A stretch of 64,000 bases of DNA, from the NCBI RefSeq assembly GCF_000591055.1, contig NC_020388.1, forward strand, positions 310,001-374,000. The letters are read 5' to 3'. The notes under the pieces are model-generated. The model did not search any database, had not been told where the DNA came from, and saw only the letters and a program-made list of their open reading frames with translations. Made by a program: the position numbers and the translations under genes. Source of the stretch: Natronomonas moolapensis 8.8.11. Its GTDB lineage: Archaea; Halobacteriota; Halobacteria; Halobacteriales; Haloarculaceae. Of the stretch, positions 1-64,000 are shown piece after piece (position 1 is the first letter of the stretch; every line of letters starts with the position of its first letter).

Positions 1-287
1 AGGTCGTTGACCCGCGTTCGGACGTCCTCGAGTTCCGATTCGAGTTCGTCGTCGTCGATGATCCGGGGTCGGCCGGCGTCCGACTCCTCGACGCCGAGGG
101 TGCTCTCGAGGGCGCGGACGGTGACGAGTCTACTCGCGGCCTCCTCGGCACCCTCGATCGGGTTCCCCGGGGAGAACCCCTCCCAGGCGCCGTCGTAGTC
201 GGTGACGTGGACCAGGTTCAACTCGTGGACGGCCTCGATGGCGTCGTCCATCACGCGTTTGGATCCCGTTACCGAGACCCGGCTCAT
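1..287 (-). CDS. atpI: A-type ATP synthase subunit I, N-terminal part (runs off the window)
   Basis: Encodes the start of the large membrane subunit (a/I) of the archaeal A1Ao ATPase, whose N-terminal cytoplasmic half is the stator and whose C-terminal half forms the ion half-channels. The visible 95 residues begin MSRVSVTGSKRVMDDAIEAV and continue as the ferredoxin-like and coiled-coil N-terminal region (family knowledge). No membrane segment is reached. The ATG at 287 lies 4 bases after the stop of the subunit H gene, the usual H-I order of haloarchaeal ATPase operons. The remaining subunits should follow to the left of the window. Confidence 0.85.
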   Translation of the reverse strand, partial: MSRVSVTGSKRVMDDAIEAVHELNLVHVTDYDGAWEGFSPGNPIEGAEEAASRLVTVRALESTLGVEESDAGRPRIIDDDELESELEDVRTRVND

Positions 288-291
288 CCGT

Positions 292-630
292 TTAGGTCTG
301 AGACTGGACATTCACCGCCTCCGTGAACAGATCGACCGTATATTCGACCGCCGCCTCGCGGTTCTCCGCGGCGCGTTCCTCGAGTGCCTCGCGCTCGGAC
401 TCGCCCTCGGCGATGATCTCCTCGCGTTCGGAGTCGATATCCTCGCGCGCCTCCTCGAGGCGCTCCTGTTTGTGGGCCTGCGCCTCCTCGTGGGCGTCCT
501 CGCGGATGCGGTCGGCCTCCTCGCGCGCCTCGGCAATGCGCTCTTCGCGCGCCTCCTCGGCCTCGGCGACGATGTCGTCGGCCTCATCCTCGGCCCCCTT
601 GATTCGGTCAAGAACCTCTGGCCTGGCCAT
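292..630 (-). CDS. ahaH: A-type ATP synthase subunit H (peripheral stalk)
   Basis: 112-residue, almost entirely charged protein that reads as one continuous coiled coil (repeated Glu/Ala/Arg heptads from about residue 10 to 95). This is the signature of the small peripheral-stalk subunit H, which pairs with subunit E to hold the A1 head still. The start MARPEVLDRIKG is normal for the family. It is first in the ATPase operon and has a TATA-like AAATAG about 31 bases upstream (near 665). Because of the composition, all other frames over this gene are also open; they are shadows. Confidence 0.88.
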   Translation of the reverse strand: MARPEVLDRIKGAEDEADDIVAEAEEAREERIAEAREEADRIREDAHEEAQAHKQERLEEAREDIDSEREEIIAEGESEREALEERAAENREAAVEYTVDLFTEAVNVQSQT

Positions 631-687
631 AATTATATCAAATGTCGCTTCGGAAAGCGGCTATTTGGTAGTTGCGGAACGGAGGCG

Positions 688-1353
688 CTACTCGATGTAG
701 CCGAGGGCGTCCTCGATGCGGCCCAGTTCCGGCCCGGTCGTTTCCTCGCCGGTGACGTAGCCGCTGGCGTTCGCGATCAACCCGGAGCCGACGAGCGGGC
801 CGCCGTAATTTATCGTCCCGATGTCGGCGTAGACGCCGAAGAGGTCCTCGAGGAAATCGAGCGTCTCGTCCGTGGTTTTCGGGTGACAAAGCACGCCGTT
901 CTCGGTCACGACGGCGGCGGTTCCGACGGTCCGGACGCCGGCGATCTCCCCGCGCTCGACGGGAACGTCGAGCGTATCACCCACTGCGCGTACGGCCTTC
1001 CGGGAGAGGTCCGGGTGTGCCAGCGCCCCCCGGTCGTTCGCGAGGACGACGTTGCCGGCGGCGTTGATCCGGCCGGGCAGCTCCCCGACCGAGAGGTCAG
1101 TTTCGCCCTCGATGCGGTCGCGCTCGCGGTCGGTGACGCGTTCGCTGACGAGCAACCCGTTCTCGTTGCCGACCGCGAGCGCGCCGACGGTGCCCGATCC
1201 GGCGACGGTCGTCGGCACGGCGGGCACGTCGAGTTCGGTCTCGAACGCCTCGAGGAGCGAGGCCTCTATGTCCGGACGGACGAGCAGGCAATCGTCGGTC
1301 GCCCGGCCGAAGACGCCGACGTAGGCGGACCCGGAGAGCGACGCGCGGAGCAC
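688..1353 (-). CDS. eif6: Translation initiation factor 6 (ribosome anti-association factor)
   Basis: 221 residues, the normal length of archaeal eIF6, which binds the large subunit through L14/L24e and blocks premature joining of subunits. The five-fold pseudo-symmetric repeats can be followed through recurring motifs such as [32 protein letters not shown] and [15 protein letters not shown]. The start codon is GTG at 1353, one base after the TAA of the L31e gene, so the gene is translated from the L39e-L31e-eIF6 transcript. A 57-base gap separates it from ahaH. Confidence 0.95.
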
Positions 1354-1354
1354 G

Positions 1355-1627
1355 TTATGCGGTCTCTGCTTCGACGACGGCCTCGCCCTCCTCCTCGAAG
1401 CGGGCCGCCCGAACGCGGAGCTTCCGCGGCGGCTTCGACCGGCCGCGCTCCCAGACGGACTCGTTGATCGAGGGGTCCAGCCGAACCGCGTCCTCCTCGA
1501 CGTTGAAGTGCTGTGCGAGGTGCGAACGGACGAGGCGCATCGCCTTGTCCGCGCGGTCGGTGTTCGAGCCGGCGAGGACGTCCCGGAGCGGGACGGTCAT
1601 GACGCGCTCGTCGAATTCGGCGCTCAT
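1355..1627 (-). CDS. rpl31e: 50S ribosomal protein L31e
   Basis: 90-residue ribosomal protein of the archaeal/eukaryotic L31e family, located near the exit of the peptide tunnel. It shows the conserved core [23 protein letters not shown] and the basic patch [21 protein letters not shown]. The acidic C-terminus ([11 protein letters not shown]) is a halophilic addition. Its ATG overlaps the TGA of the L39e gene as ATGA, so the two are translationally coupled. Confidence 0.96.
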
Positions 1628-1776
1628 TCGTCCGTATCACTCCGACGCCAGTTGCGGCGTTTGTGGTTGCGCAGCGTGTCGCGGTCGGTCTTCATGATGA
1701 CCCACGCGGGGACGCGGTTGTTCTGCCGTTCGAGCTTCCCGAGCCGCTTTTTTTTCGCCTTCGATTTCTTGCCCAT
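1624..1776 (-). CDS. rpl39e: 50S ribosomal protein L39e
   Basis: 50-residue, highly basic protein lining the peptide exit tunnel. [20 protein letters not shown] at the start and [17 protein letters not shown] at the end are diagnostic. ATG at 1776 was chosen over longer upstream readings because the L39e family begins MGKKSK and because a TATA box sits 25-32 bases before it. First gene of the L39e-L31e-eIF6 operon. Confidence 0.96.
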
Positions 1777-1800
1777 AGTGGAGAACTGTTCCGCCGCTGT

Positions 1801-1808
1801 GTTTAAAT
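1801..1808 (-). promoter_or_regulatory. TATA box of the L39e operon
   Basis: ATTTAAAC on the minus strand, 25-32 bases before the L39e ATG. The distance implies a transcript that begins at or next to the start codon (leaderless). Confidence 0.6.
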
Positions 1809-2144
1809 CCTTGTTCCTTTGGGTACGATATCCCGAGCGACAGCGAGCGATGTCGGAAATACGAGCGGCGAGAAGCGACACGACGAACCGCGAGCGGGGC
1901 GGAGCCTCGAGCGACAGCGAGCGGTCTCGACGGTCCGAACCGAACGGAATCGAAAACGAGTGAGAAGCACTGGACGCCGAGTGACACCCTCGACGTCCGG
2001 GTACCAAGACGACGCGCGGTGGTTGATGTGATTTATATACTAACTAACACTGTATGATAAAAACCGGCCGCGGCCGTCCGGGCAAGAGGTGACACAAAAA
2101 AGCGGCACGCGAAAGCCGACGGACGCTGCGCGCCGCAGGGCGGA
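1809..2144. other. Intergenic stretch without a convincing gene
   Basis: About 340 bases between the L39e promoter and the next gene. It is rich in imperfect GAGCGACAGCGAGCG-type words, similar in style to the hairpin cores found beside the tRNAs. A TTTATATA sequence at 2032-2039 could act as a TATA box in either direction. Readings through it are low-complexity Arg/Ser peptides with no family resemblance, so no gene is called. Confidence 0.4.
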
Positions 2145-2555
2145 TCAGTTCTCGACCGGAGCGGCGGGGGGTTCCTCGATGGCTTCGCCGTACTTTTCGC
2201 GGAACTCCCCGATCAGCTGGCCCATCTTCGCGTACCAGTCGTTGAGCATTCGTTGCATGTCGTCGGCGATCTCGTCGGGATCGGTCGGCCGGAAGACGTG
2301 GTAGTAGCCGCCCTGATCGTAGTTGATCTGATCCTTCTGGACGAACCCGCTCTGGAGGAGCCGCTGAACCGAGCGGTAGGCCGTCGAGCGCTCGCGGTCG
2401 ACCTCTTCGGCGATTTCGTCGACGGTGAGCGGTTCCGAGCGATCCGTTAGCAGTTTGAATATCTCCCTGTCGAGGCCCTTCAGGCCGTGGATGCACTCGA
2501 GGAGGCCTTCGCACTGCATATCCTGTTTGAGATACTCGCTCATTGCGTCCGCCAT
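2145..2555 (-). CDS. TrmB/MarR-type winged-helix regulator with two N-terminal cysteines
   Basis: 136-residue DNA-binding protein. A winged helix spans about residues 25-90 (GLDREIFKLL, then PLTVDEIAEEVDRERSTAYR as the recognition HTH, RSVQRLLQSGFVQK as the wing approach), followed by a dimerising helix (MQRMLNDWYAKMGQLIGEFR). Two cysteines lie just before the HTH (residues 15 and 21, in MQCEGLLECIHG). ATG 2555 fits a TATA-like CTTATGA at 2583-2589, giving a leaderless message. It follows a thioredoxin-reductase-like gene on the same strand, so redox sensing is plausible. The haloarchaeal OxsR group is a candidate relative, but I cannot verify orthology. Confidence 0.75.
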   Translation of the reverse strand: MADAMSEYLKQDMQCEGLLECIHGLKGLDREIFKLLTDRSEPLTVDEIAEEVDRERSTAYRSVQRLLQSGFVQKDQINYDQGGYYHVFRPTDPDEIADDMQRMLNDWYAKMGQLIGEFREKYGEAIEEPPAAPVEN

Positions 2556-2669
2556 ATCTATCACACGTAGCCGTCGGACAGTCATAAGTGTTTGTGAGGC
2601 TCGCACAATATTGCCGCCGTCTGTGACGGCGTCTCGGTTCGACGGACGCGTCCGGCGTTCGGACGCCGG

Positions 2670-3260
2670 TCACTCCTCGCCCATCGCGCCGAACACCGCG
2701 TCGGCGTCGGCCGGTACGTCGAAGTCGTGGAAGTGTTCGCCCTTCTCCTTCGAGAGAACGTTCAACGCGGCAGCCGCGCCGTCTCCCGCGGCGATAATCG
2801 CTTGCCACTCCTCCGCCCGAACCATCGCACCCGTCGCGTAGGCGTCCTCGACGCTCGTCTCCATCGTGACCCCGACGTCGACGACGTCGCCGTCGAACGC
2901 ACAACCGAGCGACTCGGCGAGGTCGCGGCTCGCGCCCGTCGCCAACACCACGTATCGCCCGGTGTACGACCCGCCGGCAGTTTCGGCCACGAAGTCCCCG
3001 GCCGTCTCGTTCACGTCGGTCACCTCCGTCTCGACGCGTTCGGCGCCGAAGCTGTCGACCTGCGAACGGGCGGTCTCCACGAACGCCGACCCGTCGACCG
3101 AGCCGATTCCGAGGTAATTGAAGAGATGCGCCTTGTGGATCCAGGTTTCGTCGGTGTCGAGACAGATCGTCTCCAGTCCGTTCTTTTGTGCGAAGAGGGC
3201 CGCGCTCAGTCCGGCCGGGCCACCGCCGACGACGAGCACGTCCGTGTCAGCATTTCCCAT
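2670..3260 (-). CDS. Short FAD-dependent oxidoreductase, thioredoxin-reductase-like, without the NADPH/CxxC domain
   Basis: 196 residues, versus about 310-340 for true thioredoxin reductase. The N-terminus has the FAD fold VLVVGGGPAGLSAALFAQ, the middle has VVLATGASRDLAE, and the end has the closing FAD motif AYATGAMV...AAGDGAAAALNVL. The NADPH-binding domain and its redox CxxC are absent, so it is only the split FAD half. It may be a flavin-dependent oxidase/reductase with an unknown partner, or a regulator of the adjacent HTH gene 114 bases downstream. Upstream TTTTTGC (about 3286-3292) is a likely TATA element. Confidence 0.8.
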   Translation of the reverse strand: MGNADTDVLVVGGGPAGLSAALFAQKNGLETICLDTDETWIHKAHLFNYLGIGSVDGSAFVETARSQVDSFGAERVETEVTDVNETAGDFVAETAGGSYTGRYVVLATGASRDLAESLGCAFDGDVVDVGVTMETSVEDAYATGAMVRAEEWQAIIAAGDGAAAALNVLSKEKGEHFHDFDVPADADAVFGAMGEE

Positions 3261-3317
3261 GATCCGAACCGTTTAGCCTCGACCAGCAAAAACCCCCGGT
3301 TGCACCCGCGTCGATGA

Positions 3318-3761
3318 TCACCGCTCGGGATCGTTCGACAACGCCTCCGATCGGAGTCGCTTACAGCGCTCGGACCCGACCTCTAGGTCCGGAACCGGCG
3401 TCGGGGACCCCTCGGAGTCGACCGCGACGAAGACGAAATACGAGTCGGTGGTCCGCTCGCGCTCGCCGGTTCGTGGGTCCTCCCGGAACGCGCGTAGACG
3501 GACCCGGACGCTCGTCCGACCCGCCTCGTAGGCGTACGCCTCGATGACGCAGGTGTCGCCCTGGGGGACCGACTGCTCGAAGTCCAGCCCGTTGATCCGG
3601 GCGGTGACGCAAGTCTCGCCCGCGTGCCGCATTGCGGACATCGCGCCGACCTCGTCCATCCACTTGACGACGTTTCCGCCGTGTGCGGCCGCGTAGTTGT
3701 TCGTGTCCGTCGGCTGGACCCGCTGTCGGTTCTCGATGTACGTCTCGCTGACGGTCGACAT
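3318..3761 (-). CDS. Acyl-CoA thioesterase (hotdog fold)
   Basis: 147-residue single hotdog domain of the BFIT/YciA-like acyl-CoA thioesterases, which hydrolyse acyl-CoA to free acid and CoA. The signature NNYAAAHGGNVVKWMDEVGA holds the HGG(x)4W(x)DE pattern with the catalytic acidic residue. ATG 3761 (MSTVSETYIENRQ) was preferred over an ATG at 3785 because a strong TATA box lies 23-29 bases before 3761 and would overlap the upstream start. Single gene. Confidence 0.85.
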   Translation of the reverse strand: MSTVSETYIENRQRVQPTDTNNYAAAHGGNVVKWMDEVGAMSAMRHAGETCVTARINGLDFEQSVPQGDTCVIEAYAYEAGRTSVRVRLRAFREDPRTGERERTTDSYFVFVAVDSEGSPTPVPDLEVGSERCKRLRSEALSNDPER

Positions 3762-3783
3762 ACCAGCCATCGGGGCCGTGGAC

Positions 3784-3790
3784 ATATAAA
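3784..3790 (-). promoter_or_regulatory. TATA box of the thioesterase gene
   Basis: TTTATAT on the minus strand, 23-29 bases before the chosen ATG at 3761. It decides the start: the alternative ATG at 3785 lies inside this box. Confidence 0.6.
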
Positions 3791-3801
3791 CTTCGGACGG
3801 C

Positions 3802-6135
3802 TCAGTCGGCCGGTTCGGCGGCCTCCGGGACCCGTCTGCCGCCGAGAGTGTAGAGCCACAGCGAACCGAGACCGAGGCCGTAGGCGGCGATGATCGGCAC
3901 CCCGAGCAGGAACATCGTGAAGATCCCCCGCGGCGAGAGGAACGCCCCGGCCGCCAGCACGGCGATGGCGAACTCCCGCCACCGCGTTCGGAAGACGCCG
4001 TAGGGAACGATCCCCCCCCGGTGGAACAGAAGCATCGTGACCGGCACCATCACGAGGATGCCGATGCCGACGGTGAAAAAGAAGATCATCCATCCGTAGT
4101 TGCTGATCCGGTAGGCGATCACCATCCCGGCGTCCAACACGTCCGAGGCGAGCCACGAGATAGCCGTCGGCGCGAGATAGAGGAATCCGAACAGGCTGCC
4201 GAGCACCATCGCCGTCAGCAGGCTTCCACCCCACACGAGCAGGACGCGCCGGTCTCCCCGGGCGAGGCCACGGTCCTTCAGCGCCGGCCACGCGTAGTAC
4301 AAAAGCAGGGGTAGCGTCGAGGCGGCCCCGAAGATCACCGAGACCTTTATCATAAAAATGAGTGCCTCGACGGGGTGTAACGTGACGATCGAGACCTGTT
4401 CGGCGGCGAACTGCGAGGGCATCCCGCCAACGAAGCGCTCGTGGAGGACGCCGATCCCGCCCTGATACAGCACGAAGAACGTGGCGGCCATGACGGCCGC
4501 GAACACGCCGACGAGCCGGAACGACTTCGAGGTGACGCTGTCGAGGATGAACTTGATGTCGTAGGCGTACCCGCCGATGTCGTCCTCGTCGACGTCGTCG
4601 TCGCTGAAAACGTCGAGCGCGCCAGCGCTCCGCTCCGCGAGGCTCCGGCCGTCCGCGCCGGCCTCGGCTCCGGCGGGATCGCTCTCGTCTCCCCTCGCGG
4701 CGGTTCCGGCCCCGGCAGCCTCCTGAACAGTGGAATCGCCACGGACTTGCTGGCGCCGTCGAAGACTCTTGGCGGTTTCGGCCCCGACAGTCCCCTGCGT
4801 GTGCTGGCTCTGGCCGGGCTCTCCTTGCGGTGGAACGGAGCCGTCTCCGGCCGTCCCCTCGCCCTCGGATGCCTCCTCGGCGGCCGCCTCGGCCTCGTCG
4901 AACCGATCGAGGATCGCCTGGGCGCGATCCGGATCGTCCGCCTCCATCGCGGCCCCGGCGAGGCCGACTGCTTCGTCTTCGTCCATCGCCGCAAAGACCG
5001 CGCCGGGAGCCGACCGGACGCCTTCGAGGTCGAGGTCGGCCACGTCGATTTCCTCGGGATCGAGCCGCCGCACGTCCGGTTCAGGCTCCTCGAGGCCGTC
5101 GTAGACGAAGTACGCGAACCCGAGAACGCTGAAGACGAGCCCGTATACCGATCCGACCACGGCGAGGTAGGTCGTTTCGGCGATCCCGTAGCCAGCGCCG
5201 GGCGGGAGAATCCGATACCCCGACCCGGCGGCAGCGAGCAGATCGTTGAGGGCCGCGCCCACTCCGTAGGTGTAGAAGGCGTAGACCGAGCCGGCGCCGA
5301 GAACGAACAGCCCGACGAGGACGTTCCAGCGCTCGCCGGCCGTCTGACGGACGTCGATCGAGTCGTGGGAGCGTTTGGTCGTGACGACGATCTTGGACAG
5401 GTACAGCGACGCGCCGTACAGCACGACGAGCGGCACTGCCCACATGATCTGCGTGAACGGATCCGGCGGCGAGAACAGCGCACCGAACACGAAGATGGCG
5501 ATGACGGCGTACTTCCACTTGTCGCGGAACGTCTCGTAGGGGACGATCCCGGTGTACGAGAGCGTGCTCATGAGCAACGGCAGTTGCGCCGCCAGCCCGA
5601 ACGACAGCGAGAGCAAAAAGACGAACTGCGCCCACATAGAGATGGAGTACGTGGGCTCGAAGCCCGCGCCGACGGCGTTGTCGGCGAGGAACCCGAACAT
5701 GATCGGAAAAAAGAGGTGATACGCGTAGGCGACGCCGCCGACGAACAGCCCCGCGCTGGCGAGGCCGAATCCGGCCCCCTTCCAGCGGGGGAAGCTCTCC
5801 GGCCACCGCCCGCGGTTCTTCAGCGAGTCGCGGCCGAAGTACGCGAGCGCCGGCAGCATGATGATGAGCCCCGACACCAACCCAATCTTCGCCTGCAGGA
5901 GGATGACCTCGAAGGGCGTGATGGCGACGACGACGATGTCGGGGTGGGCGTTCAGGTCCTGTTTAAGGATATCCCAGATGTAGAGGCGCAGGACGGTGAA
6001 TATCCCGAGAAATCCGATCAAGAAGACGATGAACACCTTCTGGAGGTGCTTCTGTGCGGTTCGAAGCAGCGCGCCGAGATGTGCGCGGCCCTCCGAGACC
6101 GTCCGGGCGACATCGTCGTCTACGGCGCTGGACAC
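3802..6135 (-). CDS. tatCt: Twin-arginine translocase TatCt (two fused TatC domains)
   Basis: 777-residue membrane protein with two TatC modules joined by an acidic linker, an arrangement typical of haloarchaea, which send most secreted proteins through Tat. Module 1 (about residues 1-300) starts ARTVSEGRAHLGALLRTAQK, the short pre-helix of TatC, and has about six membrane segments. Two further helices follow, then a disordered Asp/Glu/Gly/Gln linker (about 390-530), then module 2 (about 540-770). GTG at 6135 was chosen; upstream readings lose TatC similarity. Divergent from tatCo with 138 bases between the starts. Very long antisense readings over this gene are shadows. Confidence 0.92.
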   Translation of the reverse strand: MSSAVDDDVARTVSEGRAHLGALLRTAQKHLQKVFIVFLIGFLGIFTVLRLYIWDILKQDLNAHPDIVVVAITPFEVILLQAKIGLVSGLIIMLPALAYFGRDSLKNRGRWPESFPRWKGAGFGLASAGLFVGGVAYAYHLFFPIMFGFLADNAVGAGFEPTYSISMWAQFVFLLSLSFGLAAQLPLLMSTLSYTGIVPYETFRDKWKYAVIAIFVFGALFSPPDPFTQIMWAVPLVVLYGASLYLSKIVVTTKRSHDSIDVRQTAGERWNVLVGLFVLGAGSVYAFYTYGVGAALNDLLAAAGSGYRILPPGAGYGIAETTYLAVVGSVYGLVFSVLGFAYFVYDGLEEPEPDVRRLDPEEIDVADLDLEGVRSAPGAVFAAMDEDEAVGLAGAAMEADDPDRAQAILDRFDEAEAAAEEASEGEGTAGDGSVPPQGEPGQSQHTQGTVGAETAKSLRRRQQVRGDSTVQEAAGAGTAARGDESDPAGAEAGADGRSLAERSAGALDVFSDDDVDEDDIGGYAYDIKFILDSVTSKSFRLVGVFAAVMAATFFVLYQGGIGVLHERFVGGMPSQFAAEQVSIVTLHPVEALIFMIKVSVIFGAASTLPLLLYYAWPALKDRGLARGDRRVLLVWGGSLLTAMVLGSLFGFLYLAPTAISWLASDVLDAGMVIAYRISNYGWMIFFFTVGIGILVMVPVTMLLFHRGGIVPYGVFRTRWREFAIAVLAAGAFLSPRGIFTMFLLGVPIIAAYGLGLGSLWLYTLGGRRVPEAAEPAD

Positions 6136-6273
6136 ACCGGGGCGTACTCCGTTCGCAGTTATCAACCTTTTCCGTTCGACCCGGGGCGCCGTCGCCTGGG
6201 GCCGGTCGGGGGGAGGTCGGGGGCGACCGGTCGAGAGAGAAGGCTTACAAACGCCCGCGTCCGACGGTGGATA

Positions 6274-7053
6274 ATGGCAGAGACCGCCGACGGGAGCTAC
6301 GACGCCGACGACGGGCTGGTCGGCGAGGGACCCGAAAGCGACGAGGAGATGCCGCTTGCGGACCACATCGAGGAGATGGTCTATCGGCTCGGCATCGTCC
6401 TCGTCGTGATGGCGATCATCTCGGGGATCGTCTTTCCGTTCGGCGAGCGGATCATCAACTTCCTGTGGTACTCCGTCCTCCCCGGCGGGGACATCGCCCG
6501 CCCCCGGGTGTATCACCCTCTCGGGCTCATTCTCGCGCGATTGAAAGTCGCGACGCTCGCGGGGTTCGTCGTCGGTCTCCCGGTCTTCGTCTACCAGACG
6601 TACCTGTTCATGCGCCCGGGACTCTATCCGGCGGAGCGCCGCTACTACCTCGCCTCCGTGCCGGCGAGTCTCGTGTTGGGCGTCTTCGGGGTGCTGTTCG
6701 CGTACTTTCTCGTCCTGCCGGCGATCTTCACGTACTTTTTGACCTATTCTCAAGACGCCGCCGTGATCGCCTTCGGGCTGACGGACACGTTCGACCTCAT
6801 CGTGTTGATGATGGGGCTGTTCGCGGCCGTCTTCCAGATCCCGCTGTTCGTGATGCTCGCGATCATGATGGGGCTGACGACCCGCGCGTGGCTGGCCGCA
6901 AAACGGCTGTACTTCTGGGGGGCGTTCCTCGGCATCGCGTTCCTCTTCAGCCCCGACCCGACGGGGATGGCCCCGATACTGGTCGCCGGGACGATGATCG
7001 GGCTCTTCGAGGCGACGCTGTTCGCCCTCCGGTGGGTCAAGCGGTCGCCGTAG
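6274..7053 (+). CDS. tatCo: Twin-arginine translocase TatCo
   Basis: 259-residue single TatC that binds the Tat signal peptide of folded cargo. It opens with an acidic tail and then the conserved EEMPLADHIEEMVYRLG, equivalent to the L-x-E-L-R-x-R stretch before helix 1, and has six membrane helices with the family motif GLPVFVYQTYLFMRPGLYP between helices 2 and 3. ATG 6274 is preceded by CTTACAAA about 27 bases upstream, consistent with a leaderless start. Divergent partner of tatCt. Confidence 0.94.
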   Translation: MAETADGSYDADDGLVGEGPESDEEMPLADHIEEMVYRLGIVLVVMAIISGIVFPFGERIINFLWYSVLPGGDIARPRVYHPLGLILARLKVATLAGFVVGLPVFVYQTYLFMRPGLYPAERRYYLASVPASLVLGVFGVLFAYFLVLPAIFTYFLTYSQDAAVIAFGLTDTFDLIVLMMGLFAAVFQIPLFVMLAIMMGLTTRAWLAAKRLYFWGAFLGIAFLFSPDPTGMAPILVAGTMIGLFEATLFALRWVKRSP

Positions 7054-7083
7054 CCGGGCGACCCCTCACACCGGCGGCAGCCG

Positions 7084-7995
7084 CTATCGACCGGGGGTAT
7101 CGACCCGCCCCAACACGTCGAGTTGGTGGGTGAGATACAGCAACTCGGCGGCCTCGAGTTGCTCGCGCCGCCGATCGAGCCACCCCTCGAGGTCGACCCG
7201 GAACGACTCCCCGGCCACCTCGTCGACGGCCGCCTCGACGGTATCGAGAATACACCGGAGGAAATACGCCTCGTCGGCGGGGTACTCGCCGTCGACCGGG
7301 CGGACGACCCAATCGGAGCCGGCCGCGCCGAGGACCCGTGCGTCGTCGGTCGCCCGGAGCCGTTCGAGGACGTCGCCGCCGGCCCGGCTGCTTCCCCCCG
7401 GCTTCGCGTCCATGTGCTCGTGGTAGTACCGCTCTATCTCCGGGTCTGTCGGGTGGCCCGGACGGAAGCGGGTCCCCCCGTCGAAGGTGATCGGAAAGTA
7501 ACAGAGCCCCCCCGGCGCGAGCGCGCCGAGCAGCGTCTCGAGTCCGTCCACTCCGAGCACGTCCAACAGTGCCGCGCCGACGACGGCGTCGAACCGACCT
7601 GCCGCCTGCTCGGCGTAAGCGACGGCTTCGGCTGCGATCGCTTCGAGCTCGACGCGTCGGCCCGCCCGCTCGATTTCGATCGGCCCGCCGCCGGACACCG
7701 ACGCCTGACGGTCGGCGGCCCACGACCGCAGGTACGGTTCGACGAACTCGACGCTGTCGGCGTCGACGTCGAGGGCCACGTATCGGACCGCCCCCGGCGG
7801 CAACACGTCCCACTCGAGGAGGCGGGCGGGCATCGTCCCGATCCCCGCCCCGACCTCGAGGACGCGGAGCGGCCCCTCGCGGGCGTCGGCCCGCTTGGCC
7901 AGTTGCTCGCGGAGCAGTCCGACGAGACGACGGTCGAGCGCGCGGTCGTCGACGGTGCGCTTTGCCCGGAGGTACCGCCGAAAATCGTCTCTCAC
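7084..7995 (-). CDS. SAM-dependent methyltransferase of the pterin/sugar cluster
   Basis: 303-residue class I methyltransferase. The SAM site is PLRVLEVGAGIGTMPARLLE (about residues 43-62), followed by VALDVDADSVEFV (acidic loop for the ribose) and FDAVVGAALLDVL (post-motif). The substrate is unknown. The start is GTG at 7995, sharing GTGA with the stop of the upstream glycosyltransferase gene, so the two are coupled and probably act on the same product. Last gene of the minus-strand run 11550-7084. Confidence 0.85.
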   Translation of the reverse strand: MRDDFRRYLRAKRTVDDRALDRRLVGLLREQLAKRADAREGPLRVLEVGAGIGTMPARLLEWDVLPPGAVRYVALDVDADSVEFVEPYLRSWAADRQASVSGGGPIEIERAGRRVELEAIAAEAVAYAEQAAGRFDAVVGAALLDVLGVDGLETLLGALAPGGLCYFPITFDGGTRFRPGHPTDPEIERYYHEHMDAKPGGSSRAGGDVLERLRATDDARVLGAAGSDWVVRPVDGEYPADEAYFLRCILDTVEAAVDEVAGESFRVDLEGWLDRRREQLEAAELLYLTHQLDVLGRVDTPGR

Positions 7996-9056
7996 ACTGC
8001 TGCCCCCCCGGAGACGGTCGCACGGAGCAACCGGCGGACGCGAGCCGTCGTCTCCGTCCAGTCGGGGTGGCGCTCGTAGCGCCGCCTGGCGGCCTGTCCC
8101 ATCGCAGCCAGGCGATCGGGGTCGCCCGCAAAACGCGCTATCGCCGCTGCGACCGCCTCGGCGTCGCCCGGATCGACGAGAACCCCCGTTTCGCCGTCGG
8201 TGACCGTCTCGGCCGCCCCGCCGGCACTGGACGCGATCGCGGGGAGACCGAAGCTCATCCCCTCGAGGTAGACGATGCCGAACCCCTCGTATCGGGAGGG
8301 GACCGCGAGGACGTGGCTCGACCGGAGGGCAGCCGAAAGCGCCTCGTCGGACAGCTCGCCGGCCATCCGGACACGTCCGCCGAGGTCGTGTCTCCGGACG
8401 CGGCGTCGGACCGCCTCGACGTACGTCTCGTCGGCCGGCCGGCCGACGACGGTCAGTTCCGCCTCGGTGCCGGAGCCGGCCAACCCCTCGACGAGCGTCG
8501 TCAGCCCCTTCCGGGGCGCGACGGTACCGACGAAGGCGATCCGGAGGGGACGCTCGCGTGCGCGGCGGTCGATCGTTGCCCTGTCGACGTCGGGGTCGAA
8601 CCGATCGCCGGCCGGCGGCGCGACGACGGTGGCGTCGGTGTCGACGCCGAGGCCGGCGACGACGGTTTCCGTGGCCGAGCTGTTGCAGACTACCCCGTCG
8701 ACGGTCCCGAGATAGCGGCGCTCGATCGCGCGATACAGCGGCGAGAGCCGGCGGGATTCGCTCGCGCGGAGGTGGTGGACGACGCTGACGACGGGGTAGG
8801 GGAGGTGTCGGTTCGTCCGGACCAAGGAGGGATGGGCGAGTTCGTCCTGCAACATGACGTCGACGTCGACCCGGAGCCGATCGCGGAGTCGCCGGGAGGC
8901 GTTGTCGAGCAGGCCGCGACCGTAGCGCCGCCAGGGGAGTTCGACGACGTCGACGGTGTCGCCGGCCCGCCGGAGCCCCTCGACGAGTTTTCGGTCGTAC
9001 CGGAAGCCGCCCGACCGACGCTCGAGGCCGCCGTACAGCGTCAACCCGACGTTCAT
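7992..9056 (-). CDS. GT4-family (GT-B) glycosyltransferase
   Basis: 354-residue retaining glycosyltransferase of the RfaG/PimB type, transferring a sugar from a nucleotide donor. It begins MNVGLTLYGGLERRSGGFRY, with the Gly-rich N-terminal Rossmann half. The C-terminal half holds IAFVGTVAPRKGLTTLVEG and the donor-site motif PSRYEGFGIVYLEGMSFGLP, containing the E-x7-E pair. The acceptor cannot be read. ATG 9056 overlaps the PTPS-like gene stop as ATGA, and its own stop overlaps the methyltransferase start. Confidence 0.9.
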   Translation of the reverse strand: MNVGLTLYGGLERRSGGFRYDRKLVEGLRRAGDTVDVVELPWRRYGRGLLDNASRRLRDRLRVDVDVMLQDELAHPSLVRTNRHLPYPVVSVVHHLRASESRRLSPLYRAIERRYLGTVDGVVCNSSATETVVAGLGVDTDATVVAPPAGDRFDPDVDRATIDRRARERPLRIAFVGTVAPRKGLTTLVEGLAGSGTEAELTVVGRPADETYVEAVRRRVRRHDLGGRVRMAGELSDEALSAALRSSHVLAVPSRYEGFGIVYLEGMSFGLPAIASSAGGAAETVTDGETGVLVDPGDAEAVAAAIARFAGDPDRLAAMGQAARRRYERHPDWTETTARVRRLLRATVSGGAAV

Positions 9057-9430
9057 ACCGACGCGTCGTAGGTGGCGGCCGCGGTGTCGTCCTCCCAGAC
9101 GGTCACGGCGAGTTCCGTCACCGTGCCGTCGGTCACCACGTCGGCCACGCGCTCGAAGACGACCCGGGCGAAGCGCTCGACGCTGGGGTTGGACCCCTCG
9201 AACGCCCGGCGGTCGTTGAGCAGTTCGTCGCGGTAGCGGTCCGCCACCTCCGAAAGCGCCGCTTCGGCGTCGTCGATGTCGACGAGGTAGTCGTACTCGT
9301 TCAGCTCCGGGCCGCGGAACGTCACCTCGATCTCGAAGTGATGTGAGTGCGGCACGCCCTCCGGACCAGGATTCGGGACGGTGAGATAGTGTTGTGCGAC
9401 GAAGTCCGTCGACACCGTCGTCGAGTACAT
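9053..9430 (-). CDS. PTPS/QueD-family (COG0720) protein with an altered active site
   Basis: 125-residue T-fold protein. The zinc ligands of the family are present (His in DFVAQHYL; HxH in PHSHHFEIEV) and so is the pterin-anchoring Glu near the end (VTVWEDDTAAATY). The catalytic Cys of QueD/PTPS (CxxxHGH) is Glu here (ExxxHSH, from PGPEGVPHSH), as in the PTPS-III variant that makes hydroxymethyl-dihydropterin. The Asp-His dyad of QueD (LDHHYLND) aligns with YRDELLND and is lost. It should bind a pterin, but it may catalyse a different or partial reaction. ATG 9430; overlaps the glycosyltransferase gene by 4 bases. Confidence 0.8.
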   Translation of the reverse strand: MYSTTVSTDFVAQHYLTVPNPGPEGVPHSHHFEIEVTFRGPELNEYDYLVDIDDAEAALSEVADRYRDELLNDRRAFEGSNPSVERFARVVFERVADVVTDGTVTELAVTVWEDDTAAATYDASV

Positions 9431-9512
9431 GTGCGAGGAAACGTGCGGGAGGCACCTAAACCCGGAGGTCGAGGCAGCCGCCCTGGCGGTCTCGGTCAGC
9501 GAGCCGGAGCGA

Positions 9513-10514
9513 TCATCGGTAGTCGAACGCGATCTGAACGGCCTCGTCGGGCCGCTCCTCGAGGAGCCGATACGCGTCGGCCGCACTCTCGACGCCGAAC
9601 TCGTGGGTGAGCATCGCCGTGGGATCGTTCTCGCGCAGCCACGACCGAACGAGATCCATCCGGCGATCCTTGTCCCACCGGCCGGCGTGGTCGGGGTCGA
9701 TCCGGCTCACCTGGCTGCTTCGCATTCTGAGGTGGCTCCGGTGGTACGTCTCGCCGAGGTCGAGCGTCACGTCCTTGGTGCCGTACCACGATCCGACGAT
9801 GACTTGGCCCGCGTATCCGGTGGCGTCGACGGCGTCGTCGAGCGCTGTCGGGTTCCCGGAGAGTTCGATCGTGATGTCGGCCCCGTCTCCGGACGCGTCC
9901 GCGAGAGCCGCCTCCAGCTCCGACGGTCGGACGGAGCGGTCGGCGCCGAACGACTCCGAGAGCGCCCGTCGGGATTCGAGTCGCTCGACGGTGATGAGTT
10001 CGGCCAGCGGGAACGCCGAGAGCACCGCCGTCGTCAACAGACCGACCGGCCCCTGACCGAACACGACGACGCGCGCCCCGATGCGGGGGCGGGCGTCCAT
10101 GACGAGGTTGATCGCCGTCTCGACGCTGGGAACGAAGATCGCCCGTTCGGGCGCGAGCGCGATCGGAATCAGCGCCGTCGGATCGGCGACGAAGTGGCTC
10201 TCGTGGGGGTTGAACGCGAACACCCGGCGGTCGAGCCACTCCTCGCCGACCGCTTCGCCGACAGCCGCGATCCGGCCGACCGCGGCGTACCCGTATCGGA
10301 GCGGATACGAGAAGGTCCCCTCGAGCGCCTCGATAGTTTCGTCGGCCCGCATCTCGGAGGGCACTTCGTTTCGGTACAGCAACATCTCGGTGCCGGGGCT
10401 GACGCCCGAGCGCTCCGTGCGTACCAACACTTCCTCTGCCCCCGGTTCGGGGACCGGTTCCGTGCGGACCTCGACCGACTCCGGCCCGGTAAAACACACC
10501 GCCCGGCGGGTCAT
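9513..10514 (-). CDS. Zinc-type medium-chain dehydrogenase (COG1063-like)
   Basis: 333-residue medium-chain dehydrogenase/reductase. The GroES-like half ends near residue 130. The nucleotide-binding half has VVVFGQGPVGLLTTAVLSAF (GxGxxG) and TVERLESRRALSESFGAD (co-factor acidic loop). The catalytic-zinc Cys of classical alcohol dehydrogenases (CGSD) is replaced by SGVSPGTEML, as in sorbose/chlorophyllide-type relatives, and no structural-zinc Cys cluster is visible. ATG 10514 chosen; a CATATATG box at 10611-10618 suggests a short leader. Same strand and order as the PTPS-like, glycosyltransferase and methyltransferase genes. Confidence 0.82.
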   Translation of the reverse strand: MTRRAVCFTGPESVEVRTEPVPEPGAEEVLVRTERSGVSPGTEMLLYRNEVPSEMRADETIEALEGTFSYPLRYGYAAVGRIAAVGEAVGEEWLDRRVFAFNPHESHFVADPTALIPIALAPERAIFVPSVETAINLVMDARPRIGARVVVFGQGPVGLLTTAVLSAFPLAELITVERLESRRALSESFGADRSVRPSELEAALADASGDGADITIELSGNPTALDDAVDATGYAGQVIVGSWYGTKDVTLDLGETYHRSHLRMRSSQVSRIDPDHAGRWDKDRRMDLVRSWLRENDPTAMLTHEFGVESAADAYRLLEERPDEAVQIAFDYR

Positions 10515-10665
10515 CGCCCCTCGCACCGCCGCGGTGTCGCTTCGGGTTCGATCGGAGCGACGGGACGGCGGGCGCGGTCGCGTCGACGCGTCCTCTGGAG
10601 GTACACGGCACATATATGCGCGTTGTCGAACTAAAAACTACGCGTACCGGTCCCCTGGACACCGA

Positions 10666-11550
10666 TCACAGATACCCGAGCGCGGCGAGGCGCTCTCGAT
10701 CGGTTTCGGCCCCGTACACGCGACTCACCGGGAGCGGTTCGGGCGGGTCGAGCGCCGGCGTGTGGGTCCCCCGGTCGGTCCCCGTCGTCTCCGCCCACGG
10801 GACCGCAAGCAGGGCCGAAATCGGGGTGTGCATCGGGTGACCGTAGAGCCCCCACTCCCCGAAGAGGTTGCCGTGGTCGGCGGTGACCACGATCCGGCCG
10901 TCGACGTTCTCCACGAGCGTCTCGACCTCTCCGAGGGCGTACCGGAGGTTCGCGCAGTAGGCGTCCCACACGCGCTCTCGGGACACGTCGCCGCGTCGGA
11001 GCGACACCCACGGGTTCGCGTCGCTGCTTCGGTCGCCCGTCCGGGCCATGCCGCCGTCGCCCGCGAGGGGGTCGGGGACGAACGGGTGGTGTGGCTGCAT
11101 GTAGTGGACGACCAACCGATCGGCGTCGCGCTCGCGGGCCGCCGCAACCGCCCGGTCGGTGATCGCCGCCGCCGGGACCGTGCCCGACTCGTCGTCCCAG
11201 GCGTACTTCCAGACCTCGTCGAGGGCGGCGAACGACTCCGAATCGAGATACCGGTCCGTCCAGGTGTTGCCCGTCACCATTACCGTTCTCGCGGTCTCTT
11301 CGCGCCCGCCGAAGGTGTTCTCGAGCCACTCCGAGGAGGAACTACCGACCGACCGGACCGTTCCGACGTCGCCCAAAAACGCCACGTCGGGCGCAACGTC
11401 GCGGAGGGCGTCGGCGCGGCAGGCGTCGAGGACGACGAGGACGTCCCACTCGCGGTCGAAGACGTTCGTGCCGTAGGGGAGTCGCCGCCCGATCGCCTGA
11501 ATACACCGCAGGTAGGCGGTGCCGAGGCGACCCATCCCCGGTTCGGTCAT
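10666..11550 (-). CDS. Alkaline-phosphatase-superfamily hydrolase (sulfatase-like, no Cys nucleophile)
   Basis: 294-residue metal-dependent hydrolase. It carries VLVVLDACRADALRDVAPD (first metal Asp), VVHYMQPHHPFVPDP, and VTADHGNLFGEWGLYGHP (Asp-His metal ligands and final His). The sulfatase CxPSR motif is missing. The equivalent stretch is VRSVGSSSSEWLENTF, so a Ser nucleophile and a phosphatase or phospho-head-group transferase role are more likely than sulfate removal. No signal peptide, so it is probably cytoplasmic. First gene of the minus-strand run, divergent from the Gfo/AKR fusion. Confidence 0.8.
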   Translation of the reverse strand: MTEPGMGRLGTAYLRCIQAIGRRLPYGTNVFDREWDVLVVLDACRADALRDVAPDVAFLGDVGTVRSVGSSSSEWLENTFGGREETARTVMVTGNTWTDRYLDSESFAALDEVWKYAWDDESGTVPAAAITDRAVAAARERDADRLVVHYMQPHHPFVPDPLAGDGGMARTGDRSSDANPWVSLRRGDVSRERVWDAYCANLRYALGEVETLVENVDGRIVVTADHGNLFGEWGLYGHPMHTPISALLAVPWAETTGTDRGTHTPALDPPEPLPVSRVYGAETDRERLAALGYL

Positions 11551-11627
11551 ACCCGGCGTTGGCCGGCAGGCAACTAAACGCCGTCGCCGGGAGGGTGCGT
11601 CGGCCGAGTGCCGCCGCCGGGAGAGCT

Positions 11628-13676
11628 ATGTGTCCGGACGCCGCCGGTACGAGCGTGAACTGCCTGTTCGTGGGGGCGGGTGCCATCGCTCCCGAGTACA
11701 CCGCCGGCCTGGCGGCGAGTTCGCTCTCCGTGGCCGGCGTCTGTGACCTCGACGGCGACCGCGCCGCGGCGCTGGCCGACGAGTGTGGCTGTCCGTCTTT
11801 TACCGATCTCGACCGGGCGCTCGAGGTGGTCGAGGCCCCGCTAGTGGTGAACCTGACCGGCCACGCCGCCCACGCGTCGGTGACGCGGACGGCCCTGGCG
11901 GCTGACCGACACGTCTACTCACAGAAGCCACTGGCGCTCGACGCCGACGCCGCCGCGGGACTGGTAGCGACGGCCCGGCGGCGCGGGTTGGCGCTCGGCT
12001 GTGCTCCCGGAACCCCGCGAGCGCCCGCACAGCGCCGGGCGCGGCGGCTCCTCGCGGACGGCCGGCTCGGCCCCGTCGGATTGGCGTCCGCCCACGCCCA
12101 CGTCGGCCGCGTCACCGACTGGCACGACGACCCCGAGTCCTTTCTGGAGGTCGGCCCGCTGTACGACGGGGCGGTCTACCCACTTGCGCTCCTCGTCTCG
12201 TGGTTCGGCCCCGTCGAGCGCGTCCGCGTCGCCGACCGACTCGACGTCTGGCCCGACCGCGAGACGAGGCGCCCCTCGACCCCGAGCCACGTCGAGGCGA
12301 CGCTGGCGTTCGAGTCGGGACCGACCGTCCGTCTCACCGCCAGTCTCTACGTCCCACACCGCAGCCGGGAGTTCTACGGGCTAGAGCTACACGGCGACGA
12401 CGGGTCGCTGTACCTCCGGGGGACCGGCGCGATGGAAACCGACCTCGACGACGTCCAGTTCGGCCGGGTCGGCCGGGGGTACACGAACGCCCCGCCGGTG
12501 TCGCCCGGACGCCGGTACCGGTACGTCGATCCGGTCGAGCGCCTCGCCGCGAGCGTCGCCGAGGGGAGTCCGTCTCGATCCGGGGGCCGCCGCGGCGCCC
12601 ACGTCGTCGCCGTCTGCAACGCGATCGAGGCGGCCGCCGAGGGCGGGGGACCGGTCACCGTCCCGGATCATGGGGCCGAACGCGCTCCGGTCCCGAACCC
12701 GGTCGTCCGACCGCCGGAGCGCGACGCCCGCCCGCCGGGCGCGGCGGAAGCGGACGACAGCGCCGCGACCGCGACCGCGACCACGGGGGCGCAGTCGCTC
12801 AGGCTCCCGCCGATCGGGTTCGGCTGTTCGCGCTACCGCGACGGTGAGTACGTCGACCGGATCGACTCGATCGCGACCGCCCTCGATGCCGGCTACCGGC
12901 TTCTCGACTCCGCGGAACTGTACGGCAACGAACACCGGATCGGAGACGTGCTCGCCGCGCCAGGGGCCCCCGACCGCGAGGGGGTCTTTCTCGTCGGCAA
13001 GGCCTGGCGCACGAACCACCGCCGCGAGCACCTGCTCGAGGCGTGTGCGGGCAGTCGATCCGAACTCGGGATCGACGCCTTCGATTGTTATACGCTGCAT
13101 TGGCCCTCGGCGCTCGTCCACCGCGGCGAACTCTCCCGGCTCGCCGAGAAGCCGATCGAAAAACAGGAAGCGCACACCTTTCCGACGGACAGCGACGGGA
13201 CTCTCGAGACGGCCGACGTCCCGCTGGTGGCGGCCTGGCGGAACCTCGAGGCGACGTACGACCGCGGTTGGGCGCGGACTCTCGGGATCTGTAACGTCTC
13301 GCGGGCGGAGCTGGAGACGGTCCTCGAGACCGGGACCGTCCCGCCGGCGATCGTCCAGATCGAACGCCACCCGTACAGACCGCAGACGGATCTCGTCTCC
13401 GTCTGTCACGACCGGGGCATCCGGATCCTCGCGCACTCGCCGCTGTCGGCGCCCGGCCTCCTCGAGGAACCCGTCTTAGAACGGATCGGCGCCGAACGCG
13501 GGCTCTCGCCCGCGGGGGTCGTCGTCGCGTGGAACGTCACGAACGGCGTCGTCCCGATCCCCTCCAGCACCACCTCCGAGCACGTCGTCTCGAACCTGGC
13601 CGCGGCCGCGACCCGGCTGCGTCCCGAGGAGTGTGCGCGGATCGAAGCGCTCCGCGACCCAGCGTTCGAGCGTTGA
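11628..13676 (+). CDS. Fusion of Gfo/Idh/MocA oxidoreductase and aldo/keto reductase
   Basis: 682-residue two-enzyme protein. Residues about 1-345 are a Gfo/Idh/MocA sugar dehydrogenase (NCLFVGAGAIAPEYTAGL nucleotide loop; YSQKPLALD with the catalytic Lys of the EKP motif). After a Pro/Ala/Thr-rich linker, residues about 385-675 are an AKR5-like aldo/keto reductase with the whole tetrad: Asp and Tyr in LLDSAELYGNEHRIGD, Lys in FLVGKAW, His in CYTLHWPS. Two consecutive oxidoreductions of one sugar-like substrate are implied. ATG 11628 is used; GTG at 11655 (VNCLFVGAG) is an equally good start. Divergent from the hydrolase gene. Confidence 0.85.
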   Translation: MCPDAAGTSVNCLFVGAGAIAPEYTAGLAASSLSVAGVCDLDGDRAAALADECGCPSFTDLDRALEVVEAPLVVNLTGHAAHASVTRTALAADRHVYSQKPLALDADAAAGLVATARRRGLALGCAPGTPRAPAQRRARRLLADGRLGPVGLASAHAHVGRVTDWHDDPESFLEVGPLYDGAVYPLALLVSWFGPVERVRVADRLDVWPDRETRRPSTPSHVEATLAFESGPTVRLTASLYVPHRSREFYGLELHGDDGSLYLRGTGAMETDLDDVQFGRVGRGYTNAPPVSPGRRYRYVDPVERLAASVAEGSPSRSGGRRGAHVVAVCNAIEAAAEGGGPVTVPDHGAERAPVPNPVVRPPERDARPPGAAEADDSAATATATTGAQSLRLPPIGFGCSRYRDGEYVDRIDSIATALDAGYRLLDSAELYGNEHRIGDVLAAPGAPDREGVFLVGKAWRTNHRREHLLEACAGSRSELGIDAFDCYTLHWPSALVHRGELSRLAEKPIEKQEAHTFPTDSDGTLETADVPLVAAWRNLEATYDRGWARTLGICNVSRAELETVLETGTVPPAIVQIERHPYRPQTDLVSVCHDRGIRILAHSPLSAPGLLEEPVLERIGAERGLSPAGVVVAWNVTNGVVPIPSSTTSEHVVSNLAAAATRLRPEECARIEALRDPAFER

Positions 13677-13746
13677 ACCGGGGCCCGAAACGCCCGACGG
13701 TTTCGGCCGGCAGTACAACTATGTGATGTAGTCCCGTACGTCAGGT

Positions 13747-14130
13747 ATGGCAACGGCCGGCTCCCGGCAGTTGGAACCCAGCACCGACACCCTCCACGGT
13801 CTCCACTGGGTGGGCATCATCGCCGCGCTCGTCTCCGCCGCGATCCACCTCCTGTTGGGGGTCCGGATGCTCCCCTCGGGGATGGGGATCAGCTTCGTTC
13901 TCGCCGGCCTCGGCTTTTTCGGTGCGATCGCACTCGTCCTGTTCGATTACCGCCGCCGGACGGTGTACGCCGTCGGCGTCCCCTTCACGCTCGTACAGAT
14001 CGTACTGTGGTACTACGTCAACTTCGCGGCCGGCCCGAAATCGTTCCCGGCGGACGTGGGTACGCTGGGGATCGTCGACAAGGCCGCACAGGCCCTCCTC
14101 GTTGTGGTGCTCGTCGCCCTGCTTCGGTAG
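13747..14130 (+). CDS. Small four-helix membrane protein
   Basis: 127 residues with four hydrophobic helices: WVGIIAALVSAAIHLLLGV, GISFVLAGLGFFGAIALVLF, AVGVPFTLVQIVLWYYVNF and AQALLVVVLVALL, joined by short loops (RRRTVYAV; GPKSFPADVGTLG). No motif points to a function. It resembles a haloarchaeal-only DUF (possibly DUF7475). It stands between the Gfo/AKR fusion and the CDP-alcohol phosphotransferase on the same strand. Confidence 0.75.
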   Translation: MATAGSRQLEPSTDTLHGLHWVGIIAALVSAAIHLLLGVRMLPSGMGISFVLAGLGFFGAIALVLFDYRRRTVYAVGVPFTLVQIVLWYYVNFAAGPKSFPADVGTLGIVDKAAQALLVVVLVALLR

Positions 14131-14331
14131 TCGTGGTCGCCCGACGCCCCGGGTTCCGAAGCCGGGGATCGAATCTTGCCGCCGTACACGCGTTTTAATC
14201 GGTGGTAGGCGTAGACTGTGCGAGTGTATTCCACATGAGCGACTCGCGCCGAATCGAGTGGTCACTCCGGCCCGCCCCGGCCACCCGGAGCCGAAAGGCC
14301 CACCGACACGGGGCACTTCGAGGAGGCGTCG

Positions 14332-15111
14332 ATGACCGATTTCGGACGTGACCGTCCGGTACACCCCGGGCTGGGGATCGGACTCCCGCTGCTCGCCGCC
14401 GTCTCGCTCGCGGCCGCGCTCCACTGGGCGCTCCCGTCCGGGCCGACGGGTCGGTGGGGGCTCTCTCCGGCGGTCGTCGCCGGACTCTGCTGGGCGGGGC
14501 AACTCTGGTACGTGGGGTACAGCCTCGATTCGACGCGGCCGGCCGACGGCATTCGGTGTCTGTTCGGCCTGGCGAACGCGATGACACTGCTTCGGGGGAC
14601 GCTCTACGCGGTCGCAGCCGGATTCGCCGTCTTGCCGCCCGATACCGGCCTCGCGTGGGTGCCGGCGCTGTGTTACGGCGCCGGGGTCGTCCTCGACAAA
14701 CTCGACGGCGTCGTCGCCCGAAGCGTCGGCCGCGAGACTGACCTCGGCGAGCGTCTCGACGTGGCTTTCGACACCTTCGGGTTCGTCGCCGCCCCGGTCG
14801 TGGCGGTGTCGTGGGGGCTGTTGCCCGCTTGGTACCTCTCGATATCGGTGGCCCGTTACGTCTTCGTGGGCGGGGTCCGCTGGCGGCGGTTGCGCGGGCG
14901 GCCGGTGTTCGACCGCCCCGACAGCGATCTCGGCAAGTACCTCGCCGGGCTCCAGATGGCGTTTCTCACGGTTGCGCTCCTCCCTGCGGCGCCGACCGGC
15001 CTCGTCCGTGCCGTCGCGCCGGTCGCCCTCGCGCCGTCGCTCGCCGTGTTCGCGCGGGACTACCTCGCCGTCAGCGGCCGGCTCTGCGGGCGCGCTCGCA
15101 GCCAGAATTAA
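14332..15111 (+). CDS. CDP-alcohol phosphatidyltransferase family enzyme
   Basis: 259-residue membrane enzyme with about six helices. The catalytic signature D-xx-DG-xx-AR-x8-G-xxx-D-xxx-D is complete (DKLDGVVARSVGRE, then TDLGERLDVAFD, about residues 122-147). The family moves a phospho-head group from a CDP-alcohol onto a second alcohol in the membrane. Which alcohols cannot be told. Its position in the block with a phosphatase-like enzyme, glycosyltransferase and methyltransferase suggests anchoring the pathway product to a lipid or making a phosphodiester. Possibly co-transcribed with the next gene (26-base gap). Confidence 0.88.
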   Translation: MTDFGRDRPVHPGLGIGLPLLAAVSLAAALHWALPSGPTGRWGLSPAVVAGLCWAGQLWYVGYSLDSTRPADGIRCLFGLANAMTLLRGTLYAVAAGFAVLPPDTGLAWVPALCYGAGVVLDKLDGVVARSVGRETDLGERLDVAFDTFGFVAAPVVAVSWGLLPAWYLSISVARYVFVGGVRWRRLRGRPVFDRPDSDLGKYLAGLQMAFLTVALLPAAPTGLVRAVAPVALAPSLAVFARDYLAVSGRLCGRARSQN

Positions 15112-15137
15112 CTCCGGTCGCGCCCCACATCGAACGG

Positions 15138-15611
15138 ATGCTCTTTGTGACCCACCTCGCCGCGGCCGCGGTCGTCGGCCGCCTCTCGCGGCTCCCGACG
15201 GTCCCGCTCGCCGCCGGCGCGGCCACCCCCGACCTCATCGACAAGCCGCTCGGGGCGGCGGGGGTCGTCGAGTTGTACCACTCGATCGGCCACAGCGCGC
15301 TCGTGTTCGCGGTGCTCGTCCCGCTTGCGCTGTACTCTCGGCTCGGAGTGGCAGTCGCACTCGGGTGGGCGTCGCATCTCCTCTTCGATGTGGTCCACGT
15401 CGTGCTCAACGGCCGTCCCGGACACGCGCTGTTTCTGCTGTGGCCGCTCGCGCGCTCGAGCGATCCGCTCGGACTCCCGCCGGTCGCGTTCGTCCGACAC
15501 TACCTCTGGACACCGTCGTTCTACTTCGAAGCCGTCCTGTGGCTTGCGCTCCTCGCGGTGTTCATATGGGAGCGACGCCGAGGGGGCCTCGCTCCCGGGA
15601 TGGGGGGATGA
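15138..15611 (+). CDS. YdjM/DUF457-type membrane protein (putative metal-dependent hydrolase)
   Basis: 157 residues, about four membrane helices, with the His/Asp pattern of the YdjM family: MLFVTHLAAAAVVGRL at the start, GAATPDLIDKPLG, ELYHSIGHSALVFAV and GWASHLLFDVVHVV. The conserved His and Asp residues on helix ends could bind metal. Family members are annotated as hydrolases by similarity only. ATG 15138 is 26 bases after the CDP-alcohol transferase stop, suggesting one transcript. Confidence 0.8.
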   Translation: MLFVTHLAAAAVVGRLSRLPTVPLAAGAATPDLIDKPLGAAGVVELYHSIGHSALVFAVLVPLALYSRLGVAVALGWASHLLFDVVHVVLNGRPGHALFLLWPLARSSDPLGLPPVAFVRHYLWTPSFYFEAVLWLALLAVFIWERRRGGLAPGMGG

Positions 15612-15700
15612 TCGACGGCCCGCGAGTGCGCAAGCGAGCCGTCGACACCGGTTCGCGCCGATGGAAACGCCTTTCTGACTCCGTGGATTCCCCTCAGATA

Positions 15701-16723
15701 ATGACCAGCGTCAAGGGGTTTCGGATCGAGGAGGCCGCGACGGCTGACTCGCTCGGAACCGGTGCGTTCGTGTTCACCGACGACTACTCGGTGTTCGACT
15801 GGGGCAAGATGCCCGACGCCATCCCGAACAAGGGCGCATCGCTGTGTGCGATGGGGGCGGCCAATTTCGAACGGCTCGAAGCCGAGGGGATCGCGACCCA
15901 CTATCGCGGCGTCGTCAGCGGTGGCGGTGCGGTCACCGGTCTCGACTCGGTCGCCACCCCGCCGCGCGAGATGGCGATCGAGTTGACCCGGGTTCCGGAC
16001 CTCCCCCACGAGGGGCGGGAGTACGACTACACCGCCTACCACGACGCAGCGGGCGAGAACTACCTGATCCCCCTCGAGATCGTCTTCAGAAACACCGTTC
16101 CGGTCGGCTCGTCGTTGCGTTCGCGGGCCGATCCGGGTGATTTCGGCCTCGAGTACGACGCCTGGCCCGACGGCCCCGTCGACCTCCCCGAGCCGGTCGT
16201 GGAGTTCTCGACGAAGTACGAGGAGTCCGACCGGTATCTCTCCCGCGAGAACGCCGACTACGTCGCCGGCGCGGCCGACGTCGACGCCCTCGAATCGATC
16301 GCCCGCGACGTCAACCGGATCATCACCGAGACGGCCGCCGCCGCCGGCCTGAAACACGAAGACGGCAAGATCGAGTGTCTCTATTACGACGGCGAGATCC
16401 GGGTGGCTGACGTGGTCGGCACCTTCGACGAGAACCGCTTTTCATACGCCGGCCAACAGCTCTCGAAGGAGGTCCTCAGACAGTACCACAAACGCACCCA
16501 ACCGGAGTGGGTCGAGGCGGTCGCGGAGGCAAAATCCGAAGCGAAAGCCGAAGACGTCGCCGATTGGCGCGAACTCTGTGGCGTCGATCCGGAGCCGCTG
16601 CCGGCACACGTCGTCGACGCCGCCCGCGAAATGTACACCGCGGGGACGAACGCCTACCTGGGTCGTGACCTCTTCGATGCGCCCGCGCTCGAGGACGCGG
16701 TGGCGGCGATCGAATCGTTCTGA
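15701..16723 (+). CDS. purC: SAICAR synthetase (purine step 8)
   Basis: 340-residue phosphoribosylaminoimidazole-succinocarboxamide synthase; joins CAIR and aspartate with ATP in IMP synthesis. Visible motifs are FVFTDDYSVFDWGKMPD, the signature IPLEIVFRNTVPVGSSLRSR, and GLKHEDGKIECLYYDGEIRV. The haloarchaeal form is longer at the C-terminus than the bacterial about 240-residue enzyme, as here. The start MTSVKGFRIEE matches the family. Single gene. A 38-bp tandem repeat begins directly after its TGA. Confidence 0.94.
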   Translation: MTSVKGFRIEEAATADSLGTGAFVFTDDYSVFDWGKMPDAIPNKGASLCAMGAANFERLEAEGIATHYRGVVSGGGAVTGLDSVATPPREMAIELTRVPDLPHEGREYDYTAYHDAAGENYLIPLEIVFRNTVPVGSSLRSRADPGDFGLEYDAWPDGPVDLPEPVVEFSTKYEESDRYLSRENADYVAGAADVDALESIARDVNRIITETAAAAGLKHEDGKIECLYYDGEIRVADVVGTFDENRFSYAGQQLSKEVLRQYHKRTQPEWVEAVAEAKSEAKAEDVADWRELCGVDPEPLPAHVVDAAREMYTAGTNAYLGRDLFDAPALEDAVAAIESF

Positions 16724-16848
16724 ACGCTCGGCGTAGCGGGCAGCCGGCGAGTCGCGTTGTGACGCTCGGCGTAGCGGGCAGCCGGCGAGTCGCGTTGTGA
16801 CGCTCGGCGTAGCGGGCAGCCGGCGAGTCGCGTTGTGACGCTCGGCGT
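16724..16848. repeat. 38-bp tandem repeat, three full copies and a fourth partial
   Basis: Units at 16724-16761, 16762-16799 and 16800-16837 are identical; 16838-16848 repeats the first 11 bases. Each unit starts ACGCTCGGCGTAGCGGGCAG and ends GTCGCGTTGTG. The array starts directly after the purC stop. Without unique spacers it is not CRISPR-like; it is a minisatellite likely to vary in copy number between strains. Confidence 0.9.
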
Positions 16849-16875
16849 TGGGGGGTGATCGGCGGGCGTGGTCTA

Positions 16876-16913
16876 CAAAAAACAAGGCGAGCGCCTCGGG
16901 GCTTGACCCCGAG
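16876..16913 (-). terminator. Hairpin plus T-run, probably the end of an IS200/IS605 relic
   Basis: On the minus strand CTCGGGG-TCAAG-CCCCGAG (16895-16913) forms a 7-bp stem. It is followed by TTGTTTTTTG (16885-16876). It lies just past the tnpA remnant and has the form of the subterminal hairpins of IS200/IS605 elements; it could also work as a terminator. Confidence 0.5.
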
Positions 16914-16920
16914 CCGACAG

Positions 16921-17045
16921 TTAGACGTGTTCCGTTCGCTCGATGTACCGCTCAATCGTTTCCGCTGAGACTGTTCTCGCCGTTCCGATGCAGTATGGCC
17001 GTTGCCAGAATCCACGGCTACGGACGATAAAAAAGAACTCGATCA
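16921..17045 (-). pseudogene. C-terminal remnant of an IS200-type TnpA transposase
   Basis: About 40 codons ending in TAA at 16921. The readable peptide FWQRPYCIGTARTVSAETIE followed by RYIERTEHV matches the end of HUH-type Y1 transposases (aromatic W, Y-C-x-G-T, then a helix ET-x-RYIE). The HUH motif and catalytic Tyr region are gone and upstream codons do not continue the protein, so this is a fragment. It sits between the purC repeat and a DUF5789 gene with an end-hairpin beside it. Confidence 0.6.
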
Positions 17046-17059
17046 GCGCTGCCGTCCGC

Positions 17060-17347
17060 TCAAAAGGAAACCGGGTCGGGACCTGTCCCACCGATCGAGG
17101 GGGAGTCGCGATCGGAGTAGTTCGCCCGGCCGATCGCGCCCTTGGAAACGGCCGAGTAGGCCGCGAGGCGGGCGTCTTCGGGGTCGGCGAGCGTCGCGTC
17201 TCCGAGCCGGCCGAAGGCGTCGCCGAGCGTCTCCTCGCCGTTGGGGAGTTCGAGTTCGACGTCGTCGTACTCGGCGGCGAGTTCGGCCGCCGTCGCGGGG
17301 TAACTGTGGGCGTCAATTCGTTCGTCGACTGCTGCGAGTAGTCGCAT
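17060..17347 (-). CDS. DUF5789-like haloarchaeal protein
   Basis: 95 residues resembling a small haloarchaeal family (DUF5789). The recognisable stretch is ELPNGEETLGDAFGRLGDAT, followed by EDARLAAYSAVSKGAIGRANYSDRD. It is acidic and soluble, with no membrane segment and no known role. The region just before its ATG is unusually AT-rich for this genome (17360-17420), with several TATA-like words. Confidence 0.8.
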   Translation of the reverse strand: MRLLAAVDERIDAHSYPATAAELAAEYDDVELELPNGEETLGDAFGRLGDATLADPEDARLAAYSAVSKGAIGRANYSDRDSPSIGGTGPDPVSF

Positions 17348-17485
17348 ACGTATCTGATGTGCAGTATTGTTAATGAATGTTAGGTATAATTATCCTTCAT
17401 CATAATTAATTCATTCCGTGTCATTATATTCCACGATGTCCGGCCGATGCGTCGGGGCTTTGTCGGGGGGGCGCCAACGCTCCAC

Positions 17486-18256
17486 ATGGTCGTCGCCGAT
17501 CTCCACGTACACACGAGGAACTCCGACGGGTCGTTGAGCCTCGAGACGCTTCCCGACGCCGCCGACGCCGCCGGCGTCTCGACGGTCGCCGTGACCGACC
17601 ACGACCGCCTCCATCCCGACCTCCCGACGCCCGTCGCGACGGTCGACGGGGTGACAGTCGTCCACGGGATCGAACTCCGTGTGGCGACCGCCGACGGGCG
17701 GATCGACCTACTCGGGTACGGCGCGCGCCGGACCGCAGAACTCACGTCGCTGACGGAGCGCCTACAGGCCGACCGTCTCGAGCGCGGCGCGGCGATTATC
17801 GACCGCGTCGAGGATCGTCTCGGGATCGATCTCCCGATCGAGCCCCACGAGGGGATCGGCCGCCCGCACATCGCCGAGGCCATCTCGACGGCGTCCGGAT
17901 ACAGCTACGCGGCGGCCTTCGAGGAACTCATCGGCGAGGACTGTCCGTGTTATCTCCCCCGCGACGTCCCGACGTTCGAGGCCGGCGTCGCTGCCCTCCG
18001 GGAGGCGTGCTCGCTCGTCGGGCTAGCCCACCCTTATCGCTACGACGACCCCGAATCGGCGCTGGCGCACTGTTCGGCGCTCGGCGCCGTCGAGCGGTTC
18101 TACCCCTACGGCCGCGACGTCGATCCGCGGGCCGTCGACCGGGCGATAGAACGATACGATCTCCTCGCCACCGGCGGCAGCGACGCCCACGACGACCGCC
18201 TCGGCGAGGCCGGATTGGACGCCGACGCCTACCGCGCCTTCCGGGCTGCGCTCTGA
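17486..18256 (+). CDS. PHP-domain metal-dependent phosphoesterase
   Basis: 256-residue PHP protein (COG0613-like). Metal-binding motifs in order: DLHVHTRNSDGSLS (HxH and Asp), VAVTDHDRLHPD, VVHGIELRVAT (Glu), GIGRPHIAEAI, VGLAHPYRYDD (His) and GGSDAHDDRLGEAG (DxH). Relatives hydrolyse 3',5'-nucleoside bisphosphates or short RNA 5' ends; the exact substrate is not visible. ATG 17486 (MVVADLHVHT) was preferred to one at 17447 because the family starts directly before the first HxH. Confidence 0.88.
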   Translation: MVVADLHVHTRNSDGSLSLETLPDAADAAGVSTVAVTDHDRLHPDLPTPVATVDGVTVVHGIELRVATADGRIDLLGYGARRTAELTSLTERLQADRLERGAAIIDRVEDRLGIDLPIEPHEGIGRPHIAEAISTASGYSYAAAFEELIGEDCPCYLPRDVPTFEAGVAALREACSLVGLAHPYRYDDPESALAHCSALGAVERFYPYGRDVDPRAVDRAIERYDLLATGGSDAHDDRLGEAGLDADAYRAFRAAL

Positions 18257-18381
18257 TCGTCCCCTGATCGATCCCTCGACCTGTCGATACGCCCCCCTCG
18301 CCCGATGGCCGTCCGACGTCCGGCCGACGCCCGGCCGACGCGAACGCTGGGTTCAAATCGTTCGGCCACATACACCGGTGT

Positions 18382-18543
18382 ATGCAGTGTCACTACTGTG
18401 ACGAGGAGGCCGCGGTCGCGGTCGAGAAGGACCACATCAAGGTCGGCCTCTGTGAGCCACACCTCCACGAACGGATGGAGAAACTCTCCGAGTCCGAGTG
18501 GATCGAGGAGTTCCAATCACAGATCGACGACCGACTCGAGTAG
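18382..18543 (+). CDS. 53-residue zinc-finger-like protein (resembles DUF6757)
   Basis: Starts MQCHYCDEEAAVAVEKDHIK and continues VGLCEPHLHERMEKL, ending in an acidic helix. CxxC near the start plus a later C-xx-H with further His form a probable zinc site. The 18353 GTTCAAATCG element is about 25 bases upstream, giving a leaderless start. Such micro-proteins are common and conserved in haloarchaea, mostly of unknown function. Confidence 0.75.
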   Translation: MQCHYCDEEAAVAVEKDHIKVGLCEPHLHERMEKLSESEWIEEFQSQIDDRLE

Positions 18544-18687
18544 GACGCCCGCTCCTCGACGGCTCCCGATCCTCCGGCACCTTCGATCCCTTTCTCCGTC
18601 TCCGACGCCGTTCTCGAATCCCGGTCGCGAGACTCACTCGACCGCCCCATCAGCAACCCTTTTGCCGTTTCCATCGACAGGTGACAC

Positions 18688-19428
18688 ATGCTCGAAGACA
18701 GGACCTGCCTCGTCACCGGGGGCTCACGCGGTATCGGCCGCGCCATCGCGACGGAGTTCGGGCGCCACGGCGCCGACGTCGTCGTCAACTACCGCTCCTC
18801 GGAGGCGGCGGCGGAGGCGACCGCCGAGGCGATCGACGGGACCGACGGCGCGGCGATGACGGCCCGGGCCGACGTCTCCGAGTACGGGGCGGTCGAGGCG
18901 ATGTACGAGGCCGTCCACGACCGGTTCGGTCCCGTCGACGTGGTGGTCAACAACGCTGGGATCACCGCCGACAGGCGCTTCGAGGAGATGACACGCGAGG
19001 ACTGGGACCGCGTCGCCGACATCAACCTGGGCGGGACGTTCAACTGTACCCACTGTTTCTTCGACGACATTCGCGAGGCCGAGGAGGGGCGATTGATCAA
19101 CATTTCGAGCGTGGTGGGTCAGCAGGGCAACTACGGGCAGGCGAACTACGCGACGACGAAGTCGGGACTGTTCGGGTTCACCCGGACGATCGCCCTGGAG
19201 ATCGCGTCGGAAGGCTCGACGGCCAACTGCGTCGCCCCCGGCTTCGTCGACACCGGGATGCTCGAGACCGTTCCCGGCCGGGTCCGAGAGAAGATCCGCC
19301 GTCGGATCCCGCTCGGCCGGTTCGCGCGCCCGGAGGACGTCGCGGGGATCGTCCGCTTTCTCGCCAGCGAGGACTCGAGCTACATGACTGGACAGATCCT
19401 GGCTGTCAACGGCGGGCTGGACTGGTAG
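18688..19428 (+). CDS. Short-chain dehydrogenase, beta-ketoacyl reductase (FabG/PhaB) type
   Basis: 246-residue classical SDR. TGGSRGIGRAIATEFG is the NAD(P) loop and VVVNNAGITADRRFEEM holds the NNAG motif. The active-site triad is Ser in INISSVVGQQGNYGQ with Tyr and Lys in NYATTKSGLFGF. The closest functional groups are 3-oxoacyl-ACP reductase and acetoacetyl-CoA reductase (PHA synthesis). A lone gene gives no pathway context here. CCTTTTGC near 18658 is a fitting TATA element. Confidence 0.88.
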   Translation: MLEDRTCLVTGGSRGIGRAIATEFGRHGADVVVNYRSSEAAAEATAEAIDGTDGAAMTARADVSEYGAVEAMYEAVHDRFGPVDVVVNNAGITADRRFEEMTREDWDRVADINLGGTFNCTHCFFDDIREAEEGRLINISSVVGQQGNYGQANYATTKSGLFGFTRTIALEIASEGSTANCVAPGFVDTGMLETVPGRVREKIRRRIPLGRFARPEDVAGIVRFLASEDSSYMTGQILAVNGGLDW

Positions 19429-19511
19429 CGACGCGGACTCGGCCGGCTTTGCCCGTCCAGTCCGGTCCCGCCCGCGCTCCGGGGCGAGGAGCGATCGGCC
19501 ACCCGCCGGCG

Positions 19512-21077
19512 TCACGGCGTCGTCGTCGAGGTAGCCTCCACGTCGACGAACTCGACGCCGCTGACCTCGAAACGCGCCCCGCCGAGCGGGGAGTCGGTCG
19601 CCGACACTGCCCACCCGTGGGCCTCGACGACCGTTCGGACGATCGACAGCCCGAGGCCGGTCTCCCCGCTGTCCGTGTACCCTTCCTCGAAGATCGCTTC
19701 GCGCTCCGCCTCCGGAATCCCGGGCCCGTCGTCGTCGACCGCGAAGCCGTCCGCCGTCGCCGAGACGCGGATCGAGACGTCGGCGTCCCCGTGCTCGACG
19801 GTGCTGTCCGCCCCCGCCCGGTCGCTCGTCGAGCCGTGTTCCACACAGTTCCGGATGAGGTTCTCGAACGCCTGCCTGAGCCGGCTCGGATCGGCTTCGA
19901 CGACGCCCACGTCACCGACCTCAACGGTCGCCGCCCCCGTGTCGACGGTCTCTCGGGCGCGCTCTACAAGCTCCGACACCGAGACCGGTTCGCGTTCGCC
20001 GACGTCGTCGGCCTCCCGGACGAGCGTGTGGAGGTCCTCGAGAATCGCTTCCATCCGGGCGGCGGCCGCCGAGATCCGCTCTAACTCCGCCGGCTCCCCG
20101 GTCTCCATCGCGAGGTCGGTAAAGCCCGAGATGACGCTGAGCGGGTTCTGGAGGTCGTGGCGGATCACCGACGCGAAGCGCTCCAGCCGCTCGTTTTGCC
20201 GCTCGATTTCGCGGTGGCGGCGGTCTCGACGGAGCGTGTGGCCGATCAGGTCGCCGAACGTCCCGAGACGGGTCAACACGGATTCCGGGGGCGATCCGCC
20301 GGGGACGCCCCCGAACGCCAGAACCCACTCGAGATCCCAGTCGATCACGACTGGGATCGCGACGAACGATCCGTCGTATCCGAGCTTCTCGGCCCTCGAG
20401 TCGGTGTTCGCCACGAATGGGTCGAACCGGGCGAGCGACGACTCGAACCCGGGGAACTCCGCGACCGGGACCGACTCGTGTGTGAGCGGCGCCGCCCCGG
20501 CCCACCCGTGGGTCGCTGAGAGGGCAGTTTCGCCGACGTCGTAGAGCACACACCGCTCCGCCCCGAAGGCCTTCCCCACCGTCCGAAGCCCCCATTCGAT
20601 CCGGGTGTCGACCTCGTCCGGCGCCGCGCTCATCAACAGTCCGGCGACCTCGAGGATCGGCTCGCCGAGAGCAGCGATCGCTTCGCGACAGGCGGTGTCG
20701 ACGCGATCGCACAGCCGATCCGACACTGACCCCTCGAGGTCGTCGCCCACCGTGTCGCGATACACCAGGTCGGCCCCCGGGCGACGGGCCACGGATCGAG
20801 CTAGCCGGGGGTCGTCGCCGGCGACGACGACGACCGGAACCGACCCCGGCCCCGAGCGATCAGAACGCTCCGCGTCCATCCGCCGGAACGCGTCGCCATC
20901 GACGACGAGACAGTCGACGGCGCTCCGGAGGCGTTCGCTCGGACCTTCCGGCGCGTCCGCCGTGCTAACTCGGTATCTGGACTCGAGAGCGTCGAGGATC
21001 GCCCTGTCCGGATCGTTCGAACTGTACCCGACGTGTGCGTCCCCGCCCCCGCCTCCCCCGCCCTCGTGGGGCTGCAT
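19512..21077 (-). CDS. GAF-containing sensor histidine kinase
   Basis: 521 residues. A receiver-like N-terminal domain (about 20-130; SAVDCLVVDG, PVVVVAGDDPRLA) is followed by a GAF domain (about 140-280) and a HisKA/HATPase core. The phospho-acceptor is His307 in FASVIRHDLQNPLSVISGF; the N box is FENLIRNCVEHG, with G1 VDDDGPGIP and G2 GETGLGLSIVRTV. There is no membrane segment, so it senses an intracellular cue. Unlike bacteria, no response regulator lies beside it, which is normal for haloarchaea. The start is fixed by TATATACC at 21103-21110. Confidence 0.92.
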   Translation of the reverse strand: MQPHEGGGGGGGDAHVGYSSNDPDRAILDALESRYRVSTADAPEGPSERLRSAVDCLVVDGDAFRRMDAERSDRSGPGSVPVVVVAGDDPRLARSVARRPGADLVYRDTVGDDLEGSVSDRLCDRVDTACREAIAALGEPILEVAGLLMSAAPDEVDTRIEWGLRTVGKAFGAERCVLYDVGETALSATHGWAGAAPLTHESVPVAEFPGFESSLARFDPFVANTDSRAEKLGYDGSFVAIPVVIDWDLEWVLAFGGVPGGSPPESVLTRLGTFGDLIGHTLRRDRRHREIERQNERLERFASVIRHDLQNPLSVISGFTDLAMETGEPAELERISAAAARMEAILEDLHTLVREADDVGEREPVSVSELVERARETVDTGAATVEVGDVGVVEADPSRLRQAFENLIRNCVEHGSTSDRAGADSTVEHGDADVSIRVSATADGFAVDDDGPGIPEAEREAIFEEGYTDSGETGLGLSIVRTVVEAHGWAVSATDSPLGGARFEVSGVEFVDVEATSTTTP

Positions 21078-21102
21078 TATGTCACGTCATTGCCGTCGAA
21101 AC

Positions 21103-21110
21103 GGTATATA
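21103..21110 (-). promoter_or_regulatory. TATA box of the histidine kinase gene
   Basis: TATATACC on the minus strand, 26-33 bases before the ATG at 21077. Confidence 0.6.
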
Positions 21111-21198
21111 CCTCGAGCCGAACTCACTGTTCGAGTCCGCCGGCTCGCCGGGCCGGGTGGTATTTTATAACCGGGCAGCCGAAACACCCACGAAACCG

Positions 21199-21459
21199 AT
21201 GACCGACGACTCCGAAACGAGACCCAAAGCGTACGAGGAAGGCGACCGCGTCCGGGTGCAACTCTCCGAGGCCGACGCCGAAAGCGAACTTGAGGGTACG
21301 GTGTGTCGCGTCGTTCACGTCTTTGCCGGCGGGGACGGCGAGGGCGACACCGCATCACGGGAGATAGCGGACGCCTCGTATCGCCTCGAGGACGTCGAGA
21401 CCGAGGCGGTACTCCCGGCGGTGGTCAGACACTGCGACGTGGTGCCGGCTGGCAAGTAA
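21199..21459 (+). CDS. Small acidic protein of unknown function
   Basis: 86 residues, predicted to be a small beta-barrel-like soluble protein (EEGDRVRVQLSEADAESELE, then GTVCRVVHVFAG, SYRLEDVETEAVLPAVVRHC). The pattern GDRVRV...LEGTV resembles SH3-like or KOW-like folds, but I cannot assign a family. TTTTATAA at 21163-21170 lies about 30 bases before the ATG and favours this start over a longer reading. Divergent from the histidine kinase gene. Confidence 0.65.
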   Translation: MTDDSETRPKAYEEGDRVRVQLSEADAESELEGTVCRVVHVFAGGDGEGDTASREIADASYRLEDVETEAVLPAVVRHCDVVPAGK

Positions 21460-21570
21460 CCCGGTCGCGGGGGTCGCTGGCCGGATATCGACGACCGTTG
21501 CTTGGCGTGGGGTCCCGACTCTCGGGACTCGTCCACCGGGTTTTTTAGGTTTCTCTCCATACGAATAGGT

Positions 21571-21696
21571 ATGCCAACGTCGGAGACGACGGCGCACACC
21601 GATGGCGCGACGGCCACCAACGAACTCTGCGCGACGCTCGGGTGCAAGTTCGACGAGGACGGAATCTGCATTCGCTGTGGCTCGGCCGAGGGATGA
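21571..21696 (+). CDS. 41-residue zinc-ribbon-like micro-protein
   Basis: Reads MPTSETTAHTDGATATNELC, then ATLGCKFDEDGICIRCGSAE. Four cysteines (C-x4-C and C-xx-C) form a likely zinc knuckle. A T-rich TATA-like stretch at 21541-21548 is about 27 bases upstream. Function unknown. Confidence 0.65.
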   Translation: MPTSETTAHTDGATATNELCATLGCKFDEDGICIRCGSAEG

Positions 21697-21998
21697 CGGT
21701 CTCCGGGGCGGCACAGACCTCGAAACGTGCTCTCCCTGTTTTAGACGATCGCACCAGTACTTTTGAGACTGACGCACTCCTGTCGACGGTATGAATCGCC
21801 GAACACCGGGTGCGTCGAATACGGCCGACGGCGCGGTCGCCGTCCCCCGTTGTCGTGGCGCGTCGGTCCGAGGAAACGGAGCCCGCCCCGGTTCGGGGGT
21901 CGGGCGCGGTCGTGGCTCCGAGCGCAGAGGCGTATGACCCCCGGGGCTGTCGACGGCGGCGATCGCCGGGCTCCCCTCGACGCTGTCGGACCATCACG

Positions 21999-23996
21999 AT
22001 GACCCCGACCGGATCGGTGGACGGTCGAACGGTCGTGTTCGCCCTCGTCGGCGTCGCGCTCGTCGTCGGATCGATCGGCCTGTTCGTCGCCGATCTGGGT
22101 TCTGCGCCCCCCGAGCCAGTCGATACAGAGGAGACGGTCGACGTCGGATTGACGCTCGCGGAGGAACTCCGTCTCGAAGACACGGCTCCGAACGCCTCGC
22201 TACCGCGCGTGCAGGTATTTTATTCGCAGTATCCGTTCCCGGTCGGGTACCACGGGGTCGAGTCGTTCGCGGCGAAACAACGACAGCCGTATCACAGAGA
22301 CCAGTTCGGGTACCCGACTGCGGTGTACGTGACAGATTACGCGGGACAACCCCCCGAGCTGACCGACGACGGGATCCCGAGCACTGACGGGTCGCCGGGG
22401 TGGGTCGCAGCCGAGGACGCGGTGTACGTGGCCGACAGCGCGGCGCGGACACCGGACGGTCCGGCGTCGCTACCGTTCTCGACGCGGGACGCCGCCCGGG
22501 CCTTCGCCGCCGAGCACGGCGGGCGCGTAATCGACTGGCAGACGGCGCTCGACCGACCGACAGAGACGGAGCCCGTAACCGCGCTCCGCGAGCGGGCAGG
22601 GACGCAGCGCCGCGAAGCGAACGAGACGGTCGCTTCGAGGACCCGGCTCCGGGAGCGCCCGGTGTCGGTCGTCGTCGGGGAGGACGAGCCGACCATCGAC
22701 GAGGCGGTCGAGTCCGCGCCGCCGAACACGACTGTCCTCGTTCCGAACGGGACCTACCGCGAGCCAGTCGAACTCGACCGGCCGGTGACGCTGCGGGGCG
22801 TCGGCGATACGCGGATCGTCGGCGACGGCAACGGCACCGTCGTCGTCGTCCGCTCCCCGCGGGCGGCTATCGTCGACGTCGATGTGGACGGCGTCGGGAA
22901 CGCCGTCCCCGGCGGGGCCGCGACCGACGACCACAGCCACGTCAACGACCCGAGCCACGACAGCGCCGATACGATCGGTGACGAGTACTGGGACGAGGAC
23001 ATCGAGGAGACGTACGCCGGCGGGGACACCGCAATCGCCGTCGAGACCGCACCGAACGCACTCGTCTCCGGGGTCGGGATCGACACCGACGCTGCCGGGA
23101 TCATTCTCTATGAGTCACCCGGGACGGTGGTCAGAGACGTACACGTCGTCGGCAACGAGAGCTACCGAAACGGCCACATGGGGTTGGTGGCGATGCGCTC
23201 GCCGGGGGTCGTCGAGGACTCGACGTTCGTCGGTGGCCTGGACGGCGTCTACACCCACCGCTCGGACGGCATCGTCGTCAGGGACAACGAAATCTACGAC
23301 AACCGGATGGGCATCCACCTGATGTTCACGTCCGGGTCAGTGTTGTACAACAACACCGTCTCCGGGCAGGAGTACACCGGCATCCACGTGATGACGGGAC
23401 CGGAACGAAACGCGGTCGTCGGCAACCGGATCACGGAGACGGTGACGGCGCTCGTCGTCGGCGGGTCGGAGTCGTACGTCGCGGACAACGTCATCTCGGA
23501 CAACAACCTCGGGTTCCAGATCGACGTCGTCGGTTCGATCGTCGAAGGAAACGTGTTCGCCGACAACCGCGCGGGCGCCGAAGCGCGGGCGCAGCTCCCG
23601 ACCAATCGGGTGTTCGACAACGACTTCGTCGCCAACGAACAGCACGTCAGATCGGCCCACGGTCGCCTCCGTATTTGGACCGACGACGGCGAGGGAAACT
23701 ACTGGGAGGGCGCGACCGGACGAACCGACGGGACCGTGATCCAACGGACATACACGCCGACGGATCCCGTCGACGGGCGGCTCCACCGGACCGACGGAAC
23801 CGCGACGCTCGCGCGCGCACCCGCTCTGGACGCCCTCGCCGGGTTTCAGGGGGCTATCCCGGGGATGCGGGCCGACGCGGTCATCGACACCGCACCGCTC
23901 TGTGAGCCGGCGAACGAGGCGTGGTTCGAACGGACCGGTCGAACCGACACCGAGCCGGTCTGTGCGTCTGGGACGCGTCGCTCTCTGGAGACGTAG
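21999..23996 (+). CDS. Orphan NosD-like beta-helix protein with a NosL-like N-terminal domain
   Basis: 665 residues. Residues about 9-30 form a signal anchor. Residues about 55-170 resemble NosL (QVFYSQYPFPVGYHGVESFA, ending FSTRDAARAFAAEHGGRVID) but lack a lipobox Cys. From about 210 to 590 the protein is a CASH/NosD right-handed beta-helix with repeats such as GIILYESPGTVVRDVHVVG, IVVRDNEIYDNRMGIHLMF and GFQIDVVGSIVEGNVF. NosD helps copper insertion into nitrous-oxide reductase, but nosZ, nosF and nosY are not beside it, so its role here is open. ATG 21999 chosen; a short unexplained reading precedes it (21791-21938). Confidence 0.8.
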   Translation: MTPTGSVDGRTVVFALVGVALVVGSIGLFVADLGSAPPEPVDTEETVDVGLTLAEELRLEDTAPNASLPRVQVFYSQYPFPVGYHGVESFAAKQRQPYHRDQFGYPTAVYVTDYAGQPPELTDDGIPSTDGSPGWVAAEDAVYVADSAARTPDGPASLPFSTRDAARAFAAEHGGRVIDWQTALDRPTETEPVTALRERAGTQRREANETVASRTRLRERPVSVVVGEDEPTIDEAVESAPPNTTVLVPNGTYREPVELDRPVTLRGVGDTRIVGDGNGTVVVVRSPRAAIVDVDVDGVGNAVPGGAATDDHSHVNDPSHDSADTIGDEYWDEDIEETYAGGDTAIAVETAPNALVSGVGIDTDAAGIILYESPGTVVRDVHVVGNESYRNGHMGLVAMRSPGVVEDSTFVGGLDGVYTHRSDGIVVRDNEIYDNRMGIHLMFTSGSVLYNNTVSGQEYTGIHVMTGPERNAVVGNRITETVTALVVGGSESYVADNVISDNNLGFQIDVVGSIVEGNVFADNRAGAEARAQLPTNRVFDNDFVANEQHVRSAHGRLRIWTDDGEGNYWEGATGRTDGTVIQRTYTPTDPVDGRLHRTDGTATLARAPALDALAGFQGAIPGMRADAVIDTAPLCEPANEAWFERTGRTDTEPVCASGTRRSLET

Positions 23997-24068
23997 ACAG
24001 CGTCGGCGACGAACGCCGCCGGTGGCCGAAACCAACTCGTCGCTCCCGAGGCGTGGCGGATCCGCCGC

Positions 24069-25025
24069 CTACAGCTCGTCGGCGATCTCGTCGGCGTCGA
24101 TGTCGGCCTCTTCGAGGGCCTCCTCGATATCGACGTCGCCCGCGCCGCCGCCCATGCCGCCCATCATGCCGCCCATGCCCATTCCCATGCCGCCGCCGTC
24201 GAGGATCTCCTGGATCAGAATGCGGTCGATGTCGGTGAGTTCGACGAGCTGCTGTGCGATCTGTTGTTTCTGCATCATCCACTGCTGGTTCATCGCGAGC
24301 TGTGGGGTCGACTCGACGTAGAGGGTGCGCTTCTCGACGGTCTCGGTGACGGTCTCCGGTTCCTCGGGCGCGTCGTCCTCGTCGTCTTCGTCGGCCTCGT
24401 CAGGCTCGACGACGCGGGTCTCCTCGACTTCGTCGGTCTCGACCCACATCTCGAGGTCGAGATCGAGCATCATGCCCAGGAGGCCCCGGGCCTGCTCGAG
24501 GTCGCCCTCGACAGTGTCGAGGAGTTCGTACTCGTACTCGATGTCCTCGCCGGCCAACGGGTGGTTGAAATCGACGCGGGCGCGGCCACCGATGATCGTC
24601 TCGAGGACGCCCCCCTCGCCGTCGATCTGGACGCGCGCGCCGGGGTAGCGGTCGTCCTCGTCGATCTTGTCGGCCGAGACGGTCCGTACCTGCTCTTCGT
24701 CGTACGCGCCGAAGGCCTCCTCGGCGGTGACGACGACGCTGCCCTCGTCGCCGATCTCGTTGCCGCGGATATCGTCCTCGACTGCGGGGAAGAGGTGCCC
24801 CTCCCCGAGCACGATCGTCCGGGGCTCGAACTCGCCTTGCTCGGCGACGCCCTCCTCCTCGGCGACCGCCTCGTCTGTCGTATCGACCAACTGCCCCTCC
24901 TCGACGGTTCGGGCGGTGTAAGCGATCCGGACGAAATCGCCGTCCTGAAGCCCCTCGTCTTCGGGTTCGGACGCGTCGTCCTCGACCGTCTCTGTCTCCT
25001 CGACCTCGTCGGATTCGTCGCTCAT
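24069..25025 (-). CDS. SlyD-type FKBP peptidyl-prolyl isomerase with Met/Gly-rich tail region
   Basis: 318-residue long archaeal FKBP. An acidic leader (1-25) is followed by an FKBP half (GDFVRIAYTARTVEEGQLVD), an IF chaperone insert (FGAYDEEQVRTVSADKIDE) and the closing FKBP strand (GRARVDFNHPLAGEDIEYEY). The extra C-terminal domain of archaeal long FKBPs follows, carrying a run GGGMGMGMGGMMGG before the acidic end. It catalyses proline isomerisation and acts as a chaperone. ATG 25023-25025 was chosen over one 36 bases earlier because the acidic MSDESDE start is typical. Confidence 0.9.
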   Translation of the reverse strand: MSDESDEVEETETVEDDASEPEDEGLQDGDFVRIAYTARTVEEGQLVDTTDEAVAEEEGVAEQGEFEPRTIVLGEGHLFPAVEDDIRGNEIGDEGSVVVTAEEAFGAYDEEQVRTVSADKIDEDDRYPGARVQIDGEGGVLETIIGGRARVDFNHPLAGEDIEYEYELLDTVEGDLEQARGLLGMMLDLDLEMWVETDEVEETRVVEPDEADEDDEDDAPEEPETVTETVEKRTLYVESTPQLAMNQQWMMQKQQIAQQLVELTDIDRILIQEILDGGGMGMGMGGMMGGMGGGAGDVDIEEALEEADIDADEIADEL

Positions 25026-25146
25026 ACTCCCCACGACAGCCGTCTCACCCTTAACCATCACGTTTCGCTGTGGCGGGGACCGAACGCCGGGCGGCCGGGA
25101 CCCGGAGGCCGCGGGGCTTTTTGTCGTGCCCGGAGACCAGGCCAGT

Positions 25147-25680
25147 ATGTACGAGGTCGAACTGAAGGTCCGTGCCGAGCACGATCGGCTCCGTCCGCGG
25201 CTCGAATCGATGGACGCGGCCCCCGACGGGACGGTGTCGCAGGTCGATACGTACTACGACCACCCGGTTCGGGAGTTCGCCGAGACGGACGAGGCGCTCC
25301 GCATCCGCCGGGAGACGGACGACTCGGGCGAGCGGGCGAAGGTGACGTACAAGGGCCCGCTGGTCGACGCCGCCTCGAAGACCCGCGAGGAACTGGAGAC
25401 GGGCGTCGACGACGGGGACACGATGGCGGGTGTCCTCGAATCGGTCGGCTTCGAGCCCGCGGCGACTGTCGAAAAGCGCCGCGAACGGTTCCGCTGTGGG
25501 GAATACACCGTCGCGCTCGACACCGTCGACGGGCTCGGCGAGTTCGTCGAGGTCGAAACCGAAGCCGAGGCAGTCGAATCCGCACGCGAGGGCGCGGTCG
25601 AGTTGCTCGAACGACTGGGGCTCGATCCCGCCGACGGAATCCGGACCTCGTACCTCGGCCTCCTGCTCGACGCGGCGTGA
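25147..25680 (+). CDS. CYTH-domain protein (class IV adenylate cyclase/thiamine triphosphatase-like)
   Basis: 177 residues. The ExExK signature is at the start (MYEVELKVRAEHD), followed by DTYYDHPVREFAETDEALRI, AKVTYKGPLVD and the later strand VALDTVDGLGEFVEVETEAE. This is the triphosphate tunnel fold. Archaeal members are annotated as CyaB-like cyclases, but triphosphatase activity is as likely. ATG 25147 is about 29 bases after CTTTTTGT, a probable TATA element. Confidence 0.85.
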   Translation: MYEVELKVRAEHDRLRPRLESMDAAPDGTVSQVDTYYDHPVREFAETDEALRIRRETDDSGERAKVTYKGPLVDAASKTREELETGVDDGDTMAGVLESVGFEPAATVEKRRERFRCGEYTVALDTVDGLGEFVEVETEAEAVESAREGAVELLERLGLDPADGIRTSYLGLLLDAA

Positions 25681-25754
25681 TATGCTCTGTGGTAATCAAT
25701 CTGGCCTATTTGGTTTCCGTAAGTTATAGAACTGGCCGAAGGGTACACACGGTA

Positions 25755-26960
25755 ATGACCGACCGAAACATCCGTGTCGAACCGGTCGACGGTCGCGCGG
25801 TCGAGGATCAAGACGTCGAGATCGTCGAGCGGAAGGGGCTCGGCCACCCCGACTCCCTCTGTGACGGGATCGCCGAACACGTCTCACAGGCGCTGGCCCG
25901 GGAGTACCTCGACCGTGTCGGTAAGGTACTCCACTACAACACCGACGAGACGCAGTTGGTCGCCGGTCGCTCGGCACCCGCCTTCGGCGGCGGCGAGGTC
26001 GTCGATCCGATCTACCTGTTGATCACGGGCCGGGCCACCAAGGAGTACGAGGGGACGAAGATCCCCGCCGAAACGATCGCACTCAGGGCCGCCCGCGAGT
26101 ATATCGACGAGGAGTTCCCGTTCGTCGACTTCGGTATCGACGTCGTCGTCGACGTGAAATTAGGCGAGGGCTCGGGGGACCTCCAGGAGGTCTTCGGCGA
26201 GGACGGCACGCAGGTCCCGATGTCGAACGACACCTCCTTTGGCGTCGGCCACGCGCCGCTGACCGAGACCGAACGGATCGTCCTCGAGACCGAACGCCGA
26301 CTCAACGGCCGCTACAGCGACGAGCACCGTGCCGTCGGCCAGGACATCAAGGTGATGGGCAAACGCGAGTCCGAGGTTATCGACGTGACCGTTGCGGTCG
26401 CGGCCGTCGACCGGTACGTCGACGGGATCGAGGCGTACGACGCGGTGATGGAGGGCGTCCGGACGTTCGTCGAGGACCTCGCTGCGGAGTACACAGACCG
26501 GACGGTCCGGGTCCACGTCAACACCGCCGACGACTACGAGGAGGGTTCGATCTACCTCACGACGACGGGCACGAGCGCCGAGCAGGGCGACGACGGGTCC
26601 GTCGGCCGCGGCAACCGCTCGAACGGCCTCATCACGCCGAACCGCTCGATGTCGATGGAGGCGACCTCCGGGAAGAACCCGGTCAACCACATCGGGAAGA
26701 TCTACAACCTGCTGTCGACCGAAATCGCCCGCTCGGTCGTGGAGGCGGTCGACGGCATCCGCGAGGTCCGCATCCGACTGCTCTCACAGATCGGCAAGCC
26801 GATCGACGAGCCCCACGTCGCCGACGCCAGCCTCGTCACCGAGGCGGGCGTCGAGGTCGGCGACATCGAGGCGGCGGTCGAGGCGATCATCGACGAGGAG
26901 CTCGCGAACGTGACCGACATCACCGAGCGCGTGATCGACGGCGAGTTGACGACGTTTTGA
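25755..26960 (+). CDS. mat: Archaeal S-adenosylmethionine synthetase
   Basis: 401 residues, the normal archaeal MAT length. It makes SAM from methionine and ATP. Motifs: [55 protein letters not shown] and [20 protein letters not shown]. It shares little sequence with bacterial MetK. A TATA-like AGTTATAG lies about 30 bases before the ATG. It supplies SAM for the methyltransferases and radical-SAM enzyme in this window, although it is not co-transcribed with them. Confidence 0.96.
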
Positions 26961-27053
26961 GTGGACCAGAGAGCGAACCGGGCGGGCGAGGCGGTCCCTC
27001 GGCCGTCGGCGGCCGAGCGAAACCGCTTTTTCAGTCGCTCCGTATGTCCGGCC

Positions 27054-27506
27054 ATGACGCGAGTGTGTCTCGTCGGCGACGGGGACGTCGAGTTGCGGTA
27101 CGAACTCCTCAGCCGCGAGACGTCGCGGGCGGCGCTTTCGACCTACGACCTCGCCGCACCCTACGAGAACACGGTCGCCGTCGAGACGGTCTCGCTGGGC
27201 GCCGCCGTTGCGCTGTTGAACGACCTCGAGTGGTATCTGGTCCGGTTCGCCCGCGAGGCGCTCGTCCTCGATCCGTCGGTGAGTAAAAAAGAGTGGCTCT
27301 CTCGCGCGCTCGCGGCCGCGATCCGCGACGACGGCCTCGACCACGCCAATTCGGGGCGGTTTCTGAAGCTGTTCGGCGTCGACGACGGCCGGCTCCTCGA
27401 ACCGATGTTCGTGACCCGAACCGGGCCGGAACTCCCGGCATACGACCTCCACGACGTCGAAGACACCCTCGCCGTCCGGGTGACCGAATCCGAGTTCGGC
27501 GCGTAG
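27054..27506 (+). CDS. DUF5804-like haloarchaeal protein
   Basis: 150-residue conserved haloarchaeal protein: MTRVCLVGDGDVELRYELLS at the start, then VETVSLGAAVALLNDLEWYL and REALVLDPSVS. Mixed alpha/beta, soluble, no catalytic motif recognised. CTTTTTCA at about 27025 is a fitting TATA element. Function unknown. Confidence 0.75.
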   Translation: MTRVCLVGDGDVELRYELLSRETSRAALSTYDLAAPYENTVAVETVSLGAAVALLNDLEWYLVRFAREALVLDPSVSKKEWLSRALAAAIRDDGLDHANSGRFLKLFGVDDGRLLEPMFVTRTGPELPAYDLHDVEDTLAVRVTESEFGA

Positions 27507-27547
27507 CCGGCCGTCGTCCGATTCGCGTTTGCGCTCCGGGGTCGTGC

Positions 27548-27991
27548 TCAGATCTCGACGCCGCTGGGGATGAGGCTCCGATCCCGGAGCAGGTTCCCGT
27601 CGCCGTCGTACACCAGAAGCGTCGACTTGTCGTATTCCGCCAGTCGGGTTCCCCCGTCGGTCTCGATGACGAGGCGGTACCGACCGTCGGCGTCGGCGCT
27701 GGCCGCCTCGACGACCGAGAGTACCGGGGCGCTCGTGGCGTTGACCTCGAGGACGTACTCGCCAGTGATGCGGTCCGACACCGCGAAGACACCCGCCGGC
27801 GCGTCGGTGTCGAGTGGCTCGTGCAACCGGTAGGCCACGTCGACCCCGTCGCCGTCGAGTTGGCCGTCGTCGCGGCGGAGTCGCGTTTCGAGTTCGTCGG
27901 TCGGTCCCTCGTACGTGATCGACACGCTCGGCTCTTCCGATTCCTCGGCCGTCACGCCCGCCGTCTCCAGAGTGAAGTAGTCACGCCGCAT
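27548..27991 (-). CDS. DUF5793-like haloarchaeal protein
   Basis: 147 residues, starting MRRDYFTLETAGVTAEE and ending LLVYDGDGNLLRDRSLIPSG. It looks like a single all-beta domain; the pattern SVSITYEGP and ITGEYVLEVN is that of a small haloarchaeal family (DUF5793). No catalytic residues are evident. It faces the DUF5804-like gene with a 41-base gap. Confidence 0.75.
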   Translation of the reverse strand: MRRDYFTLETAGVTAEESEEPSVSITYEGPTDELETRLRRDDGQLDGDGVDVAYRLHEPLDTDAPAGVFAVSDRITGEYVLEVNATSAPVLSVVEAASADADGRYRLVIETDGGTRLAEYDKSTLLVYDGDGNLLRDRSLIPSGVEI

Positions 27992-28221
27992 CCCTGTTTG
28001 CGTGCCGATACGGGCGCCGCACGCATGAACGTAACGCCCCCGTCAGGGACGACCCGGTCCGGTGTGGGCAGGCCGGTACCGGCCGCCTCGGGCAGGACGC
28101 CACGACGGTCCCCGAGGGACGCGCTGGCGACGACGGAGGCGGCTCGATCGGGGACACGCCGGGGGCGAATACGGCGGACCTTTATTCCGTCTGCCCGCAT
28201 ACCGTCGGGTACGCGACACAG

Positions 28222-29904
28222 ATGTCTCGAGACGACGCGTCCGTTCGCCCGGAAGAGCACTCGACCCGATCGGTCCGACAGCGACTCGCCCGGGCGGTCG
28301 AGTCGCTCCGTGGGTCGTCGATCCCCGAGGAGTCGTATCGCCCCGGAGAGCACGGCCGAATCGTCGGAGACCGGACCTTCGATGGCGAGCGGGTCGAGGC
28401 GTACTGGCTGAACGCGCCTTTCTCCTACGCCGTTATTACGCACGACGACGAGGAGAACGAACACCGTTATTACGCCGTCGAACCCGACCTCGACCGTTTC
28501 GAACGCGACGTCCTCGAAACGCTATACGACGACGTTCGGGTGCCACTTTTGTACACCGAACACGGGGGCAATCCGGAGGACGTTCTCAGATCCGAGCTCC
28601 GAACGCGGCTCGAACGGTACGGTGTCGAGCCGGACGTCGCCGGGTTTTATCGGCTGTACTACTACCTCTATCGACGGTTCCAGGGGTTCGGCAAGGTCGA
28701 TCCGTTGATGCACGATCCCTACATAGAGGACATCTCCTGTGACGGGTACAACCTCCCGCTGTACGCCTACCACGACGGGTATCAGGACATCGAGACGAAC
28801 GTCTCCTTCGAGGAGACCGGCCTCGACAGCTACATTGTTCGGATGGCCCAACAGGCCGGACGGCACATCTCGGTCGGGAATCCGATCGTCGAAACGACGC
28901 TCGTCGACGGCTCCCGCGCGGAGTTGGCGCTGGGGGAGGAGGTGACGCCGCACGGATCGGCCTTCACTATCCGGAAGTACAGCGACGAGCCGTTCACCCC
29001 GATCGACCTGCTCGAGTTCGGCACCTTCTCGCTTGGGCAGATGGCGTACCTGTGGCTGGGGATCGAACACAACAAGAACATCGTCTTCGCCGGCGGGACC
29101 GCCTCCGGGAAAACGACCTCGATGAACGCCATCTCGATGTTCGTCCCGCCGCGATCGAAGCTGATCACCATCGAGGACACCCGCGAACTGTCGCTGTATC
29201 ACGACAACTGGCTGTCGTGTGTGACCCGCGAGCGCCTCGACGAGGCCGCGAACGTCACGATGTACGACCTGTTGCGGTCGTCGCTTCGGCACCGCCCCGA
29301 GTACATCATCGTCGGCGAGGTCCGCGGCGAAGAGGCGATAACGCTGTTTCAGGCGATGAACACGGGGCATACGACGCTTTCGACGATGCACGCCGACTCG
29401 GTCCAGACAGTCATCAACCGCCTCGAGAACGAGCCGATCAACGTGCCGCGGCCGATGGTACAGTCGCTCGATATCCTCTGCGTTCAGCGGCTCGCTCGCT
29501 TCGGCAGCGAGCGCGTCCGGCGGGCGGGGACGATCGCCGAGATCGAGGGGATCGACCAACGGACCGGCGAGCTCGACTACACCGGGGCGTACAACTGGGA
29601 CTCCGCGACCGACACGTTCAGCGAAGGGACCGAAAAGCTGACCGAGGAGATTCGCGAGGAACGCGGCTGGTCGAAGACCGAACTGCTCAGAGAGCTACAG
29701 CGGCGGCGGCGGTTTCTGGCGTTCCTCCAGGAACGGGGGATCTCACAGTACGAGCAGTTCACGGCGATGGTCAACCGATACTACGCCGTCCCCGAAGAGG
29801 TGATGGGTCGGATCGAAGCGGCCGAGGCCGACGGTCGCGTCGACCTCGACGCCGGGGCGGTCGTCGACCCCGGATCGAACGAGGCCGAGCCGCGGAGCGG
29901 ATAG
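28222..29904 (+). CDS. pilB: Type IV pilus assembly ATPase PilB (first copy)
   Basis: 560-residue secretion ATPase of the archaeal type IV pilus/archaellum group. Walker A is FAGGTASGKTTSMN (about 289-302). The Asp box is TIEDTRELSLY, the Walker B-like motif is YIIVGEVRGEEA (about 358-369) and the His box is LSTMHADSVQT. All catalytic elements are intact. It powers pilin insertion through the PilC platform encoded by the next gene, whose ATG follows this stop codon without a gap. CCTTTATTC near 28178 is the likely TATA element. Confidence 0.93.
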   Translation: MSRDDASVRPEEHSTRSVRQRLARAVESLRGSSIPEESYRPGEHGRIVGDRTFDGERVEAYWLNAPFSYAVITHDDEENEHRYYAVEPDLDRFERDVLETLYDDVRVPLLYTEHGGNPEDVLRSELRTRLERYGVEPDVAGFYRLYYYLYRRFQGFGKVDPLMHDPYIEDISCDGYNLPLYAYHDGYQDIETNVSFEETGLDSYIVRMAQQAGRHISVGNPIVETTLVDGSRAELALGEEVTPHGSAFTIRKYSDEPFTPIDLLEFGTFSLGQMAYLWLGIEHNKNIVFAGGTASGKTTSMNAISMFVPPRSKLITIEDTRELSLYHDNWLSCVTRERLDEAANVTMYDLLRSSLRHRPEYIIVGEVRGEEAITLFQAMNTGHTTLSTMHADSVQTVINRLENEPINVPRPMVQSLDILCVQRLARFGSERVRRAGTIAEIEGIDQRTGELDYTGAYNWDSATDTFSEGTEKLTEEIREERGWSKTELLRELQRRRRFLAFLQERGISQYEQFTAMVNRYYAVPEEVMGRIEAAEADGRVDLDAGAVVDPGSNEAEPRSG

Positions 29905-31998
29905 ATGCTTTGGGTGCTCCCGCTCGTTGCGGCGATCGGCCTCCTCGGTGCGTTCCTCGCGGCGCCGTATAGTCCCCGGATCGATGCCGCGGTCACGCGG
30001 CTCGCGTTTTTGCTCCTCGGCGGGCGCGGCATCGAAATCGACGTCGAGCGAGAGCAGGCGCTCCGATCGGCGGCGATCGGCGTCCCCTACCGGGAGTACG
30101 CTGCAAAGACGTACATCTACACCGCCGGTGCCGGGGTCGCGGGTGCGGTCGTCGGCGTGTACCTCGGCGCGGCGGGGCTGTTCGTGCTCGCCTCGCCGGG
30201 GCTGTCGTTCGATCCGAACGCGACGATCGAGACGTCGAACGTCGTGCAGCTGGGGGTGTTCCTCCTGAGCGGCGCCCTCCTCAGCGCGGTCGCAGTGGGG
30301 GCGACCTACGAACTCCGCTGGCGGCTGCCGTCGGTTCGAGCGGACGGGCGCGCGAGGCGGATCGACGCCGGCCTCCCCCGTACGGTCGCGTTCACCTACG
30401 CTCTGACCCGCGGCGGAATGTCGTTTCCGGACGTGCTCCGGACGCTCTCGGACAACGAGCGGGTGTTCGGCGAGGGCGCTGCCGAGGTCGACGTCGCCGT
30501 CCGGAACATCGACCTGTTCAACGTCGACCTCGTGACGGCCGTCCAGGACCTCTCGGAGAACACCCCCTCCGAGCGCTTCGGCACGTTCACCGAGAACCTC
30601 TCCAGCGTTCTCCAAAGCGGCGGCGACGTCTCGGAGTTCCTCCGCGAACAGTACGAGCGCTACCGCGACGAGGCCGAAGAGCAGCAAGCGGAGATACTCA
30701 ACCTCCTCGCGACGACCGCGGAGGTGTACGTGACGGTGATCGTCGCCGGTATGTTGTTTCTCATTACTATCCTGTTGATAATCGGGCTTACGGCCGGCGA
30801 CACGCTCTTGGCGATGCGGGTGTTGACGTACGTCATCGTTCCCGCCGCGAACGTGTTGTTTTTGGCGTACCTTCTCGACGTTACCCGGCCGCTCCGCGCG
30901 GCGGGAGACGAACACGAGGACGACCGCGAGGACGAACGCGGGAAGGTGGCCGACCGCGGGCGCGACCCCGACCAGAAGCGTTCGGGCGAGGGAATCACCG
31001 CCGGCCGTGCCGTGGAGAGCGACGGCGGCTACACCCGTCCGGGAGCGGCGGCCGACCACGAACGGCTGTTCGCCTATCGACGGCTCCGGTCGGTCAGGGA
31101 AACGCTCGCCTCGCCGCTGGCGTCTCTCGTCGATCGGCCACGGTTGCTCCTGTATCTCACCGTTCCGATCGCGGTCGTCGCGACCGTCGTTCGGCTGCCG
31201 GCGATCCTCGCCGGCGGAAGCGTCGACGTCCGGGCACTCGACGACGTCCTGATTCAGGCGGCGATCTTTCTGAGCGGGACGTTCGCCGTCGTCTACGAGT
31301 ACAGCAGGCGTCGGCTCAAACGACTCGAATCGGCCGTTCCGGAGCTTCTCGAGCGGCTCGCCAGCCTCAACGAGGCCGGCATCTCGGTCGTCTCCTCGTT
31401 CGATCGGGTCCGTCGTGGCGACATCGGCGAGCTCGATGCGGAGGTCAACCGCATCTGGAGGGACATCCAGTGGGGCGCGACGACCGAGGAGGCGCTCTCG
31501 CGGTTCGAGACGCGCGTCCGAACGCCCTCCGTCACTCGCGTGGTCACGCTCATCACGAACGCGATGCACGCCTCGAACGAGATCGGACCGGTCCTCCGGA
31601 TCGCGGCCGAGCAGGCCCGCTCGGACCTCCAGCTCCGCCGGCAGCGCCGACAGGAGATGTTCACGTACCTCGTCGTGGTGTACGTCTCGTTTTTCGTCTT
31701 TTTAGTCGTCATCGGCGCCCTGGAGTACGTCCTGATCCCGAGCCTGCCGGACGTGGGCAGCATCGGTGGGGGTGCGGCCGGCGGTGCCGGCGGCGTCGGC
31801 GGGGCGGGGCCGCTCGGGGGGTTCGACGGCGGCGACCGCGACGCCTATCGGCTCGTCTTCGTTCACACCGCGTTCATCCAGTCGCTACTCTCGGGGCTCG
31901 CCGCCGGCGTCATGGGCAGCGGGTCGGTCAAGGCCGGCATGAAACACGCGGCGGTCATGCTTTCGATCTCGTACGTCCTGTTGACGTTCGCGATCTGA
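29905..31998 (+). CDS. pilC: Type IV pilus platform protein PilC (first copy)
   Basis: 697-residue membrane platform (GspF/TadC family) with two F domains, each followed by membrane helices: about residues 150-320 (RTVAFTYALTRGGMSFPDVL) and about 460-640 (LLERLASLNEAGISVVSSFD). An acidic hydrophilic insert (about 330-370) separates the halves. A Gly-rich loop GGGAAGGAGGVGGAG sits near the end. It starts immediately after pilB (TAG-ATG), so the pair is coupled. No pilin gene is adjacent; haloarchaeal pilins are often encoded elsewhere. Confidence 0.92.
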   Translation: MLWVLPLVAAIGLLGAFLAAPYSPRIDAAVTRLAFLLLGGRGIEIDVEREQALRSAAIGVPYREYAAKTYIYTAGAGVAGAVVGVYLGAAGLFVLASPGLSFDPNATIETSNVVQLGVFLLSGALLSAVAVGATYELRWRLPSVRADGRARRIDAGLPRTVAFTYALTRGGMSFPDVLRTLSDNERVFGEGAAEVDVAVRNIDLFNVDLVTAVQDLSENTPSERFGTFTENLSSVLQSGGDVSEFLREQYERYRDEAEEQQAEILNLLATTAEVYVTVIVAGMLFLITILLIIGLTAGDTLLAMRVLTYVIVPAANVLFLAYLLDVTRPLRAAGDEHEDDREDERGKVADRGRDPDQKRSGEGITAGRAVESDGGYTRPGAAADHERLFAYRRLRSVRETLASPLASLVDRPRLLLYLTVPIAVVATVVRLPAILAGGSVDVRALDDVLIQAAIFLSGTFAVVYEYSRRRLKRLESAVPELLERLASLNEAGISVVSSFDRVRRGDIGELDAEVNRIWRDIQWGATTEEALSRFETRVRTPSVTRVVTLITNAMHASNEIGPVLRIAAEQARSDLQLRRQRRQEMFTYLVVVYVSFFVFLVVIGALEYVLIPSLPDVGSIGGGAAGGAGGVGGAGPLGGFDGGDRDAYRLVFVHTAFIQSLLSGLAAGVMGSGSVKAGMKHAAVMLSISYVLLTFAI

Positions 31999-32084
31999 GG
32001 CCGCGTTCGCGCGTCCCGACGACGTTCGTACACCACGCCGACTCGCATCGCTGCCCTCTTTGCCGCCGCGGCGAAACCGGCCCC

Positions 32085-32717
32085 ATGAACGATCGCGCCG
32101 GCGTCCGAGCGACGTACGACCGGATCGCCGATCACTTCTCTTCGACCCGCGAGTACCCCTGGCCGGAGGTCGAGTCCTTTTGTGCGGGGCGTCGCGCCGC
32201 CACTGCCCTCGACGTCGGCTGCGGGAACGGCCGCCACACCGAGCTGTTGGCCGGGCACGCCGATCGGGTCCTCGGCCTCGACGTGAGCCACGGACTGCTG
32301 TCGGCCGCCCGCGAGCGCGCCCCCGGAGCCGCCCTGGTCGCCGGCGACGCCGCCTCGCTGCCGGTCGCCGACGGAGCGGTCGGTCTTGCGGTATACGTCG
32401 CGACGCTGCATCACCTCCCGACGCGACGGCTCCGCCGGGAGAGCCTCGACGAACTCGCGCGTGTCCTTGACGACGGCGGGGTGGCGCTCGTTAGCGCCTG
32501 GAGTACCGCCGCTGACCGCTTCGAGGCCGACGCCGACACCGAGACGGGCTTCGATGCCGAGATCGATTGGACGCTTCCCGGCGGCGAGACGGTCCCGCGT
32601 TACTACCACATCTACGCGCCCGCGGAGTTCGATGCGGACCTCGGCGCGAGCGACCTCGCCGTCGTCGAGTCGTTCGTCTCCAGCGGGAACTGCTACGCCG
32701 TCGTCGAGCCGTCGTGA
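32085..32717 (+). CDS. TRM9/ALKBH8-like SAM methyltransferase
   Basis: 210 residues. The N-terminus RATYDRIADHFSSTREYPWP is the hallmark of the tRNA wobble-uridine methyltransferase TRM9/ALKBH8 group. ALDVGCGNGRHTELLAGHAD is the SAM motif and VATLHHLPTRRLR the post-motif. In eukaryotes the enzyme methylates carboxymethyl-uridine 34. In archaea the substrate is unproven. It lies just before tRNA-Gly(UCC), which has a wobble U, but there is no evidence of a link. Confidence 0.85.
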   Translation: MNDRAGVRATYDRIADHFSSTREYPWPEVESFCAGRRAATALDVGCGNGRHTELLAGHADRVLGLDVSHGLLSAARERAPGAALVAGDAASLPVADGAVGLAVYVATLHHLPTRRLRRESLDELARVLDDGGVALVSAWSTAADRFEADADTETGFDAEIDWTLPGGETVPRYYHIYAPAEFDADLGASDLAVVESFVSSGNCYAVVEPS

Positions 32718-32758
32718 CCGACGGAGTACTTAAATGCTGACGGCGCCCCGGCGAGCGA

Positions 32759-32766
32759 TTTAAATA
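32759..32766 (+). promoter_or_regulatory. TATA box upstream of tRNA-Gly
   Basis: TTTAAATA, a perfect archaeal box 106 bases before the tRNA. A second candidate, CCCTTATAG at 32787-32795, lies closer. Either implies a transcript with a 50-90-base leader that must be removed by RNase P. Confidence 0.55.
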
Positions 32767-32871
32767 CCGTTCCGGGAACGAAAAGACCCTTATAGGGCGT
32801 GATGTTACAGTTTCGTGCGCGCCGACGGTGAGCGGCCCGACGGGCCGCGAGTCGCGGCGCGACGAGGACGA

Positions 32872-32942
32872 GCGCCGGTGGTCTAGTGGCAGGACCTGAG
32901 CCTTCCAAGCTCATGGCCCGGGTTCAAATCCCGGCCGGCGCA
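32872..32942 (+). tRNA. tRNA-Gly (anticodon UCC)
   Basis: 71 nt. The acceptor GCGCCGG (32872-32878) pairs with CCGGCGC (32935-32941), with discriminator A. The anticodon stem is TGAGC/GCTCA with loop CTTCCAA; the anticodon TCC is at 32904-32906. The T-arm is CCGGGTTCAAATCCCGG. Its 3' end is repeated three more times downstream, unlike any normal tRNA gene. Confidence 0.95.
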
Positions 32943-33535
32943 CTCCCTGCGGTCGTGCGCCGCCCGTACCCTCGCTCGCTCCGCTCGCGAGGATCCCGGC
33001 CGGCGCATTTTCTGCCGAACGGAGTGAGGCGAAAATCGCCACGGAATTTGAACCCTATCAGTCACAGCCCGGAAGCGCAGCGAAGCGAGCATCCCGGACT
33101 GTCTGATCCCGGTTCAAATCCCGGCCGGCGCATAGCGAGGATCGAGCGAAGCGAGATCCTCGGAAAGATCGAGCGGCGAAGCCGCGAGATAGCGAGACCG
33201 AACGAAGTGAGGTCTCGAAACGTGAACGGGGAGCAACGCGACCCGTGAACGGGTTCTCTGCGGTCGTGCGCCGCCCGTCCCCTCGCTCGCTCCGCTCGCG
33301 AGAATTCCGATAGACGGTGTCTATCGACATCACACTCGCTTCGCTCGTGTGATTCCCGGCCGGCGCATAGCGAGGATCGAGCGAAGCGAGATCCTCGGGA
33401 AGATCGAGCGGCGAAGCCGCGAGATAGCGAGACCGAACGAAGTGAGGTCTCGAAACACGGACGGGACGCGAGCCACGAGCGCACTCGCTTCGATCACCGG
33501 ACCGATAACGGCAGGCCACGCCCCGAGAGTAGCCA
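32943..33535. repeat. Array of tRNA-Gly 3'-end copies and variable-arm hairpins
   Basis: No protein gene. The last 14 bases of tRNA-Gly (TCCCGGCCGGCGCA, 32929-32942) recur at 32994-33007, 33119-33132 (within a 25-base copy from 33108 that includes the T-arm) and 33354-33367. A 103-bp direct repeat, 33119-33221 and 33354-33456, differs by one base. A second repeated segment (about 50 bp, starting CTGCGGTCGTGCGCCGCCCGT) follows the tRNA and recurs near 33257. Hairpins share a loop like GAGCGAAGCGAG but have different arms: GAGGATC/GATCCTC, GAGACC/GGTCTC, CACAC/GTGTG. Confidence 0.85.
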
Positions 33536-33543
33536 TTTAAATA
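33536..33543 (+). promoter_or_regulatory. TATA box of the DoxX-like gene
   Basis: TTTAAATA, 24-31 bases before the ATG at 33567, so a leaderless message. It marks the right-hand limit of the tRNA-Gly repeat array. Confidence 0.65.
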
Positions 33544-33566
33544 TCGCGGGCGACTCCGAACACACG

Positions 33567-33959
33567 ATGTCAGATTCATCGGACACAGCGAACGGCAAAC
33601 CGTCGTTGCTCGGTCGAGTGCTCTTTGCAGGTGGGCTCGCCGCCCTCGCGGTACGCAACCTGACGAACCTCGAGGGACGCGTCGCCTACGCCGACGCCAA
33701 GGGCGTCCCGGCGGCCGACCGGCTGGTCCCGGCCGCGACCGGCCTCCTGCTCGGTGGGAGCCTCGGCATCGGGACCTGGAAGCTTCCCCGGCTGTCCGGG
33801 GCGAGCGTCGCGGCCTTCTTCGTCGGCGTCACCCCGCTCATGCACGACTTCTGGGCCGTCGACGACGACGCGCGCGATCAGGAACTCACGTCGTTCCTCC
33901 AGAACGTGACGCTGCTCGGCGCTGCCGTCGTCTTCATCGGTTGGGCGACCGGCGAGTAA
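33567..33959 (+). CDS. DoxX-like membrane protein
   Basis: 130 residues with four membrane helices ([70 protein letters not shown]). The spacing and the MHDFW motif after helix 3 match DoxX/SURF4-type proteins. Members associate with quinone or redox enzymes in some organisms; no partner lies here. Convergent with the DUF1405 gene. Confidence 0.8.
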
Positions 33960-33991
33960 CGCCTCCGACGATTATAAATGAGCGGGGCCGT

Positions 33992-34699
33992 TCACCCGCC
34001 GGACGATCGGTCCCGCCGCAGGCGTCCTTTTTCGACCCGCGTCGCCATCGCGAGGTAAAGCGCGAACACCAACAGGCCGACTGCGCCGGCGCCGGCGACG
34101 CCGAGGGCGTCCGCGCCGAGGAACAGCGGCTCCTCGCGTGCGACGGGGAGGAACGTGTGATGGAGGTCCCCACGGACCGGGATGAAGTAATCGACGGTCG
34201 TATCGAGGGCGTACCACGCGGTTGCGGTGCCGACGCCGAGCGGCGAGAACTCGGCGATCCGGTGGAGAACGAACGCCTGCAGCACCATCGCGGCGTGGCT
34301 CCAGATCAGAAACTGCCGCATCGCGGGGTGGAGGTAGCCGAACTCGGGCCAGAACGCGAGGTGGACCCAGACGGTCCACCCGCCCAGGATGATGTTGCCG
34401 AGAAAGGCCAACGCGGTCAGCCACTCCCGCCCGTGGCCGAGTTTCCACGCCGCGAGCGCCGCGGCGAGAAACAGCGTCGCGACGGGGCTGTCGGGGACGA
34501 AGGGCCACATCGCCGTGGGCGTCCGGGCGAGTTGGAAGCCGTAGTAGTAGAAGCCGAACGCCGTCCCGGCGAGGTTCACGAGGACGATCGGCCAGACGAG
34601 ATTCAACGCGAGGTTCTCGAGTGGCTCGGGCAGCGGCGCGACGTACCGGGGGAGGTCCTCGCGGGGGACGTCGGACTCGAAGAGCCCGCGGACGTTCAT
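33992..34699 (-). CDS. DUF1405 membrane protein
   Basis: 235 residues with six or seven helices. The family-type core is [20 protein letters not shown], with [35 protein letters not shown] and [11 protein letters not shown] following. The WPFVPDSP loop between helices 1 and 2 is characteristic of DUF1405 in archaea and Bacilli; function unknown. TTTTTATT at about 34720-34727 is the TATA element for a leaderless start. Confidence 0.85.
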
Positions 34700-34861
34700 A
34701 CCGGGTACTCCGGGCGGGAGAATAAAAACACCCCGAGAGCGGCCGACCGGCGAGCGCCGCCCACGACGGCGGGGACGGGGCGGGTGACGGCGCGAGCAAC
34801 CAACGGTAAAGCGACGGGGGGAACGACACGGATTAAGTGTGCTCGGCCCGTACAGTTTATT

Positions 34862-35767
34862 ATGAGTGAAACGGACCTCGAGGAACTCAAACGAGGCACG
34901 GACCTCGTAAAGCGTGGTTTCGCGAAGATGCAGAAGGGCGGCGTCATCATGGACGTCGTCACGCGCGAACAGGCCCGTGTCGCCGAGGACTCGGGCGCGG
35001 TCGCCGTCATGTCGCTCGAGGCGGTCCCCGCCGACATCCGAAAGCGTGGCGGCGTCGCCCGGATGGCCGACCCCGGTGCCCTAGAGGAGATCATCGACGA
35101 GGTCTCGATCCCGGTGATGGGGAAGGCCCGAATCGGTCACACTGCCGAGGCGCAGATCCTCGAGGCGACCGGCGCGGACATGATCGACGAGTCGGAGGTG
35201 CTCACGACCGCCGACGAGCGCTATCACATCGACAAGCGAGAGCTCACATCGCCGTTCGTCTGCGGGGCCCGAAACCTCCAGGAGGCGCTGCGACGGATCG
35301 ACGAGGGCGCGGCGATGATCCGGACGAAAGGCGAAGCCGGGACCGGCGACGTGAACCAGGCCGTCACCCACCAGCGGAACATCCAGCGTGCGATCCGCAT
35401 GCTCTCCGGGATGGCCTACGAGGAGCGCGACGAGTGGGCCAGAGAGCACGGGGCACCCCGCGAACTCGTCCACGAGACGGCCGAAATGGGCCGGCTTCCG
35501 GTGGTCAACTTCGCGGCGGGCGGGATCGCGACCCCCGCCGACGCCGCGCTCATGATGCAGTTGGGCTGTGACGGCATCTTCGTCGGCTCCGGCATCTTCG
35601 GCGCGGAGAACCCCCAGGCGATGGGCGAGGCGGTCGTCGCGGCCGTCAACAACTACGACGACCCGGACACGCTCAAGGAGATCGCCAAGTCCCCCGGCAA
35701 GGGCATGAAGGGTCAGGCGAACGAGACGATGCCCGAAGAGGAACAACTGCAGGGCCGCGGCGTCTGA
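34862..35767 (+). CDS. pdxS: Pyridoxal 5'-phosphate synthase lyase subunit PdxS
   Basis: 301-residue TIM-barrel synthase that makes PLP from ribose 5-phosphate, glyceraldehyde 3-phosphate and ammonia from PdxT. Motifs: [38 protein letters not shown], the Schiff-base Lys in [29 protein letters not shown] and [18 protein letters not shown]. pdxT is not adjacent; it must be elsewhere. A TTAAGT element about 27 bases before the ATG fits the promoter. Confidence 0.96.
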
Positions 35768-35844
35768 ACGGGACACACGCCGTCGGACAGCCGACCGACA
35801 ACCGACGCCGTCCTGAGTGCTGCCGGACGGCACGTTTTCTCATC

Positions 35845-36933
35845 TCACGTGACCTCGGGGTCCCGATTCCGGGGATAGCGCTGTTCCGCCACGGCGAACG
35901 CGAGCGTGCTCGCCACCCCGAGAAACGTCCCGGTCGTCAGCGTCACCGCGAGATACGACAACTCGGCGAACGGCAACGAGAGGAAGAACGCGGACACCCC
36001 ATGGAGGACGATGGCGATGGCGACGACGTAGAACGGGGCGTTGAGGTACCGCCACCGGAATCCACCCGCGAGGTACTCGTCCGTGATCCGGCCGAGGGCG
36101 GCGACCACGCCGCCGGCGGCGGCCCACTGGACGGCCCCGTAGACGAACGCCGCGACCGGCTGGATCGCCCCGGAGTCGGCGTCCGTGAGCCGATCTATCG
36201 CGTCGAGGCCGCCGACGCCTCCGACGACGACGAGCGCCGCCGCGACGACGTACGTGACGAGTTGGACCCGCCCGGAGAAGAGCCCGACGCGGATCCCCTC
36301 GAGCGCTCCGTCGATCGTGTCCTCGAGACCCAACCCCCGAAAGAGGACGTACAACCCGAGCAGCGCCGAGATGACGCCGAACGTCGACCCGGGGAGGCCG
36401 ATGACGTCGGCGAGGATGGCGATCGGGTATATCAAAAGCAAAATACCGAGTGGGATGAGGATCGTCCCCCGCGTTTCGGGGTCCGCAAGCACCTGCTTGA
36501 ACGTGTAGTACATCGATTCGAGATCCTGGGCCTGCCGCACGACGACGCGCCGAACCCCGTCGATCGGGACTCGCGACCGGATGACCGGCAGGACGCTTTC
36601 GTCCTGTGCGCCGTCCGTGACGACGACCGCTTTGACGTCCTCGCCGGTCGACAGCGATGCGAGGACCGTATCGACCTCCTCGCCGACCTTTCGGTTCGCC
36701 GAGACGTCCGCCTTGGCGGTTCCCGTGACGACGGCCACCTCGACGGACTCGTCGTCGATGTTGTCGTGGACGTGGATGCCCTGAAAACAGACGTTGACGT
36801 CCGAGTCCTCGGGGTCGGCGGTCGCCAAGGCGACGGCGGCCGACTCGACAGCGTCGCGGCCGACGACGGGGGTGTCGAACGACGTCTTCCGGCCGAGGTC
36901 GTCGTCGAGGTCGACACAGAGGATCAACAGCAT
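35845..36933 (-). CDS. DUF373 membrane protein
   Basis: 362 residues: a soluble N-terminal alpha/beta domain (MLLILCVDLDDDLGRKTSFD; VVVTDGAQDESVLPVIRSRV) and a C-terminal half with about six membrane helices from residue 157 (ILIPLGILLLIYPIAILADV onward). The CVDLDDDLG start and TDGAxDE motif define archaeal DUF373 (function unknown). CTTAACCC at about 36962-36969 is the probable TATA element. Confidence 0.88.
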   Translation of the reverse strand: MLLILCVDLDDDLGRKTSFDTPVVGRDAVESAAVALATADPEDSDVNVCFQGIHVHDNIDDESVEVAVVTGTAKADVSANRKVGEEVDTVLASLSTGEDVKAVVVTDGAQDESVLPVIRSRVPIDGVRRVVVRQAQDLESMYYTFKQVLADPETRGTILIPLGILLLIYPIAILADVIGLPGSTFGVISALLGLYVLFRGLGLEDTIDGALEGIRVGLFSGRVQLVTYVVAAALVVVGGVGGLDAIDRLTDADSGAIQPVAAFVYGAVQWAAAGGVVAALGRITDEYLAGGFRWRYLNAPFYVVAIAIVLHGVSAFFLSLPFAELSYLAVTLTTGTFLGVASTLAFAVAEQRYPRNRDPEVT

Positions 36934-37034
36934 CGATCGTTGTAGGGCGTTTCGCGCGACGGGTTAAGTTCCTTCTCCCCCGGCGTCAGCGTCCGTCCGA
37001 TCGCACTCTCCGAGCGACGGCGGACCGGCCCACA

Positions 37035-38315
37035 CTATCGCGATCCGACCCCGCCGCCGAACGCCGAGAGGTCGCTTTGGATCCCGGCCGCGAGTGTCGA
37101 CTTCCGCCGGAGGTCGGCCATCGACACCGGAAGCCGGGGAACCAGTTCCCGGACAGCGCCGTGGAAGCTCTCGGCGACCGCCGCCTCGCCGGCGACCGCG
37201 TCCCGGATCGACTCGCGGATCTGCCAGACGCCGACGGGCGCCCAGTACCCATCCGTCGCGTGTCTGATCACGAACACCTTCGCCTGCCGGCCGCGCTCGG
37301 CGAGCGCCTCGAGGACGCCGAGTCGGGCGGCGTAGTAGGCCCCCGAGGTCTCCTCGACGTACTCCGTTCGCCCCTCGTAGCCCTCGCTGTCGGCGGCCAT
37401 GTACAACTGCCCGTTCGGGTCGGGGTTCCAGATGCTGCCCGGCGCTTTCAACTCGAGGAGTTCGAACTCCCACTCGCCGGGCGCGGCGACGACCCAGTAC
37501 TCGTTGCCCATGTACTCGGCGTGCCACACCGACGTCTGCCCGATCGTGGGGGCGTTGCGGACGGTCCCCCGGAGGTACTGCCCGATCGTGTCGTCGACGG
37601 CGGTGATCGACCACCGCGTCGGGACGAGCCGTCGGTTCTCTCCCTGCCCGAGCGCGCCGACCGAGAGCACGTTGTTGATTTCGTAGACGTCGAACCCCCG
37701 CCGATAGAGGTACGTCATCGCGCCCGTCGCGCGCCAATCGTCGTCCGAGAGCGTCTTTTCGACCGCCCGCGGGATCGAGGGGTTCTCCGTCACGCGGGCG
37801 GTGTCGGCCCCGACCCGCGGCCCCCGGGGGGCAGCGATGTCCTCCAAGGAGCCGTCGAGATCGAACCCGGGACGGTCCTCGAGACCGAGTTCGACGTCGA
37901 CCGGGCGGTCGGCGATGGCGACCTCGCGTTGGGTGCCGACGAAGCCGTCCCAGACGTCGCGGGCGTCGACGTTCGAGCGCCGCGTGGAGTTCAAAAGGCC
38001 CGTCCGGCGCTCGAAGACGTCGTCGATGTCGTACCCCTGCTCGTACCACGCGCCGGTCGTGACGTAGTCGGCGGCGTCGTCCTCGTCGCCGACTGGGGCG
38101 AGGAGGCCGGCCGAGACCTGTGGATACCCCGACCGGCCGACGAACACCGAGGGGGCCGTCGAGCCGACGAGCGTCTCCCCGGAGAGCGTCTCGTCGAAGC
38201 GGGTCCTCGCGTCGTCGATGTATTTGGTGACGGCGTAGGACTTCTCCTCGGCGAGTTTCCGGAGTTCGACCGACTCCTCGCGGTCGAGGTCGTCGACGTA
38301 CTCGTCGAGGCGCAT
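37035..38315 (-). CDS. nreA: DNA repair protein NreA with C-terminal PCNA-binding motif
   Basis: 426-residue archaeal Nre protein, implicated in repair of mitomycin-type damage with PCNA and Hef (established in Haloferax). Conserved parts: STAPSVFVGRSGYPQVSAGL, GAMTYLYRRGFDVYEINNVL, and RWSITAVDDTIGQYL. The last residues GIQSDLSAFGG form a QxxLxxF-type PIP box. ATG 38315 (MRLDEYVDDLD) is chosen because longer readings add unrelated residues. Divergent from rnhA with 101 bases between. Confidence 0.9.
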   Translation of the reverse strand: MRLDEYVDDLDREESVELRKLAEEKSYAVTKYIDDARTRFDETLSGETLVGSTAPSVFVGRSGYPQVSAGLLAPVGDEDDAADYVTTGAWYEQGYDIDDVFERRTGLLNSTRRSNVDARDVWDGFVGTQREVAIADRPVDVELGLEDRPGFDLDGSLEDIAAPRGPRVGADTARVTENPSIPRAVEKTLSDDDWRATGAMTYLYRRGFDVYEINNVLSVGALGQGENRRLVPTRWSITAVDDTIGQYLRGTVRNAPTIGQTSVWHAEYMGNEYWVVAAPGEWEFELLELKAPGSIWNPDPNGQLYMAADSEGYEGRTEYVEETSGAYYAARLGVLEALAERGRQAKVFVIRHATDGYWAPVGVWQIRESIRDAVAGEAAVAESFHGAVRELVPRLPVSMADLRRKSTLAAGIQSDLSAFGGGVGSR

Positions 38316-38416
38316 ACGGTCGGTTCGGGGCGGGCGTTGAAATGTCGTTCGGGAACCGGGGGCGACCCCGAGGAGCGACCGCAACCCCTATTTTCGCCCG
38401 ACTGCGAACCGAACGT

Positions 38417-39007
38417 ATGCCCGTCATCGACTGCGATCCCGACCGCGCCAGGGAGCGCTTGGAGTCCGAGGGCGTCGAGACCCGCCCCGGGAACACCGAC
38501 CACGAACTGTGGCGGGCCGACCGCGGAGGCGCGACGGCGGTCGCCTACGAGGGGTCGGTCGTCGTTCAGGGGAGCAACCCCGCCCGTCTGGCAGGGTTCA
38601 TCGAGGACGGCGGCGGCCGGGCGCACGTCTACTTCGACGGCGCCTCCCGTGGCAACCCCGGTCCGGCCGCGATCGGGTGGGTGATCGTCACGGACGACGG
38701 GATCGTCGCCGAGGGATCCGAGCGGATCGGCCGCGCGACGAACAACCAAGCCGAGTACGAGGCCTTGCTCGCGGCGCTCGAGGCCGCGACCGACTACGGT
38801 TTCGAGGACCTCGTTATCAAGGGCGACTCACAGCTCATCGTCAAGCAGGTCCGCGGCGAGTGGGACGCCAACGATCCGACGCTGCGCGAAAAGCGGGTTC
38901 GCGTCCGGGAGCTGCTTCGCGGGGTCGACGAGTGGAGTCTCGATCACGTTCCACGGGAGATAAACGACCGTGCCGACGGACTGGCAAACGAGGCACTCGA
39001 TGACTGA
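38417..39007 (+). CDS. rnhA: Ribonuclease HI
   Basis: 196 residues; cleaves RNA in RNA-DNA hybrids. The C-terminal RNase H domain (about 72-196) has the catalytic set: Asp in VYFDGASRGNPGPAAIGW, Glu in TNNQAEYEALLAALE, Asp in LVIKGDSQLIVKQVRGEW and Asp in VPREINDRADGLANEA. The first 70 residues are a haloarchaeal extension not found in bacterial RNase HI. The last 8 bases overlap the next gene, which is therefore co-translated. Confidence 0.93.
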   Translation: MPVIDCDPDRARERLESEGVETRPGNTDHELWRADRGGATAVAYEGSVVVQGSNPARLAGFIEDGGGRAHVYFDGASRGNPGPAAIGWVIVTDDGIVAEGSERIGRATNNQAEYEALLAALEAATDYGFEDLVIKGDSQLIVKQVRGEWDANDPTLREKRVRVRELLRGVDEWSLDHVPREINDRADGLANEALDD

Positions 39008-39605
39008 CGACGCCCCCCACTCGGCCGACGATCCCTCCGGGAATGCGGACGACCGAACCGACGACCCACCGCTCCCCGAGACCGCAATCGAGCGCGCGGA
39101 GCGGTTGACCCGACACCTACAGAACGCGGTCGACGACGATGAGCGTGCGGCCTACCGACGCGAGCGCGATGCGCTGCTCGGAGCACACGGCTACGACGCC
39201 CGCGTCCGGGCGGGCGAAACCGGCGAGACGCTCGTGTTGTACCCCGCGGAGTGGACCGACGAGGGCACGATCCGAACCGACCGGATCGACGACACGGGCC
39301 GGGCGGTCGAGCGTCCTCTCTCCGGCCCCGGTTCCGGCGCTGACTGGGCCGAAATCGACGAGCACAACCGAGCGATCGCGGCCCGCGTCCGGGAGCGACA
39401 CGGCGAGGTCCACGGCGAGACGGCCACCGCGTTCGCCGAGTTCATGAGCAACCACTACGCGAAGCCGATCGAGCGGGCGACCCCCGACGAGCGCGAGGAG
39501 TTCCGCACGGAGTATTTCCCCCGGAACGCGTGGCCGACGGACGAACAGCGCGAGCGGCTCGCGGCGTCGGTTCGACTCACCGTCGAGGCGGCCGAGGAAA
39601 CCTGA
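39000..39605 (+). CDS. rnhA-operon protein of unknown function (DUF7108-like)
   Basis: 201-residue acidic soluble protein, starting at the ATG that overlaps the rnhA stop by 8 bases. Conserved-looking stretches: AERLTRHLQNAVDDDERAAY, VLYPAEWTDEGTIRTDRIDD and EFMSNHYAKPIERATPDERE. Haloarchaea often have such a gene directly after rnhA, but no activity is known to me. Coupling suggests work on RNA-DNA hybrids or a shared regulation. Confidence 0.75.
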   Translation: MTDDAPHSADDPSGNADDRTDDPPLPETAIERAERLTRHLQNAVDDDERAAYRRERDALLGAHGYDARVRAGETGETLVLYPAEWTDEGTIRTDRIDDTGRAVERPLSGPGSGADWAEIDEHNRAIAARVRERHGEVHGETATAFAEFMSNHYAKPIERATPDEREEFRTEYFPRNAWPTDEQRERLAASVRLTVEAAEET

Positions 39606-39726
39606 CACTCGCGCTCGTGGTGGCCGAGAGGACGCACCCCGGTTCGTCGTCGAGGCGGCCGGGGGGAAGCCACCGGAGTGACCCGATGTCGAAAGCTCTT
39701 TGCGACCCTCGGGCACAACGCCGGGT

Positions 39727-40266
39727 ATGGCCGGAGCAAACCTCTGGGAAGACCTCGAGACGGGTCCGAACGCCCCCGAAGAGATCTACGCCGTCGTAGA
39801 GTGCCTCAAAGGCGAACGAAACAAATACGAGTACGACAAGGACATCCCCGGCGTCGTGCTGGACCGGGTGCTGCACTCGAACGTCCACTACCCCTCTGAT
39901 TACGGGTTTATTCCGCAGTCGTACTACGACGACGAGGACCCCTTCGACGTGTTGGTCCTCGTCGAGGATCAGACGTTCCCGGGGTGCGTCGTCGAGGCCC
40001 GCCCCGTCGCGTTGATGAAGATGGACGACGACGGCGAGCAGGACGACAAGGTCATTGCGGTCCCCACGGAGGACCCCCGATACGACCACATCGAGGACCT
40101 GGCGGACATTCCCCAACAGCAACTCGACGAAATCGACGAGTTCTTCAATACGTATAAAAACCTCGAGGCGGGCAAGGAAGTCGAGACGCAGGGCTGGGAG
40201 GACAGGCAGGCTGCGATGGACGCGATCGAACACGCCCAAGAGCTTTACGAGGAACACTTCGATTGA
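39727..40266 (+). CDS. ppa: Inorganic pyrophosphatase (family I)
   Basis: 179 residues; hydrolyses pyrophosphate and so drives nucleic-acid and tRNA charging reactions. The metal-binding signature is in YYDDEDPFDVLVLVEDQ (DxxDPxD). Other active-site stretches are NKYEYDKDIPG, HYPSDYGFIPQSY and EDLADIPQQQLDEIDEFF. ATG 39727 (MAGANLWEDLETGPNAP) fits the family; earlier codons do not. Confidence 0.96.
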   Translation: MAGANLWEDLETGPNAPEEIYAVVECLKGERNKYEYDKDIPGVVLDRVLHSNVHYPSDYGFIPQSYYDDEDPFDVLVLVEDQTFPGCVVEARPVALMKMDDDGEQDDKVIAVPTEDPRYDHIEDLADIPQQQLDEIDEFFNTYKNLEAGKEVETQGWEDRQAAMDAIEHAQELYEEHFD

Positions 40267-40267
40267 C

Positions 40268-40313
40268 ATCCTCCCCGGTCCAAAGGGCGAGGATTCCCCG
40301 AAGGGGATATTCA
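40268..40313. mobile_element. Hairpin pair like an IS200/IS605 end (scar)
   Basis: Two adjacent hairpins: ATCCTCCCC...GGGCGAGGAT and TCCCCGAAGGGGA. GACATCCTCCCC...GAGGATTCC is the form of the transposon end near tnpB in haloarchaeal IS200/IS605 elements. No transposase reading is left. The scar lies between ppa and the SRP RNA. Confidence 0.4.
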
Positions 40314-40510
40314 GGTCGTGCGCTTCCTCGGGCCTCAACTACGCTTTCGCGTGGGCCGTCGAAGGTCGCCACCGGGTCCTGTCGTCGTGTATACGTTCCC
40401 GCACACTACGGAGCATCTCCGGGGACCTGCCGGCTCCACCGCCCGGTCGACGACCGCCCGACTGCGGGCGGTTTCGAGACGAAAGGCCCTTATGCGACAA
40501 CCGTCTACTG

Positions 40511-40830
40511 TTGGATGGACTAGGTCGGGCGGTTAGGCCCCGCTCGCAACCCGCGCTATGGTCTTCAGCGGGGACCGAATCCGGGGCACGTCCGGGCCAA
40601 CCGGTACGGGCCCCGCAAGCTAACGTCGAAGCCTCGTCCTGCGAGGGCAGCGGTCCGCGCGCCGGCGTCTGCAGGGACGTTCGGGCGCGGTTAACCGCGG
40701 GGAATCCGCCAGGCACGGAAGTGAGCAGCGGGCCCGCGGACAGCTGTCGCCCGCAGGGTCGCGGGGTGGAGGAGGCACGCGGGACTCCCCGTATCGAGCG
40801 GCCCGGGCACACCCCGGGTCCACCAATCTT
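40511..40830 (+). ncRNA. ffs: 7S signal recognition particle RNA
   Basis: About 320 nt. The ends pair: TTGG-A-TGGAC (40511-40520) with GTCCACCAA (40818-40826), archaeal helix 1. The 5' domain has GGTCGGGCGGTTAGGCCCC and TATGGTCTTCAGCGGGG; the S domain has the helix 8 core CCAGGCACGGAAGTGAGCAG, which binds SRP54. A pyrimidine-rich stretch with five T's (to about 40840) follows. CCTTATG at about 40487 is the likely TATA element. There is no protein gene in 40267-40861. Exact ends are uncertain by a few bases. Confidence 0.88.
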
Positions 40831-40861
40831 TGCGTTTTTGGGTCGTGAGTCGGCCGAGCGG

Positions 40862-42718
40862 TCAGACAACTCCAGCACCGGCGAAAGAAATATAACAGAT
40901 CATAACGAGCGCCGCGGAATGAAACAGCGCCTCGTATCGACCGCGAGAGGCGACGCCGACGAACCACCCACAGGCGAGCATCGTCGCCTGCGTGACGAGG
41001 TAGAACCGCCAGCCGCTGGCGTCGACGACGTCGCGATCGATCGCGGCGCCCGTGCCCGTCTGTTCACCGACTCTGACGAACCACTCGAGAAGGAACACGT
41101 CGACGGCGAGCACGACTGCGAGGAGCAAAACCGCCGTGGTCCACCCGATGACGACGTAGACGAGCATCGCCGAACGCAGTTGCTTTCGCTGATGATACAG
41201 CGATCCGATCTCGGCCTGAAGCGTCTCGAACGTCGTTTCGGCATCGCTTCCGACGTCGATCGCTCCGGTGACGAGGCCGACTGTCTGTTCGGCCAGCGGC
41301 GTTCCGACGCGGTCGAGGAACCGATCGAGTGCCGCCCGGCGGGCGTCGCCCGCGTCGGGCGCGGCCGTCAGACTGAGCCGGAATACGAGGTCGTCGATAT
41401 CCGCCCGGAGTACCCGAACGTCGACTCCGTCGGCGGCCCGCCGCACCGCCGTACCGAGGGGATTCCCCAATCCGACGTGTCCGGCGACCGCGTGGACGAA
41501 CTCGCGTATCTCACGGTCCTTCGCGTCGTCGAGACGTTCACGTTTCACCGCGACGGCGCCCACCGGGAACCCGTACGCCGAATATCCTAACAACACGGCG
41601 TCAGTGGTCGGTTCTCCGGACAGCCACAGCAGCCACGCGACGACGGCCGCCGGGAACGCGAACACGAACGCCGCACTCGCCGGGTTCGTCGCCGCCGTCG
41701 TGACGGTCGCGATCCCGGTCGGACGTTCGTACGTCCGGGCGTGATCCGGCGGGCGGAGTTCGGCGACCAGAAACGCCGTCGCCCCACCGGCGACGATGAC
41801 GAACGCCGACCCCCCGTACACCAGCAGTCCCTCGACTGTCGGCGATCCTGGAAGCGGGGTTGCCCCGGACGGCCCAACCGTGAGCGCCGCCGTGATCGTC
41901 GCGACGACGACGAGCAGGGCGGGTAACACGAGGACAAAGAGAAACAGCTCCGCGAGGAGATCGGTATACTCGCCCGCCCGCTGGCGGGCACGGGAGCGTT
42001 GATGTGACAGCATCCGCGATTCCCGCCGGAGGTACCCCTGCAGCGACTCGGCACCGCCGCCAGCGTGTTCGCGGAACCTCAACAGAAACGGCGAAAGCAT
42101 CCCGCGGGAAGGCGTCTCCCTGGCGATCCGCCGGAGCCCGGTATCGAGACTTCCGGTCAGTGCGGCGGTTTCGAGCACCCGTTCGAAGGACGTGCTGGCT
42201 TCGCCGTAGGCGTCCTGCTCGGCGACGGTCCGTACCATCTCGTGGCGACTCTCGCTGCCGTCGGCGAGCGCACGAAGGTAGCGAGCCGCCCCCGGAAGCG
42301 ACCGCTCGATGGACGCGCGCCGGGCGCTGGCCCGCCACCGGAGGTACGTCCCGCCCGCCGTGACGGTCAGCCGTTTGGCGAACAGCCCGAAGGCGAGCCC
42401 AAGGAGGATGAGAAACGATCCCGGGGCGGGCGAGACGGCCTCGGGAAGCACCACCGTTGCGATCCGCCCTGCCGTCTCAGCCACCGAGACGGATGGCGCG
42501 GACCCAACGAACAGGACAGTGCCGAAGGCGAACACCCCAACGAGCCACGAAAGCCCATAGACCCGCGAGAGATACATGTCGAATCCAACCGAGAGCGCCG
42601 CCCCGCGGTACCGGTCTCGGTCGACGTCGTGACGGGGACGGTCGGCGTGTCGAGAAAAGAGCGCGTACAGGCCCCGGTCTACGTGTCCGGCTGCTCGGCC
42701 GACGACGCGGCTACTCAT
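40862..42718 (-). CDS. pilC2: Type IV pilus platform protein PilC (second copy)
   Basis: 618-residue GspF/TadC-type membrane protein with two F domains (about 95-240: LPGAARYLRALADGSESRHE; and about 390-520: EIREFVHAVAGHVGLGNPLG) and about nine membrane helices. ATG 42718 overlaps the stop of the upstream ATPase gene by 8 bases (ATGAGTAG), so the pair is coupled. It differs clearly in sequence from the copy at 29905, suggesting a separate pilus-like system. Its end abuts the 3' side of the SRP RNA gene. Confidence 0.88.
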   Translation of the reverse strand: MSSRVVGRAAGHVDRGLYALFSRHADRPRHDVDRDRYRGAALSVGFDMYLSRVYGLSWLVGVFAFGTVLFVGSAPSVSVAETAGRIATVVLPEAVSPAPGSFLILLGLAFGLFAKRLTVTAGGTYLRWRASARRASIERSLPGAARYLRALADGSESRHEMVRTVAEQDAYGEASTSFERVLETAALTGSLDTGLRRIARETPSRGMLSPFLLRFREHAGGGAESLQGYLRRESRMLSHQRSRARQRAGEYTDLLAELFLFVLVLPALLVVVATITAALTVGPSGATPLPGSPTVEGLLVYGGSAFVIVAGGATAFLVAELRPPDHARTYERPTGIATVTTAATNPASAAFVFAFPAAVVAWLLWLSGEPTTDAVLLGYSAYGFPVGAVAVKRERLDDAKDREIREFVHAVAGHVGLGNPLGTAVRRAADGVDVRVLRADIDDLVFRLSLTAAPDAGDARRAALDRFLDRVGTPLAEQTVGLVTGAIDVGSDAETTFETLQAEIGSLYHQRKQLRSAMLVYVVIGWTTAVLLLAVVLAVDVFLLEWFVRVGEQTGTGAAIDRDVVDASGWRFYLVTQATMLACGWFVGVASRGRYEALFHSAALVMICYISFAGAGVV

Positions 42719-44885
42719 CTGTCCCCTCACGCTCGCGCCCGATCCGTTCGACGGTTGCCGCCTCGTTCGCCCGGAGGTCGCTCAAGAACCCGAACAGCGC
42801 CTCGGGATCGGATACCCCGTCGCGAACCAGGTACTCGACGTACCCGTGTTTTCGATGGAACTCCGACTCGACACTCTCGGGGCTGCGTCCAGTTCTCTCG
42901 GCGAGGCGGGCGAACGTCCGGATGTCGCCGGCTGCTGTCGGATCGCCCAGCTTCGGATGTTCGTACGCAAACTCCCAGTCCCCTTCCGGCGTCCGATCGA
43001 GGATCCGATCGTACCGGATCGTCACTCCGTCGACCTCGACGCTCCGCGTCGAACGGTCGAGCCGTTCGGCCTCCCGTTCGGAGTACAGTTCGACGACGGA
43101 GTCGACGTAGCGTTCGCCGCCGCTCTGTGCTTGAAACACCACGACGTCGACCTCCGGCAGGAGCCGCGGCGGGAGCCCCTTCCTGACGCCACGACGGATG
43201 AGCGCCTCGACGGTTTCGGCGTTAGTGGTTCCGAGCACCCCGTAGCCGGTCTGTAACGCCTCCCCGAGGGTTCCGAACGCTTCGGCCGAGTTGATCTCCG
43301 GGAGCACTTCTACATCCGGGTTGAGATAGTCGGTCTCCTCGATCAACTCCGGCATCGAGACGTCCCCGACCCCGCCTCGAGGCCGCCGGGCGGTCAGCGA
43401 AACGCCTGTCTCGTGGGGGAGCCGAACCTCCCGCGCTCCTTCGCCGATGCTCACCGGGCGGGCGTCGTACCTGATAAACGGCGTGTGGGCGTTCAGGAGC
43501 GTCGTCTTTCCGGTTCCGGCCGATCCGGAGAAGAGAACGACTCCGTGGTGTTCGTACAACAGCCACAGAAGCGTCACCAGCTCCGTCGGCACGGACCCGG
43601 ATTCGACGAGCGTGACCGGCGTTACGCCCTCAGGAGCCTGCTTTCTGATAGAAACGTGCGGACCGCCCTCGGAGATCGCCGGAAGCGCGACCGCACAGCG
43701 GATCGTCTGGTCGACCCCGTCGAGGTCGAGATCGACCGTCGCCGAGGGCCTGCTCGCCGAGAGTTCGACCCCGTCGTTGGCGGCGAGCTGTGTGACCACG
43801 TTGACGAACGCCTCCTCGGACTCGAACGCGAGGTTCGTCGGCTCCCGAGCGCCGCCCCGAGGAACGACCTTGATCCGTTCGCCGACCCGGTTCGCTTCGA
43901 TGTCCTCGAGATTGGGGTCGTACATCGGAACCGTGAGTTGTCCGTACCCCACGAGATCCCGGACGACGTAATAAACGAGGTCGTCGAGGCGGTCGCCGCC
44001 GACCCTGCGATCCGCCGATGGAACGACGATCCCGTGCTCGGCGAGCGTGGTCCGGACCCCGCGTCGGACCGTATCGACCCATGTACGGGTGTTCCCCGCC
44101 CGCAGTTGCCTCGAAAGCAGCGATTCGCCGCGCTTGCGGACGATTGCCGCCCGCTCTTGGAGCGTCGAGTGTTCGTCAATCCCGCCGAGTCCGGCCTCCC
44201 AGATCCGGTCCTTGCACTCGGTGATGAGCCGCTCGTCACCGGGGAGTCGGTCCGGTTCGATAACCGCGTATTTCTGTTCGAAGGGATCCGCCCCGAGCAG
44301 CCGTTCGCGGTACCGAACGACCGGGACGTCGTAACCGGCGAACTCGACGGTATAGCGCTCGATGCGCTCGGCGCTGAACCGCCCGACGAATTCGGCGTCC
44401 CGGATGCCCGTCGCGGCGGGGGCGTAGTTGGCCAAGTGGAGCGACAGTTCCTCCCCAGTGGCATCGGCAACTTCTATCGAGTCGTCGAGCGCGTGTGGCG
44501 TCAACGCCCCGAGGCACCGCAACTCGGCGAGGGCGTAGTACTCGAGTCGTCGCCGGGCGGCCGGTGGACACGAGGCGATCTCGTCGATGATCCGCTCGTA
44601 CTTCTGGTCGAATCCAGCGCGAAACCGCTCGGCGGCACCCTCCCGCGTCCGGGGACGCGTCGGTTCTACATCGGCGAAGTGCTCGCGGACGGCGCGCAGT
44701 TTCGACTCCATGTCGGTCGACAGCGATGGCTCGCGAACGTCGTAGTGGAACCCGGCGTCGCCGCTTTCGACCGTGGCGACGACGCCGGGAACGATCTCGT
44801 AGTGATCGTGGACCGACGGTGAATACCACGCCTGAGCGCTATCCGGTGGCTCCGGGGCCGGAACTGTCGGCACCTCCTCGAGCAT
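42711..44885 (-). CDS. pilB2: PilB-like secretion ATPase with altered Walker B and His boxes (second copy)
   Basis: 724 residues, about 160 longer than the first PilB. Walker A is intact (LFSGSAGTGKTTLLN, about 452-466). The Asp box is SIGEGAREVRLP instead of TIEDTREL. The Walker B-like motif is DVEVLPEINSAEAFG instead of IIVGEVRG. The His box is GTTNAETVEAL instead of STMHADS, so the invariant His is Asn. It may be a slower, regulatory or specialised ATPase. Leaderless start from TTTAAATA at 44911-44918. The partner PilC gene overlaps downstream. Confidence 0.88.
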   Translation of the reverse strand: MLEEVPTVPAPEPPDSAQAWYSPSVHDHYEIVPGVVATVESGDAGFHYDVREPSLSTDMESKLRAVREHFADVEPTRPRTREGAAERFRAGFDQKYERIIDEIASCPPAARRRLEYYALAELRCLGALTPHALDDSIEVADATGEELSLHLANYAPAATGIRDAEFVGRFSAERIERYTVEFAGYDVPVVRYRERLLGADPFEQKYAVIEPDRLPGDERLITECKDRIWEAGLGGIDEHSTLQERAAIVRKRGESLLSRQLRAGNTRTWVDTVRRGVRTTLAEHGIVVPSADRRVGGDRLDDLVYYVVRDLVGYGQLTVPMYDPNLEDIEANRVGERIKVVPRGGAREPTNLAFESEEAFVNVVTQLAANDGVELSASRPSATVDLDLDGVDQTIRCAVALPAISEGGPHVSIRKQAPEGVTPVTLVESGSVPTELVTLLWLLYEHHGVVLFSGSAGTGKTTLLNAHTPFIRYDARPVSIGEGAREVRLPHETGVSLTARRPRGGVGDVSMPELIEETDYLNPDVEVLPEINSAEAFGTLGEALQTGYGVLGTTNAETVEALIRRGVRKGLPPRLLPEVDVVVFQAQSGGERYVDSVVELYSEREAERLDRSTRSVEVDGVTIRYDRILDRTPEGDWEFAYEHPKLGDPTAAGDIRTFARLAERTGRSPESVESEFHRKHGYVEYLVRDGVSDPEALFGFLSDLRANEAATVERIGREREGTDE

Positions 44886-44910
44886 CTGTCAGGAGCTACT
44901 CACGTATTTT

Positions 44911-44918
44911 TATTTAAA
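44911..44918 (-). promoter_or_regulatory. TATA box of the second pilB-pilC operon
   Basis: TTTAAATA on the minus strand, 26-33 bases before the ATG at 44885. Confidence 0.65.
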
Positions 44919-44991
44919 TGTTCGTCCGAAAACAATCCACGAGTGCCGACCCCCAACCGCGAGGAACAACGGCCTGTCCGATCCGGATTCG

Positions 44992-44999
44992 TTTATATA
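44992..44999 (+). promoter_or_regulatory. Strong TATA-like box without a matching gene
   Basis: TTTATATA on the plus strand. Transcription would start near 45024 and run into about 300 bases without a convincing coding region. The box is nearly palindromic, so the opposite direction cannot be excluded. Confidence 0.4.
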
Positions 45000-45323
45000 C
45001 TGTGATGCAGGCGCGAACCCCACGAGTTCAGTCGTGGGATACGCGCGGTACGCTCAATCGGCCGTCTGTCCGCATCAATTTTTGTGTGCGGAGAACTGGC
45101 AGTTGGCCCGGTGTTTGCGACGGCGAGAGCCGGACGCAAAGACGCAAGCCGACCGCACCGACCGACAGAAAGCAAACTCCCGCCAGGCCGTCGACACGGC
45201 AGAGTAACGACGTCGTGGCGGAGTCAGTGTCGTCGGTCACAGCGCGTAGATTCCCAACCGTCAGGATTGATCTGCCCGGCCAACACCGGGTGGGAAACCC
45301 GCGACGTTACCCCCGAGAGCACG
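45000..45323. other. Gene-free region with an IS605-like hairpin; possible small RNA
   Basis: A perfect 7-bp hairpin CCCACGA-GTTCAG-TCGTGGG (45019-45038) is of the kind found at IS200/IS605 ends. The rest (45040-45323) reads only as low-complexity peptides in all frames on both strands. Together with the TATA-like box at 44992 it could be a transposon scar, an unannotated RNA, or both. Confidence 0.4.
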
Positions 45324-46775
45324 TCACATTTCAAACGCCCCGTACGCGTCGGCCCACGGTCTCGCCCGCTCCAGCGCCGCCGCGACCGCCAGCACGTCCG
45401 TCTCGGCGTAGCGGTGGCCGACGACTTGCAGGCCGACGGGCAGCCCGTCCTCGGTGAAGCCGGCCGGAACCGACGCGGCGGGATGGCCCGTCATGTTGAA
45501 CACCCACGTCAACATCGCGTCGGTCGGCACGCCCCGCACGGACTCGCCGTCGATCTCCGTCGGGTAGCCGTCCGCGAGGTGTTTGCCGTACGGCGGGACG
45601 GTCAGCGTCGGTGTCACGAGGGCGTCGCGGTCGCCGAGGGCTGCCTCGATCGCCCGGTAGGCGTCGGTTCGGGGGACGTTCGATAGCCGTTCTTCGACCG
45701 TTTCGACGCCGTCGGCCAGCGTCGCGGTCGCCCGGGCGGTTGCCTCGATGTCCACAGTCTCGATGTCGATCCCGTGTTCGGCTTCGATCTGCGCCGCGAA
45801 CGCGCCGAAGAAGGCCCCGACCTGGGTGACGTAGGCCTTCGAGAGCCGTCGGTAGGGCGGGAGGTCGACGGCGACCGACTCGACGGCCACGCCGGCCGAG
45901 GCGAGATCCTCGACCGCCTCGTCGACGACCGCCCGGACGGCGGGATCGACCGGCTGGAGGTCGAGATTCGGGCTGTAGGTGACCGAGAGCTCCCCGGCCG
46001 GCTGGTCGGTCGCCGCCACGTAGTCGGGGTCGCCGAGCGGGACCGAGAGGGGATCGCGGCCGTCGTCGCCGGCCAACACGTCGAGCAACAGCGCCGTGTC
46101 CGCTGTGTGCCTGGCGATCGGCCCGCCGACGAACGTCGGCGTCGTCGCGCAGAAGCCGTCCATCGAGGTGTACTCGGGGACCACCCCGAGCGTCGGCTTG
46201 AGACCGATCACGCTACAACAGGAAGCGGGCACCCGCAGCGACCCCCCGATGTCCGATCCGGTGGCGAGCCGGACGGAGCCGGCGGCCACCGCGGCGGCCG
46301 ACCCACCCGAGGAGCCGCCCGCGGAGCGTTCGGGGTCGAACGGCGTCGGCGTCGCGCCGACGAGGCGGTTCTCGGTCTTGATCGTGTGTGCCATCGCGGG
46401 CGTGCTCGTCGTGCCGACGACGACCGCGCCGGCGGCCTCGAGGCGCTCGACGCCGATAGAGTCCTCGCTCGCGACGTTGTCCGCGAGCGCCCGGATGCCG
46501 AGGGTGTTCGGGACGCCCGCCTTCCGGGTCCGGAGGTCCTTGATCCCCACGGGCACCCCGGCGAGGGGACCGGGATCCTCGCCCGCTTCGACGCGTGCGT
46601 CGATCGCGTCGGCGCGTTCGCGGGCCGACTCCCCGATGACTGTGATGAAGCTGTTCAACTCGTCGGTGGCGTCGATTCGGTCGAGCGACGCCTCGACGAG
46701 GTCGCGGGCGCTTCGACGGCCGGCTCGCACGTCGGCCGCGAGGTCGCCGACGGCGGCGTCGGGGAGTCCGGACAT
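45324..46775 (-). CDS. Amidase-signature family hydrolase
   Basis: 483-residue amidase. The catalytic triad is visible: Lys in PLAGVPVGIKDLRTRK, first Ser in SAGGSSGGSAAAVAAG, nucleophile Ser in ATGSDIGGSLRVPA. The fold also includes the GatA subunit of tRNA amidotransferase, but no gatB or gatC is nearby and the substrate-pocket part differs, so a general amide hydrolase is more likely. ATG 46775 is chosen over 46793 because ATTTATCA at 46798-46805 is a TATA box 23-30 bases upstream. Confidence 0.88.
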   Translation of the reverse strand: MSGLPDAAVGDLAADVRAGRRSARDLVEASLDRIDATDELNSFITVIGESARERADAIDARVEAGEDPGPLAGVPVGIKDLRTRKAGVPNTLGIRALADNVASEDSIGVERLEAAGAVVVGTTSTPAMAHTIKTENRLVGATPTPFDPERSAGGSSGGSAAAVAAGSVRLATGSDIGGSLRVPASCCSVIGLKPTLGVVPEYTSMDGFCATTPTFVGGPIARHTADTALLLDVLAGDDGRDPLSVPLGDPDYVAATDQPAGELSVTYSPNLDLQPVDPAVRAVVDEAVEDLASAGVAVESVAVDLPPYRRLSKAYVTQVGAFFGAFAAQIEAEHGIDIETVDIEATARATATLADGVETVEERLSNVPRTDAYRAIEAALGDRDALVTPTLTVPPYGKHLADGYPTEIDGESVRGVPTDAMLTWVFNMTGHPAASVPAGFTEDGLPVGLQVVGHRYAETDVLAVAAALERARPWADAYGAFEM

Positions 46776-46859
46776 ACCGGAGGATGTCGGCACCGTCTGA
46801 TAAATCCCGATGGCGAGCGCGTCCCCGCGGAGGCCGAGAGCCTCGATACTGGCCGCGGC

Positions 46860-47294
46860 CTACGCCGATCCGAGCGGGATCACGAGCGTCTGACAGTCCG
46901 TCTCGGTGATGACGTCCTGGGAGACGCTGCCGAGCATCCGGCGCTCGTGGCCGTCCGCGCCCCGCGAGCCCATCACGATGAGGTCCGCGCCGATCTCGTC
47001 GGCGTAGGCGATGATCTCCTCGCCGGGGCGGCCCCGGCGGACGACGCCCTCGTTTTCGAGGTCCGCGGTGCTCGCGGCGTTCGTGACCGCCTCGACCGCC
47101 CGCTCGGCGTTGGACGTGAGTTCCTCGTCGACGGCGTCGGTCAGCCCCTCCTCGAGCGTGAGGAAGACGCCCCTGTCGATGACCGAGAGCGCGTGGACCC
47201 GCGCGCCCCGCTGAGTCGCGATATCGACCGCCGCGTCGATGACCGCGTCCATCTGTTCGCCGCCGTCGGTCGGAACGATGATGTCGTCGTACAT
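46860..47294 (-). CDS. UspA-family universal stress protein
   Basis: 144 residues, one Usp domain: MYDDIIVPTDGGEQMDAVID at the start and the ATP-binding loop IVMGSRGADGHERRMLGSVS (G-xx-G-x9-G-S pattern) near the end. Members modulate stress responses and often bind ATP. It is divergent from a second UspA gene, 152 bases away, so both probably share the control region 47295-47446. Confidence 0.92.
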   Translation of the reverse strand: MYDDIIVPTDGGEQMDAVIDAAVDIATQRGARVHALSVIDRGVFLTLEEGLTDAVDEELTSNAERAVEAVTNAASTADLENEGVVRRGRPGEEIIAYADEIGADLIVMGSRGADGHERRMLGSVSQDVITETDCQTLVIPLGSA

Positions 47295-47446
47295 CGGGTT
47301 CGTCCGGCGGTTGTACCCGAGACAAGTAAACCGGTTCGAATGACGGCGGGGCGAGGTCGGCCTCGGGTACTCGCCGTGATCGCCGCCACAGTCGACGTCC
47401 AGGAACCGGCAAAAGAGATAGGTATCGCCGCCTCGGATGTCCGAGT

Positions 47447-47896
47447 ATGTACGACAGCGTCCTGCTGCCGACCGACGCTAGCGCCGGGATGGACAAGGCA
47501 GTCGAACACGCGATCGACGCCGCCAAACAGTACGGCGCGCCCCTGCACGTCCTCTACGTCGTCGACACGGACACCTACGCCTCGTACTCCGGCGACGAGT
47601 ACGTCCACGAGTTCGAGGGCCTCGAAAGCGCCCTCGAGCAGGCCGGCGAGGAGGCGATCGAAGAGGTCGTCGCGACCGCCGACGCCGAGGGCGTCGAGAC
47701 CGAGTCCGTCGTCAGACACGGCGTCCCCCACGAGGAGATTCTCACGTACGCCGACGAGGCCGACGTCGGCCTCACGGTGATCGGCTCGAAGAACCGCTCG
47801 GGGGAGTACCGCCGGCTGCTCGGCAGCGTCGCCGACCGGGTCACGCGGATGGCGGACCGCCCGGTGACGGTCGTCAAGACGCCCGTCGAGGAGTAG
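47447..47896 (+). CDS. UspA-family universal stress protein, divergent partner
   Basis: 149 residues: MYDSVLLPTDASAGMDKAVE and the loop TVIGSKNRSGEYRRLLGSVA. The loop glycine of the usual GxxG is replaced (GSKNRSG), so nucleotide binding may differ from the neighbouring copy. The acidic middle (SGDEYVHEFEGLESALEQAG) is typical of halophilic versions. Divergent from the UspA gene at 47294. Confidence 0.92.
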   Translation: MYDSVLLPTDASAGMDKAVEHAIDAAKQYGAPLHVLYVVDTDTYASYSGDEYVHEFEGLESALEQAGEEAIEEVVATADAEGVETESVVRHGVPHEEILTYADEADVGLTVIGSKNRSGEYRRLLGSVADRVTRMADRPVTVVKTPVEE

Positions 47897-47935
47897 TCGT
47901 CGGCGTCAGCCGCTGGACGGACCCGACACCCCCGG

Positions 47936-48349
47936 CTACTCGACGACGCTGACCGACTCGCGCTCGAAGCGCTCGCCCCGCCAGCGCCAACTCCCGATCC
48001 CGGCGTCCTCGCCGGCGAGCGAGACGATGACGTACGAGCGCCCCGGCCACGCCGCGAGCCGCGTGTCGGTCGCACTCGGCTCGAGCGGCCCCCGCGGGTG
48101 GGAGTGATAGAAGCCGACGACGTCGAAGCCCGCGTCGTCGATCCGCTCGAGGATCGCGAGCTCGGCTTCGGGGGCGATCTCGTAGCGCGTTTCGGGGGTC
48201 TCGGCCGCGTTGACCGCCCGGTAACGCCGTTCGACGCGGGAGGTTTCGCCGTTGGTTCCGGCGAGGACGCCGACGACCTCCTCGGGAGCCCCCCCGCGTG
48301 CGTGTTCGACGATCGCGTCGCGGTGCGGTTCCGAGAGCTCGAGCACCAT
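47936..48349 (-). CDS. JAMM/MPN+ metalloprotease (possible desampylase)
   Basis: 137 residues with a complete JAMM zinc site: Glu in APEEVVGVLAG (23-24), then FYHSHPRGPLEPSATD (His82, His84, Asp95, with Ser92). Haloferax HvJAMM1, a protease of this size, removes ubiquitin-like SAMPs; this gene is a good candidate for the same task, but orthology is not proven here. It begins 3 bases after the stop of the cobalamin-binding gene, on the same strand. Confidence 0.85.
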   Translation of the reverse strand: MVLELSEPHRDAIVEHARGGAPEEVVGVLAGTNGETSRVERRYRAVNAAETPETRYEIAPEAELAILERIDDAGFDVVGFYHSHPRGPLEPSATDTRLAAWPGRSYVIVSLAGEDAGIGSWRWRGERFERESVSVVE

Positions 48350-48352
48350 CTC

Positions 48353-49276
48353 TCAGACGCTCTCCCGACCCGCACCGAACGGGCGGGCCATCCACGGCTC
48401 CGGGGCGTCGAACGCCTCCGGGTGGAGAAGCGCCGCGAGGGTCTCGAGGCTCTCGACGAGTCGCGGCCCGGGGCGGTTCATCAGGTGGTGGCCGTCGACG
48501 GCGTGGACGCGACCCGTCCGGACGGCACGGATATCGGTCCACCCCTCGCGGTCGAGCAGGTCGCTGCGGTTCTCGGCGGTCTGTTCGAGGCCGAACCCAC
48601 AGGGCGCGGCGACGAGTACGTCGGGATCGTACTCGCGGATCGCGGCCCACTCCCGCGGCGTCGAGGCCTCGCCGACCCCGGCGAGGCCGTACTCCCCGCC
48701 GGCGAGTTCGACCAGCTCGGGCACCCAGTGGCCCGCGACCATCGGTGGTTCGAGCCAATCGAGGACGGCGACCGCGGGGCGCTCCGAGCGCTCCGCGGCC
48801 GCCGTTTCGACCCGATCGATCCGACCTCGGAGGTCCGCGAGGAGTTCGCTCGCTCGCTCCTCTCGGCCGATCGCCGCGCCGATCGCCTCGACGTCCGAGA
48901 GGACGTCTTCGACGGTGTGGGGGTCGGTCGTCAGGAGCTCACAGTCGAGTCCGAGCTCCTCGATGGCCGCCTCGACGACGACGGTGTCGACGGCGCACAC
49001 GTCACAGATGCCCTGTGAGACGACGACGTCGGGGTCGGCGGCCGCGAGCGCCTCGCGGTCGATCCGGTAGACGCCGCCCGCGTCGGCCGACGCCTGGACT
49101 TGGCTGTCGATCTCGGCGCTGGACGCGTCGGCGTCGATGCGGGAGTCGACGACCGAGGGGACCTCCGCGACCGACGGCGGGTAATCGCACTCGTGGGAGG
49201 TCGCCACCGGCCGGACGCCGAGGGCGCCTACGATTTCGGTCGCCGAGGGTAACAGGGAGACGACGCGTGGGGGCAC
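48353..49276 (-). CDS. Cobalamin-binding BtuF-like protein without export signal
   Basis: 307-residue periplasmic-binding-type fold (class III): VVSLLPSATEIVGALGV at the start, DPDVVVSQGICDVCAVD in the middle (the Cys pair is usual in this COG0614 subgroup), and GRVHAVDGHHLMNRPGPRLVE at the end. No signal peptide or lipobox is found for the GTG start at 49276 or for longer readings, so it is probably cytoplasmic. A GGAGG ribosome-binding sequence lies about 13 bases before the GTG. Co-transcribed with the JAMM gene. Confidence 0.8.
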   Translation of the reverse strand: MPPRVVSLLPSATEIVGALGVRPVATSHECDYPPSVAEVPSVVDSRIDADASSAEIDSQVQASADAGGVYRIDREALAAADPDVVVSQGICDVCAVDTVVVEAAIEELGLDCELLTTDPHTVEDVLSDVEAIGAAIGREERASELLADLRGRIDRVETAAAERSERPAVAVLDWLEPPMVAGHWVPELVELAGGEYGLAGVGEASTPREWAAIREYDPDVLVAAPCGFGLEQTAENRSDLLDREGWTDIRAVRTGRVHAVDGHHLMNRPGPRLVESLETLAALLHPEAFDAPEPWMARPFGAGRESV

Positions 49277-49434
49277 GGGTGTTTGAAATCCTCCTGTTCG
49301 CTCTTGGGGTCGCGGGGGAATGAATCTGCTGGCGCGGATCGCGGAGACGCGCCCCGTCGCCCGTCGGATCACGCTGCCGACCGGTGGACGGACGAGCCAC
49401 CCGCCCGACGAACGGTTCGCCTACCGTCCGGCCG

Positions 49435-51177
49435 TCACATCGAATCCGGCGCCTCGACCCCGAGGATGTCGAGGGCGTTCGCGACCGTGTGGCGGGCGGC
49501 GACGACGAGCGCGAGCCGCGCCGCACGGGTCGTCTCCTCGTCGGCCGTGACGACCGGACACTCCCGGTAGAAGCCGTTGAAGCGGTCGGCGATCTCGCGG
49601 GTGTAGGTCGCGATCCGGTGTGGCTCGTGGGCCGCCGCGGCGGCCTCGACGACGCCGGGGAAGCGCGCGATCGTCGAGAGCAACTCGCGCTCGGCGTCGC
49701 TCGACAGCGCCGAAACGTCGAGTTCGGGCTCGATCCCCTCGGCCTCGCCCTCGATCCCGCGACAGCGCGCGTGGACGTACTGGACGTACGGCGCCGACTG
49801 CGCCTCGAAGTCCAGCGCGCGCTCCCACTCGAAGGTGATCGCCTTCGCGGGCTGTTTGGAGACGATGTCGTAGCGGACGGCCCCGATTCCGACCTGTTCG
49901 GCGATCCGCTCGACGTCTGCCTCGTCGAGGTCGTCGTCGCGAAGCCGGTCGTCGAGGCGCTCTTCGACCTCCTCGCGGGCGCGATCGATCGCCTCGTCGA
50001 GCAGGTCGTCGAGCTGGACGCCGGTGCCGGCCCGCGTCGACATCTTCCCCTCGGGGAGGTTGACGTACGAGTAGATCACCGTATCGAGGGGTTGGGTGTC
50101 GTTGCCGAGATCCTCCAGGGCTGCCCGCAGCTGGCGGGCCTGGAGCTTGTGGTCCTCGCCGAGCACCGTCACCGCGCGGTCGTAGGTGTCGAACTTCCAC
50201 TCGTGGTGGGCCAGATCCCGCGTCGTATAGAGCGAGGTGCCGTCCGAGCGGAGGAAGACGAGGTTCTTCTCGATGTCCTCGAAGGCGAGTTGCCAGGCGT
50301 CGTCCTCGTAGACCGCCCGGTCGTGCTCCTTCAGGCGTGCGACGACGTCGTCGGTCGAGCCGTCCCGCATGAACCGCGTCTCCTTGACGAACTCGTCGAA
50401 CGCCGCCGGTAGCCGACCCAGACACCGCTGCATCCCGTCCAACACGGTGTCGACGACCTCGGTGACGCGCTCGTAGGTCGCCTCGTCGCCGGCCTCGAGG
50501 CCCTGCATGATGGTCTCGATCTCGGCCTCGGCGGCTTCGACCGCCTCGGGATCGGCGTTCTCCAGGAACTCGTTGCCCTTGCGGTAGTACCGGACCATCC
50601 GGTACTCGGCGCGGTCGCGGGCGGGCTCCGGTAGCTCGGACTCCGCGAACGTCTCGTAGGCCCACGTGAAGACGGCCATCTGCCGGCCGGCGTCGTTGAC
50701 GTAGTAGTGTCGATCCACGTCGTAGCCGGCGTACGAAAGCAGGTTCGCAACGGCGTCGCCGACGATCGGGTTGCGCGCCCGCCCGACGTGGACCGGCCCG
50801 GTCGGGTTCGCGGAGGTGTGCTCGACGACGACTGCGGTGTCGCGGTCGGGCAACGAGCCGTACGTCTCCGCCTGGCCGGCCACGAGCGTCCCCTCGAAGT
50901 ACGCCTCGCTCGGGGAGAAATTGAGGTACGGTCCCTCGGCGTCGACCTCGCCGATGTAGTCGTACCCGTCGGCGTCGAGCGCCGCGCGCAGTTCGGCGGC
51001 GACCTCCGGCGGGGGAGCGCCGGCCGCCGAGGCGAGCCGGAAGGCGACGCTGGAGGCGAAGACGGCCTCGCGCCCCTCGGGTGGCTCCTCGATACCGAGG
51101 TCGTCGGCCGGGTAGCCACAGTCGGCGAGCGCGTCGGCGAGGGCCGCCTCGACCTCCTCGCGCAGAGCGATGAACAT
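49435..51177 (-). CDS. argS: Arginyl-tRNA synthetase
   Basis: 580 residues, class I. The N-terminal Add-1 domain recognises the tRNA D-loop. [20 protein letters not shown] contains the HIGH-equivalent HVGR. The KMSK-equivalent [11 protein letters not shown] is present; many ArgRS lack the canonical form. The DALR anticodon-binding domain closes the protein ([20 protein letters not shown]). Single gene, divergent from TYW1. A tRNA-Arg gene lies 3.5 kb away, by chance as far as can be seen. Confidence 0.96.
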
Positions 51178-51304
51178 ACCTCTCTTTGCCCGCCACCGGA
51201 TAAAGGGGCTTTCGAAGAGCGCCCCGCCGCCGCCCGGATCGAAACGTCGACCACCGAACGCGACGGACCACGGGCTTTAGGACGCTGTGCGTCGAGGGGG
51301 ACGT

Positions 51305-52267
51305 ATGCCCAAGCAGGTCGACGATCCCGACTACCACAGCGAGAACCACACCGCCGCCCAGACCTGCGGGTGGACGGCCAACGCCCTCCGCGGCGAGGGC
51401 CGCTGTTACAAAAATCACTTTTACGGCATCCAATCGCACCGCTGCATCCAGATGACGCCCGTCGTCAAGTGCAACGAGCGCTGTGTGTTCTGCTGGCGCG
51501 ACCACGCCGGCCACGCCTACGAACTCGGCGACGTGGAGTGGGACGACCCCGACGCCGTCGCCGAGGCCTCGATCGAACTCCAGCGGACGCTCCTCAGCGG
51601 CTTCGGCGGCAACGACGCGGTCCCCGAGGAGGCCTTCGAGGAGGCGATGGAGCCCCGCCACGTCGCCATTTCGCTGGACGGCGAGCCGACGCTGTACCCC
51701 CACCTGCCGGAGCTCATAGAGGCGTTTCACGACCGGGGGATCACGACGTTTCTCGTCTCGAACGGAACCCGACCGGAGGTCCTCGAACGGTGTGACCCGA
51801 CGCAGTTGTACGTGAGCGTCGACGCCGCCGACCGGAAGACGTTCGGCGAGGTCGTCAACGCACTCGAGGACGACGCCTGGGACCGACTCGTCGAGACCCT
51901 TGATGTCCTCGCCGATAAGGACGACACCCGGACGGTGCTGCGGACGACGCTGTTGTCGGGGCACAACACCCACCGCCCCGAGTGGTACGCGGCGATGTAC
52001 GACCGCGCCGACGCCGACTTCGTCGAATTGAAGGCGTACATGCACGTCGGCAACTCCCGTGACCGACTCGACCGGGACGTGATGCCCGATCACGAGGCGG
52101 TGCTCGCCTTCGCCGAGGCCGTCGGGGAGTACCTGCCGACCCACCCCGTCGTCCGCGACGTCGAGGCGTCCCGGGTCGCCCTGCTGGCGCGGGAGCCGGA
52201 CACGATGGTACCGGAGCTGAAAGGCGGCAGCGACTTCTGGCGCGAGGAGCCGTACGCGGACTCCTGA
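51305..52267 (+). CDS. taw1: TYW1-type tRNA wyosine radical-SAM enzyme
   Basis: 320-residue 4-demethylwyosine synthase; turns m1G37 of tRNA-Phe into imG-14 using pyruvate. Radical-SAM cysteines: C56, C60, C63 (VKCNERCVFCWRDH). The second 4Fe-4S cluster of the family is also complete: C21, C34, C47 with 12-residue spacings. Further motifs are MEPRHVAISLDGEPTLYPHL and GITTFLVSNGTRPEVL. ATG 51305 gives the family start (MPKQVDDPDYHSENHTA). Confidence 0.95.
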   Translation: MPKQVDDPDYHSENHTAAQTCGWTANALRGEGRCYKNHFYGIQSHRCIQMTPVVKCNERCVFCWRDHAGHAYELGDVEWDDPDAVAEASIELQRTLLSGFGGNDAVPEEAFEEAMEPRHVAISLDGEPTLYPHLPELIEAFHDRGITTFLVSNGTRPEVLERCDPTQLYVSVDAADRKTFGEVVNALEDDAWDRLVETLDVLADKDDTRTVLRTTLLSGHNTHRPEWYAAMYDRADADFVELKAYMHVGNSRDRLDRDVMPDHEAVLAFAEAVGEYLPTHPVVRDVEASRVALLAREPDTMVPELKGGSDFWREEPYADS

Positions 52268-52423
52268 CGGGTACGCAGCGTCCGGATCGCACGCGTGGCC
52301 GCCTCCGACACGTTTTAGTTCGCCACTCGTCTAGTTCAAATAAGTGGTCCGGCACCTGTTCTCATTTCCGTTACGTGTTCCAGATTCGTTACGGTTAAGA
52401 ACGCGGAGACCCTACGTTCGGAT

Positions 52424-53125
52424 ATGCCACGAACGACCGGACGCGTCGGCCACGACGAGCTGGCGACGCTGAAACTCGTCGCGCTCGACGGTGCCCTCGA
52501 GAGCCGGACGACGGTCACCTGTTCGGCGCTGGCCGACCGCCTCGACGCGTCGAACCAGACCGCTTCCCGGCGGCTTCAGCGTCTGGAGGACGCCGAGTAC
52601 CTGACGCGGGAGGTGACGGGTGACGGACAGATCGTCTCGCTCACCGAGGCAGGCGAGCGCGCCCTCCAGGGCGAGTACGCCGACTACCGGCGGCTCTTCG
52701 AGGGCGACGCCGACGTGACGCTCCGGGGGACCGTCACCAGCGGTATGGGCGAGGGGCGACACTACATTTCCCTGCCCGGCTACATGCGGCAGTTCCGCGA
52801 GCGCCTCGGCTACGAGCCGTTCCCCGGGACGCTGAACGTCGAGCTGGGCGACGACAGCGCCCGGACGCGCTCCCGGATGGACGCCCTCGATCCGGTCGAG
52901 ATCGACGGGTGGGCCGACGACGAACGCACCTACGGCCCTGCGTTCTGCTGGCCGGCGACGGTCGAGACGGCCGACGGCGAGCGTTACAAAGAAGCCCACG
53001 TCATCGCCCCCGAGCGCACCCACCACGACGCCGACCAACTCGAAGTGATCGCCCCGGAGAAACTCCGCGAAACGCTCGCCATCGACGACGGCGACGAACT
53101 CGAGGTCCATGTCTCGGAGCAGTGA
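52424..53125 (+). CDS. ribK: Archaeal CTP-dependent riboflavin kinase with HTH domain
   Basis: 233 residues. The N-terminal winged helix (about 1-88; [20 protein letters not shown]) is followed by the RibK barrel (about 92-230): [30 protein letters not shown] and [20 protein letters not shown]. The enzyme uses CTP to make FMN. The HTH may make it a self-regulating FMN sensor, as known for relatives. It overlaps ribB by 17 bases. GTTAAGA near 52393 is the likely TATA element. Confidence 0.94.
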
Positions 53126-53834
53126 GACCGCGGCCGCCGACTACGGCGTCGACGCCGCCGTCTCGGCGTTCTCGGCCGGCCGCCCGGTGTTGATTCACGA
53201 CGCGACCGACCGCGAGGGCGAGGTCGACCTCGTCTACCCGGCCGCCGCGGTCGCCCCCGAGGACGTCGCCCGCCTCCGGAACGACGCCGGCGGACTGGTC
53301 TGTGTTGCGCTCCCCGAGTCGGTCTGTGAGACCTGGGAGTTGCCGTTCGCCCAGCAATTGCTTTCGCATCCGGCCGGCGCGGACCACGAGTTGGGTTACG
53401 ACGAGCGATCCTCGTTTTCGATCACGGTGAACCACCGGGGGACGTTCACCGGGATTACCGACGAGGACCGCGCGCTCACCATCTCCGAACTCGGGGCCGC
53501 CGCGGGACGGATCGCCACGGAGCGGCGGATCGCGGGCGACGGCGCCGGCAGCGCTATCGCGACCGACGCCGAGCGCTTCGCCGAGTCGTTCCGCGCCCCC
53601 GGACACGTCCACCTGCTCCGGGCCGCGCCAGGCGGTCTGGCCGACCGGGAGGGCCACACCGAACTCGGGTTGGCCCTCGCCGACGCGGCGGGCGTCGAAC
53701 CCGCCGTCGTGGTCTGCGAGATGCTCGACGACGGGACCGGCGGCGCGCTCTCGCCCACCGCCGCCCGGGCGTACGCCGACCGCAACGACCTCCCCTACGT
53801 CGAGGGGAGCGAGTTGATCGCCCGGTTTGGCTGA
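53109..53834 (+). CDS. ribB: 3,4-Dihydroxy-2-butanone-4-phosphate synthase
   Basis: 241 residues. It forms the four-carbon unit of riboflavin from ribulose 5-phosphate. The acidic metal loop is [15 protein letters not shown] (bacterial: DDExREnEgD). Other motifs are [20 protein letters not shown] and [20 protein letters not shown] (HxH). The final Glu is in [15 protein letters not shown]. Translation is coupled to ribK by a 17-base overlap, so riboflavin synthesis and FMN formation are co-expressed. Confidence 0.94.
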
Positions 53835-53849
53835 GCCGCCTTCGGGCGA

Positions 53850-53981
53850 TCACGCCCGCCGGAGCAGCGATATCGCCACGGCGTAGCGCGCCCCGCGCTC
53901 GCAGTCGACGGTCGTGTCTGGTTCGTCGCCGTCGCACTCGATGCTCCGTCCGCAGCACTGACAGGTGATCTCGAACTCCAC
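53850..53981 (-). CDS. 43-residue cysteine-rich zinc-ribbon-like protein
   Basis: A short GTG-initiated reading: VEFEITCQCCGRSIECDGDE followed by PDTTVDCERGARYAVAISL. Five cysteines (CxCC, then single Cys twice) look like a zinc ribbon, and codon use is normal for the genome. Its neighbours are ribB (convergent, 15-base gap) and the tRNA-Arg array. Unknown function; one of several zinc micro-proteins in the window. Confidence 0.6.
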   Translation of the reverse strand: MEFEITCQCCGRSIECDGDEPDTTVDCERGARYAVAISLLRRA

Positions 53982-54246
53982 GGGTGGCTGTGCGCCGGAC
54001 GTTCGCGCCGATCGGCGGCCGAAAACCGCGCGTCGTGGATCGCTCTACCGGATCGCCGGCGACCGACGAACGGTACCTCCGGGTGGCCCGTGAGAGGGGC
54101 GTCGACGCGTGCAGACGTCGTTCCCCCCCGGCGCACGTCCCGTACGCGAGGGCCATTCTCGTCGTCCCGGGCGAAAGGCGTACGGGCTGGCGGCGCCGTC
54201 GCCCGGGTTCCGGGCACGGACACTCGAACGGGCCGCCGAACACGCC

Positions 54247-54744
54247 GAGGCTCCGGGCGTGCGGTCTCGCTTCGCTCGCTCGTTTCGGGCTCCGACTCGT
54301 CCGCCCAACTCCCCGTGGAAATTTTATAGTATATAACCTCCTCGCTCCGCTCGCCGCCGTGAGGAGTGAGCGTCCTGACGGAGTCCCACGCGAGCGAAGC
54401 GAGCGTGGGGCACGTCAGGACCGAACGACGACGCGGTCGCTGCAAACGCAGCGACCGCGAGGAGTGAGCGTCCTGACGGAGATTTGAACTCGCCAAGAGG
54501 GTCCGGGCATGCGACCTCGCTTCGCTCGGTCGTTCCGGGCTGCCACTTGTCTGCTCAAATCTCCGGGGACGTTTCCTTCAGCGCGCAGGGTTCGCTACGC
54601 TCATCCGTTTGCGCTGAAGAGAAACGTCCTGACGGAGTCCCACGCGAGCGAAGCGAGCGTGGGGCACGTCAGGACCGAACGACGACGCGGTCGCTGCAAC
54701 GCAGCGACTGCGAGGAGTGAGCGTCCTGACGGAGATTTGAACTC
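54247..54744. repeat. Two tandem about-250-bp units carrying tRNA-Arg 3'-end copies
   Basis: Unit X (54247-54491) and unit Y (54497-54744) share a diverged first part (GAGGCTCCGGGC or GAGGGTCCGGGC start), a middle hairpin of different sequence (Y: TTCAGCGC...GCGCTGAA), and a near-identical last 120 bases (54371-54491 and 54625-54744). That part holds CCCACGC-GAGCGAAGCGA-GCGTGGG and a GCGGTCGCTGC...GCAGCGACCGC hairpin. It ends with the T-arm/acceptor end of tRNA-Arg (GTCCTGACGGAGATTTGAAC). Unit Y thus runs into the real tRNA. Copy X continues with GCCAAGAGG, a piece of the anticodon arm. 53982-54246 shows nothing recognisable. Confidence 0.85.
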
Positions 54745-54794
54745 CGGTCCCTGGCTCCGCAAGCCAAGAGGATAGTCCACTACCCTACCAGGAC
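54722..54794 (-). tRNA. tRNA-Arg (anticodon GCG)
   Basis: 73 nt on the minus strand. The acceptor GTCCTGG (54794-54788) pairs with TCAGGAC (54729-54723) with one G-T, and the discriminator is G. The anticodon loop is TTGCGGA, with GCG at 54760-54758. CATATACG at 54818-54825 is a TATA box about 27 bases before the 5' end. Its 3' side abuts the repeat array. Confidence 0.93.
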
Positions 54795-54857
54795 TCACAT
54801 ACACGTACCTCGGTTCGACGTATATGGGTTACGGTTCGATAGCGAGGGCGGCGAGGA

Positions 54858-54865
54858 TTTATATA
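54858..54865 (+). promoter_or_regulatory. TATA box upstream of the RPA gene
   Basis: TTTATATA, 100 bases before the RPA ATG; implies a leader of about 75 nt. A weaker CTTTTC element about 33 bases before the ATG could serve a leaderless form. Confidence 0.4.
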
Positions 54866-54964
54866 CGAATCCGGGGCAAGCGGGCGTATGCCACGCCGTC
54901 GCGACACCGAACCGTACCGACACCGACAACGCTTTTCGGGAGGCCGTGTTTGCTCTCCGTAGCA

Positions 54965-56380
54965 ATGGGCGCCATCGAGGACGTATACGAGGACCTCGAC
55001 GCCGACGTCTCCGAGGAGGAGTTCCGTGAGGCCGTCGAAGCGAAGGTCGAACAGATGGGCGGACTCGCCGACGAGGAGACGGCGGCGATGCTCATCGCCC
55101 ACGACCTCGACGGGGGCGAAGTCGAGACGATCGCCGACATCGAAGCCGGGCTCGAGGAGGTGAAGTTCCTCGGCAAGGTCACCGGCGTCGGGGAGTTGCG
55201 GACGTTCGAGCGCGACGGCGAGGACGATTCGGACGGACATGTTTTGAACCTCGACGTCGCCGATGAGTCCGGAGCGGTCCGGGTCGCGCTGTGGGACGAG
55301 GACGCGGTCGCCGCGGCGGAGGAGATCGACGCCGGCGACGTCTTCCGGATCAAGGGCCGGCCGAAGGACGGCTACAACGGCGTCGAGGTCAGCGCCGACC
55401 GCCTCGAACCCGACGAGGAGGCCGATATCGACGTCGACGTCGGTGGGCGCGTGACCGCGGACTCGCTGTCGATGGGCCAGTCCGACGTGAACTTCAGGGG
55501 CGTCGTCCTCGACACCGATTCCGTTCGGACGTTCGATCGGGACGACGGGACCGAAGGCCGGGTGTCGAACCTCACGCTGGGCGACGAGACGGGGCGGGTC
55601 CGGGTGACGCTGTGGGACGAGCGCGCCGACGCTGCCGAGGAACTCGCTGCCGGCGAGAGCGTCGAGGTCGTCGACGGCTACGTCCGCGAGCGCGAGGGCT
55701 CGCTCGAACTCCACGTCGGCTCGCGCAGCGAGATCAACGAACTCGACGAGGCCGTCGAGTTCGTCCCCGACGCGACCGACATCGCCGATATCGAGATCGG
55801 CCAGACCGTCGATATCGCCGGCGTCGTCCGCTCGGCGGACCCGACGCGGACCTTCGACCGCGACGACGGTAGCGAGGGACAGGTCCGGAACGTCCGCGTC
55901 CAGGACACGACGGACGATATCCGAGTCGCGCTGTGGGGCGAGAAAGCCGACCTCGGCCTCGGCCCCGGCGACGAGGTGTTCTGCGCCGACGTGGAGATCC
56001 AGGAAGGCTGGCAGGACAACCTCGAGGCCTCCGCGGGGTGGCGCTCGACGGTCGCCGTCGTCGACGGCGCGGAGCCGGATCGCGGCTCGGAGTCGGCCGG
56101 GCTCGATCAGTTCGGCGACGGCCAGTCGGCGGGCGGGTCGTCGGGCGGCGCTTCCTCGGGCGAGATCGCGGACGCCGACAGTAAAACGGACGAGGACGGC
56201 GGCCACGACGACCCCGAGACGTTCACCGGCACCGTCGTCCAGCCCGGCGATCCGGTCATCCTCGACAGCGGCGAGGAGACGGTCCGCGTCGAAACCGACA
56301 CCGACGTTCACCTCGGCGAAGAACTCACCGTCCGGGGCCGTCGCGACGGCGATACCTTCCACGCGGACGACGTATTTTAA
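54965..56380 (+). CDS. rpa2: Replication protein A, stand-alone single-strand DNA-binding protein
   Basis: 471 residues with repeated OB folds. After an N-terminal helical region (MGAIEDVYEDLDADVSEEEF), the OB repeats share motifs RTFERDGEDDSDGHVLNLDV, RTFDRDDGTEGRVSNLTLGD and RTFDRDDGSEGQVRNVRVQD. A Ser/Gly-rich linker (about 385-420) then leads to a short C-terminal OB-like domain. It lacks the zinc finger of the operon-encoded haloarchaeal RPAs and has no RPA-associated gene beside it, matching the stand-alone RPA2 type. Confidence 0.9.
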   Translation: MGAIEDVYEDLDADVSEEEFREAVEAKVEQMGGLADEETAAMLIAHDLDGGEVETIADIEAGLEEVKFLGKVTGVGELRTFERDGEDDSDGHVLNLDVADESGAVRVALWDEDAVAAAEEIDAGDVFRIKGRPKDGYNGVEVSADRLEPDEEADIDVDVGGRVTADSLSMGQSDVNFRGVVLDTDSVRTFDRDDGTEGRVSNLTLGDETGRVRVTLWDERADAAEELAAGESVEVVDGYVREREGSLELHVGSRSEINELDEAVEFVPDATDIADIEIGQTVDIAGVVRSADPTRTFDRDDGSEGQVRNVRVQDTTDDIRVALWGEKADLGLGPGDEVFCADVEIQEGWQDNLEASAGWRSTVAVVDGAEPDRGSESAGLDQFGDGQSAGGSSGGASSGEIADADSKTDEDGGHDDPETFTGTVVQPGDPVILDSGEETVRVETDTDVHLGEELTVRGRRDGDTFHADDVF

Positions 56381-56430
56381 CTCACCGGCGGCTCGCAAAG
56401 ATTAAGGCCGACTCGCCCCCGGTGTGGTGT

Positions 56431-56868
56431 ATGAGCGTCGAGTTACCGTTCGCCCCGGTCGATACGGTCATCCGACGGAACGCCGGGCAGCTGCGCGTCA
56501 GCGCCGAAGCCGCCGAGGAGCTCGCCCGACGAATCCAGGCTCGCGGGGCCGAACTGGCCGAGGCGGCCGCCCAGCGAGCCACGGAGGACGGCCGGAAGAC
56601 CCTGATGGCGGAGGATTTCGACGCTCCGATCGTCGACAAGGACCGCCTCGAGCTCCCGATCGCGCCGATCGACCGGATCGCGAGACTCGACATCGACGAC
56701 CGATACCGGGTCTCGATGAACGCCCGGATCGCCCTCACGGGCGAGCTCGAATCGTACGCCGACACCGTCGCCACCGCGGCCGCCACCCTGGCCCGGCACG
56801 CCGACCGACGGACAGTCAAGGCCGACGACATCACCACCTACTACGAATTAGAACCGTACTTCGAATGA
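56431..56868 (+). CDS. hstA: Archaeal histone, two fused histone folds
   Basis: 145 residues holding two histone folds head to tail (about 1-70 and 75-145): PFAPVDTVIRRNAGQLRVSA with TLMAEDF, and PIAPIDRIARLDIDDRYRVS with TVKADDI. Such doublets form a pseudo-dimer and are typical of halophiles. It overlaps the histone-deacetylase-like gene by ATGA, so chromatin protein and possible deacetylase are coupled. TATA-like GATTAAGG lies about 27 bases upstream. Confidence 0.93.
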   Translation: MSVELPFAPVDTVIRRNAGQLRVSAEAAEELARRIQARGAELAEAAAQRATEDGRKTLMAEDFDAPIVDKDRLELPIAPIDRIARLDIDDRYRVSMNARIALTGELESYADTVATAAATLARHADRRTVKADDITTYYELEPYFE

Positions 56869-57875
56869 AGTTTGGTTACCGCGAGATCTGTCTGGAACAC
56901 GATACCGGCCCGCGGCATCCGGAGACGGCCGACCGGATTCGGGCGATCAGACAGGGGATGGCACGGCGCCACGGCGTCGAGTACCGCGAGGGGTTCCTCG
57001 CCGACCGCGACGCCATCGAGGCGGTCCACGACGACGAGTACGTCGCCGACGTGGAGGCGTTTTGCGACGACGGCGGCGGCACCTGGGACGCCGACACGGT
57101 CGCCGTCGAGGAGACGTGGGAGGCCGCGTTGGCGTCGGCCGGACTCGCCTGCTGGGCCGTCGACGAAGCGCTCGACGGGGCCGACGGCCGGGCGACCCCC
57201 TTCTCGATCGGCCGACCGCCGGGCCACCACGCCGAGTTCGACGAGGCGATGGGGTTTTGTTTCTTCAACAACGCCGCCGTCGCCGCCCAGCGGGCGATCG
57301 ATCGAGACGGGACTGGCGTCGACCGGGCGATCATCTTCGATTGGGACGTCCACCACGGCAACGGTACCCAGAACATCTTCTACGATCAAGACGACGTCTT
57401 CTACGCGTCCGCCCACGAGCAGGGGCTGTTCCCCGGGACCGGAGACGTCGACGAGACCGGCGGCCCGGACGCCGAACAGACGATCCTCAACGCTCCACTC
57501 CCCGGCGGGAGCGGCGACGAGGAGTACGCCGCGTTCCTCGATGACCTCCTCGCCCCCGCGATGGAACGGTTCGACCCCGATCTGTTCATCGTCAGCGCCG
57601 GGTTCGACGCCCACCGCCACGATCCCATCTCGCGGATGCGCGTCTCGACCGAGGGGTATGGATATATGACGGACCGCGTCCGATCGATCGCGGACGCCCA
57701 CGACGCCGCACTCGCGTTCGTCCTCGAGGGCGGGTACGGCCTCGACGCGCTCTCGGAGTCCGTTGGAATGGTCCACGAGGTCTTCGACGGCCGCGAACCC
57801 GTGGTTCCCGAGGGGGACGTCTCCGCGAAAGCCGAAGGCGTCATCGAGGACGTCCGGGACGCCCACGATCTCTGA
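56865..57875 (+). CDS. Class II-like histone/lysine deacetylase
   Basis: 336-residue zinc deacetylase with the full active site: GRPPGHHAEFDEAMGFCFFN (paired His and substrate loop), IIFDWDVHHGNGTQNIFY (metal Asp and His), FIVSAGFDAHRHDP (second metal Asp) and LEGGYGLDALSESV (catalytic Tyr). Archaeal members remove acetyl groups from lysines or acetyl-polyamines. The ATGA overlap with the histone gene makes protein-lysine deacetylation a natural guess, not a proven one. Confidence 0.92.
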   Translation: MKFGYREICLEHDTGPRHPETADRIRAIRQGMARRHGVEYREGFLADRDAIEAVHDDEYVADVEAFCDDGGGTWDADTVAVEETWEAALASAGLACWAVDEALDGADGRATPFSIGRPPGHHAEFDEAMGFCFFNNAAVAAQRAIDRDGTGVDRAIIFDWDVHHGNGTQNIFYDQDDVFYASAHEQGLFPGTGDVDETGGPDAEQTILNAPLPGGSGDEEYAAFLDDLLAPAMERFDPDLFIVSAGFDAHRHDPISRMRVSTEGYGYMTDRVRSIADAHDAALAFVLEGGYGLDALSESVGMVHEVFDGREPVVPEGDVSAKAEGVIEDVRDAHDL

Positions 57876-57914
57876 GGCCCTCACCGACTCCCGGTTTGCG
57901 ACCCTCGGGACCGC

Positions 57915-59261
57915 CTACGGCTTCGGGTCGAAGTACGCCGCGAGTTCCGAACCGAACCGCTCGGCCAGCGTCGCGACCGCCTCGCCCGCGAGTACCTCCC
58001 GGTCGGCTTCGAGCGCCGACTCGACGTGCGGGCCGAGCGAGACATCGAACAGCGTCGCCTCGAGGAGTTCCGCGGGCGTTTGGGCCTCCCGCGCCCGCTC
58101 GACGGCGTAGCGCCCCTCGCGGTCGACGTAGGGGCCGACGACCTCGTCGTCGCGGTAGGACTCGTAGAACCCCTCGGCGTGCTCCCTGACGCCGACCGGC
58201 GGCCCGCCGTGCCGGACGACTGCGGGGAGTCGTCCGACGGCGCACTCGACGAACAGCGCCGACTCCTCGGTGTCGGCGAACCGGGCGCTCCGCATCGGCG
58301 CGAAGCCGGCGCGATCCAGTGTGCCCTCGACCCCGCCGAGGGATTTCTCCAGTTGTGGGTACAGTTGGTCGTCGACGATATCGGGGGTCGGAAACCGGAC
58401 CGCGACCGGCGCGGTCCCGCGCTCGTCGATCGCCGCCCGAACCTCGACGGTCGATAGAGGCTCACGCTTTCGGGGTTCGAACGGCTCCATACTCGGGTCG
58501 GCCTCGAGGGCACGAGCGTGGTGGATCGTCCGCGCGACGTTTCGGGGCGAACAGACCGCCGCGACGTTGCGCCCGGGGTCGGTCGGGTCGACGACGACGA
58601 GCGGATCGTCGAACGACCGGTCCCCGTGGCTCTCCAGGTCGAGACGGATCGGGGGCGACCAGTCGGCGACCGCTCCGACGAACGCCTCGAAGCCGCCGTA
58701 CTCCAACACGAGCAACTCGGTCAGAAAGCCGGAGAACCCCTTCGTCCGGAGGTCGCTGCCGTACGTGCCGATGCCCGACAGAAACGCCTTCGCGACCCGG
58801 ACGTCGTCGGCGACGGGGCCGATCCGGTCGGACAGATACGCCGTGTGGAACGGCGTCCGGTCGACCGCCGACCGGATCTCGCTGGCGTCCTCGACGGCGT
58901 AACACGGGACGCAGTCCACGTCGAACTCCCGGTACTGTCCCTTGACGTAGGGGTGTTCTGCGAACTCCTCGTGGCCCGCCGGGAGCACCGCGTGACCGAC
59001 CTCGAGACCGTACCGCTCGAGTTCGTCCCGTTCGAGCGACGGGGGAAACTGCACGAAGAGGTCGATGTCTCGGTCTCCGGCGAGCCAGGTTCCGCGGGCC
59101 GTCGACCCGACGAGTTCCGTCTCCGCAGACACCGGTAGGTCCGCGATCGCCGCCTCCGCGCGCCCGGTGAGCGCCTCGACGGCCGACTCGAGGGACTCGA
59201 CCTCCGAGGTCTCGGGGACGACGCGATCGCGGATCTCCCCGACGACCGATTCGAACGACAT
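57915..59261 (-). CDS. cca: Archaeal CCA-adding tRNA nucleotidyltransferase (class I)
   Basis: 448 residues. Adds CCA to tRNA 3' ends, needed here because none of the four tRNA genes encodes CCA. The catalytic GS and DxD are visible: ELVGSTARGTWLAGDRDIDL. Further motifs are HPYVKGQYREFDVDCVPCYA and RTKGFSGFLTELLVLEYGGF. A TTTTAAAA box at 59283-59290 sets the ATG at 59261. Convergent with the deacetylase gene. Confidence 0.94.
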   Translation of the reverse strand: MSFESVVGEIRDRVVPETSEVESLESAVEALTGRAEAAIADLPVSAETELVGSTARGTWLAGDRDIDLFVQFPPSLERDELERYGLEVGHAVLPAGHEEFAEHPYVKGQYREFDVDCVPCYAVEDASEIRSAVDRTPFHTAYLSDRIGPVADDVRVAKAFLSGIGTYGSDLRTKGFSGFLTELLVLEYGGFEAFVGAVADWSPPIRLDLESHGDRSFDDPLVVVDPTDPGRNVAAVCSPRNVARTIHHARALEADPSMEPFEPRKREPLSTVEVRAAIDERGTAPVAVRFPTPDIVDDQLYPQLEKSLGGVEGTLDRAGFAPMRSARFADTEESALFVECAVGRLPAVVRHGGPPVGVREHAEGFYESYRDDEVVGPYVDREGRYAVERAREAQTPAELLEATLFDVSLGPHVESALEADREVLAGEAVATLAERFGSELAAYFDPKP

Positions 59262-59282
59262 ACCTCCGATTTCGGCGTCGGT

Positions 59283-59290
59283 TTTTAAAA
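59283..59290 (-). promoter_or_regulatory. TATA box of the cca gene
   Basis: TTTTAAAA on the minus strand, 22-29 bases before the ATG at 59261. Confidence 0.6.
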
Positions 59291-59531
59291 CGTGTCGATG
59301 CCACGAACCGTCGTCGGGGCACGCGGGGGCATCACCCCGGCGTCCGTCCCGACACGGGGGCGGAGGACACGGGAGCCGACCGCTGTGTCGACCCGAATCT
59401 GGGACGCGGTGGTGTCGGCTCTCCGGGACGAACGCCTCTCGTTTTCCCCGTGGATGACACAAATTGGCAACCACGGCGGCGATGAAACGAAAGCCATATG
59501 TGGCAAATCGGAGTACACTGAAACGCGACGG

Positions 59532-59604
59532 GCCGCCGTAGCTCAGCTGGTAGAGCACCACGCTGTTAACGTGGTTGTCCCAGGTTCGAGACCTGGCGGC
59601 GGCG
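59532..59604 (+). tRNA. tRNA-Asn (anticodon GUU)
   Basis: 73 nt. GCCGCCG (59532-59538) pairs with CGGCGGC (59597-59603), discriminator G. The anticodon arm is CCACG-CTGTTAA-CGTGG with GTT at 59565-59567. The T-arm is CCAGG-TTCGAGA-CCTGG. CCATATGTGG at about 59495 is a TATA-like element. This is the only tRNA in the window without downstream copies of its 3' end. Confidence 0.95.
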
Positions 59605-60642
59605 TCACTCCCCTTCTGTCGGTCCGTCCATGCCGGGCCGTAGCCCCTTTCGACCCAACCCCAGCGCGTCCGCGACGACGATCGGTGCCGGGAACCCGGC
59701 GTCACGAAGCCGCCCGTCGCGTTCTTGTGCCTCCGCTCTGTGTTCCCGTGCCGTTCCGACGTCGCCGTCGGCCCTCGCGGACGCGGCATCAGCCATCAGC
59801 GACGACCGCTCGACCGCGAGGGCGGCCCATTCGCCGGCGTTCCGGATCGATTCCCGGAGTCCCTCGCGATCGACGGTTTCGGGCCGATCCATCCCCTCGA
59901 ACGCCGCCGCCAACTCCCCCGCGGTCGCCACCGACTCCGTGGCCTCGCGGTAGCGCTCCGCCGAGGCTTCGAAGGCAGGCACCGACTCGGCGAAGCGCTC
60001 GTCGTTCCAGCGCTCGACCGCCCGCTCGTACTCGCGGGCCCCTTCGTTGCGCCCGGCCCAAGCGTTTCCGAACGTATCGAGCACGTCGACGCGGCGTTCG
60101 TACGCCGGAAGCCGATCCTCGATGCTGTCCGACATGATGTGTCCAGGGTCGTCGTCGTGTCCGAGTCCGAGCGCGTGGCCGAGTTCGTGTTTCGTCGTGA
60201 TCCGGACGTCCCCGTAGGGACGACCGCCCGCGACGACTTCGATCGTCACCGGGCGTTCGGGACGGTGTTCGGCGCGCAACAGGGGCGAACAGCCGAGCAC
60301 CTCCGCCGAGGCGTGTTCTTGACACCCCTCGAGTTCGGCTCGCCGGTCGAGAAAGACGAGTTCGATGTCGGGCGACCCGTCACCGATGTTGAACGACACG
60401 TCGAAGCCCGCGTACTCGGTCGCGTGCTCGTTCCAGTACGCCGCCGCCGTCGCCGCGAGGGCCGACACGTCGTGGTCGCCCCCGCTTCGGTCCGTGACCG
60501 TGATCGTCGTCGCCCCGGCGAACGGGTGTTCGTCCGGGCCGAGAACGGCCTCGGCCTGCTCGTCGACCTCGCTTTGCACGCCGGAACACCCCGCGAGCGC
60601 GACGGCCGCCCCCGCGATCGCCCCACGCCGACTCAACTCCAT
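59605..60642 (-). CDS. Secreted lipoprotein metalloprotease (matrixin-like)
   Basis: 345 residues. Starts MELSRRGAIAGAAVALAGCS, a Tat-like signal (SRRGA) with lipobox LAGC, so it is probably exported folded and lipid-anchored. The zinc motif HELGHALGLGHDDD (HExxHxxGxxH) is followed by the Met-turn HIMSD. The C-terminal half is helical (YERAVERWNDERFAESVPAF and onward) without a known domain. The stop codon directly touches the 3' base of the convergent tRNA-Asn. AATATAC at 60667-60673 sets the start. Substrate unknown. Confidence 0.85.
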   Translation of the reverse strand: MELSRRGAIAGAAVALAGCSGVQSEVDEQAEAVLGPDEHPFAGATTITVTDRSGGDHDVSALAATAAAYWNEHATEYAGFDVSFNIGDGSPDIELVFLDRRAELEGCQEHASAEVLGCSPLLRAEHRPERPVTIEVVAGGRPYGDVRITTKHELGHALGLGHDDDPGHIMSDSIEDRLPAYERRVDVLDTFGNAWAGRNEGAREYERAVERWNDERFAESVPAFEASAERYREATESVATAGELAAAFEGMDRPETVDREGLRESIRNAGEWAALAVERSSLMADAASARADGDVGTAREHRAEAQERDGRLRDAGFPAPIVVADALGLGRKGLRPGMDGPTEGE

Positions 60643-60666
60643 AGGCGCGTTATGATCCGTAGCAAG

Positions 60667-60673
60667 GTATATT
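60667..60673 (-). promoter_or_regulatory. TATA box of the metalloprotease gene
   Basis: AATATAC on the minus strand, 25-31 bases before the ATG at 60642. It decides the start over an upstream ATG at 60756. Confidence 0.6.
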
Positions 60674-60759
60674 CCCCGGACCCCAACGAGCGATGCCGCG
60701 TTCGATCCCCGGCCCCATCCGGCAGACTGAAGAGGAACCGGCGGAAAGTCCGACATGGA

Positions 60760-60863
60760 GGGCCCTTAGCTCAGTGGTTAGAGCGCTCGGCTCATACTCC
60801 CGGCCGCCTCCGGCGACGGGATGGGACACCGAGTGGTCGCCGGTTCGAACCCGGCAGGGCCCA
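60760..60863 (+). tRNA. Elongator tRNA-Met (CAU) with a 31-nt intron
   Basis: The acceptor GGGCCCT (60760-60766) pairs with AGGGCCC (60856-60862), discriminator A. Anticodon CAT is at 60793-60795. The intron is 60797-60827, placed by a bulge-helix-bulge: central helix CUCA (60791-60794) with UGGG (60822-60825), bulges UAC and ACA cut after their second base, inner helix UCCCG/CGGGA, outer helix CUCGG/CCGAG. The intron sits after position 37, the canonical site. The 3' end is repeated twice downstream. Confidence 0.95.
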
Positions 60864-61089
60864 CTTCTGTGCGACGAGCGGACGCGAGGAGCCGGACGTG
60901 CCGTCTTCCGGTTCGAACCCTGCCACGAGCGAGCGAAGCGAGTGAAGTGGCTCCGGTTCGAACCCGGCAGGGCCCACTTTTGTGCGACGAGCGGACGCGA
61001 GGAGCCGGACGTGCCGTCTTCCGGTTCGAACCCTGCCACGAGCGAGCGAAGCGAGTGAAGTGGCTCCGGTTCGAACCCGGCAGGGCCCA
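60840..61089 (+). repeat. 113-bp tandem repeat built on the tRNA-Met 3' end
   Basis: Units 60840-60952 and 60953-61065 differ by one base (CTTCTG/CTTTTG after the tRNA end); 61066-61089 is a partial third copy of the tRNA end (CCGGTTCGAACCCGGCAGGG then CCCA). Each full unit also holds a second, imperfect T-arm (CCGGTTCGAACCCTGCC) and a hairpin CCAC-GAGCGAGCGAAGCGAGTGAA-GTGG. The first copy is the true end of the tRNA gene. Confidence 0.92.
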
Positions 61090-61638
61090 TCCAAACACCG
61101 AGCGATTCGTAGCCGACGTAACCGGCAGATAGAACGCTTCTATCACGGAATTTTTCGGTTCAACGTGGGTTCGACCAGCCGTTTTCGTCTGGAGTTCACT
61201 CGGCCAGCAAATGGGGGGGCGCTGCCTTCCGGGCTTCTGTGATAGAGATACGAGCGCATACCTCCGCCTTCCCGTGCGTGACGAGTGTTCCGACGCTCTG
61301 TCGGAACCGAGGAGCGAACAGGCGAGAGTCGAGCGGACAGCATTTCGGCTCGTGGGTTCGTCGTCGCGAACGACGGGGCCGCCCGAACCAGCCGACCCAC
61401 GCTCGTGAGCCGGGCGTCGAGTCCCTCGACTACCCCCGGGTTTCGGCGGCGACTCCAGACGCGTCGCCGCGTCCGGAACGGTCGGTTTCCCGACGGCTGA
61501 TCGAAGTCCCCCAGCGGCCGGGTCCGTGTGTCGCCCCGTACCGATTCCGTCCGAAAGCGATCGAACGGCGCCCACTGCGGGAAAACCGCGGAGAGCAGGT
61601 CGGTGGACTTAGTACGGAGGCGGGGAAAGGGAGTCGGT
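61090..61638. other. Intergenic region with no recognisable gene
   Basis: About 550 bases. The first part contains the inverted-repeat pair annotated separately; the rest (61250-61600) reads only as Arg/Pro-rich peptides in all frames. CTTAGTAC near 61608 is a plausible TATA element for the CBS gene. Confidence 0.5.
61139..61246. repeat. 12-bp inverted repeats 108 bp apart (possible MITE)
   Basis: TCTATCACGGAA (61139-61150) and TTCTGTGATAGA (61235-61246) are inverted copies with one mismatch. The inside is not coding. This looks like a miniature element with terminal inverted repeats, but no clear target-site duplication is seen. Confidence 0.4.
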
Positions 61639-62490
61639 ATGAACGTTGCAGACGCGATGACGCCGCGGTCTGATGTGGTCACCGTCGAGATTCCGGGGAC
61701 CCGCGGGGACGTACTCGAGTATCTGCAGGACCGTGGGTTTTCGTCGGTTCCCGTGATCCGGATCGACGACGACGGCGAACAGTTTCGCGGCCTCGTCACC
61801 AGGGGCTCGCTCATCGAACAGCCCGACGAGGACCAACTGGCCTTGCTCACCCGCGAGGTCCCGACGATTACCCGGTCGGCCTCGCTGACCGACCTCGCCG
61901 AACTCGTCCTCGACTCCGGCGAGCGTCGGGTCCCCGTGGTCGAGGACGGCGAACTCCTCGGCATCGTCACCGTCACCGACATGGTTCGGGCCATCGCCGA
62001 GGGCGAATCCGATGGCGAGACGACCGTCGGCGGGCTGGCGACGCGGGAGATCAACACGGTGTACCAGGCCACGCCGCTACCGGTCGCCGAGCGGGAGCTC
62101 TCCTATGCCGACGTCGCCTACGCCGTCGTCCTCGACGACGACGGCAGACAGACTGGGATGCTCACCGAGGTCGACATCATCGAGGTCGCCCACGTCGTCC
62201 AGGGCGAGTCCGACCCCGGCGACGCCGTCGCGAACCAGGACGACGAGTGGATGTGGGAGGGGATCAAAGCCGTCGGCAGTCGGTCGATCCCGACGCTGAA
62301 CGTCGAGATTCCCTCGACCGCGGTCTCGGAGTTCATGAGCGAGGACCTCATCACGGTCCCGAAGACCCGGACCGCACGCGAGACCGCCCAGTCGATGCTG
62401 TCGAACGACATCGAGCAGATCCCGCTGCTCTCGGGTGACGAACTCGTCGGCATCGTCCGGGACGTCGACCTTCTGGAGGCGCTCGTATGA
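61639..62490 (+). CDS. Protein with two CBS-domain pairs
   Basis: 283 residues, four CBS motifs and no other domain: MNVADAMTPRSDVVTVEIPG, ELVLDSGERRVPVVEDGELL, AYAVVLDDDGRQTGMLTEVD and VSEFMSEDLITVPKTRTARE. Such proteins sense adenosine nucleotides or SAM. It overlaps glyS by ATGA, so it may tune or accompany glycyl-tRNA synthetase; a regulatory link is inference. Confidence 0.9.
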   Translation: MNVADAMTPRSDVVTVEIPGTRGDVLEYLQDRGFSSVPVIRIDDDGEQFRGLVTRGSLIEQPDEDQLALLTREVPTITRSASLTDLAELVLDSGERRVPVVEDGELLGIVTVTDMVRAIAEGESDGETTVGGLATREINTVYQATPLPVAERELSYADVAYAVVLDDDGRQTGMLTEVDIIEVAHVVQGESDPGDAVANQDDEWMWEGIKAVGSRSIPTLNVEIPSTAVSEFMSEDLITVPKTRTARETAQSMLSNDIEQIPLLSGDELVGIVRDVDLLEALV

Positions 62491-64000
62491 GCGAGACGGC
62501 GGCTCTCGCCGAACTCGCGAAGCGCCGCGGGTTCTTTTTCGCCTCCAACGGGGCGTACGGCGGCACCGCCGGCTTCTACACGTACGGTCCGGAGGGCGCG
62601 GCGCTCAAGCGAAACCTCGAGGACTCCTGGCGCGATCTGTTCGTCCGCGAGCTCGGCAACGTCGAACTCGAAGCGCCGACGGTGATGCCCGAGGCGGTGT
62701 TCGAGGCCTCCGGGCACCTCGACGGCTTCGACGACATGATCGTCGAGTGCGCCGCGTGCGGCGCCACCCACCGCGCCGACCACCTCGTCGAGGACGCGGT
62801 CGCCGACGTCGAGGACGCCGAGGCGCTCGGGACCGAACGGGTCGGCGAACTCGTCGCCGAACACGACATCGTCTGCCCGTTGTGTGGCGCCGCCCTCGCC
62901 GACGAGCCAATCGAGGCGTTCAACCTCATGTTCGGGACGAACATCGGCCCCGGATCGGCCTCCCCCGGCTACCTCCGCCCCGAGACGGCACAGGGGATCT
63001 TCGTCGAGTTCCCCCGCCTGAAGGAGTACGCCAGAAACCAACTCCCCTTCGGCGTCGCCCAGATCGGGCGGGCCTACCGGAACGAGATCTCCCCCCGGCG
63101 GGCACTGGTCCGCGTCCGGGAGTTCACCCAGGCCGAACTCGAACACTTCATCGACCCCGAACGCGACGACCCCCCGATCGAACGGGTCGCGGACGTCGAG
63201 GTGCCGCTGTACTCCGCCTCCGCGCAGAACGCCGACGACGGCGGCGTCGAAACCCACACCGTCCGGTCGGCGCTCGAGGCGGGCATCCTCGAGAGCGAGT
63301 GGGTCGCGTACTACCTCGGGCGGGCGATGGCGTTCTACGAGCGGATCGGGATCGACATGGACCGGTTCCGGTACCGACAACACCTCGCCGGCGAGCGGGC
63401 CCACTACGCCGCCGACTGTTGGGACGCCGAGACCGAACTCGGCGGCAACTGGATCGAGGTGACCGGCTTCGCCTACCGGTCGGACTACGATCTCTCGAAA
63501 CACGGCGAGTATTCCGAGGACTCGTTTACCCTCTTTCGGCAGTATGACGAGCCGAAGACCGTCGAGCGCGCGGTCGTCGATCCGGACATGAGCTATCTCG
63601 GCCCGGAGTTCGGCGGCGACGCGGCCGCGATCGCCGAGGCACTCGAGGCGCTCGTCGGCCGGGACCGGCCGGCGTTCGACGGCGACGAGGTCGGCGTCGA
63701 ACTCGACGGCGAGTGCTACACCGTCCCCGTCGAGAAGACCGGCTTCGCCGTCGAGGAACGGACGGAGGCGGGCGAGCACATCACCCCACACGTCGTCGAA
63801 CCCTCTTTCGGCGTCGACCGTCTCGTCTACAGCGTCTTGATCCACGCCCTTGAGACCGACACCGTGGACGGCGAGGAGCGGTCGTTCCTCGAACTCCCGG
63901 CGTCGATGGCCCCGACGACGGTCGCCGTCTTCCCGCTGATGACGAAGGACGGCCTCGGCGACCGCGCCCGCTCGATCGCCGATCGGCTCCGCGCGGAGGG
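62487..64000 (+). CDS. glyS: Glycyl-tRNA synthetase (runs off the window)
   Basis: 504 residues visible of the class II homodimeric (eukaryote/archaea-type) GlyRS, missing the end of the C-terminal anticodon-binding domain. Motif 1 region GFYTYGPEGAALKRNLEDSW; zinc-binding insert with two CxxC pairs (ECAACGATHRA and IVCPLCGAAL); GPGSASPGYLRPETAQGIFV; motif 2 GVAQIGRAYRNEISPRRALV; motif 3 PHVVEPSFGVDRLVYSVL. ATG 62487 overlaps the CBS gene stop by 4 bases. Confidence 0.96.
   Translation, partial: MSETAALAELAKRRGFFFASNGAYGGTAGFYTYGPEGAALKRNLEDSWRDLFVRELGNVELEAPTVMPEAVFEASGHLDGFDDMIVECAACGATHRADHLVEDAVADVEDAEALGTERVGELVAEHDIVCPLCGAALADEPIEAFNLMFGTNIGPGSASPGYLRPETAQGIFVEFPRLKEYARNQLPFGVAQIGRAYRNEISPRRALVRVREFTQAELEHFIDPERDDPPIERVADVEVPLYSASAQNADDGGVETHTVRSALEAGILESEWVAYYLGRAMAFYERIGIDMDRFRYRQHLAGERAHYAADCWDAETELGGNWIEVTGFAYRSDYDLSKHGEYSEDSFTLFRQYDEPKTVERAVVDPDMSYLGPEFGGDAAAIAEALEALVGRDRPAFDGDEVGVELDGECYTVPVEKTGFAVEERTEAGEHITPHVVEPSFGVDRLVYSVLIHALETDTVDGEERSFLELPASMAPTTVAVFPLMTKDGLGDRARSIADRLRAE

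Follow-up and report, generated by a model that had tools for sequence, protein, structure and literature searches.

The gene block in Natronomonas moolapensis

The window analysed is a stretch of 64,000 nucleotides from Natronomonas moolapensis 8.8.11. The genes at positions 7084–15611 are as first described, with accurate coordinates and haloarchaeal sequence (Table 1). On the minus strand, the PTPS-like and GT4 genes overlap by four bases (ATGA, 9053–9056), as do the GT4 and methyltransferase genes (GTGA, 7992–7995), confirming the gene set and the tight PTPS–GT4–methyltransferase coupling described in the first-pass annotation. The MDR gene precedes the PTPS-like gene by 82 bases, and the phosphatase-like and Gfo/AKR genes are divergent, 77 bases apart.

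Table 1. Genes of the block, with positions in the window and the supporting family or fold assignment.
Gene product	Position	Strand	Assignment and remarks
Class I SAM methyltransferase, core	7084–7995	minus	GTG start; fold from AF2 and Foldseek
GT4-family glycosyltransferase, core	7992–9056	minus	PF00534, 1.4e-35
PTPS/QueD-fold protein (SCO6650-like), core	9053–9430	minus	PF01242, 2.4e-26
Zinc-independent MDR oxidoreductase (BchC/threonine-dehydrogenase-like Rossmann), core	9513–10514	minus	PF00107, 3.7e-13
Alkaline-phosphatase/sulfatase-superfamily protein, accessory	10666–11550	minus	PF00884, 3.1e-4 (under the Pfam cut-off)
Fused Gfo/Idh/MocA and aldo/keto reductase (AKR), haloarchaeal accessory	11628–13676	plus	PF01408, 9e-15; PF00248, 1.3e-40
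DUF7475 small membrane protein	13747–14130	plus	PF24287, 6.5e-17
CDP-alcohol phosphotransferase, core	14332–15111	plus	PF01066, 1.2e-17
Small membrane protein	15138–15611	plus	No Pfam match; 'metal-dependent hydrolase' label in Haloarcula relative

A five-gene core conserved in archaea and bacteria

The MDR, PTPS-like, GT4, methyltransferase and CDP-alcohol transferase genes occur together in 43 haloarchaeal and 86 bacterial loci, the latter from Pseudomonadota, Actinomycetota, Acidobacteriota and Myxococcota; the CDP-alcohol gene was not seen in 14 of the 86, some of which are incomplete. The impression of related gene sets in some bacteria, recorded in the first-pass annotation, is thereby substantiated, and the co-occurrence search that it proposed found the families recurring rather than absent elsewhere. 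For bacterial relatives, genomes were scanned with a bacteria-only alignment as query; relatives are encoded in at least 575 stretches of bacterial DNA. Profile HMMs built from the haloarchaeal proteins recover every bacterial member of the five core families, with median E-values from 1e-15 to 1e-65.

The MDR–PTPS order on one strand is kept in 124 loci across both domains, with a median gap of 36.5 bases. Across 80 bacterial loci examined for synteny, this pair was present in all 80, accompanied by GT4 in 78, the methyltransferase in 75 and the CDP-alcohol transferase in 69. In many loci the GT4 and methyltransferase genes overlap the PTPS-like gene directly, and the CDP-alcohol gene often lies on the opposite strand. 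Among 242 haloarchaeal genomes, 134 encode both the PTPS-like protein and the CDP-alcohol transferase, nine the former only, one the latter only and 98 neither, so that the transferase accompanies 134 of 143 PTPS-positive genomes and one of 99 PTPS-negative ones. Because the MDR–PTPS order is so widely kept and the PTPS-like and CDP-alcohol transferase genes co-occur, the clustering is not due to chance. In gene content, orthology, synteny and co-occurrence, as in the folds and residue changes computed for its proteins, the block represents the haloarchaeal form of a biosynthetic locus that both domains have conserved and that has no assigned product. The open-access papers that were searched contained no description of the cluster or its pathway. 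Two relatives on Streptomyces plasmids were dropped as candidates for the bacterial version, the PTPS-like gene standing alone there.

The Gfo/AKR fusion and the phosphatase-like protein were rejected as parts of the core on their frequencies: the fusion occurs in 17/43 haloarchaeal loci and hardly at all in bacteria, the phosphatase-like protein in 12/43 haloarchaeal loci. Both are lineage-specific accessories. The DUF7475 protein is found in 28 of the 43 haloarchaeal loci and a small membrane protein of the type at 15138–15611 in 14.

The PTPS-like protein has lost the catalytic residues of its family

The PTPS-like protein is the sole PF01242 protein of the N. moolapensis genome. Its AF2 model (pLDDT 93.6) has a T-fold, and the closest solved structure found by Foldseek is 3D7J (TM 0.90), that of SCO6650 from Streptomyces coelicolor, deposited as 'uncharacterized'. 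The T-fold, the pterin-binding Glu and two or three zinc His residues are shared with QueD, PTPS and PTPS-III (COG0720), from which the cluster protein differs in lacking the catalytic Cys, the Asp–His pair and any queC, queE or folate neighbours. In the alignment, the Cys27 position is Glu in 43/43 haloarchaeal and Ala in 88/88 bacterial sequences; the His71 position is Asp in all 43 haloarchaeal sequences and mostly Tyr or Phe in the bacterial ones; and the Asp70 position is mostly Arg or Asn, so that the Asp–His pair of the catalytic triad is absent. The same alignment ruled out LND as a remnant of the QueD LDH motif. The pterin-anchoring Glu, on the other hand, is invariant (131/131 sequences). 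Against the QueD model the protein scores 42.7 bits, under the cut-off of 89.25 and the 93–101 bits of true QueDs, and it carries the motif ExxxHSH, neither the ExxHGH of PTPS-III nor the CxxxHGH of QueD (PMC5041015). In a tree of PTPS sequences, haloarchaeal and bacterial members each form a monophyletic clade, and the tree does not resolve whether the two arose together relative to QueD.

SCO6650 belongs to the same subfamily (profile E-value 3.3e-48) and shares the VRDHIMIAHS and FGPAQRLHGATF motifs with the bacterial cluster proteins; the MDR–PTPS–GT4–methyltransferase–CDP-alcohol transferase neighbourhood was read from other Streptomyces loci, not from that of SCO6650 itself. What is new relative to its structure is the cross-domain gene neighbourhood. 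SCO6650 reportedly lacked PTPS activity in a 2008 report. The haloarchaeal form keeps the complete zinc His triad, whereas the third His is missing from the bacterial, SCO6650-type form; the chemistry may consequently not be the same in both domains, or the protein could act as a binder.

Oxidoreductase, transferases and membrane partners

Two catalytic zinc ligands of the MDR protein are replaced, Cys by Ser and His by Tyr, in every sequence compared (39/39 haloarchaeal, 86/86 bacterial), and the third ligand position is mostly Ala, Leu or Cys across these 125. Since the ligands are absent, the protein is, judged from its sequence, not a zinc alcohol dehydrogenase. The GT4 protein is orthologous to the GT4 of the bacterial clusters. 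The methyltransferase has only sub-threshold matches to Pfam methyltransferase families; its AF2 model (pLDDT 86.6) matches methyltransferases in Foldseek (e.g. 3MGG, E-value 1e-11), and its haloarchaeal HMM recovers the bacterial orthologues. The glycosylation and methylation roles suggested earlier for these two genes are thus supported at the level of the family.

The CDP-alcohol transferase of the window has an intact DxxDGxxAR-x8-GxxxDxxxD motif, as do 29/32 haloarchaeal and 71/72 bacterial proteins. A flippase-type LPG_synthase_TM protein is encoded in 50/86 bacterial loci and a YceI-like protein, of a lipid-binding family, in 17/86. For the original proposal that the product is joined to a membrane alcohol, the intact motif and these partners are no more than suggestive, and the joining itself, taken alone, would have somewhat less than an even chance. 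The acceptors of CDP-alcohol transferases are varied.

Linkage to GTP cyclohydrolases and RibD-type reductases

GTP cyclohydrolase (GCH) and RibD genes lie outside the window; in N. moolapensis, GCH III is at C1:1360046 and RibD_C at C1:1158334. GCH III occurs within about 10 kb of the core in 18/43 haloarchaeal loci (chance rate about 0.7%), on the same strand in all 16 clustered cases, and 237 of the 242 haloarchaeal genomes carry it. Given the position of these genes outside the window and the 25/43 haloarchaeal loci without GCH III nearby, the link to GTP is one by association.

In bacteria, the core is accompanied by GCH II (RibA) in 42/86 loci, by a RibD-type reductase (RibD_C; the reductase domain alone, without the deaminase) in 62/86 and by a creatininase-family hydrolase in 37/86; all three are present in only 23 of 67 full-length loci. 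The cluster RibA is a paralogue, two or three GCH II genes being found in each of ten bacterial genomes checked. At the position of E. coli Tyr105, the 42 cluster RibA proteins have Tyr in 28, including most proteobacterial ones, Met in seven of Streptomyces type and His in six actinobacterial ones. The seven match SCO6655-type GCH II, in which Met replaces the active-site Tyr, whereas the 28 differ from it. Met-type GCH II stops at the formylamino pyrimidine, which is the product of archaeal GCH III. That all cluster RibA proteins halt at this stage was dropped as a proposal, 28/42 retaining the Tyr. The creatininase-family protein fails the ArfB model (20–40 bits, cut-off 180), and its best model, MftE, is also below cut-off, which makes a formamidase role a guess.

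These families also form the early riboflavin/deazaflavin route (RibA or ArfA, ArfB/BrbF, RibD/ArfC), from which the cluster differs by lacking a deaminase, RibB, RibH and RibE and by adding the GT4, methyltransferase, MDR, PTPS-like and CDP-alcohol transferase genes. Across the 129 loci we found no RibB, RibH or RibE (riboflavin synthase), one weak deaminase match and a single locus with FolE beside it. On these counts, supplying riboflavin or folate was discarded as the main function of the locus.

A proposed pathway and its alternatives

The best explanation of the locus, to which we give a probability of roughly two in three, is a pathway in which a GTP-derived ring would be remodelled by the PTPS-like and MDR proteins, glycosylated, methylated and possibly joined to a lipid. 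We infer each reaction, the step order, the lipid attachment and the product as follows. GCH III in haloarchaea and GCH II in bacteria would open the ring of GTP, giving a formylamino- or diamino-pyrimidine ribotide that would be deformylated where needed (the creatininase-family hydrolase being a candidate) and reduced to a ribityl form by the RibD_C-type reductase; in N. moolapensis these early steps would draw on single-copy or unlinked genes elsewhere. The route would begin like that to riboflavin and exit before deamination. Because a deaminase, RibB, lumazine synthase and riboflavin synthase are not present, the ring would keep its guanine-like 2-amino-4-oxo face, which the conserved Glu in the PTPS-like protein would hold; that protein and the adjoining zinc-free MDR enzyme would remodel the ring or side chain by a reaction distinct from those of PTPS and QueD. 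GT4 would then glycosylate the product and the methyltransferase methylate it, the CDP-alcohol transferase would link a phosphate or hydroxyl (probably ribityl) to a lipid, with CDP-archaeol or CDP-diacylglycerol as donor, and the flippase-type protein may export the product in bacteria. The pterin-like head group envisaged by the first-pass annotation gains backing from the GCH III/II, RibD-type reductase and creatininase linkage and from the invariant Glu.

An ordinary QueD, PTPS or PTPS-III role for the PTPS-like protein, serving preQ0/archaeosine, folate or biopterin among unrelated sugar genes, is highly improbable. NCBI does label its relatives 6-carboxytetrahydropterin synthase and gives them a GO term for queuosine, no second PF01242 protein exists in the genome and the Glu at the Cys position recalls PTPS-III; but the QueD score, the loss of Cys27 and His71 in 131/131 sequences, the divergent motif and the recurrence of MDR, GT4, methyltransferase and CDP-alcohol transferase genes, not queC/queE, as neighbours all argue otherwise, and full QueC was not found in the N. 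moolapensis genome, where only partial matches over about 60 of 210 positions occur. Were the locus a module for flavin secretion or for making riboflavin or deazaflavin (F420), with its PTPS subgroup serving F420, the GCH III/II, RibD_C and creatininase genes would be accounted for as flavin-pathway families, and PTPS-IV has been mentioned as involved in F420 (unpublished), with PTPS-V as unclear (PMC5041015). This reading is quite unlikely given the missing RibB, RibH, riboflavin synthase and deaminase domain beside the cluster, the other GCH II in 10/10 bacterial genomes checked, and the absence of the PTPS family from 99/242 haloarchaeal genomes when nearly all have GCH III. Moreover, GT4, the CDP-alcohol transferase and the methyltransferase have no known role in F420 metabolism, and the PTPS family occurs in many Pseudomonadota, where F420 is not generally expected.

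A cell-surface glycolipid or polysaccharide locus, in which the PTPS fold was recruited for sugar processing with no pterin involved, is likewise unlikely: the strong linkage, in two domains, to the non-homologous GCH III and GCH II and to RibD_C, together with the invariant pterin-anchoring Glu, outweighs the Gfo, AKR, GT4, FkbM, sulfatase-like and flippase genes typical of glycan loci and the lost catalytic residues of the PTPS-like protein. Within our best explanation, a doubtful but tenable variant keeps the GTP pathway and ends in a soluble glycosylated, methylated pterin-like product, the CDP-alcohol enzyme acting elsewhere or making a sugar-alcohol phosphodiester. Pterin glycosides are known in bacteria, and the direct overlap of GT4 and methyltransferase genes with the PTPS-like gene, next to a CDP-alcohol gene often on the opposite strand or not seen, would fit it; the close tracking of PTPS by the CDP-alcohol transferase in haloarchaea and the recurrence of flippase-type and YceI-like proteins speak against it. 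Limipterin, tepidopterin and cyanopterin are alike in kind through pterin glycosylation. They start from FolE-derived biopterin and an active PTPS, unlike the cluster, with its catalytically altered PTPS and FolE beside one locus only.

Returning to the GTP-derived pathway, we tentatively envisage a membrane lipid or lipid-anchored cofactor shared by archaea and bacteria, in which the CDP-alcohol transferase would build a glycosylated, methylated, GTP-derived 2-amino-4-oxo pyrimidine or pterin head group on ribityl phosphate, the product then being flipped to the opposite side of the membrane. The core genes are currently annotated as functioning in queuosine synthesis, as zinc alcohol dehydrogenases or as anonymous transferases. 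A branch before deamination would place SCO6650 in one context with the GTP cyclohydrolase paralogues of Streptomyces, and it predicts a definable compound class: labelled by guanosine, carrying the groups added by the glycosyl- and methyltransferases, and possibly a lipid. Cytochrome b561 is an occasional neighbour of the core; with the YceI-like proteins, it may point to a redox role.

Architecture of the gene block

The window (G000:C1:310001-374000 of a 2.9-Mb haloarchaeal genome) carries a block of nine genes, bounded by a TatC gene ending at 7053 and by purC. The four-base gene overlaps proposed in the first-pass annotation are borne out by the coordinates (9053-9056 and 7992-7995). On the left lie two TatC genes (3802-7053), convergent-to-adjacent and one of double length, a pair that also flanks the block in some of the closest relatives. 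A creatininase-family gene (G000:C1:293494-294183) is found beyond the window, ~25 kb from the PTPS gene.

Genes of the block (window coordinates)
Gene product	Position	Strand
Methyltransferase (MT)	7084-7995	minus
GT4 glycosyltransferase	7992-9056	minus
PTPS-fold protein	9053-9430	minus
MDR oxidoreductase	9513-10514	minus
Alkaline-phosphatase-superfamily protein	10666-11550	minus
Gfo/Idh-AKR fusion	11628-13676	plus
DUF7475	13747-14130	plus
CDP-alcohol phosphotransferase	14332-15111	plus
Small membrane protein	15138-15611	plus

Conservation and GTP cyclohydrolase linkage in haloarchaea

Of 242 haloarchaeal genomes, 143 encode a close relative of the PTPS-like protein (a cut-off of E≤1e-3 gives 145, two of them weak), and the closest relatives keep the block in the window's arrangement. 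Across 43 haloarchaeal neighbourhoods (40 from genomes, two plasmid loci and the window), its gene is accompanied by MDR (39), MT (38), CDP-alcohol transferase (32), GT4 (29), DUF7475 (28), Gfo-AKR (16-17) and the phosphatase-like gene (12). By raw genome counts, which ignore kinship, 134 of the 242 genomes encode both PTPS and CDP-alcohol transferase, 9 PTPS alone, one the transferase alone (G109:C1:1632557-1633276) and 98 neither. The annotated plasmid pHsi388 of Haloarcula sinaiiensis combines the window-type arrangement with an adjoining creatininase-family gene. The PTPS-like gene of Haloarcula marismortui is a naturally disrupted copy, split in two pieces in each of two records (NC_006395.1:104289-104662 and NZ_CP039137.1:232705-233078); the match in a sampled genome, G153, contains an in-frame TGA.

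GTP cyclohydrolase (GCH) III (PF05165) is present in 18 of the 43 neighbourhoods, where copy number and genome size would predict ~0.7%; it shares the cluster's strand in all 16 clustered cases. On a Haloarcula plasmid, GTP cyclohydrolase IIa sits between the CDP-alcohol transferase and MDR. The only GCH III and the only RibD reductase domain (RibD_C) of the window's genome lie elsewhere (C1:1360046 and C1:1158334).

A bacterial version of the gene set

Using tblastn with a haloarchaeal consensus query, we located the block on plasmids of Peteryoungia, Agrobacterium, Palleronia and Candidatus Thiodictyon, all with RibD_C, MDR, PTPS and MT, and most also with RibA (GCH II), CDP-alcohol transferase and GT4. 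A scan of GTDB species genomes yielded at least 575 relatives of the bacterial PTPS; the best 80, whose counts hold for the closest relatives and not for the whole set, span alpha-, beta- and gammaproteobacteria, Nannocystaceae, actinobacteria and one acidobacterium. Their loci carry MDR (80), GT4 (78), MT (75), CDP-alcohol transferase (69), RibD_C (57), a flippase-type lysylphosphatidylglycerol-synthase-TM protein (47) and RibA (38). Haloarchaeal core-protein HMMs recovered every bacterial counterpart, so the two domains share a single gene set. Searches of open-access full texts turned up no publication describing it; a subscription journal may contain one.

A recurrent unlabelled gene encodes a creatininase-family hydrolase (37 of 86 bacterial loci, including the best 80 of at least 575). 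In the same 86, YceI-like genes (isoprenoid-binding family) adjoin 17 clusters; together with the flippase-type proteins they are compatible with a lipid product. Cytochrome b561 adjoins five (L076, L077, L080, L081 and L113), and with the YceI-like neighbours would be in keeping with a product that is lipophilic or redox-active. Lone PTPS-like genes on Streptomyces plasmids (L072:12001-12399 and L079:10001-10426) have no cluster partner, possibly reflecting a different use of the protein.

The tightest linkage is that of PTPS and MDR, which share a strand in 124 loci. In the PTPS tree, haloarchaeal and bacterial proteins each form one well-supported group, apart from three QueD sequences. Long branches separate the haloarchaeal, bacterial and QueD groups, so it is synteny, not the tree, that supports a shared ancestry of the two PTPS-like groups.

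Candidate function

A queuosine role was rejected: the PTPS-like protein scores below the cut-off of the QueD model, the window's genome has no complete QueC, and every PTPS-like sequence carries other residues at the catalytic Cys and His positions. The pterin-anchoring Glu is invariant. All three zinc His are kept in the haloarchaeal form, bar one sequence at the second; the third is Ala in the bacterial form. MDR has Ser and Tyr at the Cys and His positions of zinc enzymes. The nearest solved structure to the PTPS-like protein is SCO6650 (3D7J), whose entry calls it uncharacterized, and the family may be PTPS-IV (F420, unpublished) or PTPS-V (unclear) of the COG0720 subgroups (PMC5041015). 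Riboflavin synthesis was likewise rejected as a main role. Across 129 loci we found no RibB, lumazine synthase or riboflavin synthase, with one weak deaminase match and one FolE; the cluster RibD is a reductase domain only, and all 10 bacterial genomes checked hold two or three GCH II genes, making the cluster copy a paralogue.

We propose instead a route from GTP. By the established chemistry of GCH II/III and RibD (PMC9478397), GCH II or III would yield a diamino- or formylamino-pyrimidine ribotide. RibD_C, if acting as in archaea, would give the ribityl form and retain the 2-amino-4-oxo edge, which PTPS-fold proteins bind via the conserved Glu. PTPS and MDR would then catalyze the committing step, whose product GT4 and MT would decorate. 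The CDP-alcohol transferase, its motif intact, could link the ribityl chain to a phosphatidyl or archaetidyl group.

Seven Streptomyces-type loci have Met in place of the GCH II active-site Tyr, and six other actinobacterial loci have His. Met-type GCH II goes no further than the formylamino product, in which it would resemble archaeal GCH III. Proteobacterial cluster RibA proteins (340-400 aa; e.g., L140:13379-14479, Vreelandella) have an N-terminal region of ~165 residues, possibly a degenerate RibB domain; it gave no Pfam match in either of the two proteins tested.
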